This document shows positions 1 through 64,000 of a DNA stretch of 64,000 nucleotides, one piece after another. Made by a program: the position numbers and the translations under genes. The notes under the pieces were generated by a model. It searched no databases and was not told the origin of the DNA. It saw nothing but the letters and a program-made list of their open reading frames with translations. Every line of letters begins with the position of its first letter. The first letter of the stretch is position 1. Source of the DNA: Buxus sempervirens (taxonomy: Eukaryota; Streptophyta; Magnoliopsida; Buxales; Buxaceae); the NCBI GenBank assembly GCA_947561395.2, contig OX387190.1, forward strand, positions 39,110,392 to 39,174,391, given 5' to 3'.

Positions 1-1153
1 TTTCCGATGGTCCTTTTGGGACGTGGGAATAATTTATTTAAAATAAAAAAATTCATAAAATATATATATTGCTTCCACATGGACATGATCCCTTTCTCCA
101 ATGTTATCTTTAACTAAATTAAAATTATATTATTAATCCTTATCTTTTCAGAGTCCTAGAAACTTATAACTATCTTTAACTAAAATCACATTCTCTCTCC
201 TCCACGTGGACATCTCTTTTTTTCTCCAATGGACCCACATTAAAATAATTTATTCCTGTTAATAAAGCATCACTTTATATGACTTTATAAAATCGTTCAT
301 TGAAGAATTTATACGAAGACTTTATCCAAAGGCCATTTATTCTCCATGTCAATATCTTTCATTGAAGACTTTATATAATTAACTCGTTCTTACGTGATAA
401 ATTTATGGGTGATAAATTTATGGATAATTGGTTTTAGTGATTTTCTTAAAATATAATCCAGTTTAAGTCACTTAATTCTTTGTAATTTGAAAGCAGTGAT
501 ACTTTTTAAAATAATTGAGAAGGAGTGTCATTTTACTATGTACAAAGAATGTGTCTTCCAAAAATTCTCTCATTATTATCTTTTAATCACGGTAAGAAGT
601 GAGGATATTTTTAGAAAAACTCCTCCAGGAATAGTAAAATGATATCATTCTCAATTATTATAAAAATATCATTGCTTTCCAATTACCACGTTGAACATGG
701 GTTATTTTATAAAAGCATAATTACAAACCAATTTGGAAATTAATTTTCTAAAATAGATGATATTTTTATTAATTGGAAGATAATATCAAATAAAGATATA
801 GGAATAAGTTTAGGATAATTAAAGCTTATAGCAATAACAATAAATTTAACAATTTAATAATAAAAGTCATTATAAATTAGTTAAAAATATTTTATTTAAA
901 AAAAGAGGTACTCGTGCTTACCATGGATAAAACAACTAGTATGTATATATAAAATCGGAGTCTTTCAAACCTCATACTCTCTCTCCTCCATGTGGATAAG
1001 CCTCCTTTTCTCCAATGACTCTTTTGGGTCCCACATCAAAATAATTTATTTGTAAATTGTAATCAATAAAATTCTCTCTTCTCCACGCGGACAAGCCCAT
1101 TTTTCTCAAATGGCCCTCTTAGGCCCTACGTCAAAATAATTTATTTGTAACCA
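1..1153. repeat. Diverged repeats of an ~80 bp unit
   Basis: A recognisable unit recurs near 1-40 (partial), 66-125, 190-255, 976-1053 and 1072-1153. Each copy runs from a CTCTCTCCTCCACGTGGA-like start through a T-rich stretch and CTCCAATGG to a CCCAC..CAAAATAATTTATT end. The last two copies are nearly adjacent and the others are spread out. The rest of 1-1580 is AT-rich, with no coding region that I can support. The units could be pieces of a decayed element or an old tandem array. Confidence 0.55.
425..734. mobile_element. MITE family A, copy 1
   Basis: The ends form an inverted repeat: AATTGGTTTTAGTG near 426 is answered by AAACCAATTT ending at 734. Inner arms (AGTGATACTTTTTAAAATAA and the reverse complement of TTATTATAAAAATATCATT) also pair. 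There is no coding capacity. The same arms recur at 5366-5699 and 60895-61312, so this is a dispersed non-autonomous family. I could not fix the target-site duplication. Confidence 0.6.
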
Positions 1154-1701
1154 ATGATTATTTAAAAATAAAAATATTTGAATTTTTTGTTATCTTTAAG
1201 ATGAAACTAATTCTCAATTATTTCAATGAAATATCACTAATTTCTAATTATCAAAAAGTAACACATAATTTAAATTAAATATTTGTATACTCATTTTCAA
1301 TTATCAGTCAAATTAATATTTCGTCCAACACCTTATGTATATTGTCAAAATTTTTAACTTAGAAAAACACTTTTTTTTTTCTTATTTTAAAAGCACACTT
1401 TTTCTTATTACCTTTCCATATGTTTTTGTACTTTTTTAAATTATTGGTTCAAAATATATACTGTCAAAATTTTCTACTCATAAATTTAATGAAAATAATA
1501 TATATTTTACATTATTTATAGAAAATATATCTTGACAGGCGAATCAACTAGTTTACTTACGTTACTCTCCCCTATCGCTGGAGAAAGGTGAAGCGGATTA
1601 CAAATCCGGTCGGATATTACCGTATGTTCCATAGAACGTTCCTTTGGGAAATGTCAATGAAACTTGGGCAATGTAGAAAACTCACTCGGGAGAGAGAAAC
1701 G

Positions 1702-1842
1702 CGTAGTTTTAATCAACCATGGTTGATTAAAACTACGGTTGATAACCATAGTTGGAGACCCACTACGAGCCGTGTGGTTCTAACCAACCATAGTTGGAGA
1801 CCCACTTCGGAGATACGAGCCGTGTGGCTCTAGCCAACCATA
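1702..1842. repeat. 36 bp perfect palindrome followed by short direct repeats
   Basis: Positions 1702-1737 are a perfect palindrome centred on CAACCATGGTTG. It is followed by AACCATAGTTGGAGACCCACT at about 1743 and 1785, each followed by an ACGAGCCGTGTGG block, and by a last AACCATAGTTGG near 1835. No gene is apparent here. It may be the edge of a decayed element or a regulatory array. Confidence 0.7.
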
Positions 1843-2895
1843 GTTGGTCACCGCAAATAATCATATGAGAAGGTGGACCAAACAGAGCCCCGGGTTCGTG
1901 GAAGGAAAGCGAGTAAAATAATTACAGGAAGAAGCATATAGGGTCTACGTTTCTGATTCCTTTTTTCCGTTCTCCACTTTCGCTTTCTAACATCGTTTGT
2001 TTTGGGAAGAGCTCTTCTCACATCGTTTTTTCTGCCAACTCATGGTCGGTACGTGTGTATACTGCACGTATGGAAGAGCTGCACTTATGATTTTCAACCA
2101 TCTTTGCTTCTTTTTTTTTTCATTTTCATATTTTTTATAATGATAAATTCTTATTCACATTAACAACAAAGTTGCTAAAAAAGAAGAGTCTTTTACTTAG
2201 TGTTAAACTTATTGTCGTTGAAGGAACGAAATCTATTGCAGTGTTATTCTGGAGCAATCTCTACTATGGCTGTGATATGCTATCATGTGGAGATTCTCAA
2301 GGCTCGTGTTTTTTCAAGTGGGTCCTATACAAAATAATGAAAAGCACAAGTCGTGAGATACTTCATATGTCAGCATCTCATGGCTATTGCGGTGACCGCT
2401 GCAATATAATACAACAGTTGACGTCATACCGTCACTGAATGCCCACTTTGGGTCCATTGGCTTGGCTTAGTCGTCCCGAATAGAAACATCTTTGTTTGGA
2501 AGCATGTCTTGGTCTCTTGGCTTGGCTTAGTGCTCCATAATAGAAATATGGAAGTTTTCTTGAAGTCTTGCTTTATTGAAATTGGGAAGAGAAAAAAAAA
2601 CTATCACCAGTCAGTTTCCTCTATATGTTTACGGCATGCTATACCATGAACGGATGACTTGAATCAGTCGTACGTCACACGATTCATTTAGAATCTATAG
2701 ATATTATATTCTTTGCGTCTTAGAGAAACATATGAAAATATGTCCTCAGATGTGAGGTCGCCTTCATCCGTTAAGTGGGTTACGAGGCGACAACCACAAC
2801 AGTTACTAAAATCAAAACTGCAATAAATGGAACCTTTTGACTTTCAATTTAGAGGTGAGCGCAGCAGCAAAGTGCAATAAAAAGGGAAGAAAGAA
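1843..2895. other. Intergenic, no supported gene
   Basis: I see no convincing coding sequence. Open stretches near 2172-2438 lack recognisable family motifs. A degenerate 60 bp direct repeat carrying TTGGCTTGGCTTAGT begins at about 2457 and again at about 2517. Confidence 0.5.
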
Positions 2896-3382
2896 GGCTC
2901 ATTCTGAATCTTATCAGAGATGGTGATGGTAGGGTCAAGGGCGCTATGGTTCATAAAATCGGGTGTGCCAATGCTCTTCATGCGGAGGCAATGGCCCTGG
3001 TGGAAGGGCTCAAATGTGCCTTGGCTATCAATGCTCAAAGAATAATACTTGAGAGCGATTCTCAAGTCATTTTCAGCTGCTTAATGAACCCCAGTATGAA
3101 GATTTGGAAGATTGATCATGTTCTTGACGAAGCTCAGCTATTGTGTTCTTTGTTCTTGTCTATTCGGTTTTCCAAAGTATTTAGAGAAGCCAATACCGTA
3201 GCTGATGGGCTGGCAAATTATGCTCTTGACCGTTTCCCGTGTTATTGGGTAAAGCGGTTCCTGTGGAGCTTGCCAATATGATTATGTATGATTGTTTGGG
3301 TAGAGCTCTACCACGATTTGTTTTATCTTAATATATTTCCCATCTTCTTTTCAAAAAAGAGGGCTCATTGTGAATCTTATCA
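2896..3382 (+). mobile_element. 5'-truncated LINE with RNase H-like tail
   Basis: A direct repeat GGCTCATT(C/G)TGAATCTTATCA lies at 2896-2916 and 3362-3382 and looks like a target-site duplication. Between them is the 3' end of a plant L1-type LINE. An open frame of about 120 residues reads as an RNase H-like (RVT_3) domain: HAEAMAL, then LESDSQ, then REANTVADGLAN, which match the family's conserved acidic motifs in order. The insert ends in CTTTTCAAAAAA. The reverse transcriptase portion is absent, as expected from 5' truncation. One mismatch in the duplication suggests moderate age. Confidence 0.85.
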
Positions 3383-5365
3383 CATCTGCGTGTAAGAGAT
3401 GTAAATGACGAATGAAGTGGGATGCGTCCATGTAAAGATCACACGGTTAGTATGTTTTTAAGTGAGTCCCACATCAAATAAATAAGAAAATAATAACTGT
3501 CAGATGCTTTAGATGAAAACATCTAGTAAGTAATTCAGTCAAGAATTGCAGAGTTCTCATACATCCCTTACACATAGATGACAACGACGGCAGGGAGCAC
3601 AATCATCGATACATTTGGGGAGCACCGTACTTATTTGTGCCGCCATCTTCACCGCTCGATTCGTTAAATGCTAAGATGAGTGCCGTTTGGTTTCTTATCT
3701 TGGCCGTGTATTACTATGACCAGAAACGGAGAGGTGTTGAATTTTTTTAATTCTTATTATGAATCAATGTAACGCCTTTTGCTTGATGTTGTTGCCTTTT
3801 TGTTTGCATGCGACATGAGAGCTCGGTCTTCGTCGTTAAATGCCCCTTCGTCAAACCACGTTTTTTGAGGGGCTGCGATCTGCTATATTTATTTTGTCGT
3901 TCATCCCATGAGCCCTCTCTGCCATCAATTTCCTCCCTTTTTCCTCTGAGCATTTTATTTAATCGCTAACTAAAAGTCTCCTAGCAGACTGCACATACGA
4001 TTCTGTACGTAGAGGGAGGAAACGGTTTTGGAATTGTACAAATTTATTTAAATAAGTAGAGTTTTGGCTATTTTGACTCTATATTAATAATGCATTTACA
4101 ACAAACAGTAAGGGCTTTTTTAGGAAGTTGCGCATATTTGTTGGCACGCTTCCCAATGGCCTATTCTCGTTATATATAATATAGATTAGCCATGTTAAGC
4201 AATGACGTGGTTGAAAAAATATACGGCGTTGGTTGAGTGAGGATGAGCTGATCCTACGCAGCACATTTAGAGCTTGTCAAAGCTAGGCATGTTAAATGGG
4301 CCATGGACAATTTGAGTTCTGTTAGCCATACCATGATACTCTCCTATGCCACCCTCCAAGGGTTGGCATAGCATTGCCCATGACACGCCTATAAATCATG
4401 GCGTGCCTAGGCTATATTCGTGCCAACCTAATTAATATAACTACGTGTCTTACATATTGAAATAACAAAACTATTCAGTATTCTATAGCTAATCATGGTA
4501 TTGTAGAGATTATGTATTCAAACCTCATAACAAACGTATTTTGAAATTTGAAGAGTTCTCAACCGCGCCAGTGTCTTGGCCATACCTGTGCTCAAAGCCG
4601 TGCTGTTGGATTGGCCAAAGTTGTGCTGTGCCCTACTTGGCATGGCTAAATCATGTCGCCCAACCAGCCAGCCTTATTGATAACACTAGCCAAAGCTATT
4701 GATATACATTTGGTACATTTTAGCATGCAACGTGTGTCAAATTTGCGTTGCTAGCCTAAGCAGTTGATATACGGTCGGTACAATTTAGTATGCAACGTGT
4801 GCCAAATTTTCTTTGTGGAGGGCTTTTGATGTAGGATGAGTTTCGAGGCTTCTGTGGTCATTAAACAGTGTTTTCTGAATCCGGGGTATTTTGGTAATTT
4901 TTTCTGCATTGTCAGAATTAACTGAAAATTAGTAGTTTGATTAGAAACGGCCAAAAAAGTCGGATTCGTGGCTACGAGGTCTTGGGATTTTAGTCAAATT
5001 CCGTCGGTTAGACCTTTAAATAGGCAAATTTGCTATTTTAGAAAAGAATTGACTGCTTTCGTTTAGAATTAAGGAAAGTTTGTTTTGAATAATTTTTTTT
5101 AGGGAAATTATTATTTTTGGCTATATTTTAAAATGATATCTAGACCAATTCGTCTATTGGAACGATATCTGATTTTTTTTCTCTCTACTTTCCCTGCGTT
5201 AGCTTTAAGTAAAAGTGTGTATTTTTCGAAGAAAAAATGGGTTAAAGCGAGGCTAATGCGCGGTTAATGCGCGTTTATTTTTATTCTAACAACCACGAAG
5301 GAGGTCTTTTTCGCGGGGATGTGATTCTCAAAAGGAAAAATTTTCAAAACCTTGTCAATAATTAT
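3383..5365. other. Intergenic, no supported gene
   Basis: Low-complexity and AT-rich DNA. The stretch 4270-4680 is rich in GGCATGGC and GGCCAA words and may be a decayed foldback element, but I could not define its ends. No open frame shows family motifs. Confidence 0.45.
4686..4810. repeat. 65 bp imperfect tandem duplication
   Basis: Two copies begin with CTAGCCAAAGC (4686) and CTAGCCTAAGC (4751). They share TTGATATAC, GGTAC and ATGCAACGTGTG in the same order. Divergence between copies suggests an old duplication. Confidence 0.7.
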
Positions 5366-5699
5366 AAATTTTCTATTAGTGATCCTCTATAGAAATAACC
5401 CATTTTCAGTCTCCTAATTCTTGATAATTATAAAATAGTGATATTTTAAAATAATTATGAAAGTCACTTTACCGTTTAAAAAAATTTATTCCAAAAATAC
5501 CCTCAAAAGAATTATGAATAATTTGTTCGTTATCATTTTTCAACTAGATTAAGGAGTAATTTAAGGGCGTTTTTGGAATAGAAATTTTGTGGGCTGTCAA
5601 ATGATATTTATTTTCAATTATGTTAAACGATTATCACTATTTTGTAATTACCAAAGATTAGGTGACAAAATGGATTATTTTAGCACTAAAAACCAATTT
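5366..5699. mobile_element. MITE family A, copy 2
   Basis: The right terminus ends AAAAACCAATTT at 5699. The left arm (TTAGTGATCCTC.. then CCATTTTCAGTC) pairs with the reverse complement of the right arm (GGTGACAAAATGG). Internal arms AATAGTGATATTTTAAAATAA and TTAACGATTATCACTATTTT also pair. It belongs to the same family as 425-734 and 60895-61312 and lies just upstream of the U-box gene. Confidence 0.65.
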
Positions 5700-7328
5700 A
5701 TCCTTGGGTATGACGATGTCAAGTATTTAGCGTTCAAATCACTGGCGTCTCTTTGACAAAGACAGCGTTGTTGGTGGGCGCACGGAAAATTCAGCATTTG
5801 GAGCTTCCTCGCTTAAACACTTGGACTTCCTCTTCTCTCTTGCTCGCTTTCCTCAGTCGTCGACGACTCTTTAAATGTTCAACAGAGGAAGAGCTGACGA
5901 AGTCATGGATGGATAATTGTTCGCTCTCAATGCTCCTTGTGGCGATTACTAGGTTGTCCTGAGAAACAAAACCATCATCTCTAATAACCGAGATTTCCCT
6001 CTCGGGTGCTCCTCTTTTGCTGGTTTACTCTTTTTACCTGACGAGCTCTGGAGGCCAGTCGGTTTGATTTCGGCTCTGTAAATTTTTTTTTCTTTCCTTG
6101 GGTTTTCAGGGTTACTCTAATTCTCGAGTTGAGAAAAGTCTATTCGACGATAAGGAGTATGTGCTTGGGTGCCGATGCTATCTTTCTCTTAGGCTTCTCT
6201 TTAACTACGGTTTGCTATTCCCTCGGCTTATCTACAGAAGAGCAGCTTGAAAGATTTTATGAGAACTGAATTTCGTGACTTGGATTATTGTCTAGTCCTG
6301 GGAGTTTGATTCAAGTGGGGGGGCTTTTTTTTTTCTCTCTTTTCTTTTCCATTTTTGTTACTTTTCCGTGTATATTGGCATGCCGGTGGGGAAAGTTGGC
6401 TCTCGTTTTCTTGCTTCCCGACGAGCAGAAAGCTCCAGTTGCTGCCTTTTTGTGGATGCTACCTGAATTCTGTAAGTCGGTCTTGTAAACTTGCTCTAAT
6501 TTCTGCTTCTGCTGCAAGATTAATTGACCTGACCTAAATTACTTGTCCATATATTCAAATAAACAGCCATGGCTGTTAAAATATGCGTTATTGTTTGTAG
6601 GCCAGCATCTCCTTATCAACCTTGTTCTTTTCCATGATAAAAAAAAAAAACCTTGTTCTTTTCACATTGTTGGCATTGAAAGAGGAAAGTGGTGGGGGGA
6701 ATTGGGGTGTGTTTTGGCTCTGTTCCTGTGTTACAGCATGATTTTCGAACTTAAGATTTTAATATGAGTTCATGATCTGAGATTCGGACCTTCGAGTTGT
6801 TGATTTGATTTTTAAGTTGCATGATATGAACTTGACCTACATGCCATCTTTAGGACTTTATATTTTGCTCTTTCTATTTTTTATAATCGATTTCTGCAAG
6901 TTACCTTATTGCGGAAGAAGCACTGCGCTTGTCTCTTATCAAAGCGGGAAGATGTCAAGAAAGATATTGAATACAACTAGACCTGTATGACTTAATTGTT
7001 CTCTTTGATCCTTTTGAAGGATAGAGTGTGAAGAACATTGGAAAGCCATAAATCTTGGGCTATTATTGTTCAAGGTTATTGGGAAAGAAAAAACACATGG
7101 TTCACAAGAAAGATATATATTTTTTAATTTTTCAGGCATAGTAATTTGTATTTTTTTTTCTTATGTTTTTTCCTGTTGCCATAGTTTCGTATGTGCAATC
7201 TTGAAACGCTACACTTACTGAGCTTATATATTCTTTTATCTCTGGACTATTTAAGTTGATATCTTGTATCAAGCGCTAAATTTGGACTGACAAATTGTTG
7301 TTGCAGATCGAGGATACATTTCTACTGA
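5700..7328 (+). promoter_or_regulatory. Promoter and non-coding 5' leader of the U-box gene
   Basis: The stretch has no coding exon. The reading frame of the U-box gene starts at 7329 in an exon whose acceptor TTGTTGTTGCAG ends at 7306, so an upstream non-coding exon is expected. The C/T-rich region about 5750-6080 is the likeliest place. Its donor is not certain. Confidence 0.45.
6618..6663 (+). mobile_element. Minute LINE-tail insert with target-site duplication
   Basis: AACCTTGTTCTTTTC occurs at 6618-6632 and again at 6649-6663. Only CATGAT plus a run of A separates them. This is what an almost completely 5'-truncated LINE insertion would leave. It lies in the U-box gene's leader intron. 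Confidence 0.6.
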
Positions 7329-10300
7329 ATGGGGAATGATGTTGTGGAAGCTTCAGTATCATGGCCTTCTTCTAGAGCCATAAAGGTAATGTCATTGATA
7401 CCATATTCTTGTCTATTATCTCTTCTCTGTGTATGGAAGTTTTTTGTTATGAAAACCTAATATTTTTCATGATTTTTCCTGAGCATAAGAGGTCTCTGGA
7501 GATTGGATTCTAAACAAAAATTTGAAAATTTTAATTCATGCTTAGAATTGAATTAATGAATATGTGATTTTTTTTAGTTTGTGTCTATGAATTTTTATTG
7601 GATATATGTCTCCTATGCGCAAAGATATGCACATGTCTGAAATGGTTGGTTCTGTATATGGAAAAAATATACTAGGTCTAGGGTGTCTTAAGTTAACAAT
7701 TGCTGGTGCATTGTTGTTGGGATAAGCAGCATAGGAAAATTGCTCCTCTTTATTTGGCCATGTATACTTGGGTTTGGTTGTATTCAAATCAAAGTATTGA
7801 GCAAAATCCAAACTTGTTCTTTGGTAGAGAATTGAAAGTATGATCTTTGTGCAATAGCCCACTTAGTTGATTATTTGAAATCCAAAGTATAATCTCCAAA
7901 TCAAAATGCCTCTTGTTTTTCTTTTTAAAATTTTTGTATTATCTACTATTTTGATATTTTCACTTATTTTATCTTGCTAGTATGGAACATCTTTTCTGAC
8001 TACCCCATGATTGCAGGTGCATCATTTAATGTGCATGCAGCTTATGAAATTTGTCGATAGGATCTCACAGATATTGCCAGATATAGAATTAGCTCGGCCA
8101 CGTTGTTCATCAGGAATTCCGGCTCTGTGCTCATTGAACCAACAAGTGGAAAAAGCAAAATTAATTCTTCAGCATTGTGCTGAGTCTAGCAAGCTCTACT
8201 TGGTATTATTTCAGTGGAATACACACACACACACACACACACACACGCCCTCAAAATATTGTGAAGAATGGAATATGAATAAGTATGTGAATTATTATAA
8301 AATACTTTGCACTATCTTTGCGTTGGAATAGATGATAGCTTTAAATCATAGGTTAGTGCTTACATTTGAAATGGCATAACAAGGAAATCAAAAGTAATAT
8401 GTGCTCTTCAACTACTTGATAACCTTTCTTTTGAATAAAATATTGAAATAAGATTATGCTTCACATATAATATATATCCATGTAGTTTTGTTAGCTTCAG
8501 TTTTACATTCAACTCATAGTTACTCTAGGTGCGGTTATTGGTTACAGCTTTATGAATAAAAATTCTGCAATGCTCTAATGGTTTCTGAGTTAGTGGTGGA
8601 CCTTGCTTGTGCTTGGTTGTGTGATTGTTTGGATTGATAGATCTAAGCCTCTCAATTTTCCAAAAAAAGAGTGAACCTTTACCTGTATTATGGCATAATT
8701 TAATAGAATATCTCACTGTGTAGTTCTATATAAAGCTTGGAATTTTGTAAAGTCTGTTGTTTTGTAAGGACTTGTGCATTGCATGTTGCAAAGTTCACCA
8801 TGAATGATGATTTCTACAAATTATTTCAGGCAATCACAGGGAACGCTATAGTTTCAAGATGTGAAAAAGTGTGTAACACTTTGGAGTCAAATTTAGGTCA
8901 AATCCAAAACATGGTTCCACTACTTCTGGCTTCACAGGTTTGACAAACTTTATGCCGTTTCATTCGTTTTTTATTTTTTGTTTTTTTTTTCTGTAATGTG
9001 TGACAAAAGCATTTCAAGAACAAGTGAACTACAGTATGACACTATTTTTCTACATTGTTAGAGTGAATTTCTGGCAATTTTTGATTGTTGCAAAGAAATA
9101 CATCTTTGTTCCCTCGCCTATAAAACATGCATATATTCGCTGCCTTGATTTTTCATTTTATAACATATTGTTTTCTTTAATTATTCTTTTTAGTGAATTA
9201 CTATGTTGCAGCAATGTGCTCCTTTTTGAACTACAAAGTTTAGGTCGCCAAAGTCACTTAATCCTTGCAAATCTCTATGCCCTTTTCGTCTATTTGTTTT
9301 CCTTTTCTCATTCTCAATACAGAGAAGAAAATTGCTTTGAGGACTTCGTCTATTTGTTTTCCTTTTCTCATTCTCAATACAGAGAAGAAAATTGCTTTGA
9401 GGACAAGAAAAGTAATCTTTTGTTTTCTCTAGTCCTTGGCAATATGAATATGCATATCTTTATCAATGTTCACAGTGAACTATCTTTTGTGGTGAAAGTA
9501 CCTGAACTGTGATAAATAAACTCTATATTTCTGATGCTTATGCCTGTCTAGCTTGATTCTTATAATTTGCCTCTGCAGAATCCCAAGATCTTAATCCTAC
9601 TCCTCTGTTTTTCATATATAGTACAGTCATTAGGCATATGAAAATTATATTCTCAGCAAAGTACCGGTTCTGCAGTTTGGGGCTTGTCAACCCACATTTA
9701 AGGTGCTTATTCTTTCATGACGATTGAATCAAGTTGTAAGAAAGATGTTAAACATATAATGTACAAATTTTTTGGGTCAATAGTTTAGACCTTGTCAACC
9801 ATAAATACAAGTTGCTTACTTTCATGTTGACAGTATGAGTAAGACAATTAACTAATGGCTTTGTTCTATCTTAGGAAATTTTGCAGATATGTGAATCCAG
9901 TTGCTAAAATTAATTATCCTCTTAGGAAATCCTTCACAAAAGTTCTTGGTCTATGTTCCTTAAGACAGTCAGAAGATCATATTGTTAAGGGTCACTGAAT
10001 TGAGTATTTTTTTTTTTTGAAAAGCTCACTGAATTGAGTATATTTTATGATTTCTAGATGATAAATATGGCCAACACTTAAATGATACGTAAAAATTATT
10101 TAAAGTTTGGCTAAAAGAACCCTAACCATTGGCTTTTGTACCATCGCACAAACTGATGGTCCCACCTTTTTGTGTGACTGTGTGCCATTGCCAATGTGCA
10201 GGTGGGGGGACATTCTTAAGACCTGCAAATGGGGACCTTGTACCATAATTTTCCTTCTCGATGTGTACATTTCTTATATTAACTGGTTTGAGTTTAAAAT

Positions 10301-13037
10301 TTTCACTGAATATTTTACCTCTGTTTCTGTACTACTTCATGTTGTTCTCCTGGTTTTTCTTGTTCTTATTTTTGTTACACACACACACAAATATATATGC
10401 ATATCGTTGCTCACATAATGCCCTCTAATTTGAATATATTACCTACTTTATACCTGTGAATTTTTTCTGTTTCTGTCAACATAAATAAATAAATAACTTC
10501 TTATTGCTATCCACATGCCTGATTTGTTCACTGGCCTTGACCTTCCATGTGGTGCATTCGATATGAAGATGCCTTTTCATTCTCTAATTTAGTTATTTGC
10601 TTTTCTTCCTGAGCCCTATTTCTTTGTGGAATTGACAATGACCTGTTATCTGCAGATCTCTGGAATCATAGAAGATCTTAGGGGTGCTAAGTTTGCCATG
10701 GAATCCTCTGAAGAAGAGGCTGGAAAATTTATAATGGCATTGCTACGCCATGACTCCAATTCACTTGAAATTCCTGAAATTGAAGCTTTTCGACTTGCTG
10801 CCTTGAAGCTGCACATTTTATCACCAAAAGATCTGTTGATAGAGAAAAGATCTATTAAGAAACTACTAGGCAAAGTTTGTAACGGTGACCCAGCAAAGGT
10901 TAGGATCCTTAAGTTCCTCTTATATCTTTTGAGAAAGTATGAGGAATCAATTGTGGGAGAGAAACCAGAGAATGGCTGTACTCAGGATAATGAATTGGAT
11001 CCATTCACCAGCTCTATAAGCGATAGTTGTTCTCTCTGTGATAGGTCTTTTGAACAGGAATCATGTGGACGATGCAAGCAGGATGATTTTCAAATTGATA
11101 AATCTTGTATACTCACACCTCCCGAGGAATTCAGATGCCCCATTTCTTCTAAACTGATGCATGATCCTGTTGTCATAGCTTCTGGACAGACATTTGAAAG
11201 GATGAGGATTGAGAAATGGTTCAATGAGGGCCATAATACTTGCCCGAAGACTCAAAAGAAACTGGACCATCTAGCGGTGACTCCCAATTCTACCATGAAA
11301 GACCTAATATCAAAGTGGTGTAGGACACATGGAATCAGAGTTCCTGATCCATGTTCACAACAAATACCTGTGGCAAATCATTCATGGATGACTTCATCAT
11401 CCAATTCCATTGCTAGCTTTGGAAGTTCTCTGAATGATTTGGCTCTTCGAATAGATATCAGCAATGTGTCCCTTGGTTCCCTGGACACTAATAATGGTTC
11501 AGATTCATCATGTATTGATATTATTGACGGCTCAAACCTTTCATCTGCTCGAATGGATGATGATTCTCACAGGTATCAGTATTCTGCAAATAGGAATGGG
11601 ATAAAACTAGCATTTCTTTCTGAGCTTGCTGCACTTCCTTGGGAATCGCAATGCGAAGCAGTTGAAGATTTAAGAAACCACTTGGAAGACAACCAAGCAT
11701 TTAAGTCTACATTACCTTATAGTTCTGTCAAAGTGTTGATTAATTTTCTGAAGGATGCACGTGACCACTGTGATGTAAAATCACAGAGAGCCGGAGCTCA
11801 GGTGCTTTTGGATTTTCTGAGTAAGGGAAGGTAATTTTTGATAGTTAAAACTCTTAAGTCCATTTGAGAATTTTTTTAAAAAATGTCATCTCTTAGTGCA
11901 TGCAAGCTTTTGTTAGCTTTCACGATATATGAGTGGTCCAACATGGTACCTGATTTATTGTGAACCAAGAAATATTGAACCAACTCTGATTTGGAATCAC
12001 TCAGCTATTATAAAATTTGACTCAGCCAGCAACATGATCTAATTGGCATTGAAGTCCAATCTGTCATTTTGTTTCCATGGCAGAACTGTCAAACTGCTGA
12101 TCACTTTGAACCCTAAAGTGGTTTAATTATATTGCCGTGCAAACTTAACTAGATCTTGCTCCTTTGGTGACAAAACTCCTGTTCCTGTTTCCTTCTCTCA
12201 TTTTATGTTATCTTATTTAATTTTCCTTTTTAGTATCATTTAATAGGAAAGATTCACATCAATCCTTCATTTGTTTCATGCAGAACTGAACTACCATCTT
12301 TATTTGAAGATGAATTTTGTCTTTTGGCATCTTTTCTTGATTCTGAAATCAGTGGAGAAACTCTAGCAATCTTAGAAGTTTTGTCTGGCCACCGGTATTA
12401 TAACACTGAAATGGTGGCATCTGGAGTTCTTCCTTTCATCCTAAAGGTCCTTGATACACAAGTCAGAGAACTCTGGAGACCTGCTATCAAAATACTGTAT
12501 AATTTGTCCTCCAATAGCAGCATTGCATCCCATATTGTGCATTTGAAATGCATCCCAAAGCTTGTTCCATTTTTGGGTGATAGCAGTCTTTCAGAATATT
12601 GCTTAAGCATTATGAAAAACTTGTGCAATAAAGAAGATGCTAGAGTTGCAATTGCTGAAGCCAAAGGATGTATTGCTTCTATTGTAGAACTACTTGAATC
12701 TGGCACATATCAGGATCAGGAAAATGCATTGACCATACTTCTTTCTTTATGTTCTCAACGCATCGAGTATTGTCAACTGGTCATGAACGAAGGCATCATC
12801 CCATCCTTGTTCAGTATTTCTGTCAATGGGAATAGCAAAGGGAAGGTGTGTGCATGGGAATTGCTCCGGCTTTTGAGAGATACCAGATATAGTGAAGTGG
12901 CAGATGGTTCATGTCCATACTCAGAATCCAATGATGACATATCACTAGACACTGAGAACCACCGTAAAGCAGAGAAATTGCCTTCCAAGAGTTCTGGATT
13001 TTTCAAAAAAATATTATTCTCAAAATCCAGATCTTGA
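7329..13037 (+). CDS. PUB5: U-box/ARM-repeat E3 ubiquitin ligase, PUB5-like
   Basis: Five coding exons, all GT-AG and in phase: 7329-7385, 8017-8202, 8830-8937, 10656-11830 and 12284-13037, giving 759 residues. Residues about 20-240 are the plant U-box N-terminal domain (MKFVDRISQILPDIE; SSKLYL; SEEEAGKFIMALL). The U-box spans about 271-345 (FRCPISSKLMHDPVVIASGQ, then CPKTQKKL), the module that recruits an E2 enzyme. Armadillo-like helices follow from about 430 to 735, and the tail is Lys/Ser-rich. Motif order and length fit Arabidopsis PUB5 best; PUB6/7/45 are the alternatives. The expected role is transfer of ubiquitin to unknown substrates in the cytosol or at membranes. The start is the first ATG of the exon and keeps phase 0 into exon 2. 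The frame is intact. Confidence 0.9.
8221..8246. repeat. AC dinucleotide microsatellite
   Basis: Thirteen uninterrupted AC units lie just inside intron 2 of the U-box gene, 18 bp beyond the donor. Confidence 0.95.
9285..9404. repeat. Exact 60 bp tandem duplication in an intron
   Basis: Positions 9285-9344 and 9345-9404 are identical as far as I can read. The duplication lies in intron 3 of the U-box gene. Lack of divergence suggests a recent event. It keeps an open frame only because 60 is a multiple of three. Confidence 0.95.
9992..10041 (-). mobile_element. Minute LINE-tail insert with target-site duplication
   Basis: TCACTGAATTGAGTAT occurs at 9992-10007 and 10026-10041. Between them are a T run and GAAAAGC, which on the minus strand read GCTTTTC followed by A's, the same ending as the LINE at 2917-3361. 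It lies in intron 3 of the U-box gene. Confidence 0.6.
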
Positions 13038-15820
13038 GCTCCTTTTGGTCCTGTGCCTACTTTAAGGTTAACATTGTGCAGCAGAGCCTGAATGTATCAA
13101 GTGTGGTTTTCTGTCCAGCTTGTTTGCTCTAACTCAATGTTACTTGTGTGTGAGTGATTGCATTTGGCTGATATACTACCGGCCAAGATACAGCTTCTAT
13201 AGTTGGTTTGATTATTCATCCATGTTGCGTGGCCTGGCGTTGCTGGCTTGACACCTTGTAAAAATACTCAGTTGTACATCTGATGTAGGGGCCATGCCTT
13301 CAACACCCTGATTCAATTTTTGGTGCTCTTGATTAACATCACAGCTGTTGGGGTATGTTTTGATCACAATTTTTTTGAATTCTGTAAAAGGGTTCTTAAG
13401 TCTGGAGTTTTGGTGACAGTTTCTTTCCTTGTAAGACCTTCACTTGATGGAGGCCTGGGGTTTCACCCTTATGATTTGACTGTTGCATTAGGATAGCATT
13501 GCCCCTTGTTAAATGTGTATTCTCTTTGCTGTGAGAGTATAATTCATATAATGTTAAGAACATTTGTGTAGCTTTTCTCAGGGTTTGGCTGTGGCGGAAT
13601 TTGAGGCTTGTTTTTGGAGAAACTTAACCATTTTGGTGAACTTATTGATGGTCTTTGCTCATTATGGTAGCCCTGCTTTGGGTGAAATATATAAATTCTT
13701 GAAAAATTGTTTGTGATTTTTTTTTCTTTTATTTCTTCAAGCATCATAAAATCTTGAAATATTTAGTGAATGATTGGTTTTTTTCTCTGCACGCACAGGT
13801 TTGTTTTGCTGAAATTTGATGTATATAATTTCATCACCATATAATTGACTGCTGTTCCGAATGTTGGTGTACATATGCACTACTGAGTAAAATTTTAATT
13901 AGTGAACTGGGGGGGTATTGGAAACTTTATGCAAATTGTCATCTTAATTCAAATTGAGAATTGGTATTGGTCTAAAGAATTATAAATTATATGTTTACTG
14001 AAAGACAATAAGGAATTAAAATTAGGAATATCTATCCAATTCCATATAATTCGGTTTGCACCTCCTTCGCAAGTTTGGGCACACCACACATAGGCTAAGT
14101 ATGGTGTGCCCTGTGCCCGGGTCGATTTACTTTCTATTCCCATGATAGGTTCATTTTCTTAGCTGGTTTAGATCAATTTGGAGGAGAGCGTTTCACTAGG
14201 AGCCACTCAGTGGTGCCAGCGTGAAATGCACGGATGGATGCCTATGTCAGGGCCAGTGATTTCATGGAACCACCGGATTTTGGCTCTAGAGGAAATGCTT
14301 TCAATTCGGAGTCACTTATCTAATTTAGTCTACTCCGGAGTTTGGGTAAGTGACCCGTTTATGGCTTGTGGAAGTTGCGTCACCCCTACAATACAGGTTC
14401 CCTTTTAAGAATTTGGCTGGTCTAATTGCATGAACGGTTATGAACGTTTAGAGTCCAAAATCCAACAAAATGGACTGATATTGGTCCAAAAACAGGTGCA
14501 GTTTGGCCTGAACCATTCTGCCAAAATGGTTTGGTTTATATTGAGTCTAACCGTTCTGGAACAAAGGTTCGGCCAGCTCCTAGCCCAAATGGGGCCCAAT
14601 CACCTGTCTGGCCCCGAATCCATGTGTAAAGTGTCCAATATTGCTCAGAAGGCTTAGTTCAGCCCGAGAGGTCCAGCGAACCCACGGCGCTCACTCTCAA
14701 TTTCTCGCCGTGAGCAACCATTCTCGTAGAACGGTTTGGGTTTCTATTTTCTCGCCGGGATCCCAAGGCGAACTTGGAACGTGTTTAAACTCGGAAAAAT
14801 TAAGGCCCACTCACATTAACGAGCCCAAATAGTGACGGCCTAAGCTGGGCCTTGACACAGTGGGGAAAACCCCGAACGAGCACACTTACGCTTGGTTTTC
14901 TGGTTGAACCCATCCTAGTTGCACAACCACCAATGATCCCTTCCGTGAGACCATCGGATTGTGGGTCCCGGTCGTTCTTATAACCGTGATCCAACCAGGG
15001 ATTTTGCTAACAGAAAAAGCCTCCTTAGCCAAATCGCCTGCATTTTTTTTTTTTTGAACTTTTTTTATTTTGAAGTGCCAAGATATAGGTGATTAATTAA
15101 GCAAAATGGTTTACATCCTACCGATTTAGTAGCTAAATCATAGCGAATTATGGGCACAAACAAGTTTACCTAATATATATTATTGCATCCAAAATCAACT
15201 TATTATACTCTTTTTGAAAAAAAAGAAAAAGGTTTATAAAGCGAACACCTCATTTGTTAATGCCATGTGTATCAATAACTAACTGTTTAATATTTTAATA
15301 TCCAAAACACCCTCAATTTTTTTTCAAATTTGTATGCGTGTATTATAAAGGGAAACCATATGGGTTCTTAACTACAGACATATTCTCAACTAATAGCTCA
15401 CACCCCACATAATCTGATCTACTACCCAAAAAGCTCTGGACTTTTAACTCATAAACTTTTATATCTTAATTAATAACTTATGCTCAAGTAAAATGTGTAC
15501 GTGCCTCTCACCAATGTACAAAAAGGTGCCTCTAACATGTAAATTGGTGCATCTAAAAATATCCTATAATTGAACTATTTACTTCTATACCTTCATCCAA
15601 ATTTTTTTTTAGTTACTGTTGTAGATCTCTTCAACCTAGAAAAACAATCATTTCAATCCAGAGGCAAAACCCAAGAAACGAATCCAAGGATAAGAGAAGC
15701 AATCATTAGTTTCAATCTAAGTTCTTTACATAAATTTCTTTCAACCCGGCAATGAAGGTTTGTCTCATTTTGGTATCCGAAAGTATCCTCTTCAAATCTT
15801 TTGTTCATTTTCCGAAGACC
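13038..15820. other. 3' UTR then intergenic DNA, no supported gene
   Basis: The first few hundred bases are probably the 3' untranslated end of the U-box gene. From about 14150 to 15010 the base composition becomes more GC-rich, with short open frames and no recognisable motif. This looks like part of an old transposable element of unknown class. From 15050 to 15820 the DNA is AT-rich and featureless. Confidence 0.4.
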
Positions 15821-16310
15821 TTAAGAGGTATGATTTGGGATCAGACCAGAACCCTGAGAGATCCTATTTTCAACCCCTTTTGATTGGCAAGCAAAGAGAA
15901 TCTCTCTCTGATCGGAAAAGGCAAAGCTAGTATCTATAATTAAACCAACCCAGCTGGCTCTCTCAAAGCCATCTTGACAAACAATCCGAACACCATCATA
16001 ACCCTGAAAGACTTCTTCATCTCCCATATCATATACCATGATATCTCTTATGGGTAGACCCTTTTGCCGGGGCCCTTTGAGCATCTCTCTATCCCTTTCA
16101 AAAAAAAAGGAAGAACAGCTTTAAAAGGATTCTTCTGAAACCAAGGATCAAATAAAATTCATAAAACCCTAGTAAATTAATTAACCAAGCAGAAGGAGGA
16201 CTCATATTCCATCTCAGGATCATTGGATTAATCTGACTTAAACCCGCGTAAGATCGCTTATTAAATAAGTGATTTTCAATTCTATGCTTATTTTTATAGG
16301 AGACATGCAA
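15821..16310 (-). other. Unclassified open stretch
   Basis: Two minus-strand frames (15821-16084, 87 residues, and 16098-16310, 70 residues) have unusually protein-like composition for intergenic DNA, for example GLPIRDIMVYDMGDEEVF and SPPSAWLINLLGFYEF. I do not recognise a family. They could be a decayed gene or a piece of organellar DNA moved to the nucleus. There is no support for a working gene. Confidence 0.25.
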
Positions 16311-17904
16311 TTAGTAACTTGAAAATGCTATTTCAAATGTCATGTCCTTGTTTGCTGTTTTATAAGGACCGACCATGTATATTAATGCCATTTATTTGTC
16401 ATGTCTCAGATCTAATAGTAGACAGTTGGGCAAGAGCAGAAGGGCTTAGCTTGTGGGGGACAATCATATCCCACAAGCTCACAAATGGGCATGGGTTGTG
16501 ACTATCATTGACAGCAAGTATGTGGGGTTCAAAACCAGATTAATTAAAGAGTAGAAGAACAGTAGTTTTTATCTCTTAATGCAAAAATGATAGTTTTTGT
16601 ATTAGTACACGTCTTATTCCAGCAAATTAATGCTTTGCATGGCCACCATGGTTTTATGTAAATTAAGGTTTCAACCCTCCTGGCAGGAAGAAGAAGAAGA
16701 GTAAATATAAAAGAAGTTAATGACCAGTTGGAAGGGAACATAAGTTGAAGGTTGGGAAGGCAATACAAAGAAAGGCTGAGTGGTACGTGGCTGAGGAACC
16801 TTCATGGCTGAAGGATATGGGGACACAGGCATATGAAGGTGGTGGAGGTCCTCCCAACACTCTCCTAACAATTGGTCTCCTGCCCATCACTTATCCTAAC
16901 CTTATTATTCTTAAAATACATCAACTTTCCCAAGTTTGCAGATTTTAATTTTAACAATATTACTTGGGGTTCTATGTATGCACACCAAATCTTTCTTCCT
17001 CAATGCTCATGTGATCCTGTCTCTCCTAGATAGCTCTCGGAAGTTCAAAAGCATCAGCACAACTCAATCTTCAACAACAACAATCCTCAATAGATACAAC
17101 AATCAGGAACCAACCCAAGTGAGCTGTTAAGGGCCTTGATGAGGCATCTCATCTTTTTTTTTCTTTTTTCTACAGATGGAATGTCTAATACTGGTGGGGT
17201 TGTGGTGTAGCTGGGATGGGGAATGCGTTTACGTGGAATTTTGTCTTAGTTCTAAACTGGCAAGAACTGCTTTTGACTAGGGTTTTGACTCATCACCGAC
17301 CCATGCACATATATACATAATACATATATATTTGTATAATCTTTTTGTCAACATGCAACGTTCCATGGCAATTCATCTCTCTCCTTATCCTCATACTGTT
17401 CAAGGGTTCTTATTTTCTTTTCTTGGGAAAGTGCGCATGTTACTATCTCTTATGTCTCATTCTTTAAGTTTTGTCACAATCACTGTGGCCAGAGAAAGTG
17501 GAGAGTGAGAGAGAGAGAGAGAGAGAGAGGTTAACATTGCATGTGAAATTCATGGGTCCCTAAACAACTTCCTCCATTTATTTGAAGAGTTTCGCTAAAA
17601 AATCTCGAGCTTATGTGCGCTCGATTTGTAGGGCATATGATGTGAGTTTGTGCAAATTTCGTGCCCGTGGTCCATGGAATCAATTAATACATCTCTTAGG
17701 TTTTCCTTTATGCTGCGTGTAGAGCTTTTTACTTATTGCTTCAAAAAGCAATAAAAACAATTAGATTGATTTTGCTTCTATGAAGATCTTTTTTGAAGTA
17801 AAACTGATTGGTTCACATTTACTTTTATTGAAAAAAAAAAGCATGTTTGGTACTATCAAAAGCATAAAAATTGCTTCTTGGCTAATATTATGATAAAATG
17901 TACT
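16311..17904. other. Intergenic, no supported gene
   Basis: There is no convincing coding region. A GA microsatellite lies at about 17506-17530. The stretch 16740-16900 is more GC-rich than its surroundings and could be transcribed, but I see no precursor of a known microRNA. Confidence 0.4.
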
Positions 17905-19095
17905 ATTAAGGTAAGGGTGGGTGGTGGTAGTGGATATATGGTGGGTGGTAGTAGTGATAGTGGTGGGTGAGTGGTGATAGTATATAATGGTGGTGGTGGA
18001 GGTGTTCCGGTGGGTGGTGGGGTTGTGGGGGTGGTAGGTGTAGGTGTAGGTTGTATAGGTGGATGGTGGTGGGAATGTTGTTGGTAGTTGTAGTGGTGGC
18101 TGTGATGGGTGGTGGTGGTGGATGTTTGTGATAGTGGTGGTGGGTGATAAGTGGTGCTAGTTATGGTGGGTTGGGTGTAGTGGTGGGTGGATCGGTGGTG
18201 TTAGTGGCAAGGTTTTCTAGATTGGGATCGTGGACCTAACCGGACAGGCTCGATCTCGATACAAACTATACTTGATAGGCCGGTCCAAAGTGATCCGGTG
18301 AAAAAAGTAAAAAAATTTTGATTTGCTTTGGATCGGCTAGTCCATAGCCAATCCAATCTGATCTGGTTTTAAAAATTCTGAAAATTTTAAAAAATGGCAA
18401 AAAATCCAAAAAAAAAAAGGAAAATTCATTTATAAATGTTATAAATTATAGATCATTGATATAAGACATAATAAAGTTGAAAATCTATGTTAGAATATTA
18501 AATTATAACATATAATTTGATATGTTATAATTATAACAAATAGTTTGTTATGTTTTATAATTTGACATTATAAGTTTTTTTAAATATAATTTGACATATA
18601 TCAAATTATATGCTATGACAATTATAATATATAATATCAAATTACATGTTATATGTTGCTTTTTGTGAAAATATAAATTGACAAATAATAATATATTATA
18701 ATATAAAGATATAATTTGATATTATAATATATAATATCAACTTTATTATATTTATATCAATGATCCATAATTTTTAACAATTATAAATGATTTTTTCCTA
18801 TTTTTTAGATTTTATTGCTATTTTTTAAATTTTCGTGAATTTTTCGGACTAGGCCGATTATGGATCGGACCGAACTGGCTATGGACCGGCCGGTATCGCT
18901 CTGGATCGGATGGACTTGGCCGGTACTGGTTGGTCTAAAGCGATCCTTTTAATCAAATGATCCTGATATGGACCGGCCCCTATGGTGGGAAGTAGGGTGG
19001 ATGGTGGTGGCTGGGGTGTAGGTGGTGGGTGGTTTTGTAGTGGTGGTTGGTTATGGTAGTGAGTGGTAATGGTGGTGAGAGTAGGTTGTTGGTAT
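17905..19095. repeat. GGTGG/GTGGTA minisatellite, split by an insertion
   Basis: The plus strand is dominated by GGTGG, GGTAGT and GTGGTG words at about 17910-18205 and again at 18980-19085. The intervening 770 bp is a different, inverted-repeat element. The simplest reading is one G-rich minisatellite interrupted by a foldback insertion. Confidence 0.75.
18212..18980. mobile_element. Foldback (long inverted repeat) element
   Basis: The left half (about 18225-18480) and the reverse complement of the right half (about 18720-18975) match over much of their length. Shared blocks include CGGTCCA..GATC, GTCCATAGCCA, TTAAAAAATGGCAAAAAAT-like tracts and ATCATTGATATAA with AATAAAGTTGA. The centre is AT-rich and the outer arms are rich in GATCGG and CCGGCC. 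No protein is encoded. It is non-autonomous and of unknown superfamily. Confidence 0.7.
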
Positions 19096-19744
19096 TAGAT
19101 TAGTAACAAGAAGCAAAAGAGGCAAAAAATAAAAAATGAGAAGCAAAAGCAAATAGCAACCAAACATGCTTATTGTTTCAAAAAGCATGATTTTACTTAA
19201 ATAAACAAAAAAGCAAAAGCAAAAAGCAATACCAAACACAGCCTTAGTATCTTTTAAATTTTGACGGGGAATTAAATCCAGCGGTTAAATTTTTTGTTAT
19301 ACTTTCACACTTTTTTTTTTTAAATTTTAGTTCTTCAATTGAAATTCGAAATTCATCTTTCCTTTTTTTTAAATTTTAGCGGTAATATTTTAGAGCATTT
19401 CGAATGATTTTGGTTCGCTAAAAATTTTGAAGATTATATGTTTGTTTATAAAACAAAAAAAGCTATATACGAAAATAAAATGGATCGATTTCACAATTCG
19501 GTGAACAGCCAAAGAAAGGTACTCGTCGTAACAAATGGTGGGGGGCACCACGTTCATAACCACCTCTCTATTTTCCTTCTCTTTTTTCACTAAAAAATCT
19601 GAAACAAATTCTCTTTCTTTCTCTTTATCCTTGTTTCCTTCTTCTTCTTCTTTTTTTTTTTTCAAATAATCCAACATGAGAGCTTATTTATTGACGACAT
19701 GTGAGACATGAGAAAAAATCAATTCAATGACTTCCTCATCATCA
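19096..19744. other. Intergenic, no supported gene
   Basis: AT-rich DNA with AAGCAAAAGC words and long A/T runs. The open frames are low-complexity and not credible as genes. Confidence 0.4.
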
Positions 19745-21480
19745 CACGGGATTGGTTAAAAACAAAGAGTCGACACCATTCTGTTTAGGTGTGAATGGAC
19801 ACCAAAATATCAAATAAGTACAAAAAGGCAAATTTAGGGTAAAAATAACCCTATTAAAAAAACAACCAGAGATGGGTAAGGGGATTAGGTTATGAACAGT
19901 GGAAGGTGTTAGGCACCCCTATTCATCCACACAAGGTGGTTGCCAGGCATTGTTCATGTTAAACTAAAGGAAAAAGGGTTTGCTACAAAAATCATGAAAA
20001 ATCATAAAAAAGACAAAAATGTATGGTTTTTTCATACGAATAGCCTGATTGATCCAGAACTTTCAAATATGATCATACCATTCCTAGGGTTTCATGATTA
20101 AAATAAAATTGAGATAAAATCAAATAAAATCAATTTAAAGTGAAAACTTCAAAAATCTGGATTCAAGTTAAATTCTAGAAATCTAGAAAAATATGATTTT
20201 TATAAAATATTGCAGAATTGAACTTGAATAATCTAGGATATAGATATAACCCAAATTTCACATTAAATTAAGAAATAAAAACCAAAAATACCCACATTGA
20301 TGAAGACCATCAAAAGGGGAGAACTTAGACCGTAGGGTCTTCTTTCAATAATGAAAAAGGACTCAAAAACCATATCATGAAACCCTAGAAGTTACTTTCA
20401 GACTTCTGAATCCAGATCTATCATATTGATCATGACAGATCTAGGATCTTAGCCTAATATCACAAAAATCACGAAAACAGTGTTGTAGGTGCAAATATGT
20501 GGAAAATCCAAATTTTAGCAAAAAGTGGGGATCTCATGCTATAAACATCATAATCATCATAGATTCATAGATTCATCATAAAAACCATTAAAACATGATC
20601 AGGATATCCAAAACAACCACATCTCACAGATTAGAGCACATGGGGGTCTACCCTACGGATCCACCTGTTCTCTTTTCCCCTAGCTCTCTCTTCACGTTTT
20701 ACGGCTAGAGAAGATTCTTGAGGTACTTGGAGATAGGTTTGGTGATACAAACACAATCAAAGGCTTTATTCTAAAAGAAAAGAAAAGAACGGATATAGGG
20801 TTCTATTCTAGGGATCCATCTGTTCCCCTTTCCCCTAGCTCTCTCTTCACCTTTTACAACTAGAGAGACTCTTGAGGTACTTAGAGGCAGGTTTAGGAAT
20901 ACAGAATAAAAAGATGGCCTTATTCTACAGCAATAGAGAAGATCCTATTACTTCTAGAATTGAAGACAGAATATAAAAGGGAAAAGGGACTTACCTAGAT
21001 TGAGCAAGCAGAGCAGCATGGATTCCTCTCTTCTCTTGGAGTTCCTTGGACTTCAAATTTTCGTGGTGTTTTGCTTGAGGATCTCACCTCTATTTATAAG
21101 CAAACCCAGGGGTATGGCTGGTCCAGAAGGATATACCAAGATCTCCCTAGATTGGGTTAAAAATAAGGATAATGCCCATCCATTGCCAAATAGGATAAAT
21201 GAGAGAATTTGAATCTCTCAGAGAGATATTTTGGTGCAGATAAAGCTCCAAAATCGAGAAAGGATAAATTCGCACAAAACCCCCATACCCGTATATATAT
21301 TACGGGCATGCCTGCCCGTATTATTAATACGGGCACAGCGCGTGCCCGTATATCAACTGCGGGCATGACTAAACCGTAAACAAAATACGGGCATAACCAG
21401 TTTGGCCAGATTTTATACTTTTTTGACTTGTTTCAAATCCCAATTAATATTTTCAATTATTTTCTCATTTTGTAGTGCAA
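19745..21480. mobile_element. LTR-retrotransposon remnant (LTR-like, probably Ty3 type)
   Basis: The words GAGTCGACACCATT, then GGGTAAGGGGATTAGG, then GGAAGGTGTTAGGCACCCC resemble a signature I associate with long terminal repeats of plant Ty3-type elements; the family assignment is from memory. An imperfect direct repeat with a 155 bp offset (GGATCC at about 20657 and 20812, each followed by CTAGCTCTCTCTTCAC) lies inside. An array of TACGGGCA/TGCCCGTA motifs lies near 21285-21400. No coding part is seen. It is a fossil and probably old. Confidence 0.45.
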
Positions 21481-23420
21481 TTTGAGGTATCTACACGACA
21501 AAAGGGACTTCAATCCAAAGAAAATATAAAAAAATAATAATAAATTAAAAAAATGTGTCATACCTTTTTTTGAACAAGAAATAAAAAGAATAAATCTTGT
21601 TTACTTGTTTTCTTACAAAAGAAAGGGGACAATTATTCCTTTTGTTTGCTAAATAACCAAATGCTTGCAAGTTGTGGAAAAAATTAATTTCCTTATTCTC
21701 TTTTGATTTAGATAATTTATTGTTGAGCAAATAAAAGTCCTAGACATTACCTTTCATCTGCTTGCTGACTCTTCTTTCTCTCTCCTTCATTGAAATCTAT
21801 AAATATATTTTTCAATTTTTTTTGGTAGTAGCTACCTCTTACGTGGCAATTAGGAGCTCGTATCCTCTACGCCCAACATATCATACACTCATGCACCGCT
21901 CAGTGTTTTTTTTTTTTTTTTTTGAAGACCACCGCTCAGTAGTGTTATTGGTGCATTCACATTTAAAAAAATCATTTCAACATAGAAATGATTTTAAAAA
22001 AATAGTTTTTCTCTTTGGAAATGATTTTTTTTTAGTTAGATGCACCAATCACAATGGGATAACATGGGTACACAATATATTGGGTGCAAACGATTTTTGT
22101 CAGTGACAAGCAACTGTAAACTACTATCGAAACACTTTTTATGAACTAGATAGACATCTAAATACAAGATGTTTGTCAAGATTCGAACTTTCAAAATTTT
22201 ATTACCATAAAAGGCTACTTGATGTTTGGATGGCACGACCCAGAATCTATCGAAATTTTGTTCTTTTCCAAATTATACAGGGACAGCCCATCACATAGAA
22301 ACTGTGTGGTTGTTTTCAAAACAAAATTGTGCTTCACAAGGCATATTTTCATTATTGCTTTTATAAATTGCTTAACCAGCCTATTTATTTATCGATTGGT
22401 CTTCAATGACGGTTGTACATGCCATATGCCATATTAGTCCCAAGTCTCCAAATCGACTAACAAAGCCCTAAATTCAAAGAGTGCTTCATCTAGCAAGTTA
22501 AAAATTTAAACTCGCAAGTATATAATTTCATGAATGGTTAAAAGATCCAAGTCCCACCATGAAGAAACATGTTATACATGGAGTGTTCTCATGGACTCAA
22601 GATCGTTTGCAGCTTTCCACGTGGCATGAATTATATCATTAGTCATTGGTTTTGCATGGTGTGATATTCATAATTTAAAAATCTCAAAAGTTCAATTAAT
22701 TTTTAGTCTCATCTAACTTATTAGTCATTAGCAAAAGCTATTAGAAAATGTCATAAATGTAAGGAGATGAAAAGTTCTTCATTGTTTACTTTTCCAGGCA
22801 TGGGATACTGTCACGTGGAGCATCGATTTTATAATCAATACTTTTTTATGATTATAAATTATTCATGAGAAAAAAACACTGATCGTAAGATGCTCTATGT
22901 GACAGAATCTCACGTCCAAAACATAAACCAATGTAGGTATGTGACGGGTAACGCTCACAATTAATATATATATATCAACATTTGCCCTTTTTTTCTATTG
23001 ATGCATGCAAAATTTTGCACCGTTAGGGTTAAGACCCACATGACAAGTCAAACAAAACCATTAATGTTTTACTAATAAACTTATGATGGCAGTTACGATT
23101 TCTAGTTATTTTAAATTTAAAATAGCAAGTTTGTTACATAAACATAGATATTACGACTAGTGATGACCGACGAGGAGCTTCGCAAAAGCGATTTTCTATT
23201 TTTAGAAGCCACTGCAAGCGAACCTAGTAACCCGTGTAATCAGAGAACTTGTAATACAAACGTTGTGTGTCCACCGGGTAAAACGGTAAGGGGTTACAAG
23301 CCCCTCTCTCTCTCTCCCCTCCTCCCCCTCCACAACTCCCGACGTTACCAACCAAATCGAAGGCTCCCTTCCCCGTTGCCGGTTCTTGTCTCATGTCAGA
23401 CAAGGAAGATGAAAATCTGA
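21481..23420. other. Intergenic, no supported gene
   Basis: Mostly AT-rich. A minute poly(T) insert sits at 21894-21940. A weak hairpin with arms around GTCACGTGGAGCATC and GATGCTCTATGTGAC spans about 22808-22914 and may be a small MITE. No gene is supported. Confidence 0.4.
21894..21940 (-). mobile_element. Minute LINE-tail insert with target-site duplication
   Basis: CACCGCTCAGT occurs at 21894-21904 and 21930-21940. Between them are a long T run and GAAGAC, which on the minus strand read GTCTTC followed by A's. It has the same structure as the inserts at 9992 and 42488. Confidence 0.5.
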
Positions 23421-23602
23421 CACGTGTAAGTCCCACGTGATTGATGACGTACGGTTCACGGGCTTTAACGGCACAAAACCCGAAGCAAACTCCGTCATGC
23501 GTCCGCGCCGTTTCTACGTTCTCTGGACATGCCACGGTGGCGGTCATATCACCGCAGACCCACCAGGGGAGTGAGGCAGTGCTCAAGCAAGGGGTCCACG
23601 TG
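23421..23602 (+). promoter_or_regulatory. G-box cluster upstream of the bHLH gene
   Basis: CACGTG occurs at 23421-23426, 23434-23439 and 23597-23602, and TGACGTAC lies at 23445. The first two G-boxes are 13 bp apart. The group lies about 0.9-1.05 kb upstream of the bHLH start. G-boxes are bound by bHLH (PIF-type) and bZIP factors and TGACG by TGA-type bZIPs. Control of this gene by such factors is inference. Confidence 0.5.
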
Positions 23603-24065
23603 GGCGACTATTGCTGCTTTGTTCGCAGCCCTTACTGTTGCTTCCTCCTGCTAGTTGTGTCAGAAACCACCAGGATTATTATGAAAAAGTCCGCTTTTTA
23701 TATATAATCATAACATTAGTCCATAATAATTGAGGATTACAAAAGAGGATCGCTTTTTAGAAATAATTAAATTACAGAATGACTTTACAAACATAATTAA
23801 ATTTGAAAATCAATTTACTTTGAGATACAAACAAAGCACATGGTGCATGGAATGCAAATTTCTTTACTTGGAATACGAGTGTATCTTACATGAGACACAA
23901 TCGTATTCTATGTGGGATACGAACGTATCATACGTAGATACAAACGTATTTTATCTGTAATAAAATGAAATTATTTTTTAATTGTGGTTGGAAAAGTGAT
24001 ACTGTAGGTTAATTAAGTTTAAAAGTGACCGTTTTTGTAAACTAAGATCTTTAGGGACTGTTCTG

Positions 24066-24418
24066 TATAAATACGGATCAAAAAGTGACCTTTTCATAAT
24101 TTTTCCTTCTATTTTCTATATAAGATCCTGCTTTCTCTCTTAAAGCATACGCTCTCAGACTCAGACTGACCGGCCGAAGCGACCCGTGTTCATTAGCGAG
24201 AACGAGGAACAGTAAGCCAGAGTAGTTAAGAATTCGATTGGCAGACCAGAGCGTACGATAGCAACACCACCTTCCTTTCAGGGACACGCGTTTGGCATGA
24301 AAAGAGACCAAGCTTTCCTTAAAACCCAACCCCCAGCCTTTTTGTTCTTATAGCGCACAGGCGTACGATAGCAACACCTTCTTCTTCTCTCCCTCTCTCT
24401 CTCTCTCTCTCTCTCGCT
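24066..24418 (+). promoter_or_regulatory. Core promoter candidates and CT-rich leader of the bHLH gene
   Basis: TATAAATA at 24066-24073 and TATATAA at 24117-24123 are the two TATA-box candidates. They lie 414 and 363 bp upstream of the ATG at 24480. A CT microsatellite (about 24388-24414) sits in the expected 5' untranslated leader, a common arrangement in plant leaders. Confidence 0.5.
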
Positions 24419-24479
24419 CAAAGTATTGGTTTTAGGCTTTACACTTTAAGGTGCCGAACCGAACTGCTCTTTACCGGAG

Positions 24480-25076
24480 ATGTTACACTGTCTACAAGCG
24501 CCGGAAAAAGTCCCGGGGAAAGTTACGGAGCTGACTGTGCTCGAGAGACAACGGGCTTGGCTGAAGTGGCAGCAGCAACAGCAGACTCAACAACCTCAAC
24601 GGAACTATCTGAACGACACCCAATTCAATGAGGGAACACAAGCACAGCAATTACAGGCGCTCATACTCCAAGAGCAAACGAATCTGTCGATGGCATGCAA
24701 CCCGGGTCTAGAAAATGTGTGGCCTGATTTCAACAAATACACGACTACCTGTACCGGCTTTCCTGAGGTTATTACGAGGCTCGCGCCTTCTTGCTCTGGA
24801 TTTCCGACGAGTTCTCTTGAGATGGATTACTCCCTTTGTAGGACTTCTAGTTGTCCACCGGCAATGGCTGTAGCAGGTGCGAATGAGGTGGTGGCGCCTG
24901 AGCAGAGTAGAGAGTCTGTTTTGACTGAAAAGATGGCTTTTGCAGTTGGGAAAGAGAGCTTCAAGAAGAGGAAACAGGATAAGGCACAGAATACAAAGGT
25001 TTGTATGCATCTTAAGTGATAAGATCCCTTTTTCTGCACAATCTTCACTAACGTATAAATTTACTTATATTTCCAC

Positions 25077-25113
<37 letters not shown>

Positions 25114-27298
25114 GGACATTCGATCGTCCTCTGTTCCATTTCCATGTCTATCTTTGTAACATACGTTCATTTTATAACCCTCTCTCTCACTCTCTCTCTC
25201 TCATGGACAATCGATCATCCTCTGTTCCATTTCCATATCTATCTCTGTTTTACTTCTATTACAGCTTCATTTCATTGATATAATCGAGGGAGACAAAGAA
25301 ACTCAAAATTATTACAAGGGTTTTTCGATTGCAGAGTAATTTGATAAATTGTAGTCAGTTAAGAAAAAATTATCAACCAATATACCTTCCTGGTTACCAG
25401 GTTGTTTCAACAGAGGAACCGAAAGACAAGAGGATCAAAGGAGAGGCAGAGGAGGTGGTGTCCAAAGTCATTGATCAAAATAACAGCAACAATAATAACA
25501 ACAGAGAAACATCTACCGATACTTCAAAGGAGAACTCGAAAGCTTCTGAGGTTCAGAAGCCTGATTACATTCATGTCCGAGCACGTCGTGGCCAAGCCAC
25601 TGATAGCCATAGCTTAGCTGAACGAGTAAATTTCAGAGTTACTCTGTTTCTTAATACTGTGGCATATCCTTTTAGTCCCTAATTGCTGGTCTTTGTTCTG
25701 CAATTTGAGTAATTTGGATCATTGTGCATTTCGTGTAGGTGAGAAGGGAAAAGATCAGTGAAAGGATGAAATATCTGCAGGACTTGGTTCCTGGATGTAA
25801 CAAGATAACGGGGAAGGCCGGAATGCTCGATGAAATCATCAACTATGTTCAATCTCTTCAACGACAAGTAGAGGTACGTTAGACCCATTAGCCTTTATAT
25901 GTAATTGCTCTTTTTTATCTCTTAATTTTGATCTTTTTATTATCACCTACAGTTCCTATCCATGAAACTTGCTGCTGTAAATCCAAGGTTCAACTTCAGC
26001 ATTGACAACTTCTTCATGAAAGAGGTAAAGATGCAGCATTGTTATTAACAAATCAATTGCATGTTGCCCTTATTTCATTAAGTTTGTTGATGGTAATAAT
26101 ATTAGCAAAAATGGATTCAATTTAGTTCATTTATGATTTTTCTCATAAATTTCATTTATTCTTATGATTGTTCACAGATGTTTCCTGCTTGCAGTAGTGT
26201 TACGCCAGTTAGTATTTCATCAGATATGGCTAATCCTGCGTACTTAAATCCATTGGAAGCAATAGTCTCATGTGGTGGTTTGGGTATGACAATAAATTCC
26301 CCTGATATGGAACTTCGAAGAAGCACCAGTGCTCCCGTATCAATCCCTGAGACATTTTTTGACACATCCTGCTTCAGTGTAAATTATCTTGCCCTTGATA
26401 GTCTCTTTTTCCTCCTAAACTGATTGTGATATGCCTTTCTTACAAAGATCATAAATTATTTACAGCAACCACAGGCCTCTTCAACATTGGAGACTGATCT
26501 ACAAAACCTTTACAATATGGAGTTTTATCAAGGGAGATCAATGCCTTTTCCATACCAATCATTTGCTGGTATACTCCAAGATTTGTTTTTTTTTCCTTGG
26601 TTATGATGTTCTATTCTTCTTTTGAGAAATTCAATAAATATTAAAGCATGTAAACAGATAGGCAGGCTCAATGTCATCAGATCTAGACCATAAAATTCCC
26701 CACAAATCAAGATGTTTCACCCTCTCAATACTTGACCATAAAAGGTTCCTTGTGTTATAAGCTGGCTTACCACAAATTGGGATCTTTTTTTTTTTAATCT
26801 TATCTTAATCAAGAATCGTATATATGATTGGAGACTCTCCCTTCTATACTTTTCCTTCCAAAAGATTAAAGCCCTTTTTAAAAATCACAGAATCAATTAA
26901 GGTTATGGAGTATGTAGTTGTTTTATCTATATGTTTGAGTGCCTGCCCAAAATTAAGACCTCCTTGCAATTCAAGAAGTCCCTTCCAGTGGATTTCTGGA
27001 TGGATGAGATGCTTGTGGCAGGAACCATTTGACAAATGGGTACACAAATGCTACAGATCTCCTTGTCTGCACCACATATCCTGATGCTGTGCTTTTACAT
27101 GAACAGTCATTCGATGACCTTGTGCCCATGGAATGCGTTAACAAAAACTTTCTATCTCTTGTTACACCCTTAATCAGTTATGTTTACAGCTTTTCCTCAT
27201 TATGATGTTTTGTGTTAAAATAGTATCAATTCTAAATCAATGGTTTGCTGGTCTATGCAGGCAACCTGGAAGATAACAATCTCAAGATGGAAATGTGA
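24480..27298 (+). CDS. HBI1: bHLH transcription factor, HBI1/BEE2-like
   Basis: Seven exons, all GT-AG and in phase: 24480-24998, 25401-25625, 25739-25873, 25953-26024, 26178-26378, 26466-26568 and 27261-27298, giving 430 residues. Residues about 232-300 form the basic helix-loop-helix. The basic region has the H-x3-E-x3-R pattern (H243, E247, R251) that reads E/G-box DNA, preceded by [20 protein letters not shown] and followed by [20 protein letters not shown]. These match HBI1/BEE2/CIB-type factors, which promote cell elongation downstream of brassinosteroid and gibberellin. The N-terminal third is Gln-rich. An alternative in-frame acceptor at 25334 would add 22 residues; 25401 matches relatives better. 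Introns carry a CT microsatellite. Which paralogue it is cannot be settled here. Confidence 0.88.
25079..25111. repeat. CT dinucleotide microsatellite
   Basis: An uninterrupted CT run lies in intron 1 of the bHLH gene. A second, interrupted CT stretch followed by nearly the same CATGGACA..CGATC..TCCTCTGTTCCATTTCCAT text begins near 25180, so the neighbourhood is locally duplicated. Confidence 0.9.
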
Positions 27299-30028
27299 CT
27301 CCTAAAATTGATCATACAATTTCCTGGAGGAGTTCCACTCGTATGCCTGTGGTCCTGATTCTCCTTTTCAAGTACATAGTCTTAGACATTTCTATGTATA
27401 CTCGTGATATAGATTTAATTGCATCGACAGGTTTTGGCTGTCAATTTTTCTTGTTTATGCATTGTGTAACAGCTATATGTAAATATGTTATGGCATGCAT
27501 TAATTCTCAAAAGCAAATACGGCATTTTGTTTTTGAGTCGCAACCGCTCCATTTGTCATATGAGATATGCATTACTGGCTAATCAGACACACACATATTT
27601 GCAACATACACACATGTAAAAACAGAGACAGAGGGAGAGGACCACAACAGAATTGCTTGAAGGATGGACAGCGATGTAGAAGGGGACTGAAAAAGGAAGG
27701 GTTAGTGTGAAATTTAATATGGTGGGGTTGAGAATGAAAGGGGAAGGTCGTAACCATTCACTGCACCAAACGGTCAATCTGTTGGATGAGCCTGAAGCTC
27801 ACCTCCAACCACTCCCTTGCTGAACTGAGAGTATATAACGCTAAACTTTCTGGTAAAGAAAGATGATGACACCCACAAGTGTACTGTTATGGGAAAAAGG
27901 AGAGAAACCCATCAATTAAAACTTAAAATACAGATGGTTCTGCACAGATTTTTTGGATATTGACGTGAGATGGTTCACTTCCGTAGAGCGATCTTTTTCC
28001 TTGTGTTTCAGAGATAAAGCGAGTGCAATTGATCCATGATCCATCAAAACTCTACTGCATCTAATTGAGTTGCACGTACGAATATCACTGGGTTAAATTT
28101 CTTTTAGAAAATATCGTTAGTATCATGTCGTAGCACCGAAGAAAGAAGATTTTTCAGGTTACGGCTATGGAGCTGAGACCCCACCATGCCGCTTGACACT
28201 TCGCTACATGTTCTGCGCATATTCTGCGGAGATTGTCCTTTGGAATCTCCTTTTACCCTCTGCTTCAGCCCGTCTTTCTTTTTCTGCATAGTTATTATGA
28301 AATTAAGCATGTGGGGCTTGTAATATCCAAAAAGCAGGATCTCTGAGATAGCCTCTTTATTTCATGGATGGTGAGAGGTGATTTTCTTCCTCCTTTTTTT
28401 TTTCCTCCTGCCTTGTGTGTCTCTTTTTCGTTCGGTGGGAAGCTTCCCCGTCTCAATTTCTCCTCAACTTTCATGCAATACCCTCCTTCCCTTCCTTATC
28501 TTGTATGTCTCTTTTTGATCCTTATGTCGATGTAATGGCTCTCCGAGGATTTCAAAGCCAACGCACGCAGTTCACGAAAAGGGATATTTCTCTCTGTTAA
28601 CGCCAGGTATAAATCACTGTCGCTTTGTGCTGGAAGCGTCCAAAATTTCACAAAAGAAGGAAGTTTCTTCACCACTCAACTTGTTTCGCTCAACCATCGA
28701 ATAAGAAATGGTAATTAAAGAGTGGGAAGTGTAGGACCCATATACATGACGAACATTAAGAAATGAAAATCTAGTTTCAATCTCGCTCTTAGTTTTTAAT
28801 TTTTTGAAGAGATAATCTGTAATGATCCTAAATCCTAAATGTTAAGTATAAGTCTCCATAAAAGTCTTGAGGCTTTTGAAACAAGGATTAGGCCCGTTAC
28901 AGATGGTATCAATGTCTTGCATGCTGTTGTAGGTGAAGTCACTCATAGAGAAATGGCTACCATCGGCTTAGCGTAGGGACGACGTCAGCTAAGGAAGCGT
29001 GGTAGAATATTAAGATCCTAATTGTTAAGTGCTTAACTGAATAAATCCGGGGCTTTTGGAACAACAGTTGAACACGTAATATGAACAAAAGCTTTCATGA
29101 CAAAAATTGTTTACTTGTAGACCTCTACCTAGAATTTCATTTCACAAATACACAGGGCATTGTTTGTTTTACTTGGTGAGTGTATAATGGGCAATTTAGA
29201 GAAGTAACAATTCGAAACCGAACTTCTGAATTCTTGAATGATTGAAACGGCAAAAAGTATGAGAAGAATCTGAAAATACAAGTATGTACAGGGTTAACAA
29301 AAAGAATCTAAAAAATGGAAGATATGAGATCGATTTTGGGGGGCCACAATGCATTATCGGCATCCAAAAACAGTTAAAGATCGTTCGATCGAGACCATGT
29401 TGGGGCTGTGTCCGCAAGACCACAGAGTTTGCGTTCTGTTGATTCCTTCTCAAAGATGGAGGCGAAGAGATATGGGACCATTTCGTATACCACCGTAGTA
29501 CAACTTGGAAGGTTAAAAGGACGCGTAGTCATTATCATGGCCTCAATGCCGGCTGTTTGATGTGTTATAATATCTCATCTTATTATTATGTTGTTGATGA
29601 ACCGCACGGGTCAAGTGGTCGATGGGAAGAAAGAAAACGAAAGGTGGTGAAGCGGCTAGCTCCAAACTTTTTAGATCCAGAGTTTTAAATCTTGGGCAGA
29701 GATGGTCAAGTTCATGGATTGTGTCACTTACCTGATTGTAAAGCCTTGTGATATTCATATCCAAATTCTAATTGTAAACTTGCATGCATAAAATCAAAGG
29801 GAGCGTTCTCGACAGGTTATCTCGAGCTAAGACCTTAAAGTCACTTGAGTTACTGTGTTGTATGCTAGGCCGTGAATTCAAATCCCCTTTGAAGTTACAC
29901 TCTCTAAGGAGTATGAGTGTGAATTGGCTATGTGTGCCCACTACATGGCTTATCTTCCTTTTGATGGGGCATGTGAGCCATGTAAATTTGATAGAAGATC
30001 CTTGGACTGCAATGACTTCAAATTTGTT
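27299..30028. other. 3' UTR then intergenic DNA, no supported gene
   Basis: The stretch just after 27298 is probably the bHLH gene's 3' untranslated end. Two blocks sharing GATCCTAA, TGTTAAGT and GGCTTTTGgAACAA lie near 28829-28895 and 29010-29075 and may be pieces of a decayed element. The remainder shows no motif-bearing frame. Confidence 0.4.
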
Positions 30029-30150
30029 GGAGCCCTTGACTGGAAGATCTGCTGGTCCAATGGTGATGTATGTGTCCACATATGTGCATGTAACCTATGT
30101 GTACACACCTTCCACCGTTGGACCAGCAAATCTTCCAGCATGAGGGACCA
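30029..30150. mobile_element. Small hairpin MITE-like element
   Basis: CTGGAAGATCTGCTGGTCCA (from 30040) pairs with TGGACCAGCAAATCTTCCAG (ending at 30138). The pairing extends weakly into the flanks (GGAGCCCTTGA against CATGAGGGACC) and into the loop (TATGTGTCCACATATGTG). The whole stretch folds into a roughly 120 bp hairpin. I could not fix a target-site duplication. A hairpin RNA source is an alternative. Confidence 0.65.
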
Positions 30151-30550
30151 GCTAATATGGCCTCGACTGCAATTGGGCTCTTAAGAGGATTCATGGTTTC
30201 ATTTTGTTGATTCATTTGAACCGAAGCACAAAGACGACATGTTTTTCTTTAAAGTCTTAAGAAGAAAATGTTTTTTTGACTCTTTGTGTTTATTACTTTT
30301 GATAATAACTTAAATCCAAATGGAGCAATAATCTGTGGACAAATGTTTTATAGATGAAAACATTGCGAAAGTGTTTATTGAGTAAAGTCTTGAAATGTGG
30401 TTTCATGTTGCCTTCAGGCCCTTCACCCAATTTAGGACCATCTCTAAGCAGGCATCTTGTGGGCTCGGTTTCAGGTCCGATTTATGTTAAAACCCAAATC
30501 CGAACTCGACTTTCATGCTTGCTAAACCCGATCCTTTATTCTGCTAGCAC
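30151..30550. other. Intergenic, no supported gene
   Basis: There is no recognisable coding or repeat feature before the large foldback element. Confidence 0.4.
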
Positions 30551-32170
30551 TAGAGGTGTAAGTAGGGCAGGTTGGATCGGGTTATGAGAGTTCGGGCTCA
30601 ATCCAATCTAGGATTTATTAGCCCAAATTCGTCGTTGACCTGCCATAACCCAAACTCACTAAACCCAAACATTATTGTTTGAGTTCGGGCTGGGTTCGGG
30701 TTGGCCCAAACAAAATGTAAGATTTTGAATTTTTTTACAATTTTTTTTATAATTACAAAATGTTGGATTATCATTCATTAATTCATCTATCAACATGATT
30801 TTATGTTTATTTGTTATAAATGCAAATGTCACAAATTCCTCTTGATTTGTCCCTTGAATTTGTGAAAAACACACTTAATTAATTTCTTTCTTTAAAAAAT
30901 TTAAAACACATACTACTAGCTCACTATATTTGTGGTTTTGTACAATCTTTCTTATAGAATATGTGCTCCCAAATATCACATTCATTGAAACATATATGTA
31001 TATGTATGTGAGTATAAAATTATTTATTTGATAAAAATTCATAAACTTATTATCTCATTTAAATAATTTATGTTTAATAGTTGATTACATAAATACAATG
31101 ACAATATAAAAGGAAAAGAAAACAATGATATATATATACAAATAAATATTCACTTATATATATATTTGGTGGAGTTTATATATATATATATCTATATGAA
31201 AACGTGGACATAAAGTCAACATTAACTTTGGGCTTTGCAAATTGTATAGTTTGAACCCAAGCCCAACCCAAACTTAATTTTGGACTAGAAATGAAACCCA
31301 ACCCAAACCCAAACCCAAACTTAATGCTCACTAGAGTTGTAAGTCTATCCCGGACTGCCCAAAGCCCATCCAAAGCCTGCCCAACCCAACCCGAATAAGA
31401 GCTTGAAGTGAGCATTGAGTTTGGGCTGGGTTTCATTTCTAGCCCAAAGTTTAGTTTGGGTTAGGCTTGGGTTCAAATTATATAACCCAAAGTTAATGTT
31501 GACTTTATATACACGCTCTCATATAGGTATATGTATAAAACTCCACTAAATATATATATATATATATATAAGTGAATATTTATTTGTATGTATATATATC
31601 ATTGTTTTTTTTTCCTTTTATATTGTCATTGTATTTATGCAATCAACTATTAAACATAAATTTATTAACATGTGATAATAAGTTTATGAATTTTTGTCAA
31701 ATAAATAATTTTATACTCATATATATTACAATGAATGTGATATTTGGGAGCACATACTCTATAAGAAAGATTATGCAAAACCACAAATTTAGTGACTTAG
31801 TATTATATTTTAAAATTTTTAAAGAAATAAATTAATTAAGTGTTTTTTCCCCAAATTCAAGAGGAATTTGTGACATTTGCATTTATAACAAAAAAAACAT
31901 AAAGCATGTTGATAAACAAGTTAATAAATGATATTCCAACATTTTGTAATTTTAACAAAAATTGAAAAAAAATTCAAAATCTTACATTTTGTTTGGGCCA
32001 ATCCGAACCCAGTCAAAGCTCAAACAATAATGTTTGGATTGGGTTTGGGTTTAGTGAATTTAGGTTAGGGCCGGTCAACAACAAGTTTGGGCTAGTAAAT
32101 CCTAAATTGGGTTGAGCCCGAACTCTCGTAACCCGACCCAACCCGTCCTACCGACAGAGTTACAGCTCTA
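30551..32170. mobile_element. Giant foldback element, ~780 bp arms
   Basis: The left arm begins TAGAGGTGTAA at 30551. The right end, reverse complemented, begins TAGAGCTGTAA at 32170. From there the arms match nearly base for base: GTTCGGGCTCAA, then AAACCCAAAC, then GGCCCAAACAAAATGTAAGA, then AATGCAAATGTCACAAATTC, then TATATA tracts, and finally GAAACCCAACCC at 31291 against its complement near 31430. The innermost spacer is about 31333-31407. No protein is encoded. The TAGAGNTGTAA ends recall hAT-type MITEs, but I found no matching 8 bp flanks. Confidence 0.85.
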
Positions 32171-32551
32171 AATTGTTGCTCACTTAAGGCTTTTATTCAG
32201 GTTGGGTTGGCGGGCCTTTGGCGGTCCGGGTTATATTTACAGCTCTGTAGCACGCTCCATTGTCGTCCTGCCGCCTCTTGTGATGGAAGCTCGCGAAGAA
32301 TGCCCCAGGAGCTCCGACTTTCAGTTAAGTTTGCAGTGTGATCGCTGAGTCTTTGAGCTTTCTTTTGTTCTCCGGATCCCGTTTCATTTTCCCGTTTGCG
32401 AGGACTCAGATTCGTTTCGTTTGAAAATCTTGTGATCTTCTCCTTCAATACCACACTCGTTACAAAGAAGTGCAGCTTTAGGGTTTTCTTCTTGCATTTT
32501 CACACTTCTTCCTCTCTCTCTCTCTCTCTTTCTGGAAAGTGAGGTCGCGCC
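32171..32551 (+). promoter_or_regulatory. Promoter/leader of the PPR gene
   Basis: The stretch lies between the foldback element's right end and the ATG at 32552. It ends in a CT-rich tract (about 32507-32533) typical of plant 5' leaders. There is no clear TATA box. The element therefore sits within 400 bp of the coding start and may have replaced older upstream sequence. Confidence 0.45.
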
Positions 32552-35500
32552 ATGAAATTGAAATACGTTCTCTTATCTAAACAATCGATCAGCAATTTAT
32601 CAAACCCTAACAGAAGATTACCTTTGCTTTATTCTTGCAAGAATGCCTATACCACTGCAACCGTTGGCTCTCCTCCTTCCGTCCTAACCGCCAACATTGC
32701 GGTTTTCCCCCTCCGAAACCCTAAATTTCCAAGACCAGTAATCTCCTTTCCCATCATGGGTATCCATGCTCTGCAAGAAATCGAACCACGTGGCAGTGAC
32801 TCGGACGCTTCAGACGACGGGCCTATGAACGAGTTCTTGTCCCGATTCGTTTGGATAATGCGTGGGCAGCTCCGTGAAGCCTATCCGGATTGTGACAAGG
32901 AGACCATTAACGGGATGCTCTTGATCATTGTGGAGAAGGTCGTGTTGGAGATCGAAAAGGGGAGCCTTGAGCAGATGCTTGATAAAACTGCTTCTACCGC
33001 TTCTAATGATTTCAGCGATGATTTGTGGAGAACAGTTTGGGAGGTCAGCATTTCGGTTCTTGAGGATATGAAGAAGGCGAAAAGGAAGGATGAACTGAGG
33101 AAATTCCTCTTACATGAAGACGTTAAGGAGATGTGTCGGTTTGCAGTTCAAGTAGGTATTCGAGGGGACATGATGAGAGAATTTAGATTCAAATGGGCTC
33201 GTGATAAAATGGAGGAGCATGAGTTCTATCAGAAATTGAAGCAGATCCGAGAAGAAGCCCGATCCCAAGAGGAAGAGGACGCGGGAGCGGCGGCCAAGAG
33301 ATCTGAGAACAAGGGCAACGAGGATGTTGAGGACGTTGTTGAAGAGAAGCCTAAAATTGTTACTCTTCCGCAGAGACATGGGAAGCTAAAGTATAAGATT
33401 TACGGCCTTGATTTGTCTGCCCAAAAGTGGTCTGAAGCGTCAGATAAAATCCATGAGGCAGAGGAGAACCTTTGGCCTGAGGAACCGAAGCCTATCTCTG
33501 GGAAATGCAAACTGGTCACTGAGAAAATCCTCTCATTGAAGGAAGAGGAGAACCCATCTCCGTTCCTAGCCGAATGGGTTGAACTTCATCAGCCAAAGCG
33601 GATCGACTGGCTTACTTTACTCAACAGAGTGAAAGAACGGAACTTAGGTTTATACTATAAGGTAAACTATCTGTGTTATTCACTTGAATTTGGGTAATTT
33701 CCATGGGTTTTATTCATTTTTGGAATGAAATTGTCATGTTGTTATGACCAAAATGTGTTTTATTGAAAGATGGAGAGTATTGCTAAAACCTCTCACCTAG
33801 GTACATCTACGTAACTTTTAAGGAGGCAATACTAGCCGAGGAAAAGGCAGACTTGTTTTAATAGGTTCTCAGTTATTGTTTTTTAATCTATATCTTGGTA
33901 TTTTGATGGACTAGATCTAACAAGATATGTAAAATCAAGATGCTCAATTGCATAGGAAGGGGAATCATATAACTAAAGAAATTGATTGATGGTTCTTGGG
34001 TACTGCAATATCAAATTATCTGAATTAAAATTTGGCTCATTGTTGTTTCCTCTATGCACATTCTGTCATTTTATCAGTTACCGTTGTTTTAGCTATAATG
34101 TTGTTATATGCATTTGGTCATACTAGCAATCACGAACGTGCGTTGCACGTTTAGATTGATTTATATGTTTTTTAATTATTTTTTCTTAACTTATTTTCAC
34201 TTTTTATGTAGTTGCCTGATATTATTGTATCAATTTTTATTTGAATTTAGATCAGTATAAGTATCAGGGAAGAAGTTTGATTTAATAGGACTCATGGTGT
34301 AATTGGAGAGGAGAAATAGGGTTTAATTATTTTATATAAACAATACTTATATGCATTATTTTTTGTTTAATTTAATTGGAGAAGAAATAGGATTTTCATA
34401 GATTCACGTCAATAGTAAAAGAAAAAAAGAAGATAATCTTGAAATTAGGTATTTTAGAACTATTAGTAATTGTACTAAATCATTATTATGAAATCATGAA
34501 CTAATAATTATTACATTAAATTATAATTTTTAGACAAGTATTATAATTATCAAGGAAGAAGTTTGATTTAATAGAACTCATGGTGTAATCGGAGAAGAAA
34601 TAGGATTTAATTATCTTATCTAAACAATACTTATATTTACAATACTTATATTTATCTATTTTTTGTTTTATTTAATTGGAGAAGAAATAGGATTCGCGTC
34701 AATTGTAAAAAAAAAACCTTGAAATTATATATTTTAGTTAATTAAAGTCTCTTATTAATTTATTAATATACATCTAATTTAAATAGATAAATATGTGAAA
34801 TTAAAGATTACAGGGAATGACATTTTAGGTACGTGAAAATAAAAACCACCTAAAGTAGTTCATGCTTTTAATAGTAGTATGGATTTGTTGTTCATTCTGT
34901 GAAGCTACATGCATATGTGGTTGTAAATTTTTCTCTGAGCTTGCTGTCTTCACCCGATTAATAGTGATTTTGGTCTTGCTTTCTTTTGTAGATCGCAGAA
35001 TTAGTTGTGGATGAAGAATCTTTCCAAACAAACATCCGTGACTACTGGAAACTTATTGATGCCTATTCCAAGGAAAATCACACTGATGATGCTGAGAGAA
35101 TTCTTAAAAAGATGTCTGAAAAGGGCATCCAACCTGACATTCTGACATCCATTGTCTTGGTTCGCATGCACAGCAAAGCAGGCAATCTTGAGCGTGCAAA
35201 GGAAGCATTTGATAACTTGAGGAGCCAGGGATTTAAACCAGATATTAACGCATATAGCTCAATGATCATGGCATATGTTAGTGCCGGCCAACCCAAGTTG
35301 GGTGAGTCGTTGATGAGGGAAATGGAGGCTAGGAATGTTAAACCCACGAAGGAGATTTACATGGCATTACTGCGTTCTTTTGCCCAGCGTGGCCATGTTG
35401 ATGGGGCTCAAAGAATTGCAACCACAATGCAGTTTGCAGGATTTCAGCCAGATTTGGAGTCATGCACGTTGCTTATTGAGGCATATGGGCAAGCTGGGGA

Positions 35501-36062
35501 TCCAGATCAGGCTAGGAACAATTTTGACCACTTGATAAAACTTGGTCATAGACCTGATGATCGGTGCACTGCAAACATGATTGCTGCATATGAGAAGAAA
35601 AACCTTTTAGACAAGGCTTTGAACCTGCTAATGAAGCTTGAGAAAGATGGGTTTGAGCCAGGAGTTGCCACATATACTGTATTGATGGATTGGTTGAGTA
35701 AGTTGTTGTTGGTTGATGAAGTCGAGCAAGTACTTGACAAGATATCTGAGAAGGCTGATGTTCCTCCTTTCAGAATTCATGTGAGCCTTTGTGATATGTA
35801 CGCGAGGGCCGGGGATGTAAAGAAGGCTCTTCAATCTCTAGGTGTTCTTGAGGCTAAGAAGGAACAATTGGGGGAAAGAGAATATGAGAGGGTCATTAAT
35901 GGACTAATAGCAGGAGGCCTTGTACAAGATGCTCAGCGGGTACATGAACTGATGGAGTCCCAGGGTTTTGCTGCATCAGAGCCTATTAAGGTGGCCCTTA
36001 TGGCTTCTCAAGGTTTCCGCCGCCAGAAACCAACAATGACATGGAATGTAAGAGACAAGTGA
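32552..36062 (+). CDS. NFD5: Pentatricopeptide repeat protein, NFD5-like
   Basis: Two exons, 32552-33661 and 34992-36062, joined in phase 0, give 726 residues. The N-terminus (KLKYVLLSKQSISN.. rich in Ser, Arg, Asn) looks like an organellar targeting peptide. Residues about 90-370 are a non-PPR region with family motifs (DCDKETINGMLLIIVEKVV, DLWRTVWEVS, HGKLKYKIYGL, EPKPISGKCKLV). From about 385, PPR units of about 35 residues run to residue 640 (for example ERILKKMSEKGIQPD, AKEAFDNLRSQGFKPD, ARNNFDHLIKLGHRPDD). This layout matches Arabidopsis NFD5 (At1g19520), a PPR protein linked to nuclear fusion in the female gametophyte, as I recall it. PPR tracts bind organellar RNA; the target here is unknown. 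The frame is intact and the single intron has taken repeat insertions. Confidence 0.82.
34137..34712. repeat. Repeat-bearing insertion in the PPR gene intron
   Basis: ACGTGCGTTGCACGTT at about 34137 is a near-palindrome often seen in plant repeats. Two blocks of 150-170 bp follow, at about 34255-34422 and 34540-34711, sharing GAAGAAGTTTGATTTAATAG, CTCATGGTGTAAT and GGAGAAGAAATAGGATT in order. The offset between blocks is 286-300 bp. The element class is undetermined. Confidence 0.6.
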
Positions 36063-39000
36063 TCAAACTGCTTATCTGGTTCACTGCAATTGACAGGAAG
36101 GGACTGAATCAAATTCTGTGCTCTATCATGCTCTAGCATTTTGTGCGTGTATGTCTTGCCATGGTTTCCATGATATGGGACCTATATATTTCTCTTCCTT
36201 TGTGAATCACCAAGCACCAAGTTGCAGAGTAACAGTATCTTGTCTCTTTTATGTAGACCGAAGAGTTAAGCCCTATGGTTTACAGTAAAATTTCAAAATT
36301 TTGCATGGATAGTTAAATCCCAGTAGAAAATTTTGTTGTACTCATCATGTTTTATTCCTTGGTGACATGAAAGTGCATATGATATTTGTTTTACCTGAAT
36401 CCATTCAAGTTGTATTTTCCATTAGTAGAAAAATTGGACTCATGAAACAAGGCTTTCTGCTTCAGAAATGAGAAGAATAATCAGAAGATGTAACATAAAC
36501 ATGGTAAATAGTTAGAAAGGAAGTCAATTTATCAGACATTTAGAATTGTTTTTTGATGAAATTTTCCGCTTTGGACTGTGCTAAGGAGAGGACTTGGATT
36601 CTATGTTTGACTTTATGCTTCCATAACTCCAATCTGTGCAGTTGTAATTCTCTATTTCTAGTATTTACTTACAAGATGGTTTATGAGGCTAAGCGAATAT
36701 TAACATGCAGCTTGTATGGTGCAATATATATTTAGTTGTGAGATGTGTTTGCAATATACGATACATATTTATGAAAGCATCTCTCTCTATGCATAAGCTA
36801 TATGGCTCATTTTGTATATTTTGTAATCATATAAATGTACATAATGTTTTTGAACTGGGAGGTTTCTTTTGTTTTTTTTTTAGTTTTATTTTTGGGCATC
36901 ACTCTTTCCGGTGGTTTATTTTGCCCCTTTTTTTGTTATTTTCTTTCTTTTGGATTATTATACATGTCCCTAATTTGAGTGATTTAATTCATTCCAACAT
37001 TGCTGTCTCATACTTTACCATCTGAATTGACGAAATATTGTGAAAGGGTAAAATAGTCTTTCCAAATTTTATTTCAAAGAGAATGGTAGTTTCTTGTGCT
37101 TTGGTCTTGATTTATGTTACAACTAACATTCCATAAATTTGATGAGAATCGATGAATGTGAGGAAAACAATCTTTGTAACAAACACAGAGGGGCTGCTCC
37201 TGCTATTCACTTTCATCACCTGCTATTAATGAATAAAAAGTTGGAAGCATCCCTTCTGGTACTGTTGCACTCCTCCCCAAAATACCTCTTCACAAATTTG
37301 AATTACCAATTTGATATAACCTGTATGAAATGTGGAATTGCCAATTTTAATTAATTTTCATTTGGGAACAGATTTTCCGTAGCATGTTAGTGTTATCAGA
37401 TTTGTTTTCCTGCAGTGTTTTGTGGTTCTGCAGAGAAGGGGAGCACTGATGGCTGGGTATAGAGCTAGAGACGACTTCTATCACCTGTTAAATACTGTTT
37501 TGATCAGGGATTTGGTTATGGGAAAATGAAATTTCTTTCTGAATCAAATTATCAAATATTCATATTTCTTTTATGTAATGAAATTTCTTTATTTTTGTCC
37601 CTTATTATTTTTGAGTTGATGCCTGCTTAGTTGCTTTTCAGATTTTTTTTTTCATATGGAATCTGGGTGGTGGTGGAAGTGGTTCGAGGATTTGGTATTG
37701 AATGCTCTTGCATTTTGGAGTAACTCAATATTTTCTTTTATAGTTTTCGGTTTGAATATTTATATTATCTCTGCAAGTAACTCAATGTTTCTTTGTTCTG
37801 TTGTATTCCTTTTCCTTAACCCCACCTGTCCACAAATCAAAGTCTGCCTGTTAGTGGCACACCTGTTTAGATCTTTGGGTAGATTTCTTTAGAGAATGGG
37901 CAGTTGAATCATTTCATGGATTTGGGATTGTATAAGTCATTTTCCTACTTTCTTATTCTATTTGCATGTAGTTATCTTAGCAAGCAATTCATAATTCTTT
38001 GTGCTGGATTTTACCTCTTCTGCAAATCAAAGCCGACCTGTTTGATCAAATTCCTGATCAAGTAATGGTATTTCATTTTTCCCTATCAATTCTTTTGTAA
38101 AGTTTCTTACTGTCGTCAAGGTTCATGAGTTTGACTCTTTTCCTCTGGGTTCACCAGCATGTGTGCTTGTCCAATCAAGCATTCTTATCCTATGGTTCCA
38201 GAATTACTACAGATAATTCTTTTTGCGGTGAAATGTCAGTTCCTGTTGCACAATGATCTGTTCTGAGTTCCATAATTTTTCACCATGGTTCTAGGCTTAT
38301 TGCCAAAATTTACAGGATCTAGTCTTATGTATCTTGCTTCCATCAAAAGACTGTACTAGCGATTTGTGAGTTTTCTATGATTATCATTGTTTAGACCGGT
38401 TTATGTTATGCTAGCTAGTCTGTTTGAAGCAGTTACTCTTGTGTCATCCTATCATGAATGTCAATATTCCTCTAGCTTCACTGAATTTATCAGTTCTGGG
38501 TTGCAGTACCAAACATGTTCATTTGTGGCTCAGTTTTCTGGATCTGTCAGTTTGGTTATCAAGACAGAATCAAGTACCAGTGGCCTTGATTTTTGTTTCA
38601 GTCTTAATTACCCTATTACATGGTGGTAATACTCAGCCCAAGGCCACTGGTTAGTTGCCAGTGTATGATGATGCTGATAATTACTTATGTTGACTAGTCA
38701 TTCTTGTATTCCACTAGCTTTGACATTGTCAACAATATATAATAGTTAGATGGCAAATGAAACCTTGAAATCAATTGTATCAATTTTCCAGGATGCATGC
38801 TTCCAGATTATAGCTCAACTCAATCTCTGCCTATGTGACTGCGTGGAGCTCAATAGGTCAATGCTATCACTTGGATCTTACCCTTGCATATTTTTTTGAA
38901 GTCACTGCTTAGCTTAGTCAATTAGCCAGTAGGAGCATAGCCGATAACATGTTATTGAGCAGATCTGTTATTCTATAATTTTTTTTATTTCATTTATCTA

Positions 39001-40101
39001 TTTATTTTGTGATCCTGTAGGTTTCATTTTCATAAACTGTATTGGCTTTACCATTGTAAGGTGTCTGCTGAAGCCTGCCATGTTCAGCCCACAAGCATTA
39101 TGGTTCTGAAAGATCCTAAAGGACGATGATCAGAATCATGATATGTCATTATGCGTGAGTGATATATCTTTCCATCCAACTGCTGCTATGCCCCTATGAG
39201 TTGAATTTTTTCCTTTATTTTTATTGTTGCTGCTGTTGGTGATTTTTATTTGCTAATTTTTAGTTTTATTTTCATGGTGTTGGTGATGAGTGGCTGCTAT
39301 TGGTGTTATTAATGGAGATTATTCTAAAAGATATTGTTGTAATACTTGAGTCATCGGACTGAACCTATCACATGCAGTACAAGAGACGGGAGAAAAGGAA
39401 TGGATTTTTGGAGATTTCTTGGCCTTAAATGAAAACCAAAGCTCTCCATTCTTGAGTTTATCCAAGTCAATTGGTGATTGGTTTTTCTCTCAAATTTGGT
39501 ACTTTGTGGTTATCTTGGAAATCAAGGAAATCCTGCCCGGTTCCTGGCACTCATGATGCTATATTTGCACTACATCTGTAGCATCCAAGGACGAGTTTAA
39601 GGGGGATAGGGAAGCATGATGTGACAGCATGGTCAACAGTGGCAATGGGCTTGCATGGGGGATGTTAATATCATCTTCCTGCTGTTTTAGATTGGGTGGA
39701 GTGGTAGTATGTCGATTTAGAGGTTACTATTTTGCAGTCTTTTTCTGGCCCTACTACCCAATCCGCTGATGGGTAGATTATTTTCTTTATATAAGCTCTT
39801 TCATTGGCTATCAAAAACAATTACATTGTTAAAGACATCTTATACTCAGATTCATGAGTGATCCATTCTTGTTCATCATGGGATCGTGTAATTGGTTTGT
39901 TCCAGTTAATGGCAATTATGACGTTTTAACTTGGGTGTAAGAATAATTGATTGGAATTAGAGACTGAAATGGCAGATACAGGTTAAATACTTAGGCTTTG
40001 ACTACCCATACTACAGCCTTTGCACCTAATTTTGAGATGTTGAACCTTAAAAGCTCCTGCATGTAACAGCAAATAGTTGTTAATAGCAGATTTATTAGAT
40101 T
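36063..40101. other. 3' UTR then intergenic DNA, no supported gene
   Basis: The first 300 bases are probably the PPR gene's 3' untranslated end. The rest is T-rich on the plus strand, with short frames lacking motifs. About 39590-39830 ends in TTGGCTATCAAAAAC and resembles the 3' end of a LINE, but no duplication was found. The downstream gene converges from the minus strand. Confidence 0.45.
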
Positions 40102-41560
40102 CTAATAGTAGTCTCCTCTGATAAACTCATTCAGACGCCTCTTCTCCTGCTCTTGCTGTTCCACCACTGCTCGAACAACATCTACAATAGAAATCATGCC
40201 TACTATCTTTCCATCAATGACTGGCACATGCCGTACATGATTTTCTGTGGAGATGAAAAACGATGATTTCTCAGTTCTTACTAATAATTTTAGCACAGTT
40301 ATCAGTGTTTGTAAGTTGCCACTTTTCTGAATAATAATCTTTTGCTAACCTGTCATAAGTTGCATTGCTTTTAGAATGTTTGTATCTGAAGTTACAGTTA
40401 TCAACCTGTTCTGCAGATGATAAGGATCAAGGATGCATTAGAAATGACAATATGAGATAATCATACTCCAGATAAGATTGGAAAATTAGGTAGTAAGACC
40501 TAACCTCATCGGTCATGATTTCCCCGACTTTTGTTGACTTGGAAGATCTTTCCTGTCCAATTATCTTCCTTAAATAGTCTGTTTTCACAGTCATTGAGCC
40601 ATCAAGAACAAGTAAATTGGTTTTATGTTATCTTGTATGTGTAGATAAATTAGAGAAAGCTTCAATATTTACAAGTTAATTCAGAAGGAATGATGATCTG
40701 TATCAAAGAAAACTTTCCATATGGTTAGTGCCATACAATTTTATTTGAGCTTTTTTTTTATCAGTAATGATATATTTTATACATAATAATCAAAATAGAT
40801 ACAAACAGCAAAGCATTAAGCACACTAGCCCACAAGAAGTGGGATGTACGAGTACCTAACCAATGAAAAAACTGATGCTACAATTTTATGTGAGTTTCTG
40901 AAGGCATGAATAGAGCTTCGGGTTATAGAACAAAGAGTACCAGCTTACCTCAAAGGTTGAGTTGATTTGTGAATTTTTAATTTTCTTATGTCTCAACTCT
41001 CTTGGGATTGTATATTAACTAGTGCCTAAAAGCCAAGTTTTGCATTTTTTTTTTTTTGTATTTTCTCTCCCCACCTGCTATGGTGCAATGTGTAGAACAG
41101 AGTGCAACAATGTAGTGGATTGGCATTACCTCTTTCTGTAATGATCCCTGCAATATATTTTTGCTCCCCTGGCTTTAGAACTACCAGAGATCCGACATTA
41201 CTACTTGCCATCTGCAATTTTTATATCTTTTTGTGAATTTAATTAATACTTGATTTTGAATTTGGAAGATCTTTGTTGAACTTGACATAAACCTACCTGC
41301 TTCACGGCATGATATACAGTGTCATCCGTGCGGCACCAGAGCCAAGAACCATTTTTATCATCTCCCTTTGTCATCAGAACTTCTGCCACTGTCGTATTTT
41401 CCAGACCCTTTTGTTGCATGGCGGGAGAGGAGACCACACAATCGAAACGTGAGAATGTGTTGGACCTCCTGGCAACATCTCTTGCACAAGAGTGCATTGG
41501 TGTTGGTGGTTTAAGTATGGCTTGGCAAGATTGCAGAGCTTGGATGATAATTCCCCTCAT
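40102..41560 (-). CDS. CBSX3: Two-CBS-domain protein, CBSX3-like
   Basis: Five coding exons on the minus strand, all GT-AG and in phase: 41560-41297, 41211-41130, 40578-40505, 40410-40350 and 40244-40102, giving 207 residues against about 206 for Arabidopsis CBSX3 (At5g10860). The N-terminus (MRGIIIQALQSCQAILK..) is basic and Ser-rich, as for mitochondrial import. CBS domain 1 spans about 60-125 (GSWLWCRTDDTVYHAVKQ, VGSLVVLKPGEQ, IAGIITERDYLRKII). CBS domain 2 spans about 138-200 (LITVTSDTNILKAMQLM, HVRHVPVIDGKIVGMISIVD). CBS pairs bind adenosine ligands; CBSX3 is reported to modulate mitochondrial thioredoxin-o. An acceptor six bases upstream of the ATG implies a non-coding first exon. The frame is intact, and a LINE tail lies in intron 2. 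Confidence 0.9.
40734..40894 (-). mobile_element. 5'-truncated LINE tail with target-site duplication
   Basis: TACAATTTTAT(T/G)TGAG occurs at 40734-40749 and 40879-40894. The 129 bp between them, read on the minus strand, ends ..ATCATTACTGATAAAAAAAA, a typical plant LINE 3' end. It lies in intron 2 of the CBSX3-like gene. Confidence 0.7.
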
Positions 41561-43310
41561 TTTGAACCTGAAAAATACAATTCTTAAGCATGTACCACAT
41601 TTAAATGATGAACATCCAAGCATCTTTCTGGAGACTCAACTTTGACATGCAATTAACGATAATACCAGCTTCAGACTCAACAATTCTAGTTTTATTTCAG
41701 GCCTTGTTTTTGCCTACCAGACAATATATATCCATCCACCTTCCAGATTACATGTCGAAAGTTAAGGTCTCTCTTATTTTGTGATTTACAGTCTACGGGT
41801 TTGCTGCTCAACTTGAAAGAAGAAAAAAGGAAGAGCAAAAGATGATAAATGCAGGCGCCAGAGAAGGAAATTTTTAATTAGGAGGCAGTAGACCTCTTAA
41901 TCAACAGAAGGCATCTTGTAAGATACCATTACATTTTCTTACCGTACAGGAGGTTTGCAAGATCCACAATTTTGTGAATTAAATGCGATAAGAAACAGGT
42001 ATGGACAAGCTAGCTAATGAATCCCTGAACAGACAATGCATCTTGAGATTCTGTAGCAGGAGATTGAAACCTATTCAACCAGATATCATGCAATTTAACA
42101 TGAGAGGGGGAGGAACATACGTCTGGAAGCAGAGACCTGGAACAGATTCTCGATTCTTGGTGAAAATAGCTAATACAAGCATCTTCCACCTCAATTGCAA
42201 TTTGAAGGGATAATGGAGAAGCATCTTTCATCTGCATTCTGCAGACCCTTCGTTACTTGAATGACAGAGCAGGTAAAGGGAACCTCTGAGATACTGATAC
42301 TTTACTTGCTGATACATATACACCGTTGTGGTGAGGATAACCCAAGGCTCCAACGTTCCCAACAAAAGAAAGGAACAAGGCAATAAATTTTCTTGTAATT
42401 AATTGTGGTGGTTTGTGTATAAAGTGGCCATATGAGAGACCTTGTTATTGTCAAGAATTTATCCTCAGAAGACCTGTATCAATCAATATGCTATGACTGT
42501 GCCCTATTACCAAAAAAAAAAAATGCTATGACTGTGCCCTAGATCGGATTCCCAATTTAACTGTTACGAAGATCTCTACCATTAATGTTTTGTGGAAGGA
42601 GAAAGGTCTGCTTCCAATCTGAAATCAAAATCTAGAATACTTATGAAAATCATAATTAAAAAAAAAAGGAACTTGAAGATGCAGACATGGGACGAGCTTA
42701 TGAACTTCGCCGTTGCCAGAGAGTTGCAGAGAGGGTGTTTTCTAAACCTTTGACTTTAAAACGGCCATTAAGTCTATGGATCTTGAATGGGTGTTAAGAT
42801 GCAATGCCATGATTCTTCACGATTTTCCTTTTCTGGTTTGTCATGTTTCTATTAATCTTTGTTCTCAATACATTTCTCATTGTTAGCACAAGTAAATGAA
42901 AACAAATGAGGGAAAGAATAAGGTGCTCAGAATCAGTTGAGAATGGAGGAGTTTGTCCTCATATTACACTCTTTCTTAGAGAGCTCAGATTAACGAGATG
43001 TATCTTCATCATCGCACCTTTTTCCTTTTCCCCTTTCCTCCCGTTCACCAAATCAAGATTTCAGAGGAAGAACGAGAGAGAAGGATGATTAGTATAGGGC
43101 TCAACACAGAGGGTGATCGCAGGCAGAGAGAGACTAGTATCAATAGATTACAGAGAAAGTCACAAGAGAAATGACCAGAATGGAATGGATCGCACTCGAG
43201 TGAGAACCATGAGAGAGAGAGGATCCAAAGGAGACTACAAGGTTCCATTGTGTTATACTCTCATCTCACCAGCCTTGACCTGCCGCCTCAACTGATTAAA
43301 GATTAGGGTT
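41561..43310 (-). other. Likely leader intron and promoter of the CBSX3-like gene
   Basis: The first coding exon has an acceptor (TTTTTCAG) just upstream of its ATG, so a non-coding exon must lie farther up, perhaps in the purine/pyrimidine-rich block about 42990-43300. No coding sequence is apparent on either strand. Confidence 0.35.
42488..42541 (+). mobile_element. Minute LINE-tail insert with target-site duplication
   Basis: ATGCTATGACTGTGCCCTA occurs at 42488-42506 and 42523-42541, a perfect 19 bp duplication. Only TTACC plus an A run separates the copies. The lack of divergence suggests it is young. Confidence 0.75.
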
Positions 43311-43650
43311 TGATGGGGGATCGATAGCCTATTTTTATAACGATAACGACGAGGGAGAAAGGGTAGGTTAGGTACTCAGATCGAGATTACGATAGCACCC
43401 TTGGTAGATTGGGTATTTGAGGAAAGGATCGATATCCTGGACTGTTGGGCCTTCTTTAGAGCCGAGTATGTTTACACTAATGGGACGCCCCTTCAAATCA
43501 GAATGGCATGTTACAGGACTAACAGATTGAGAATGGCAGCTTGTTATCTTGATACGAAGCTTGAATTTGTTACAAACCTTGGATTGGTCTTGGCAAATGA
43601 ATTTGTTATGTGGGTTATAAAAGTGATGATCGTGTGCAGTATTGATTCAT

Positions 43651-43745
43651 TTTACAGCATGTACAGCAACACGGTGATGTGAGACCTACAAATTATTCAC
43701 TTTGGTAGGCCTCACATCAATGTCTCTTGCTGTACATGCTGTAAA
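43651..43745. repeat. 95 bp hairpin, MITE-like
   Basis: TTTACAGCATGTACAGCAA at 43651 pairs with TTGCTGTACATGCTGTAAA ending at 43745. Inner parts (GTGATGTGAGACCTAC against GTAGGCCTCACATCAATG) pair with a few mismatches around a loop of about 10 bases. It could be a very small MITE or a transcribed hairpin. Confidence 0.75.
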
Positions 43746-44128
43746 TAGGATCTGCATTGCAGACGATATGCAATCTGTTAATGAACATGTATTTCTTCCT
43801 CTATTTCTCCTTTTAAAAACAATTTTACTTTTTCCCAAAAATAAAAAATACTTTTTCCCACGTGCTTATCCTTCCACATAAACGCTCTAATCATCTCCCG
43901 CACTTCATCAAATGCCTCTTGATGGAACATATCTCTCCATCTTATACTTGTTTTCATATCTAAGAAGTTTCTTTCCTTTTCAGATATTCCAAGAATGGCA
44001 TCATTGGCATTTTATAGCAAGGAGCAATACTGGTCTAACAATACCTTGGTATACAGATTTCTTTTATTTCTATAGTAAGAAGCCTCCATCCGAGTGTAAG
44101 ATATCAAAAATTTAAACAAGGCCCATAT
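43746..44128. other. Intergenic, no supported gene
   Basis: A/T-rich DNA with no motif-bearing frame or repeat that I can define. Confidence 0.4.
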
Positions 44129-44455
44129 GGTTAGGACTAGCAATACGGTGGGTTTTAGTAAACCTAAACCCAACCCAATAAGGGTTTAGTCAATACCAAA
44201 CCCTAACCCACCCTTATCGAATTGCTAACTAAGCAACTTGGGGTTGACCTTGTTGTAGTATAAAATAGAAAAATAATGTGTTTTTTATATAAATTAATAA
44301 TATATTTATTAATAAAAATATATATTTTTTATATATGATATACATGAAAATAATACGTTAAATATATACAAATAATGTTTTAATAGATCAAGTTTAGGGT
44401 TAGGCTTAACCTAAACCCAATTTTGGCAATACCAAGCCCTAACCATTACAAGCAG
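44129..44455. mobile_element. Probable foldback MITE
   Basis: GGTTAGGACTAGCAATACGGTGGG near 44130 resembles the reverse complement of TTGGCAATACCAAGCCCTAACC near 44425-44450. Inner CCTAAACCCAA blocks occur on both sides of an AT-rich centre. No coding capacity. The ends are approximate. Confidence 0.45.
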
Positions 44456-44589
44456 CGCAAGTTACCTATTTAACCTACCTGTTTCTATCCCTATGATATG
44501 ATGCATATAAAATATATATGGTCCATTTTTAATTTGCTTAATTATCCACTAAAAATGGTAATTTTGGCAAATGTTTGTAATTCTAGCTC

Positions 44590-44597
44590 TATAAATA
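44590..44597 (+). promoter_or_regulatory. TATA-box candidate
   Basis: TATAAATA lies about 890 bp upstream of the Pro/Gln-rich reading frame. The leader between contains repeated GCTCTA and CTCTAAAG words and no earlier in-frame start. Assignment to this gene is tentative because of the distance. Confidence 0.35.
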
Positions 44598-45485
44598 GCG
44601 AACTTGGTTACAAGGAGAAACAAAAATGAGATCATAATTTTGCTCTAAAAAGAAATGCTCTATATAACACATTCTAGTTAAGGAGCCCTAAAGAAATGCT
44701 CTACCAAGAAAACACTCACCATCCAAGGGAAAAAGGAGAGCTTCTCTATAAAGAAAAAACCTTCCTCTAAAGGAAAGGAGAAATTCTCTATAAAAGTTAA
44801 AAGCAGATACCATATTTCTTCCTGAGCTAAGGTATATACCATTGTTCTACCATGTTTCTTCCTAAAGAGGCTTTTGCTCTACCATCAAAGTCGAATCAAA
44901 CACAAAACATGAAGTGGAAAATCACTCTGAAATTCAAAAGCACTCGCAAATCAGAGGGTGCTCAAGTGATCGATCATAAAAACAGAGTTAAATCCTTGAT
45001 TTCATTACGCTTTCATAATTTTTGGCCACTATATTTTGTGTGACATCAAAATACACAAAATTCCATGGCTATCGAAGAAGCAAGTCCATAACTTTTACTT
45101 ATCCTTCTAACATTCACCAAGCACCATTGACGTGAAACCAAAAGAAGCAACCGAAACCGAAATTACAGATTCCCTGGCTACAAGCAAGTCCATAAGAAAA
45201 TCCTAGATTTCTCCATTTTGTAAGGCTTGTATCAACAAAAGAGCCAAACAAGCTTGTCTAAGAATAAAATGAAACTACCTTACCAACAAACAAAAAGAGA
45301 AAGGAAAAAGGAAAAAGGAAAAAGGGTGACCCGAGAGACATCTCGCACCAAACGTCTAAACAACTCAAGGAATCGGATTGAAGCTATATTTCTGTCAAAC
45401 CTAATCAGACTAACTCAAGTCATCACCTTCAGACAGAAACAAATCCAATTACCCAACCTTAACCAGACCATCCAAACAACCAGAT

Positions 45486-48400
45486 ATGGCAGGCACAGGC
45501 AGACAACGATTCCCCTTCCGGTTACCTTGGGCAATAAGCATAGCCCCAACACCCGTGCGTGCTCCACCTACATTCCGACCCCCAACCCAACCCCCCACCA
45601 CCACAATACCCACCTTTCAGCAACCTCCACTTCAGCCTCCAAAAAAAGCACCATCACCACCCTTGTCCGAACCAGAAACTCAGCCTCTGCCCCCATCACC
45701 ATCTCATTCAGTGCCACCATCCAAAATTGCCTCAGACCCACAGCCACCATTGGATTCTGTACCACAGCCACAAACTGACTCTCAAGAGCCTTCATCACCA
45801 TCTGAGATACCACCTCAGTCACTACAAGCCTCTCAGCCTCCTTCTCCACCCCTTGAAGCTTCTGATCAACCCCAGAAAACCCCACAGATCATAACCACCC
45901 AGCCTCCACCTCCTATCCAAGAACCAACACAATCGATTGTCCAGACATCCCCAGAACCTTCTCCATTTCAGACAGCCCCTCCACTAGAGGCAACAGCCCA
46001 AGTAGCTGATCAGCCCCCATCGCCGTCAAAGCAAGATTCTCAAATGAAACGGACAACTCAAGCGTCTCCACAAAGGCAAGCCCCTCAATTGGAGCCTATA
46101 ACTCAAGCAAGCTTTCAGCTCTCATCTCCATCAGAGGAAGATCTACAGTTGCAACCCACAACCCAAGCAGGCTTTCAACCTTCCCCATCTCACAAGGCCA
46201 CCCAGCCCCCATTGGATTTTGTACCACAGCCACAAACTGACTCTCAGCAACCTTCATCACCATCTGAGATACCACCTCAGTCACTACAAGCCTCTCAGCC
46301 TCCCTCGCCACCCCTTGAAGCTTCTGATCAGCCCCAGAAAACCCCACATATCATAACCATTCCTATCCAAGAACCCACACAATCAACTGTCCAGACATCC
46401 CCAGAACCTTCTCCATTTCAGACAGCCCCTCCACTAGAGGCAACAGCCCAAGCAGCTGATCAACCCCCATCACCGTCAAAGCAAGATTCTCAAATGAAAT
46501 GGACAACTCAAGCGTCTCCACAAAGGCAAGCCCCTAAATTGGAGCCTACAACTCAAGCAAGCTTTCAGCTCTCATCTCCATTAGAGGAAGCCCTACAGTT
46601 GCAACCCACAATCCAAGCAGGCTTTCAACCTTCACCATCTCACAAGGCCACCCAGCCCCCATTGGATTCTGTACCACAGTCACAAACTGACTCTCAGCAG
46701 CCTTCATCACCATCTGAGATACTACCTCAGTCACTACAAGCCTCTCAGCCTCCCTCGCCACCCCTTGAAGCTTCTGATCAGCCCCAGAAAACCCCACATA
46801 TCATAACCACCCAGCCTGCACCTCCTATCCAAGAACCCACACAATCAACTGTCCAAACATCCCCAGAACCTTCTCCATTTCAGACAGCCCCTCCACTAGA
46901 GGCAACAGCCCAAGCAGCTGATCAACCCCCATCGCCGTCAAAGCAAGATTCTCAAATGAAATGGACAACTCAAGCGTCTCCACAAAGGCAAGCCCCTAAA
47001 TTGGAGCCTACAACTCAAGCAAGCTTTCAGCTCTCATCTCCATCAGAGGAAGCCCTACAGTTGCAACCCACAATCCAAGCAGGCTTTCAACCTTCACCAT
47101 CTCACAAGGCCACCCAGCCCCCATTGGATTCTGTACCACAGTCACAAACTGACTCTCAGCAGCCTTCATCACCATCTGAGATACTACCTCAGTCACTACA
47201 AGCCTCTCAGCCTCCCTCGCCACCCCTTGAAGCTTCTGATCAGCCCCAGAAAACCCCACATATCATAACCACCCAGCCTGCACCTCCTATCCAAGAACCC
47301 ACACAATCAACTGTTCAGACATCCCCAAAACCTTCTCCATTTCAGACAGCCCCTCCACTAGAGGCAACAGCCCAAGCAGCTGATCAGCCCCCATCGCCGT
47401 CAAAGCAAGATTCTCAAATGAAACGGACAACTCAAGCGTCTCCACAAAGGCAAGCCCCTCAATTGGAGCCTATAACTCAAGCAAGCTTTCGGCTCTCATC
47501 TCCATCAGAGGAAGCCCTACAGTTGCAACCCACAACCCAAGCAGGCTTTCAACCTTCCCCATCTCACAAGGCCACCCAGCCCCCATTGGATTCTGTACCA
47601 CAGCCACAAACTGACTCTCAGCAGCCTTCATCACCATCTGAGATACCACCTCAGTCACTACAAGCCTCTCAGCCTCCCTCGCCACCCCTTGAAGCTTCTG
47701 ATCAACCCCAGAAAACCCCACATATCATAACCACCCAGCCTCCACCTCCTATCCAAGAACCCACACAATCAACTGTCCAGACATCACCAGAACCTTCTCC
47801 ATTTCAGACAGCCCCTCCACTAGAGGCAACAGCCCAAGCAGCTGATCAGCCCCCATCGCCGTCAAAGCAAGATTCTCAAATGAAACAGATAACTCAAGCG
47901 TCTCCACAAAGGCAAGCCCCTCAATTGGAGCCTATAACTCAAGCAAGCTTTCAGCTCTCATCTCCATTTGAGGAAGCCCTACAGTTGCAACCCACAACCC
48001 AAGCAGGCTTTCAACCTTCCCCATCTCACAAGGCCACCCAGCCCCCATCACTTACCTCTCAGCATGAACCACCATCAGATAAGACAATTCAAACACAACA
48101 GATACAGCCTCAGGTTGTGACCAAAGATGAGACAGACTTTGGCACCCAAAACCAAACAACATGGGATGCAACCTCTCAACCGGACCATATGGCAAAACAG
48201 CCTCCACAAATAGCAGACACTCTTGCCCCAGGTGCACCTACGACTGCAGCAGCTCAAGCGACACCTGTCCAGCCACAGAGTTTAGATTATTCAGTTGACA
48301 CAGTTGGTCTCGTGCATCCTCCAAACTCAGAAACAAAACCATCTGAGATACAAGAAGGGGTGCAGAAAACAGAACCAAAAGCAGAACCTATGGAAGGAGA

Positions 48401-49058
48401 GAAACCTAAAGGTCCAGATAACGAGGTATCAAAACAAAGGACAATCGCTGAATCTAGCTTGGTACCAGGTACAGCCACCATGACCGGTGAACAACCAAGC
48501 CTTGTAACTCAAGCAGAATTAAAGCAACCAGACAAGCAAGAAGTTCTTGATGGAAAGGAATCAACAGCCAGACGTTATAAAGAAAAAGAAAGCGGAACTT
48601 CCATAAGAAGGCATGTTAAGGACAAGAATACAGGAAGTGGTGAAAGAGCTGCCCTGCTTGAAAAGATTATGGAAAATGTTTCTAAATTCATTCACATGCA
48701 GTCTGCTGGGCACGCAAAGCAACCCACAGATGGGAAGCCGGTAAGCATTATAAAAATTTCAGGTGAAAACGATGGAGCAGCCATGCACATAGGAAGTAGG
48801 ACAGAAAAAAGAGAAGGATCAATTAATAATCACATGGGCTACAAGCTCAACCAGGATGAGAAGGTCGAAAAGACCACCGATGGTGGTGAGGACAGCTCCA
48901 TTGAAAGGTTGAATTATCCAGTAACCACGGAAGATCAGGCATCAATGGCATATGTCAACAGCAATAGCCAGAGTATCAACAACTCAGTTCTGTGTGACAG
49001 TTCCATCAGCGAAAGGAATCCCGGAGTTCACCTGAAACAACAGAATCGAGGAAGTTAA
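45486..49058 (+). CDS. Pro/Gln-rich repeat protein, function unknown
   Basis: A single uninterrupted frame of 1190 residues. Residues 1-86 are Pro-rich. Residues 87-852 are five tandem repeats of 154 residues (the second has 150) made of PPLDSVPQ, SSPSEI, SLQASQPPSPPLEASDQPQKTP, PIQEPTQS, PSPSKQDSQMK, QASPQRQAP and LQLQPT modules. Residues 853-1190 are a non-repetitive tail with GKPVSIIKISGENDGA, EGSINNHMGYK and SISERNPGVHL. I recall a similar C-terminal block in uncharacterised plant proteins that databases tend to name mucin-like or proline-rich. There is no signal peptide, membrane segment or kinase domain, and the protein is probably largely disordered. The family's usual end appears to continue in another frame after 49025. 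Confidence 0.7.
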   Translation: MAGTGRQRFPFRLPWAISIAPTPVRAPPTFRPPTQPPTTTIPTFQQPPLQPPKKAPSPPLSEPETQPLPPSPSHSVPPSKIASDPQPPLDSVPQPQTDSQEPSSPSEIPPQSLQASQPPSPPLEASDQPQKTPQIITTQPPPPIQEPTQSIVQTSPEPSPFQTAPPLEATAQVADQPPSPSKQDSQMKRTTQASPQRQAPQLEPITQASFQLSSPSEEDLQLQPTTQAGFQPSPSHKATQPPLDFVPQPQTDSQQPSSPSEIPPQSLQASQPPSPPLEASDQPQKTPHIITIPIQEPTQSTVQTSPEPSPFQTAPPLEATAQAADQPPSPSKQDSQMKWTTQASPQRQAPKLEPTTQASFQLSSPLEEALQLQPTIQAGFQPSPSHKATQPPLDSVPQSQTDSQQPSSPSEILPQSLQASQPPSPPLEASDQPQKTPHIITTQPAPPIQEPTQSTVQTSPEPSPFQTAPPLEATAQAADQPPSPSKQDSQMKWTTQASPQRQAPKLEPTTQASFQLSSPSEEALQLQPTIQAGFQPSPSHKATQPPLDSVPQSQTDSQQPSSPSEILPQSLQASQPPSPPLEASDQPQKTPHIITTQPAPPIQEPTQSTVQTSPKPSPFQTAPPLEATAQAADQPPSPSKQDSQMKRTTQASPQRQAPQLEPITQASFRLSSPSEEALQLQPTTQAGFQPSPSHKATQPPLDSVPQPQTDSQQPSSPSEIPPQSLQASQPPSPPLEASDQPQKTPHIITTQPPPPIQEPTQSTVQTSPEPSPFQTAPPLEATAQAADQPPSPSKQDSQMKQITQASPQRQAPQLEPITQASFQLSSPFEEALQLQPTTQAGFQPSPSHKATQPPSLTSQHEPPSDKTIQTQQIQPQVVTKDETDFGTQNQTTWDATSQPDHMAKQPPQIADTLAPGAPTTAAAQATPVQPQSLDYSVDTVGLVHPPNSETKPSEIQEGVQKTEPKAEPMEGEKPKGPDNEVSKQRTIAESSLVPGTATMTGEQPSLVTQAELKQPDKQEVLDGKESTARRYKEKESGTSIRRHVKDKNTGSGERAALLEKIMENVSKFIHMQSAGHAKQPTDGKPVSIIKISGENDGAAMHIGSRTEKREGSINNHMGYKLNQDEKVEKTTDGGEDSSIERLNYPVTTEDQASMAYVNSNSQSINNSVLCDSSISERNPGVHLKQQNRGS
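45744..48041 (+). repeat. Five in-frame 462/450 bp tandem repeats
   Basis: Units start at 45744, 46206, 46656, 47118 and 47580 and end at 48041, with lengths 462, 450, 462, 462 and 462. Every length is a multiple of three, so the frame is kept. Units three and four are the most alike. Variants such as MKWTTQ, APKLEP and SEILPQ are shared from the second half of unit 2 through unit 3 into unit 4, showing a recent duplication whose boundaries are out of register with the unit start chosen here. Confidence 0.93.
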
Positions 49059-49198
49059 ATACGTCTATGGAATCACACAAAGATGATAGCTTTAGCACTA
49101 TCCCAACTCTGTTAGTTGCACATGATCCAACATTTACAACAGAGTACCATGAAGGAATTTACATAGAATCAAGTGACTCTGAACCATATCAATACTGA
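49025..49198 (+). other. Frame-shifted C-terminal extension of the repeat protein
   Basis: After the HLKQQNRGS stop at 49058, the frame beginning GAA ACA ACA near 49034 stays open to a TGA at 49196-49198. It reads ETTESRK.. and ends IESSDSEPYQY. I recall relatives ending in a similar acidic ESSDSDP block a little after the NPGVHL motif, so this looks like the original C-terminus, displaced by a net one-base shift. A short unrecognised intron or a sequencing error is the alternative. Confidence 0.5.
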
Positions 49199-49851
49199 GA
49201 CCGCCATACCTGGAACAAGATGAAGGGGGATTACGGAAATGAAGCTTCTTTGACCAAAGTTAATGATAGCATCGATAATAACAAAAAATAATTACAATTT
49301 CAGATTAAAATTGATATTTGCAACCTACAAGTCAGCTCTGTTTTTTATATGCCCAAATTCCATCAGCACATCTAATGCCCACACAGCCGCAGCAATCAGC
49401 AATCACAAAAATCAGAGCTCAATGAGCTTAGCCCAACCTCGCTCTAACCCGCCTTGAATCCAATCTTAATCAATTAAATTATATGTTTTTCACTCATATC
49501 GTAAATTAAAATAAAAATATTTTATAGAAAATCTATTATTTATTTACATTTTATATTATATGGTTGGATCAACCCCTGCGTTAGTAGAGGCTAGAGCCCG
49601 TAGGCCGTAATTTCTAAATTGACCCGTCAATCCAACCGAACCCAACCCGATTAAACAAGATCGTCCTTCACATCACTGAAAGCAAATCACATACCGCGAA
49701 CATCACGGCACACATAACATAATACCTCAACAGGGATTTACAAATCCGAACAAGGGGCAACGCTAAGTGGCTCTCACATGGTGAGCCCTGCAACCGGAGG
49801 TAAGACACATGCATTTACTTATTACTTCGAACTGATGGAGTCTGGACCTTC
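49199..49851. other. Intergenic, no supported gene
   Basis: AT-rich DNA with AACCCAACCC words near 49640, possibly a remnant of another foldback element. No gene is seen. Confidence 0.4.
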
Positions 49852-50391
49852 TTAGATGTCTGTGGGGAGTAGAATAGTTGCGCCACCGCCACCGCCACAC
49901 TAACTTTGGCAACCAGAGCCGCAGTACTCGTCAGTGGTGCCACAGAAACCCCATCGGCTGCAACACAGTCCTCCTAGGCAGAAAGCGCCACCACCCTGGA
50001 TTCCGCAATTTCCTTCACCGCCAAATGGCTGTTGGTTGTAGCAGTCGAGGTTGTTCCTCTCGCTCACCCCTTGTTCCTTATAGTACCTCTGGTAGAACCT
50101 TGTCCGGTCCTTGCCTTCCTGATTTGGTCCACTACCACATGCGAGATCTCTGTTAAGGATGTTGGTGGTGACACCATAACCCTGGAGGCGACCTGCTTCC
50201 TTGTCGGCCTCTGATGGCATCCATTGTCCCGTCATGACATCATGGCAAGAAGGCCTGGGCCATCTTTGTAACATCCAAAACAAGAGCGCGGCCTTGAAGG
50301 AAATTACGGGATCAGTGGCTACCAGATCTGGATTGTTTATCAGGTCCAACCCTAGATATGCCCCGGCTTGCCCATAGTAGTGGTTGCTGCA

Positions 50392-50758
50392 AATGTAAAC
50401 AGTGGCGGAACCAGGACTCCAAATCTGGGGGGGGGGGGGGGCAAAAAAAAATTTCAATTACACTTCTCATGAAATATAGAAATTTTAATGAGTTGGGGGT
50501 AGGTAAACCAGAAATTTTAGAGAGATTCTCATGAAATATAAAAATTTCAATGAGTTGGTGGGGGTCAAACTAGAAATTTTAGATAGAGTTCTCATAAAAT
50601 ATAAAAATTTCTATAGGTTGGGGGGGCAAACCAGAAATTTTAGGGGGGGCAAAACATAGATTTTATTTAAAAAATATACAATTTTTTATTAAAAGTTAAA
50701 AATTAGGGGGGGCAATTGCCCCCCCTACAATCAACGTGGTTCCGCCACTGAATGTAAA
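50392..50758. mobile_element. hAT-type MITE with perfect 8 bp target duplication
   Basis: The element occupies 50400-50750 (351 bp). It begins CAGTGGCGGAACCA and ends TGGTTCCGCCACTG. It is flanked by AATGTAAA at 50392-50399 and 50751-50758. The 8 bp duplication and CAGTG..CACTG ends are hAT hallmarks. The interior has four GGGGG-rich blocks with AAATTT..TGAGTTG repeats and no coding frame. It sits 6 bp from the intron 2 acceptor of the chitinase relic. Confidence 0.9.
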
Positions 50759-50868
50759 AGCCAAGCTCAAGATCAGAATCTCTCTCAGGTTCTTCCTGTT
50801 GTATTTTATTGGTTTTTTCAAGGGCTCAAAATTCCCTCTTGTTGTTTTGTCATTTAGTGTTTGTCTCT

Positions 50869-51654
50869 TGTGGGAGGAATAGTCCCACATTGGAAGTTTA
50901 TGAGAACTTCTAATGGTTTATATTGAATAGTGGGAACTAAAAGGGTGCAACCCCTAAAGTGAGACACTGTTCTTTGTTGTCAGGGTTTCTTTACATTGCG
51001 CGCCGCCGCCCGTCCGGTCGGTCGTGTGGTGTGTGATGCTATCTTTTTATACTTATTTTTTGCTGACTTCCTAAAACGTTTTATTTTTCTTTTCTAAAAC
51101 GTTTTCCAATCGTTTGGGTTTTATAACCGTTGGGTTAACGTTAATTAATTTTAATTAACGTGATTTGTGTGAACGTGTGCATCTTAAGAGACACAAACGT
51201 TCGTTTCCTCTCATATATATAGAAGAGAGAGATTAGGGTTTGGTGACACACGAAAATCAGAGAATACAGCCTCTGTTGGACGCCTGTGTTTTTCTTCTCT
51301 GTTCTGAAAGTAAGAGTGACACTGCTACGCGGGTTCGATTTGTCCAGTATTTCTGTGCGGATTACTGGAGAGACATGTTTGTCGTTGAATACTGGAAGTC
51401 ATAGCGTCGAGCAACCCTTCGCACTGGAGATTCGTTCTACAGGGGACGCTTAAGGCTTTAAGCACAGAGATTTCTGAATCTCACCTCGACTGATAAGTTT
51501 ATTCCAATTCTGTTTACATTTGTTTCTGCTTAGATCTGTTGCTTCTTTCTGTCTTGACTGTTCTTCTCATATTCGTGCATCTATAATCTGATACTGTTTT
51601 AATTGTTTACCCAATTCCATTCGTATTCTGATACCTGTTTGATAATACAAAACA
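50869..51654. mobile_element. Probable solo LTR, Ty1-copia type
   Basis: TGTGGGAGGAATAGTCCCAC is a common start of plant copia LTRs. A promoter-like region (TATATATAGAAGAGAGAG at about 51214) and a leader-like stretch follow, and a CA near 51654 is a plausible end. No internal coding region is present. The end and flanking duplication are uncertain. The element lies in intron 2 of the chitinase relic and appears moderately young. Confidence 0.45.
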
Positions 51655-51920
51655 GTATTTCCCCTAAATATTACAACACTTCCTAGCTAGAAATTGAGAT
51701 GTGGAGATGTATATATAGATTAACTTACTACGTGAGTTGCATGGGACGAGTAATAGATTTTACTAGGATTACAAGGATACTGGGTACAGGGTACTAACAC
51801 AGTAGTTCCCGGACTTGTCTGCACTCTCTACCAAGCAATATGCCTGGGTAAATGGTTTTGGCCAACCCCCCTGAAATTGAATACAAGCATTAATTATATA
51901 TATTAACAAATTCAACACTT

Positions 51921-51979
51921 GAGATTCCATTAATGATCATTACCAAAAAAAAAAAAAAAAAGAGATTCCATTAATGATC
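51921..51979 (+). mobile_element. Minute LINE-tail insert with target-site duplication
   Basis: GAGATTCCATTAATGATC occurs at 51921-51938 and 51962-51979, perfect over 18 bp. The insert is ATTACC plus an A run, almost the same as the insert at 42507-42522. It lies in intron 1 of the chitinase relic. Confidence 0.75.
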
Positions 51980-52534
51980 GATATGAACACTACCCAGACT
52001 GACCTGCTGTTTCATAGGAGCTTTGAGCCAAGAAAGCAGCGACCTCCCTCTTACGCGTGTCTCTGTCACCCGTGGTACCAAAGCCCCTAAATGTCCTGGA
52101 CGCCTCTATGAAAGCCTCGTAGGTATAGAATTTGCCAGGACAATCTCCATCGCCTCTATGCTTCAAGATTTGTTCAAAAAGAGCTTTGCTGATAATGGAG
52201 GTCAAATTATCACGATCATCACAATTAAGACACTGGCTTTGGCAGCCATCGGAACAGTAAGCAGCGGTGGTACCACATGAACCCAATTGGCTGCAGCAAA
52301 GTCCTCCTGGACAGACAGCACCACCAGCTTGGGCTCCACATTGTGCTGCCAAAGCTACTCCTAGCAAGGAGCTCATGGACACCAGAACCAACACCCTAAA
52401 CGACCTCATCTTTGAAATTTGTTGCTCTGTTACGGCTTGGGATATATGGATGGAAATGATCCTTCCGAAAAGGAGTACTGGTGATAACTGACCGATAGTA
52501 CTGGTCTCCACAAAGATTGTGCCATGTACAGCGT

Positions 52535-52632
52535 CGTGATATGTTAAATGATGTTTTTGCCCACCCACGTGATATGTTAAATGATGTTTTTGCCCACCCA
52601 CGTGGGTAGGCAAAAACATCATTAAACATATC
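52535..52632. repeat. 33 bp tandem duplication leading into a hairpin
   Basis: CGTGATATGTTAAATGATG.. occurs at 52535 and again at 52568, exactly 33 bp apart. The second copy continues over CCCACGTGGG into its own inverted copy (AGGCAAAAACATCATTAAA.. to 52632), forming a stem of about 30 bp. It lies just upstream of the chitinase start and extends its frame artificially. Confidence 0.85.
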
Positions 52633-55600
52633 AAAACTTAAGAAACAATATATACCGTGAGATTGGCTGCATCTTACGTAAGCAGCCAATACAGTAAGAA
52701 GTAAGAACAAGAAAAACAAAAAATAAAAAATAAAAGAAATTACAGGTGATTTCAACATACCCACGGCACCTCCTCCTGCACGTGGCCTTAGTACCCTAGT
52801 AATGCGTGTCTAATAATGCAATTGAAATCCATACACTTTTATTTGGAGCTCTGTGGTTTCATGCCGTGTGTATTAAAATAACTACTTGAACGGTAGATAT
52901 AAATTTTTAATTACACTTGTCACAGTCCTATAAAAAGCTCCGTGTATTTAGGGTTACACAGCCTAATAATGTGGTTTTTTCTCTCGGGCTGATATCAAGG
53001 TTTATAGTTTCGGTACCGTCCATTAGCTAAAACGAAAAAATTGGTTTCGCTCATCTCGGGCGAAACAACGGAAAAAATTAAAAAGCAAAAAATAGGCAAA
53101 AATAGATTTTTTCGGATTTTGGGAAAATTTCGCCAACACGCCGTCCATTTTGCTAAAAAAATTAAAAATTTTGTATTTTTTTTTCTCTGTTTCGCCCGTT
53201 TCACTCAGTAAACCGCCTCGTTTTGTCAAAAAATTGTCGAAATTTCGCCAACGATGCAACCTAGCGATTTCCTCCAGCGAAACGCATCGCTGGGGGCAAA
53301 AAAAACGAAATTTTAACGGCACGTCACCTTGGGTGATATCACCTATATTGTTCACCTGAATTGATTATTATTATGGTTAAGACTTGCTGCCATTTAGAGC
53401 ATCTCACCATCGGAAATTGTGTCTATTTTTTTTTTTTTTGGTTATGTTCTCATCAAAAAAAAAAAAAATCTCACCATCAACATTTTTCTCATTATTGTAA
53501 ATATGCCGAAGTGAGGCCACTTGAAAAAGCATTGAGGGGTAAGATACTCCACATAGCTTCTCTAGTGTCCTTGTGCATGGACAATCATAGGATGCCATTA
53601 TGTTTACGTGAATGGGTTTTGTGCTTTTGTGCTATAGTCAGGAGAGGCTATCATGTGGGGCATTTTAAAATCTGTGTTTTTTATTTGGGCCTTACTTAAA
53701 AAACATTTTACAATAATAGAAAAAACACGAACCATGAGATATTCCAGATAGCATCATCTCACGACTAAAGCAGGGACCAATTCAAGTGAACATAGTAGAA
53801 TATTTCAATTCTTGTTTAAGGAAGCCTTCCTATATAATTATTAGGGATTGTTTTCACCCTTCTTTTGTAATACAATGCATCTATCTAGAGTAATTGTCTG
53901 AATATATAGCAAGTTTGCTTAATACACTTAACAACCAGGCTTTAAGATCAAAGTGCCCTCAATATTGTACTCAAAATTCAGCTGACTTGATGGTACTAGC
54001 TCCAATATTTTTCCAAATCATTTTACATCCTACAAACAAGTCTGCCTTCTTCTTATTGAAGCAGACTCTCCCGTGCTCTTCCTCAAATGTCATAAAAGGA
54101 AGCATCTGTATTCACAATGTATGGGCTCAATGTTACCTTGACTTTAACCATGCTTTAATTCCTTATGTGATTTTTTTTTGTCTCAGCTGGTTAATATCTT
54201 AATTTTACTAAGATTATAATTGGATTTTTCAAAGCCATTTATAATAGAAGCACTAGTTAGTTTAACGAGGGACCAAATTGACCTACCTAAATTCACTTTA
54301 AGTCCTTCAAATAAATGCAATAAGTTCAACAATGCAAATAGACACAATACATATTTCTATAACAAAGCCCTTTTCATCCATCCTGACGACGTGATTGCCA
54401 TTTCGTTCTTGAAATTTCTCTCCCCCTCCACCACTCTTCTTGCAATTGAGATCCTATGGGACCTTTATCTACAACCTTATATGAAGACTGTATCGGGATC
54501 ATGCCATGTGTATTGTGAATTGCATATCTATAAAATTTTAAGCAATTCTGTGAAAAACTGCAAATAAGATAATAGATAAAGGTCCTAAGGATGTGAACTG
54601 CTCTTCTTGTATTCTACAAACAAAAAGGTGTTGGTATCATTTGTTTCCTTATAAAAAACAATATTCGTTACTACTGTCATGATTACATAATTAAGATGTA
54701 TTTTTTTAAATATCATTCTATTTCCTCAAGCAAACGCAATCCTAAGGATTATATAATTTAAACTTTGCCTATGTAAAGAAATGGATAGGAATCATTTATA
54801 GTGAAAATATTATGGTCCTACCGTAGCAAAGTTGTGACTAGTAAATTCAAATTAAAGAATTCAATAAATTATGTGCATTAGATTTTTTTATTTATTTAAA
54901 TTTAGCATTAAAACACCAATCTTATTGAATTTTTTTTAACATTCATAAGTGGAAAGAATAAAATTTCTTCTAAAGGCCTAGATACTTTTAACTTTTCACA
55001 ATCTATAGTATATAAATATAAATGGGCCTCTTGAGAAGTGTGCCAACAACTACGCATGACTTAAAACCCTTACTGCTCGTTGTTAAGACATAATTAATAT
55101 AGGGTTAAAATAATCAAAACTTTGATATTCTTTTAAAATTTGGACAGTTAAAAAACAGATCCCTCCCTCTATGTGTAGTATTACACATGCACCCTACTAG
55201 TATTAATAATACATCATGTATTCAACATTAACAAGTGCAATAAATCCCTCTATTCACTAGAGCAACAGATAATTATTTCAAAAGAAAGAAAACTATGTGA
55301 CCTCTGGTTGTGTGATCCGGGCCTTCCAAATGGTCCAAAGACAGCTTAAGGTAAATCGTTAATTAAATTTTGGGTCCCACTAGGTTATGTAATCTCTCGG
55401 ACTTAAATGGGCCGGTGGCGGTCTCACGTTCAAGGCTCAACGGTATTTCCAATTTAATGAAATAAATAATTAATATACAAATAAATCCGCCGAAGTTGCA
55501 AAAAGCGTTGTTGAAAAAATAAAGGGAAAATTATTGAAAGGACCGTCTTTTCCCGTGTATTTACAAAAACATACTTTGAAAAGCCAAAAATGCCCTCATT

Positions 55601-56670
55601 AACAATTTTTTTAGATGGATTTGTTCTGCCGGAAATGTAAGGACTTGACGTTACCTGCCTCTATTATACAAACTACGCTCATGTCAATAAGTCAATATGG
55701 GGTACCTGAAAAGCAAAGTTCGGCCTTTTGTCAAATGAGTTAGTTTTTTTTCAAGTAAAAAATAACATGGGAAAGACTTTCAATCCTATTCAGATTTGTA
55801 GAGGCATCCACAATGCAAGTATCAATATGAAGCAAGTGCACTAAGAGATGCTTTGACTCACAATAAACCCCAGTACAAGATGCCTCCGCTGGACTTCGTA
55901 AGCCTTTAATAAGAGGCATTTTCAAATAATTACAAGCGGTTAACGTAATCTTCTTCACAAAGTAAGATGAAATGGTGAACATCTACTCCATATTAAAAAC
56001 TGATACAAACGTATTTGGTTAAGTTTTGGTTCGGTTTCATTTTGTATCATACACATATCGAGCAAGTTGGTCAATAAACATCTATATCAATCTATACTAT
56101 TAATAAAGGGAAGAGGGGGAATATTCTCTCAAGATTCTGGCCTCTATTTTTTTTCCAACTGTTGTCATCTCTAATTAAAACAATCCCAAACTATAACCAC
56201 CTACTACTCTTTCATGACGTAATAATGATAAGGGCGTATAATATGCACGTGCCTCCCTAGTTGTTTGTAAAGCCAACTAGGAGAATATTTTGACCTTTTT
56301 TCTTTTTCTTTTTTCAAAGATTACCTTCTACAACCCAAAGAATAATAAACTATAATAATCATATTGGTCTTTCCACTTTCAAATTAAACCCCATCCTACT
56401 TCTATGTTAGAGTTATTGGGTTCAGGACGTGCAATACGTCCCACCACCAATACAAATTAATTAATACTTTTATTTTTGAATTTTTTAATCACATTTAAAT
56501 ATCTTTCCTATTTTATTTTTCTGTTATTTAAGACCGGAAACTATTGTTAAGCATAACCGGGGAATATCCCTTCTCTTTCGGACGCGACGACTTCGAAATA
56601 TTCACGGCGTTTTTGTCATTTGGCAAGCTGATCTGGCGTCAGCAGTTGTAGATAAAATTACAACGCAAAC
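52633..56670. other. Intergenic, no supported gene
   Basis: About 53000-53350 has dense TTTCGCC and GCGAAA words on both strands and may be a decayed inverted-repeat element. The stretch 53890-54570 is AT-rich, with frames that lack motifs. From 55000 to 56670 there are only A/T-rich stretches and short, unconvincing frames. Confidence 0.4.
53403..53478 (+). mobile_element. Short LINE-tail insert with target-site duplication
   Basis: TCTCACCATC occurs at 53403-53412 and 53469-53478. The 56 bp between them ends GTTCTCATC plus an A run. The duplication is only 10 bp, so this call is weaker than the others of this class. Confidence 0.45.
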
Positions 56671-56710
56671 TGAAAAGGTCCGAAATCCCCTGAAAAGGTC
56701 CGAAATCCCC
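56671..56710. repeat. Exact 20 bp tandem duplication in a 5' leader
   Basis: Positions 56671-56690 and 56691-56710 are identical. The copies end 5 bp before the start codon of the epimerase-like gene, so the duplication lies in its leader. Confidence 0.95.
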
Positions 56711-56715
56711 TGTAG

Positions 56716-59700
56716 ATGGCTTTGGCTTTCGTGGCGTCTTCGTTTCCAGCTCCTACCCCTACGACTGTTAGCCTTCGACGACGCAACCGGTGAGTAATTC
56801 TCGCTTCCTCCACACTACGAGTTTCTCGTTCTGGGTATAAATTCTCGTTTTAAGGTATCGCATTCTATTTAGGGTTTTCATACGTTCTCCGATTTCAACC
56901 ATGTCCACTGGCGTGGCTTTTGCAAGCTTAAAAAATGAGACCACCTCCTCGGGTGTGCTAGTTACAGAAGGGAACGGGAAATTAACCAAGCTCGTGCTCA
57001 CCTCAGTTCATGGTAGGTACGTGTTCTGGCCTCGTGTTCATCCCTTTTCCTTATTCCCTTTTGATCATCTTTCTTCGTTCTTTGATCATGACATGGAGAA
57101 TGGAATGTGTGAATCCAAATTATTTTATTAACAAATCCCGTCGTAGTTCTGTGTCTCATTTCAACAGACCTCCTGCGGAGCTTCACGATGTTAAGTGTAT
57201 TGTTTTTCTATTGTATGTCTTGGGGTTGAATTTCAGATAAATTTATCATTCAATGTGTCATATATCTCATATTATCGAAGCCAAGTAGATAGCCTTCCAT
57301 TGGTCTTATCTTTGTTAATTTTCCAGAACATCTAGAAGATGGGAACGATCTTGCTTTAATTGGTTACCGCAGTAATATAGCGCATCTCTCTTTCCACCGG
57401 TTTTATAAAATGATGTAAAATGATGTGAAATAGTTGTGTTTTTGCTTTTCAAACTTTCACTTGAAATTTGAATAAGCTGGTACTTGGCATTGTTTTCATT
57501 TTTTAACTGGGAATTCATCATAGGGTGTAGAGCAATCTCACATTTGATTTGATATTATGTCTGCAGTGAAGCTGAAATTTATTTATTTGGTGGTTGTATC
57601 ACATCATGGAAAGTTTCAAACGGAAAGGATCTCCTTTTTGTTCGGCCAGATGCTGTTTTCAATGGTCAGAAACCCATCAGGTTATTTGTTGACGACCCTT
57701 GTATACCTTTACCTTTTCTGCATCACTAACCTTCATTGCTAGTTTCCAAAATATTTTTAGAATTGTTTGTTTTGTGGTTCTTAAATCAAAACTATTTATG
57801 GTACATCATATGCCTCATGCGATGATTTTATTCTGGATTTCTTAAATTCTAATGCAATAGACTTTCAGATAATTCAGACCTGATATTCATGAGCCATGGA
57901 GGTTATTTAACCTTTCTTCCTTGTTTTATTTCATACTTATCTGAATCTTAGTTTCAAGTTTCAGTGATTTTGTTTTTACTCAGGAATGGCCCACAATACT
58001 AACTAAATTCTTTTTAAACTAGTGGAGGTGTTCCACATTGTTTTCCACAATTTGGACCTGGCCCAATGCAGCAGGTAATATCATTTCTCTTCTGCTCCAA
58101 CCTCTGCTAATTATCTATAATGATTTTCATAATTATTTTCCTATTTCCCGAGTCTTAGTGGCTTATTGTTGGAGTTATTGGGTCATAGTCTCCATCAATG
58201 TGTCTCACATAGATACAGTACAATGTACCTCAACAGCAATTGACAGATTGTCCTTAAGTAATCCACAGACTGATAGTTTACTGCTTTCTGATTGATAGCT
58301 CAATTCACATTGGAATTTTTCTGTGGGAACATTAGATGACTTTTTCTTCCCCTTTTTCCAATTTTTTGTCTTTGAACATGGTGCTTAAATCATGGAGATC
58401 TATATTTATTTGCAGCATGGATTTGCAAGGAACATGAATTGGTCTCTTGCTGATTCTGATAACGTGGAAGGAAACCCTGTTGTGACTTTAGAGCTGAAGG
58501 ATGATCCTTACAGTCGTTCTATGTGGGATTTTAGCTTCAGGGCTTTATTCAAGGTTGTTGAATTCTCCTCCTTTTTTTTTCCCCCACTTGTATCATATAT
58601 GAATTTTATGCATTCCTTGGAAGATTTTAGATTGTGCTTCTGTAAAAATTTTGCAGGTTGCACTGGATTCAGACAGTCTTTCAACAGAGTTAACAATCAC
58701 AAATACAGACAGCAAGCCCTTCTCATTTAATACAGCCTTGCATACATACTTTCATGTAAGATTTATTCTTATTCTTTTTCCCCAATGAACCTCATTTAGT
58801 AAAATCAACTTTGCATGCACAAATCCCACCAGTGGTTTTGGATACATAATTTGTTTCACTTGTCATTGTTCAGGCTTCTGTAACAAAGGCAGCAGTTAAA
58901 GGTTTGAAAGGCTGCAAAACTCTGAACAAGGACCCAGATCCTTCTAATCCAATTGAGAGTAAGGAGGACAGGTCTGTATCATCTTATTCATATTTCTTAT
59001 TCTGGGGTCACGAACTGTAAATTTATTTACCAATGCTTCAGTAGTCATTCTGGGACGGGTTTTTTTTTTTTTTAATGGTTTTGGGGTGGTCCAAGTTAAA
59101 TTGAAGCAGATACTATATTGAAAAATCATGTAAAACATTTAGGATCCAAAACCTTGCAAATTGAGAGATGCTAGCCATAGTCACTTTGTTTCCCACACTA
59201 CATGCCTGGCATCTCCTTGTGATTGATCAGAGGTTGGCAACTACATCAGACAAACTTTATGCAGAGCCGTTCACGGGGAGATGCATCAGGCTAGTCCCCA
59301 ATAATGTCCCATGAGCAACTAGGGCTGGTATTTCTCTTGCAGATTTTGGAGACATCTCTTATACAAATAGGATGATGCTGTTACTTGGCTTCTAATCCGT
59401 TCTTCACAATGCAGAGATGTTGTTAGTTTTCCTGGATTTGTGGATTGCGTCTACCTTGAAGCCCCCTTTGAGTTACGCCTTGACAATGGCTTGGGAGATG
59501 CAATATCCATAAAGAATACAAAGTATGTGATGTCTTTTGTTAATTTTTTGGCCTGGCTTTGTCTTTCCTTAATGTTATTGTTGTTACATAACTTTCTTTC
59601 ATGTACAGTTGGTCAGATGCTGTTCTTTGGAACCCGTATACACAGATGGAGGCCTGCTACAGAGATTTTGTTTGTGTTGAAAATGCAAAGGTATCAATAT

Positions 59701-60264
59701 CATTTTTTTTTTGCTTTTCAGTGCATCCTTGACCAATAAAAACATCTTCTGCCCTGATAATGTACCAAACCAAACTGTTAAATTCATGAGCTAACTCTAG
59801 GCTAGCTAGCTGGAGGTAAAAAAAAAATTAAACAAAATATAAAAAGAAAAGTTCAAATTGTGAGCTCAAATGAAAAGGAAAAAGAAATAAAGAAGAAGAA
59901 GAAGAAAGTCATTAGAACTTGATAATTTTATGAAATTTTTGTGCCTCTCCTTTTCTCGGAATTTTTGTGTTACCCCAGAAAGGGTTTACACATTGGGCGT
60001 CTGGAAAGAAAATCGTTGAATTATATGTTACATGCTTTTTGGCAGACACATTGGGCGTCTGGAAAGAAAATCGTTGAATTATATGTTACATGCTTTTTGG
60101 CAGCATAGACAATGACTTGTGTCCGGTAAACACTTCCCTTATTTTATCAAATTCTACCATGAAGTGAATATAGTTTATTTTACGGACCTCAGATCGGAAA
60201 AGTCCAACTCGAGCCTGAACAAACTTGGGTCGCGAAGCAGCAGTTATCATTGATTGAAGAGTAG
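56716..60264 (+). CDS. Glucose-6-phosphate 1-epimerase-like protein, plastid type
   Basis: Ten exons, all GT-AG and in phase: 56716-56789, 56873-57016, 57567-57680, 58023-58074, 58416-58553, 58657-58755, 58874-58971, 59415-59522, 59609-59690 and 60193-60264, giving 326 residues. Residues 1-45, rich in Ser/Ala/Arg, look like a chloroplast transit peptide. The galactose mutarotase-like fold follows: IYLFGGCITSWKV, GGVPHCFPQFGP, QHGFARNMNW, LHTYFH, FPGFVDCVYLEAP, NWSDAVLWNPY and RDFVCVENAK. By analogy with yeast YMR099C, His203 and Glu300 are the likely catalytic pair that interconverts alpha and beta anomers of a hexose 6-phosphate. It matches Arabidopsis At5g66530 best. The donor at 57016 rather than 57012 is required for frame. 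The frame is intact. Confidence 0.9.
59988..60103. repeat. Exact 58 bp tandem duplication in the last intron
   Basis: Copies at 59988-60045 and 60046-60103 are identical to my reading, and each ends TTTTTGGCAG, which resembles a splice acceptor. They lie in intron 9 of the epimerase-like gene. Use as alternative acceptors is conceivable but not supported by any conserved coding text downstream. Confidence 0.93.
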
Positions 60265-60321
60265 CCATGGTGAAGATTCTAATGTTGTCGCAAGTAATAC
60301 ACTATCCTGCTGAATGAGTCA

Positions 60322-60463
60322 ACAATACACTTTCCTGATATTATCAATTTCTACTATGAAGTAATATGTTTTTCTTTGCTGACCTCAGAATGGAAAAACC
60401 CAACGTGAATCTGACAAACTGTGGCAGTGCAGTTAGGCATTGTCTGAAACATGGCCACGGAGA
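60322..60463 (+). pseudogene. Decayed duplicate of the last epimerase exon
   Basis: The intron end and exon 10 of the epimerase-like gene (about 60127-60270) recur here in degenerate form. Shared text in order: ACACTT.CCT, TTATCAAtTTCTAC.ATGAAGT, GACCTCAGA, TGGAAAAacCCAAC, GAACAAACTtGgGt-like text, then CATTG..TGAA and CATGG. The copy no longer encodes the family's C-terminal sequence and lies just beyond the true stop at 60264. It is presumably transcribed as 3' UTR or intergenic. Confidence 0.7.
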
Positions 60464-60894
60464 GCAAGGAGGTTGAGGTTGGGGTTGAGGAATATTGTTG
60501 GTTTACTTTTGGTATTCTGATTTATGTATCCCATCCACAGTTAGTGGGTGAAAAAGGCTGAATCATACTTGGCTCCTTGGTTATGCCCCTCTTTTTTCTT
60601 TTCTGTTTTATATTGGAATAATTTTTTCCGCTCTTTCCAATATTTAAGAGAGAAAATCCATTGGAACATATTGTGTAGCATTTTCTACAGCTCAAATCTG
60701 TGATTTTCTCATGCTAAAATGTTGCAAAAGAGCTTGTGGAAAACTCCACTTTGCTTTTAGCTTGGCTTCAGTCGTTTGCTTCATCGTGCTTAATATTGCA
60801 AACTTCTCCAATTCCATAGAAGATGATTTCATTGATTTGAAGCCAATCTTCCATACTAATCCACCCATGAAAAGAACTTTCAAGGAAAAAAAAG
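60464..60894. other. Intergenic, no supported gene
   Basis: No motif-bearing frame or repeat is apparent between the duplicated exon and MITE copy 3. Confidence 0.4.
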
Positions 60895-61312
60895 GGGAAA
60901 TTGGATTTTATTGATACTTTTTCAAAAGAATTCAGATTCAGTGGGACAATTCTTGGTAATTGAGAATAAGTGATACTTTTTTTAACATAATTGAGAATCA
61001 GTGTCATTTTACTATTTATGAAGGTTTTCTTTCATAAATACCTTTAAAATACTTCAAAAACCTTTTCATTCATTTTATTATAAGTGAGGTTTGCAATTCT
61101 TTTGAGGGTATTTTCGCACCTTTTCATTCATTTTATTATAAGTGAGGTTTGCAATTCTTTTGAGGGTATTTTCGGAAGAAATTTGTTATAAAGATTAAAA
61201 TAACACTGATTTTCAATTATGTTAAAAAAGTATAACTAAATCTCAATTAACAAGAATTTGATGACTGAATCTAAATTATTTTGAAAAACTACCACTTAAA
61301 ATCAATTTTCCC
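60895..61312. mobile_element. MITE family A, copy 3
   Basis: GGGAAATTGGATTTTA at 60895 is answered by TAAAATCAATTTTCCC ending at 61312. Inner arms (ATTCAGATTCAGT; GTGATACTTTTTTTAACATAA; GAGAATCAGTGTCATTTTA) pair with right-hand counterparts. Inside, a 58 bp unit is duplicated in tandem (61061-61118 and 61119-61174). This is the best preserved of the three family members in the window. Confidence 0.8.
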
Positions 61313-61669
61313 AACAAAAAAAAAGAGTTGTTCAACCTCATGTATTTCAATATGGTGTTAAACAAAACAACCTTGAAATCCTGGAGGAAGGATGGTGATT
61401 ACACCAGATTATTTTCTTCAATTAGAAAAACTCAACCAAATTGTAGGCGGGAAAAATTCTTTTTGAGTGCATCACCAACTCAAACCAAAGTATAACACCA
61501 GAGGAATGTGGACAAATATAAAAAAAAAAACTGCAGAAGCATAAAAACTAAAATAAAAAATAAAGAAATTGCAAAGTTGGGGGCCAATAAACCAATCCCT
61601 CAGCCAAAAACAGTTGAAGCCATGAATAAACAGATATCAACACTTGTGAGCCCTTTGGGACTGCCGTTA

Positions 61670-62569
61670 TCAGGAACTTAATATGGAAATGAAACAAACC
61701 AGCAACACGATGATAGCCAGAGCCCAAACCCAGTATACCCATTTCCCACCTCTCCTCTTCATCTGGTTAGCCGAGATTAGTCTGTTAGTCCCACCACTGA
61801 TCATGGAAGCTGCACGGCCCACATTATTCTCAATGTTATCCATCTGTTCCCCCTGTGTCTCCACCAAAACTGCCATATCCAGAAAGACCTCATGCAACTC
61901 CGTCAAGCTTCTCTGAATCTCTTTCACTGCTTCCTGTCTCTCCTGATTCTCCAAGTTCAAGTCTGTCTTCCCCTCAAATATCTTGACTTGTCCACCTCCT
62001 GAAACCATCTTCTCAATCACCTCCTCACTGGGCATTTCACCTGTGGCATTAAAGTACCTCCTCTTCAGACCTTCTTTATAATCTGCGATTATCCGCTCTC
62101 TCAAGGACTGGAAATTAGTCATCATGTCTCTCAGCTTAGTTCTTAACCCACTTGTGACTGCAATCCTTGTTCTATCCACCGGGCTTCCTTCTTTGAATGC
62201 TGTCGAAATGTTGCGGTTTGCAATGTTGGATCTATCAAGTGCTACTACTCTTGTTTTAATGATTTTTGCCTTGCGAAGGACTGCCACCATGTCCGAGTCC
62301 ATTTGATCTCTCAGCCCTCGAAGGACTTTTGCGCTGTGTGTCGATTTTGTCTCTTCATTGAGGTCTTGGAGGTCAAGAAGGAGATTAGTGATCTCTTCCA
62401 TGTCAGCCTTTATTGCATCAACCTCTTCAAAGAAATGTGCAAGGTTAGCTTCGTCGGCAGGGCCGAGTCCCCCTACCTCCATATCAGGCTCGGCGGCTTC
62501 GAGGTCCTTAAGAGCCTGCTTCTTCAGTTCTACGTAACTGAGGAACGACTTTGTCATAAGATCATTCAT
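61670..62569 (-). CDS. SYP112: Qa-SNARE syntaxin, SYP112-like
   Basis: A single-exon coding region of 299 residues. The N-terminus MNDLMTKSFLSYVELKKQA is typical of the plant SYP11 group. The Habc helices span about 40-165 (ADEANLAHFFEEVDAIK, LLLDLQDLNEETKSTHSAK). The SNARE helix spans about 205-265 and keeps the zero-layer Gln (Q239 in VETQGEQ). A C-terminal membrane anchor spans about 277-297 (WVYWVWALAIIVLLVCFISIL) after a basic stretch (KRRGGK). Close text agreement with SYP112, rather than KNOLLE/SYP111, is seen in DLNEETKSTHS and SPVDRTR. The expected role is fusion of vesicles at the plasma membrane or cell plate. An acceptor upstream of the ATG (TCCTTGCAG) implies a spliced leader. 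Confidence 0.92.
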   Translation of the reverse strand: MNDLMTKSFLSYVELKKQALKDLEAAEPDMEVGGLGPADEANLAHFFEEVDAIKADMEEITNLLLDLQDLNEETKSTHSAKVLRGLRDQMDSDMVAVLRKAKIIKTRVVALDRSNIANRNISTAFKEGSPVDRTRIAVTSGLRTKLRDMMTNFQSLRERIIADYKEGLKRRYFNATGEMPSEEVIEKMVSGGGQVKIFEGKTDLNLENQERQEAVKEIQRSLTELHEVFLDMAVLVETQGEQMDNIENNVGRAASMISGGTNRLISANQMKRRGGKWVYWVWALAIIVLLVCFISILSS

Positions 62570-63250
62570 CTTTGCATTAAGTATGCAACATCCAACTGCA
62601 AGGAGATCAGTAAAAAACAGAGAAACAGCAACGGATTAATGGTCATCAAAACCTTGATTGATCGTTAGTACGAACATAAAGATTCTCATTGAACTGCAAA
62701 GAAAAATTTTGCCGAGATATCCGAATTCAAGTCTGAATAATTTGACCCAAAAAGGATAAAACAAACGGACAAATTGAATGAAAAATTCCAGAAGAACTTA
62801 AATATACCCAAATTCAATTCAGAATTGAGGCTCAGATCCTGAGTCTCCTCAAGTTGTGCGTTCTTTGAGATCGAATTTTTCCTTCAAGATATCTGAACAA
62901 AACAGGTAGAAAGATTTCACGTAATCGAGAGTCAAGGAAAATCGAATAAACTTCATGGATAAAGAACAAATCCTCGAGCCATGATCAATCCGTGTAAAGG
63001 GTTTTAGATACCTCCAAAATTTTATCACTCAAGAAAGCAGATTCTTAAAATACCGATGTAAATAAAGATCGCGAAATTGGGTCGAAACGTACCTTGAAGA
63101 AATCAATGATCCTCTGTGTATAACCGGAGCCAAACAGCCGACAATCTTCCTCTGCGAGAGGATTTGAGATTGCTGATCAAAGCGTAGAACGACAGACTCT
63201 GGCTGGGTTTGTAATGAGAAGAATATACGAAGAATTGCGATCATTGGCAT
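62570..63250 (-). promoter_or_regulatory. Spliced 5' leader and promoter-proximal region of the syntaxin gene
   Basis: A non-coding exon probably ends at 63093 with donor TTCAAG|GTACGT on the minus strand and joins an acceptor TCCTTGCAG near 62599. Plausible intermediate splice signals exist, so the leader may have more exons. The transcription start is probably near 63200-63250. Confidence 0.5.
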
Positions 63251-64000
63251 CCGTTATGTTTTGATGATTTGAATTTAAAAGATTTTACAAAAAGCCGTTA
63301 CCGCGGAAGGGTATCTGATTTCATGGTCCGCCGATACAGAGAGAACTCTACGTACCAACTTTTGTCCCGTAAGTGGGCCAATGTCCAATCAAAGCCGTCC
63401 ATTTAATGCCTATGATCTTATGCATATCATAAATCCAAACCATTTGATCACATGATTTTTTGAATCAGGACAAGTGTAAAGTCGTCGATTAGGGATAAAG
63501 CAACGCCCTTCAAGTTTGTAAGCACGGAAATCAAATGGACGCCAAAGCCATACGTGCCACGACCTAGCATGCCTAAGAGATAAATTTGAATAAAAACCTT
63601 ATTTCACATTTGTCGATCTTTTCATAAAAAAGGATTGTAATGATCAAATTGAAATAGTGCAATAACAAAAAAAGATCAAAAATGAAAACTGTGTAAATTA
63701 GATTTAGGGAAAATTATGAAAAAGGTCCCAACTAGGGCTTTAAACTGGTCGGATCCAGATCGGATCCACTAAAATTCGAATTGGAATTTGATTAAGTTAT
63801 AGGACATATATCCATCCGAATCTAATTAAATATCTGACAGATCGTTCATATTTGTTACTAAATCCAAATATAGTTATAAAATCAATATTCGAATCCAGTT
63901 TGAAAATCCGATTAAATTTGCTTTTTCTACAACCTACTACTTTCACATATAATATGTTAGCTTATTTACTTAAATTCCCTTATAAAATTCTAAAAATTCC
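63251..64000. other. Intergenic, no supported gene
   Basis: The stretch includes the upstream region of the syntaxin gene. From about 63740, GGATCCAGATCGGATCC and ATCCGAATC words suggest the edge of another foldback or MITE-type repeat cut off by the window end. Confidence 0.4.

Follow-up and report, generated by a model that had tools for sequence, protein, structure and literature searches.

The 64,000-nucleotide stretch of Buxus sempervirens DNA analysed here (assembly GCA_947561395.2, contig OX387190.1, positions 39,110,392 to 39,174,391), called the window in the following, carries on its minus strand a GH19 chitinase gene of class I type with three exons (Table 1). Exon 1 matched the Pfam models Chitin_bind_1 (E 4e-13) and GH19, positions 1-67 (5e-24), and the frame of exon 3 matched GH19 positions 112-232 (1e-45) followed by a further Chitin_bind_1 domain (8e-12). 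Both exons scored above the Pfam cut-off for PF00182 (GH19), and the two heveins above that for PF00187 (27.8), with bit scores of 49.7 for the N-terminal and 45.6 for the C-terminal domain. The initial annotation is correct in its coordinates and in the domain order hevein-GH19-hevein, with the second hevein and a Gly-rich tail encoded in the GH19 exon. The two heveins match each other at 73 % across 118 nt; with both scores above the cut-off, the pair is not due to chance, and a chance match of the window domains was ruled out by the Pfam scores and the sister loci described below. In our own mapping of the hevein numbering, the N-terminal copy has indeed lost both aromatics of the WGW motif, positions 21 and 23 being replaced and Trp21 lost, and retained Tyr30. 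The C-terminal copy has the tryptophan, phenylalanine and tyrosine already ascribed to it (Trp21, Phe23, Tyr30) and also Ser19.

Table 1. Features of the window and positions of other hevein genes in the genome. Positions refer to the window unless a contig (C) is named; the signal-peptide boundary in exon 1 was judged by eye.
Feature	Position	Strand	Remarks
Stop-to-stop frame, 1214 codons	45414-49058	+	Pro/Gln-rich; five near-identical 462-bp repeats (45741-48048, 95 % match)
GH19 chitinase gene	49852-52409	-	three exons, class I type
Gly-rich tail, ILLPTDI and stop	49852-49896	-	homologous to class I tail LLLPEEI
Exon 3	49852-50386	-	GH19 remainder, C-terminal hevein, Gly-rich tail, ILLPTDI, stop; acceptor TTTGCAG
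C-terminal hevein	49897-50007	-	Pfam PF00187
Premature TAG inside C-terminal hevein	49900-49902	-	CQS*C
hAT-like MITE, 351 bp, intron 2	50400-50750		14-bp perfect TIR CAGTGGCGGAACCA, 8-bp duplication AATGTAAA
LTR-like insert, intron 2	50797-51678		target-site duplication CTTCC on both sides
Exon 2 remnant (GH19)	51729-51870	-	acceptor TTTCAG, donor GTAAGT; +1, +7 and -5 indels
Exon 1	52004-52409	-	signal peptide, N-terminal hevein, linker, GH19 start; donor GTCAGT
N-terminal hevein	52230-52340	-	Pfam PF00187; 8 of 8 Cys kept, QLGSC
33-bp repeats	52535-52633		two identical direct repeats, then inverted copy (94 %)
L013	C12:41854500-41858500		three heveins in one open frame
L016	C12:41917000-41921000		class I type, two tandem N-terminal heveins before GH19
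L017	C12:41941000-41945000		class I type, four tandem N-terminal heveins before GH19
L040	approx. C12:21702881-21705390	-	candidate hevein receptor kinase
L041	approx. C8:2921056-2923569	+	candidate hevein receptor kinase

The gene is decayed, as the initial annotation had stated, and judged by its sequence it yields no full protein. The exon 2 indels were identified by alignment with the paralogues, and joining exons 1 and 2 at the annotated splice sites leads to a stop after 160 residues. In exon 3 an in-frame TAG directly precedes the last cysteine of the C-terminal hevein, where the relatives read CQSQC, CQSRC, CQSKC or CQCQC. Thus the decay lies chiefly in exon 2. The splice signals are still in place.

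Intron 2 is enlarged by two inserts, both from many-copy families. A query ending at 51650 gave near-full-length genomic copies of the LTR-like insert, which matched positions 50797-51649 at 82-96 %; several copies were paired about 5.5 kb apart, as expected for the two LTRs of one element. The hAT-like MITE has many copies in the genome with 86-97 % identity. The clean target-site duplications at both inserts indicate that the window locus is coherent. Two other features were observed in the surroundings. The repeat-containing frame of 1214 codons had no Pfam match at E values up to 1, and the 33-bp repeats just upstream of the broken gene could form a hairpin.

A profile search of the genome (676 Mb) gave at least 66 matches to PF00182 and at least 35 to PF00187; the best candidates were scored, and the locus counts are lower bounds. 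A PF00187 hevein directly behind the PF00182 exon 3 on the same strand was present at at least seven loci: the window gene, L009 and L010 on the contig of the window (C12), and L018, L019, L021 and L023 on contig C11. At an eighth locus, L022 on C11, the hevein matched PF00187 and the preceding GH19 end was seen by DNA match only. The PF00187 cut-off was passed by seven of the eight loci, the hevein of L021 remaining below it with 26.4 bits. Besides the window gene, at least seven loci on two contigs have a hevein behind GH19, and at least five of them are intact: the frames of L009, L018, L019, L021 and L023 are complete and uninterrupted over 323-340 aa, and their splice sites are canonical. 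L010 is frameshifted in exons 2 and 3 and L022 is a fragment. L020 consists of exons 1 and 2 with a hevein-less start and no exon 3 seen, and a lone exon 1 fragment beside L026 was assigned to the C-terminal-hevein type by similarity only. The initial annotation had looked to an intact relative of the same order as support for a real architecture. No intact hevein-GH19-hevein gene was present among the loci found in this genome, where both heveins occur together in the window copy only, but the five intact GH19-hevein paralogues establish the C-terminal hevein as a real, inherited architecture. The class I order, an N-terminal hevein followed by GH19, is present in the window gene and not in its intact relatives; nor do these genes correspond to class II, defined as GH19 without a chitin-binding module, since they possess a C-terminal hevein. 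They have three exons, divided at the same places as those of the class I paralogues in this genome.

Gly-rich sequence surrounds the C-terminal hevein, which follows the GH19 end (CYNQ.PF and variants) and precedes a class I-like tail. The class I C-terminal tail LLLPEEI has a role in vacuolar sorting. For the tail and 33 bases downstream, none of 1000 shuffles reached the score against the class I tail in five of six copies, the window copy included; the sixth, L018, has a tail without recognisable similarity to it, its score being reached by 196 of 1000 shuffles. The tails line up in the protein alignment and not in the nucleotide alignment.

The tree of GH19 exons 1 and 3 comprised 16 sequences with the hevein-less L024 and L025 as outgroup. 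Eight class I-type genes served for comparison, seven with a clear N-terminal hevein and L015 with a damaged hevein below the cut-off. Trees and selection tests did not use L019, a near-identical tandem copy of L018; L020, L022 and L014 were excluded from the GH19 tree because exons or a usable exon 3 end were missing, and class IV-like GH19 genes on C6 and a C22 gene at 22.16 Mb were in no tree. The window gene, L009, L010, L018, L021 and L023 formed one clade (SH-aLRT 99.7, bootstrap 100). In all six aligned exon 1 copies other than that of the window (L009, L010, L018, L021, L023 and the L026 fragment) the N-terminal hevein is absent at a common junction, GCAGCACA (or GCAGCAGA) / AAGCC, the position of which has an alignment uncertainty of one or two bases. 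L019 and L020 were outside the junction alignment and start likewise without a hevein. The C-terminal-hevein genes that could be placed are one clade, with one INTERMEDIATE at the N-hevein junction in the copies other than that of the window. The signal peptide and the linker flanking the N-terminal hevein of the window resemble the clade's own type when the alignment is inspected by eye, which suggests that the window gene preserves the state with both domains. With the others lacking the N-terminal hevein at one junction and the window gene alone having both, it appears as an intermediate-like relic.

Within the clade, the window gene grouped with L009 and L010 (95.4/97 for exons 1 and 3, 94.3/91 for the full coding alignment). 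This nested position needs two losses of the N-terminal hevein at one spot or a regain, whereas the shared deletion junction argues for a branching of the window gene below the rest of the clade. Four alignments were tested for the basal against the nested position. The basal topology was marginally rejected on GH19 exons 1 and 3 (AU p 0.044); the single-exon alignments (p 0.141 and 0.062) and the full coding alignment (p 0.136) did not reject it. Possible histories are one loss, the tree being slightly off, a double loss at the same site, and a regain.

The hevein tree, rooted on the PR4-type hevein L030, placed the N-terminal hevein of the window as sister to the C-terminal heveins (93.9/91), suggesting an internal copy. 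An origin from the gene's own N-terminal hevein was the best topology by 5.3 log units; the hevein domain is short, and four rival topologies were not rejected (AU p 0.13-0.27). Acquisition of the C-terminal hevein from another class I gene by ectopic exchange, in place of a copy of its own N-terminal domain, is an unlikely origin. In its favour, a class I cluster is located on the same contig at 41.82-41.94 Mb, adjoined by L009 and L010, and a nesting of the C-terminal hevein with the heveins of L011, L012, L027 and L028 was not rejected (AU p 0.27), but an origin from other class I genes was 5.7 log units worse and the best rooted tree pairs the C-terminal hevein with the N-terminal hevein of the window gene itself. 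We consider it quite improbable that the window gene lost its N-terminal hevein together with the clade and regained one later by gene conversion. In a comparison with 22 other heveins, the N-terminal hevein of the window reached no more than 78.4 % identity, so there is no recent donor among these, and the clade-type look of its signal peptide and linker also speaks against a regain that would otherwise reconcile the placement beside L009 and L010 with the junction common to the others.

A one-off rearrangement or an assembly artefact is hardly credible, even if the window gene is the only copy found with both heveins and a pseudogene. The initial annotation would have been overturned by the lack of any relative with a C-terminal hevein and by a rearrangement unique to this assembly; instead, C-terminal heveins occur at seven further loci on two contigs, and both intron inserts are bordered by clean target-site duplications. 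For the C-terminal order this explanation was refuted by the intact paralogues.

In GH19 chitinases Glu67 is described as the general acid and Glu89 as the general base, with Ser120 and Gln118 also named (PMC2976769). Residues were assigned by HMMER alignment to the rice enzyme 2DKV and the class I paralogues. Glu67 is retained in all four distinct intact models of the clade and in the window gene (SYETA). Glu89, a position not considered in the initial annotation, is replaced in all four, by Gln in L009, L018 and L021 and by Cys in L023; it is Glu in four of six class I models. The position is Ser in exon 2 of the window gene (one frame, LVESADKSGNYC) and in exon 2 of L010. In all four models the residue directly preceding position 89 is acidic (Glu or Asp) and could stand in for Glu89, and all four lack a 4-residue stretch before the site. 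Gln118 is retained in three of four, and Ser120 is changed to Val in L023. The Arg of the DRIGFY-like motif, which we take to be Arg215, is retained in all four. The residues presumed to be Tyr123 and Asn124 are lost in three models, those of the C11 genes, and the presumed His66 in four. L009 aligned end to end with solved GH19 domains. Codon tests were run without the frameshifted L010, L026 and L014 and without L015, which lacks a complete model. The GH19 domain of the clade is under purifying selection (omega 0.54, a value of 1 rejected at p 6e-5, four genes); for the class I genes omega is 0.68 (p 0.04, six genes). These p values were obtained with a coarsely gridded transition/transversion ratio.

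The C-terminal-hevein proteins might still be active chitinases that use the Glu or Asp before position 89 as base, the moved hevein altering only how the enzyme sits on chitin. Purifying selection on GH19 would fit such enzymes, as would the retention of Glu67, the Arg, the preceding acidic residue and, in three models, Gln118. We nevertheless judge continued activity to be unlikely, in view of the replacement of Glu89 and the loss of the preceding stretch and the presumed His66 throughout, the loss of the presumed Tyr123 and Asn124 in three models, and Ser120 to Val in L023. With Glu89 replaced in the clade, the end state appears more lectin-like than an enzyme with a moved anchor.

Hevein binding has been assigned to Ser19, Trp21, an aromatic residue at position 23 and Tyr30 (PMC6908686). 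In the C-terminal heveins all eight cysteines, Trp21 and Phe23 are invariant in the seven copies; the chance of all eight cysteines being invariant is 3e-4, given 16 invariant of 37 columns. Purifying selection was not detected on the 37 codons of this domain (omega 1.05, p 0.92). Ser19 is present in five of the seven copies and replaced by Asn in L022 and L023. Position 30 is Tyr in the window gene, Phe in L009 and Asp or Glu in the other five (L010 and the four C11 copies). Binding may be weak in the copies with an acidic position 30 or Asn19.

On balance, the window gene is likely a broken member of a GH19 clade whose hevein moved from the front to the back and whose intact members are lectin-like. 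A class I gene (hevein-GH19) would have acquired another hevein at its rear end, most probably duplicated from the domain at its front and bordered by Gly-rich sequence. This would have made the front hevein redundant, so that its binding residues could be lost in the lineage of the window gene and the domain deleted in the others, giving the order of states hevein-GH19, hevein-GH19-hevein, GH19-hevein. The initial suggestion that binding moved to the C-terminal domain would hold as a history of the clade, the other members being without the N-terminal hevein. The intact proteins are probably secreted, vacuolar, chitin-binding defence lectins, in which the GH19 fold would bind or support binding and cleave chitin poorly or not at all. 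A wider interpretation is nearly balanced, with a slight lean to doubt: the start, the intermediate (the window relic) and the end state of a change in domain order may be present in one genome, the end state being GH19 lectins of a new class, catalytically dead, whose hevein is placed between the GH19 fold and a C-terminal sorting tail. The relic offers a testable path for a change of domain order by duplication and loss.

Further hevein genes with unusual domain compositions were observed. L016 and L017 have open frames of 368 and 434 aa, and in both Glu89 is changed to Gln and Ser120 to Lys. A lost catalytic base accompanies extra or moved heveins in two lineages, the clade and the multi-hevein genes L016 and L017, suggesting that the change from chitinase to lectin may have occurred more than once. 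In L013 a fourth, interrupted hevein is located upstream of the three in frame, and no GH19 pattern was found within the 4 kb examined. Its repeats carry an apparent signal-peptide remnant, LLGAALA, as if fragments of exon 1 had been duplicated in tandem. The candidate hevein receptor kinases L040 and L041 have a signal peptide, two heveins (PF00187, E 4.5e-25 and 1.8e-24) and a Gly linker, followed by a hydrophobic membrane-spanning-like stretch and, in the proper order, Ser/Thr kinase exons (HRDLKASNILL, DFG, APEY). Pfam kinase models matched three exon peptides of L040; the kinase exons of L041 were recognised by eye only. The frame can be kept open with one or more canonical splice pairs in five of five introns tried for L040 and in four of five for L041. 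Both genes look like a fusion of exon 1 of a class I chitinase with a kinase, probably that of a cysteine-rich receptor-like kinase: some 4 kb downstream of the L041 gene there is an open frame with PF01657 (DUF26), followed by a kinase exon. No description of such a hevein receptor kinase was found in the parts of the literature consulted; it may be more surprising than the C-terminal hevein.

The plant GH19 classes I, II and IV are distinguished partly by the presence or absence of an N-terminal chitin-binding domain (PMC8547705). A clade with a C-terminal chitin-binding domain stands outside this scheme. For 22,461 GH19 sequence entries, the same study places CBM18 in front of CHIT domains or between them; the position behind a GH19 domain is found in a few proteins with two such domains (CHIT-CBM18-CHIT). 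In the text consulted, it mentions no protein with one CHIT domain and CBM18 as its last domain. A table of the commonest architectures has Hevein(1-2)/GH19, the full list being in the supplement (PMC5485960). Hevea brasiliensis is known to have chitinase-like GH19 proteins to which a hevein domain is linked (cited in PMC12355970). In the open-licence literature no description of a plant GH19 protein with a C-terminal hevein was found, though figures and supplements of gene-family papers may show one. Prokaryote and viral collections contained no confirmed relative of the exon 3 protein, as expected for a plant protein.

The rice class I chitinase (PDB 2DKV) shares the hevein and GH19 domains with the clade, and class I chitinases in general share the signal peptide, the homologous C-terminal tail and, in the paralogues of this genome, the three-exon split. 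In contrast to 2DKV, the clade has its hevein behind GH19, its general base is replaced, and four residues ahead of the site are deleted. The nettle agglutinin precursor and BjCHI1 of Brassica juncea are class I relatives in which at least two heveins stand at the N-terminus. In these proteins and in L016 and L017 the number of heveins in a GH19 protein varies, as in the window gene, but unlike in the clade all heveins are N-terminal. The chitinase-like proteins of Hevea brasiliensis, the subject of Martinez-Caballero 2014, would resemble the clade in their linked hevein and differ from it in the end at which it is attached, the hevein there being N-terminal.
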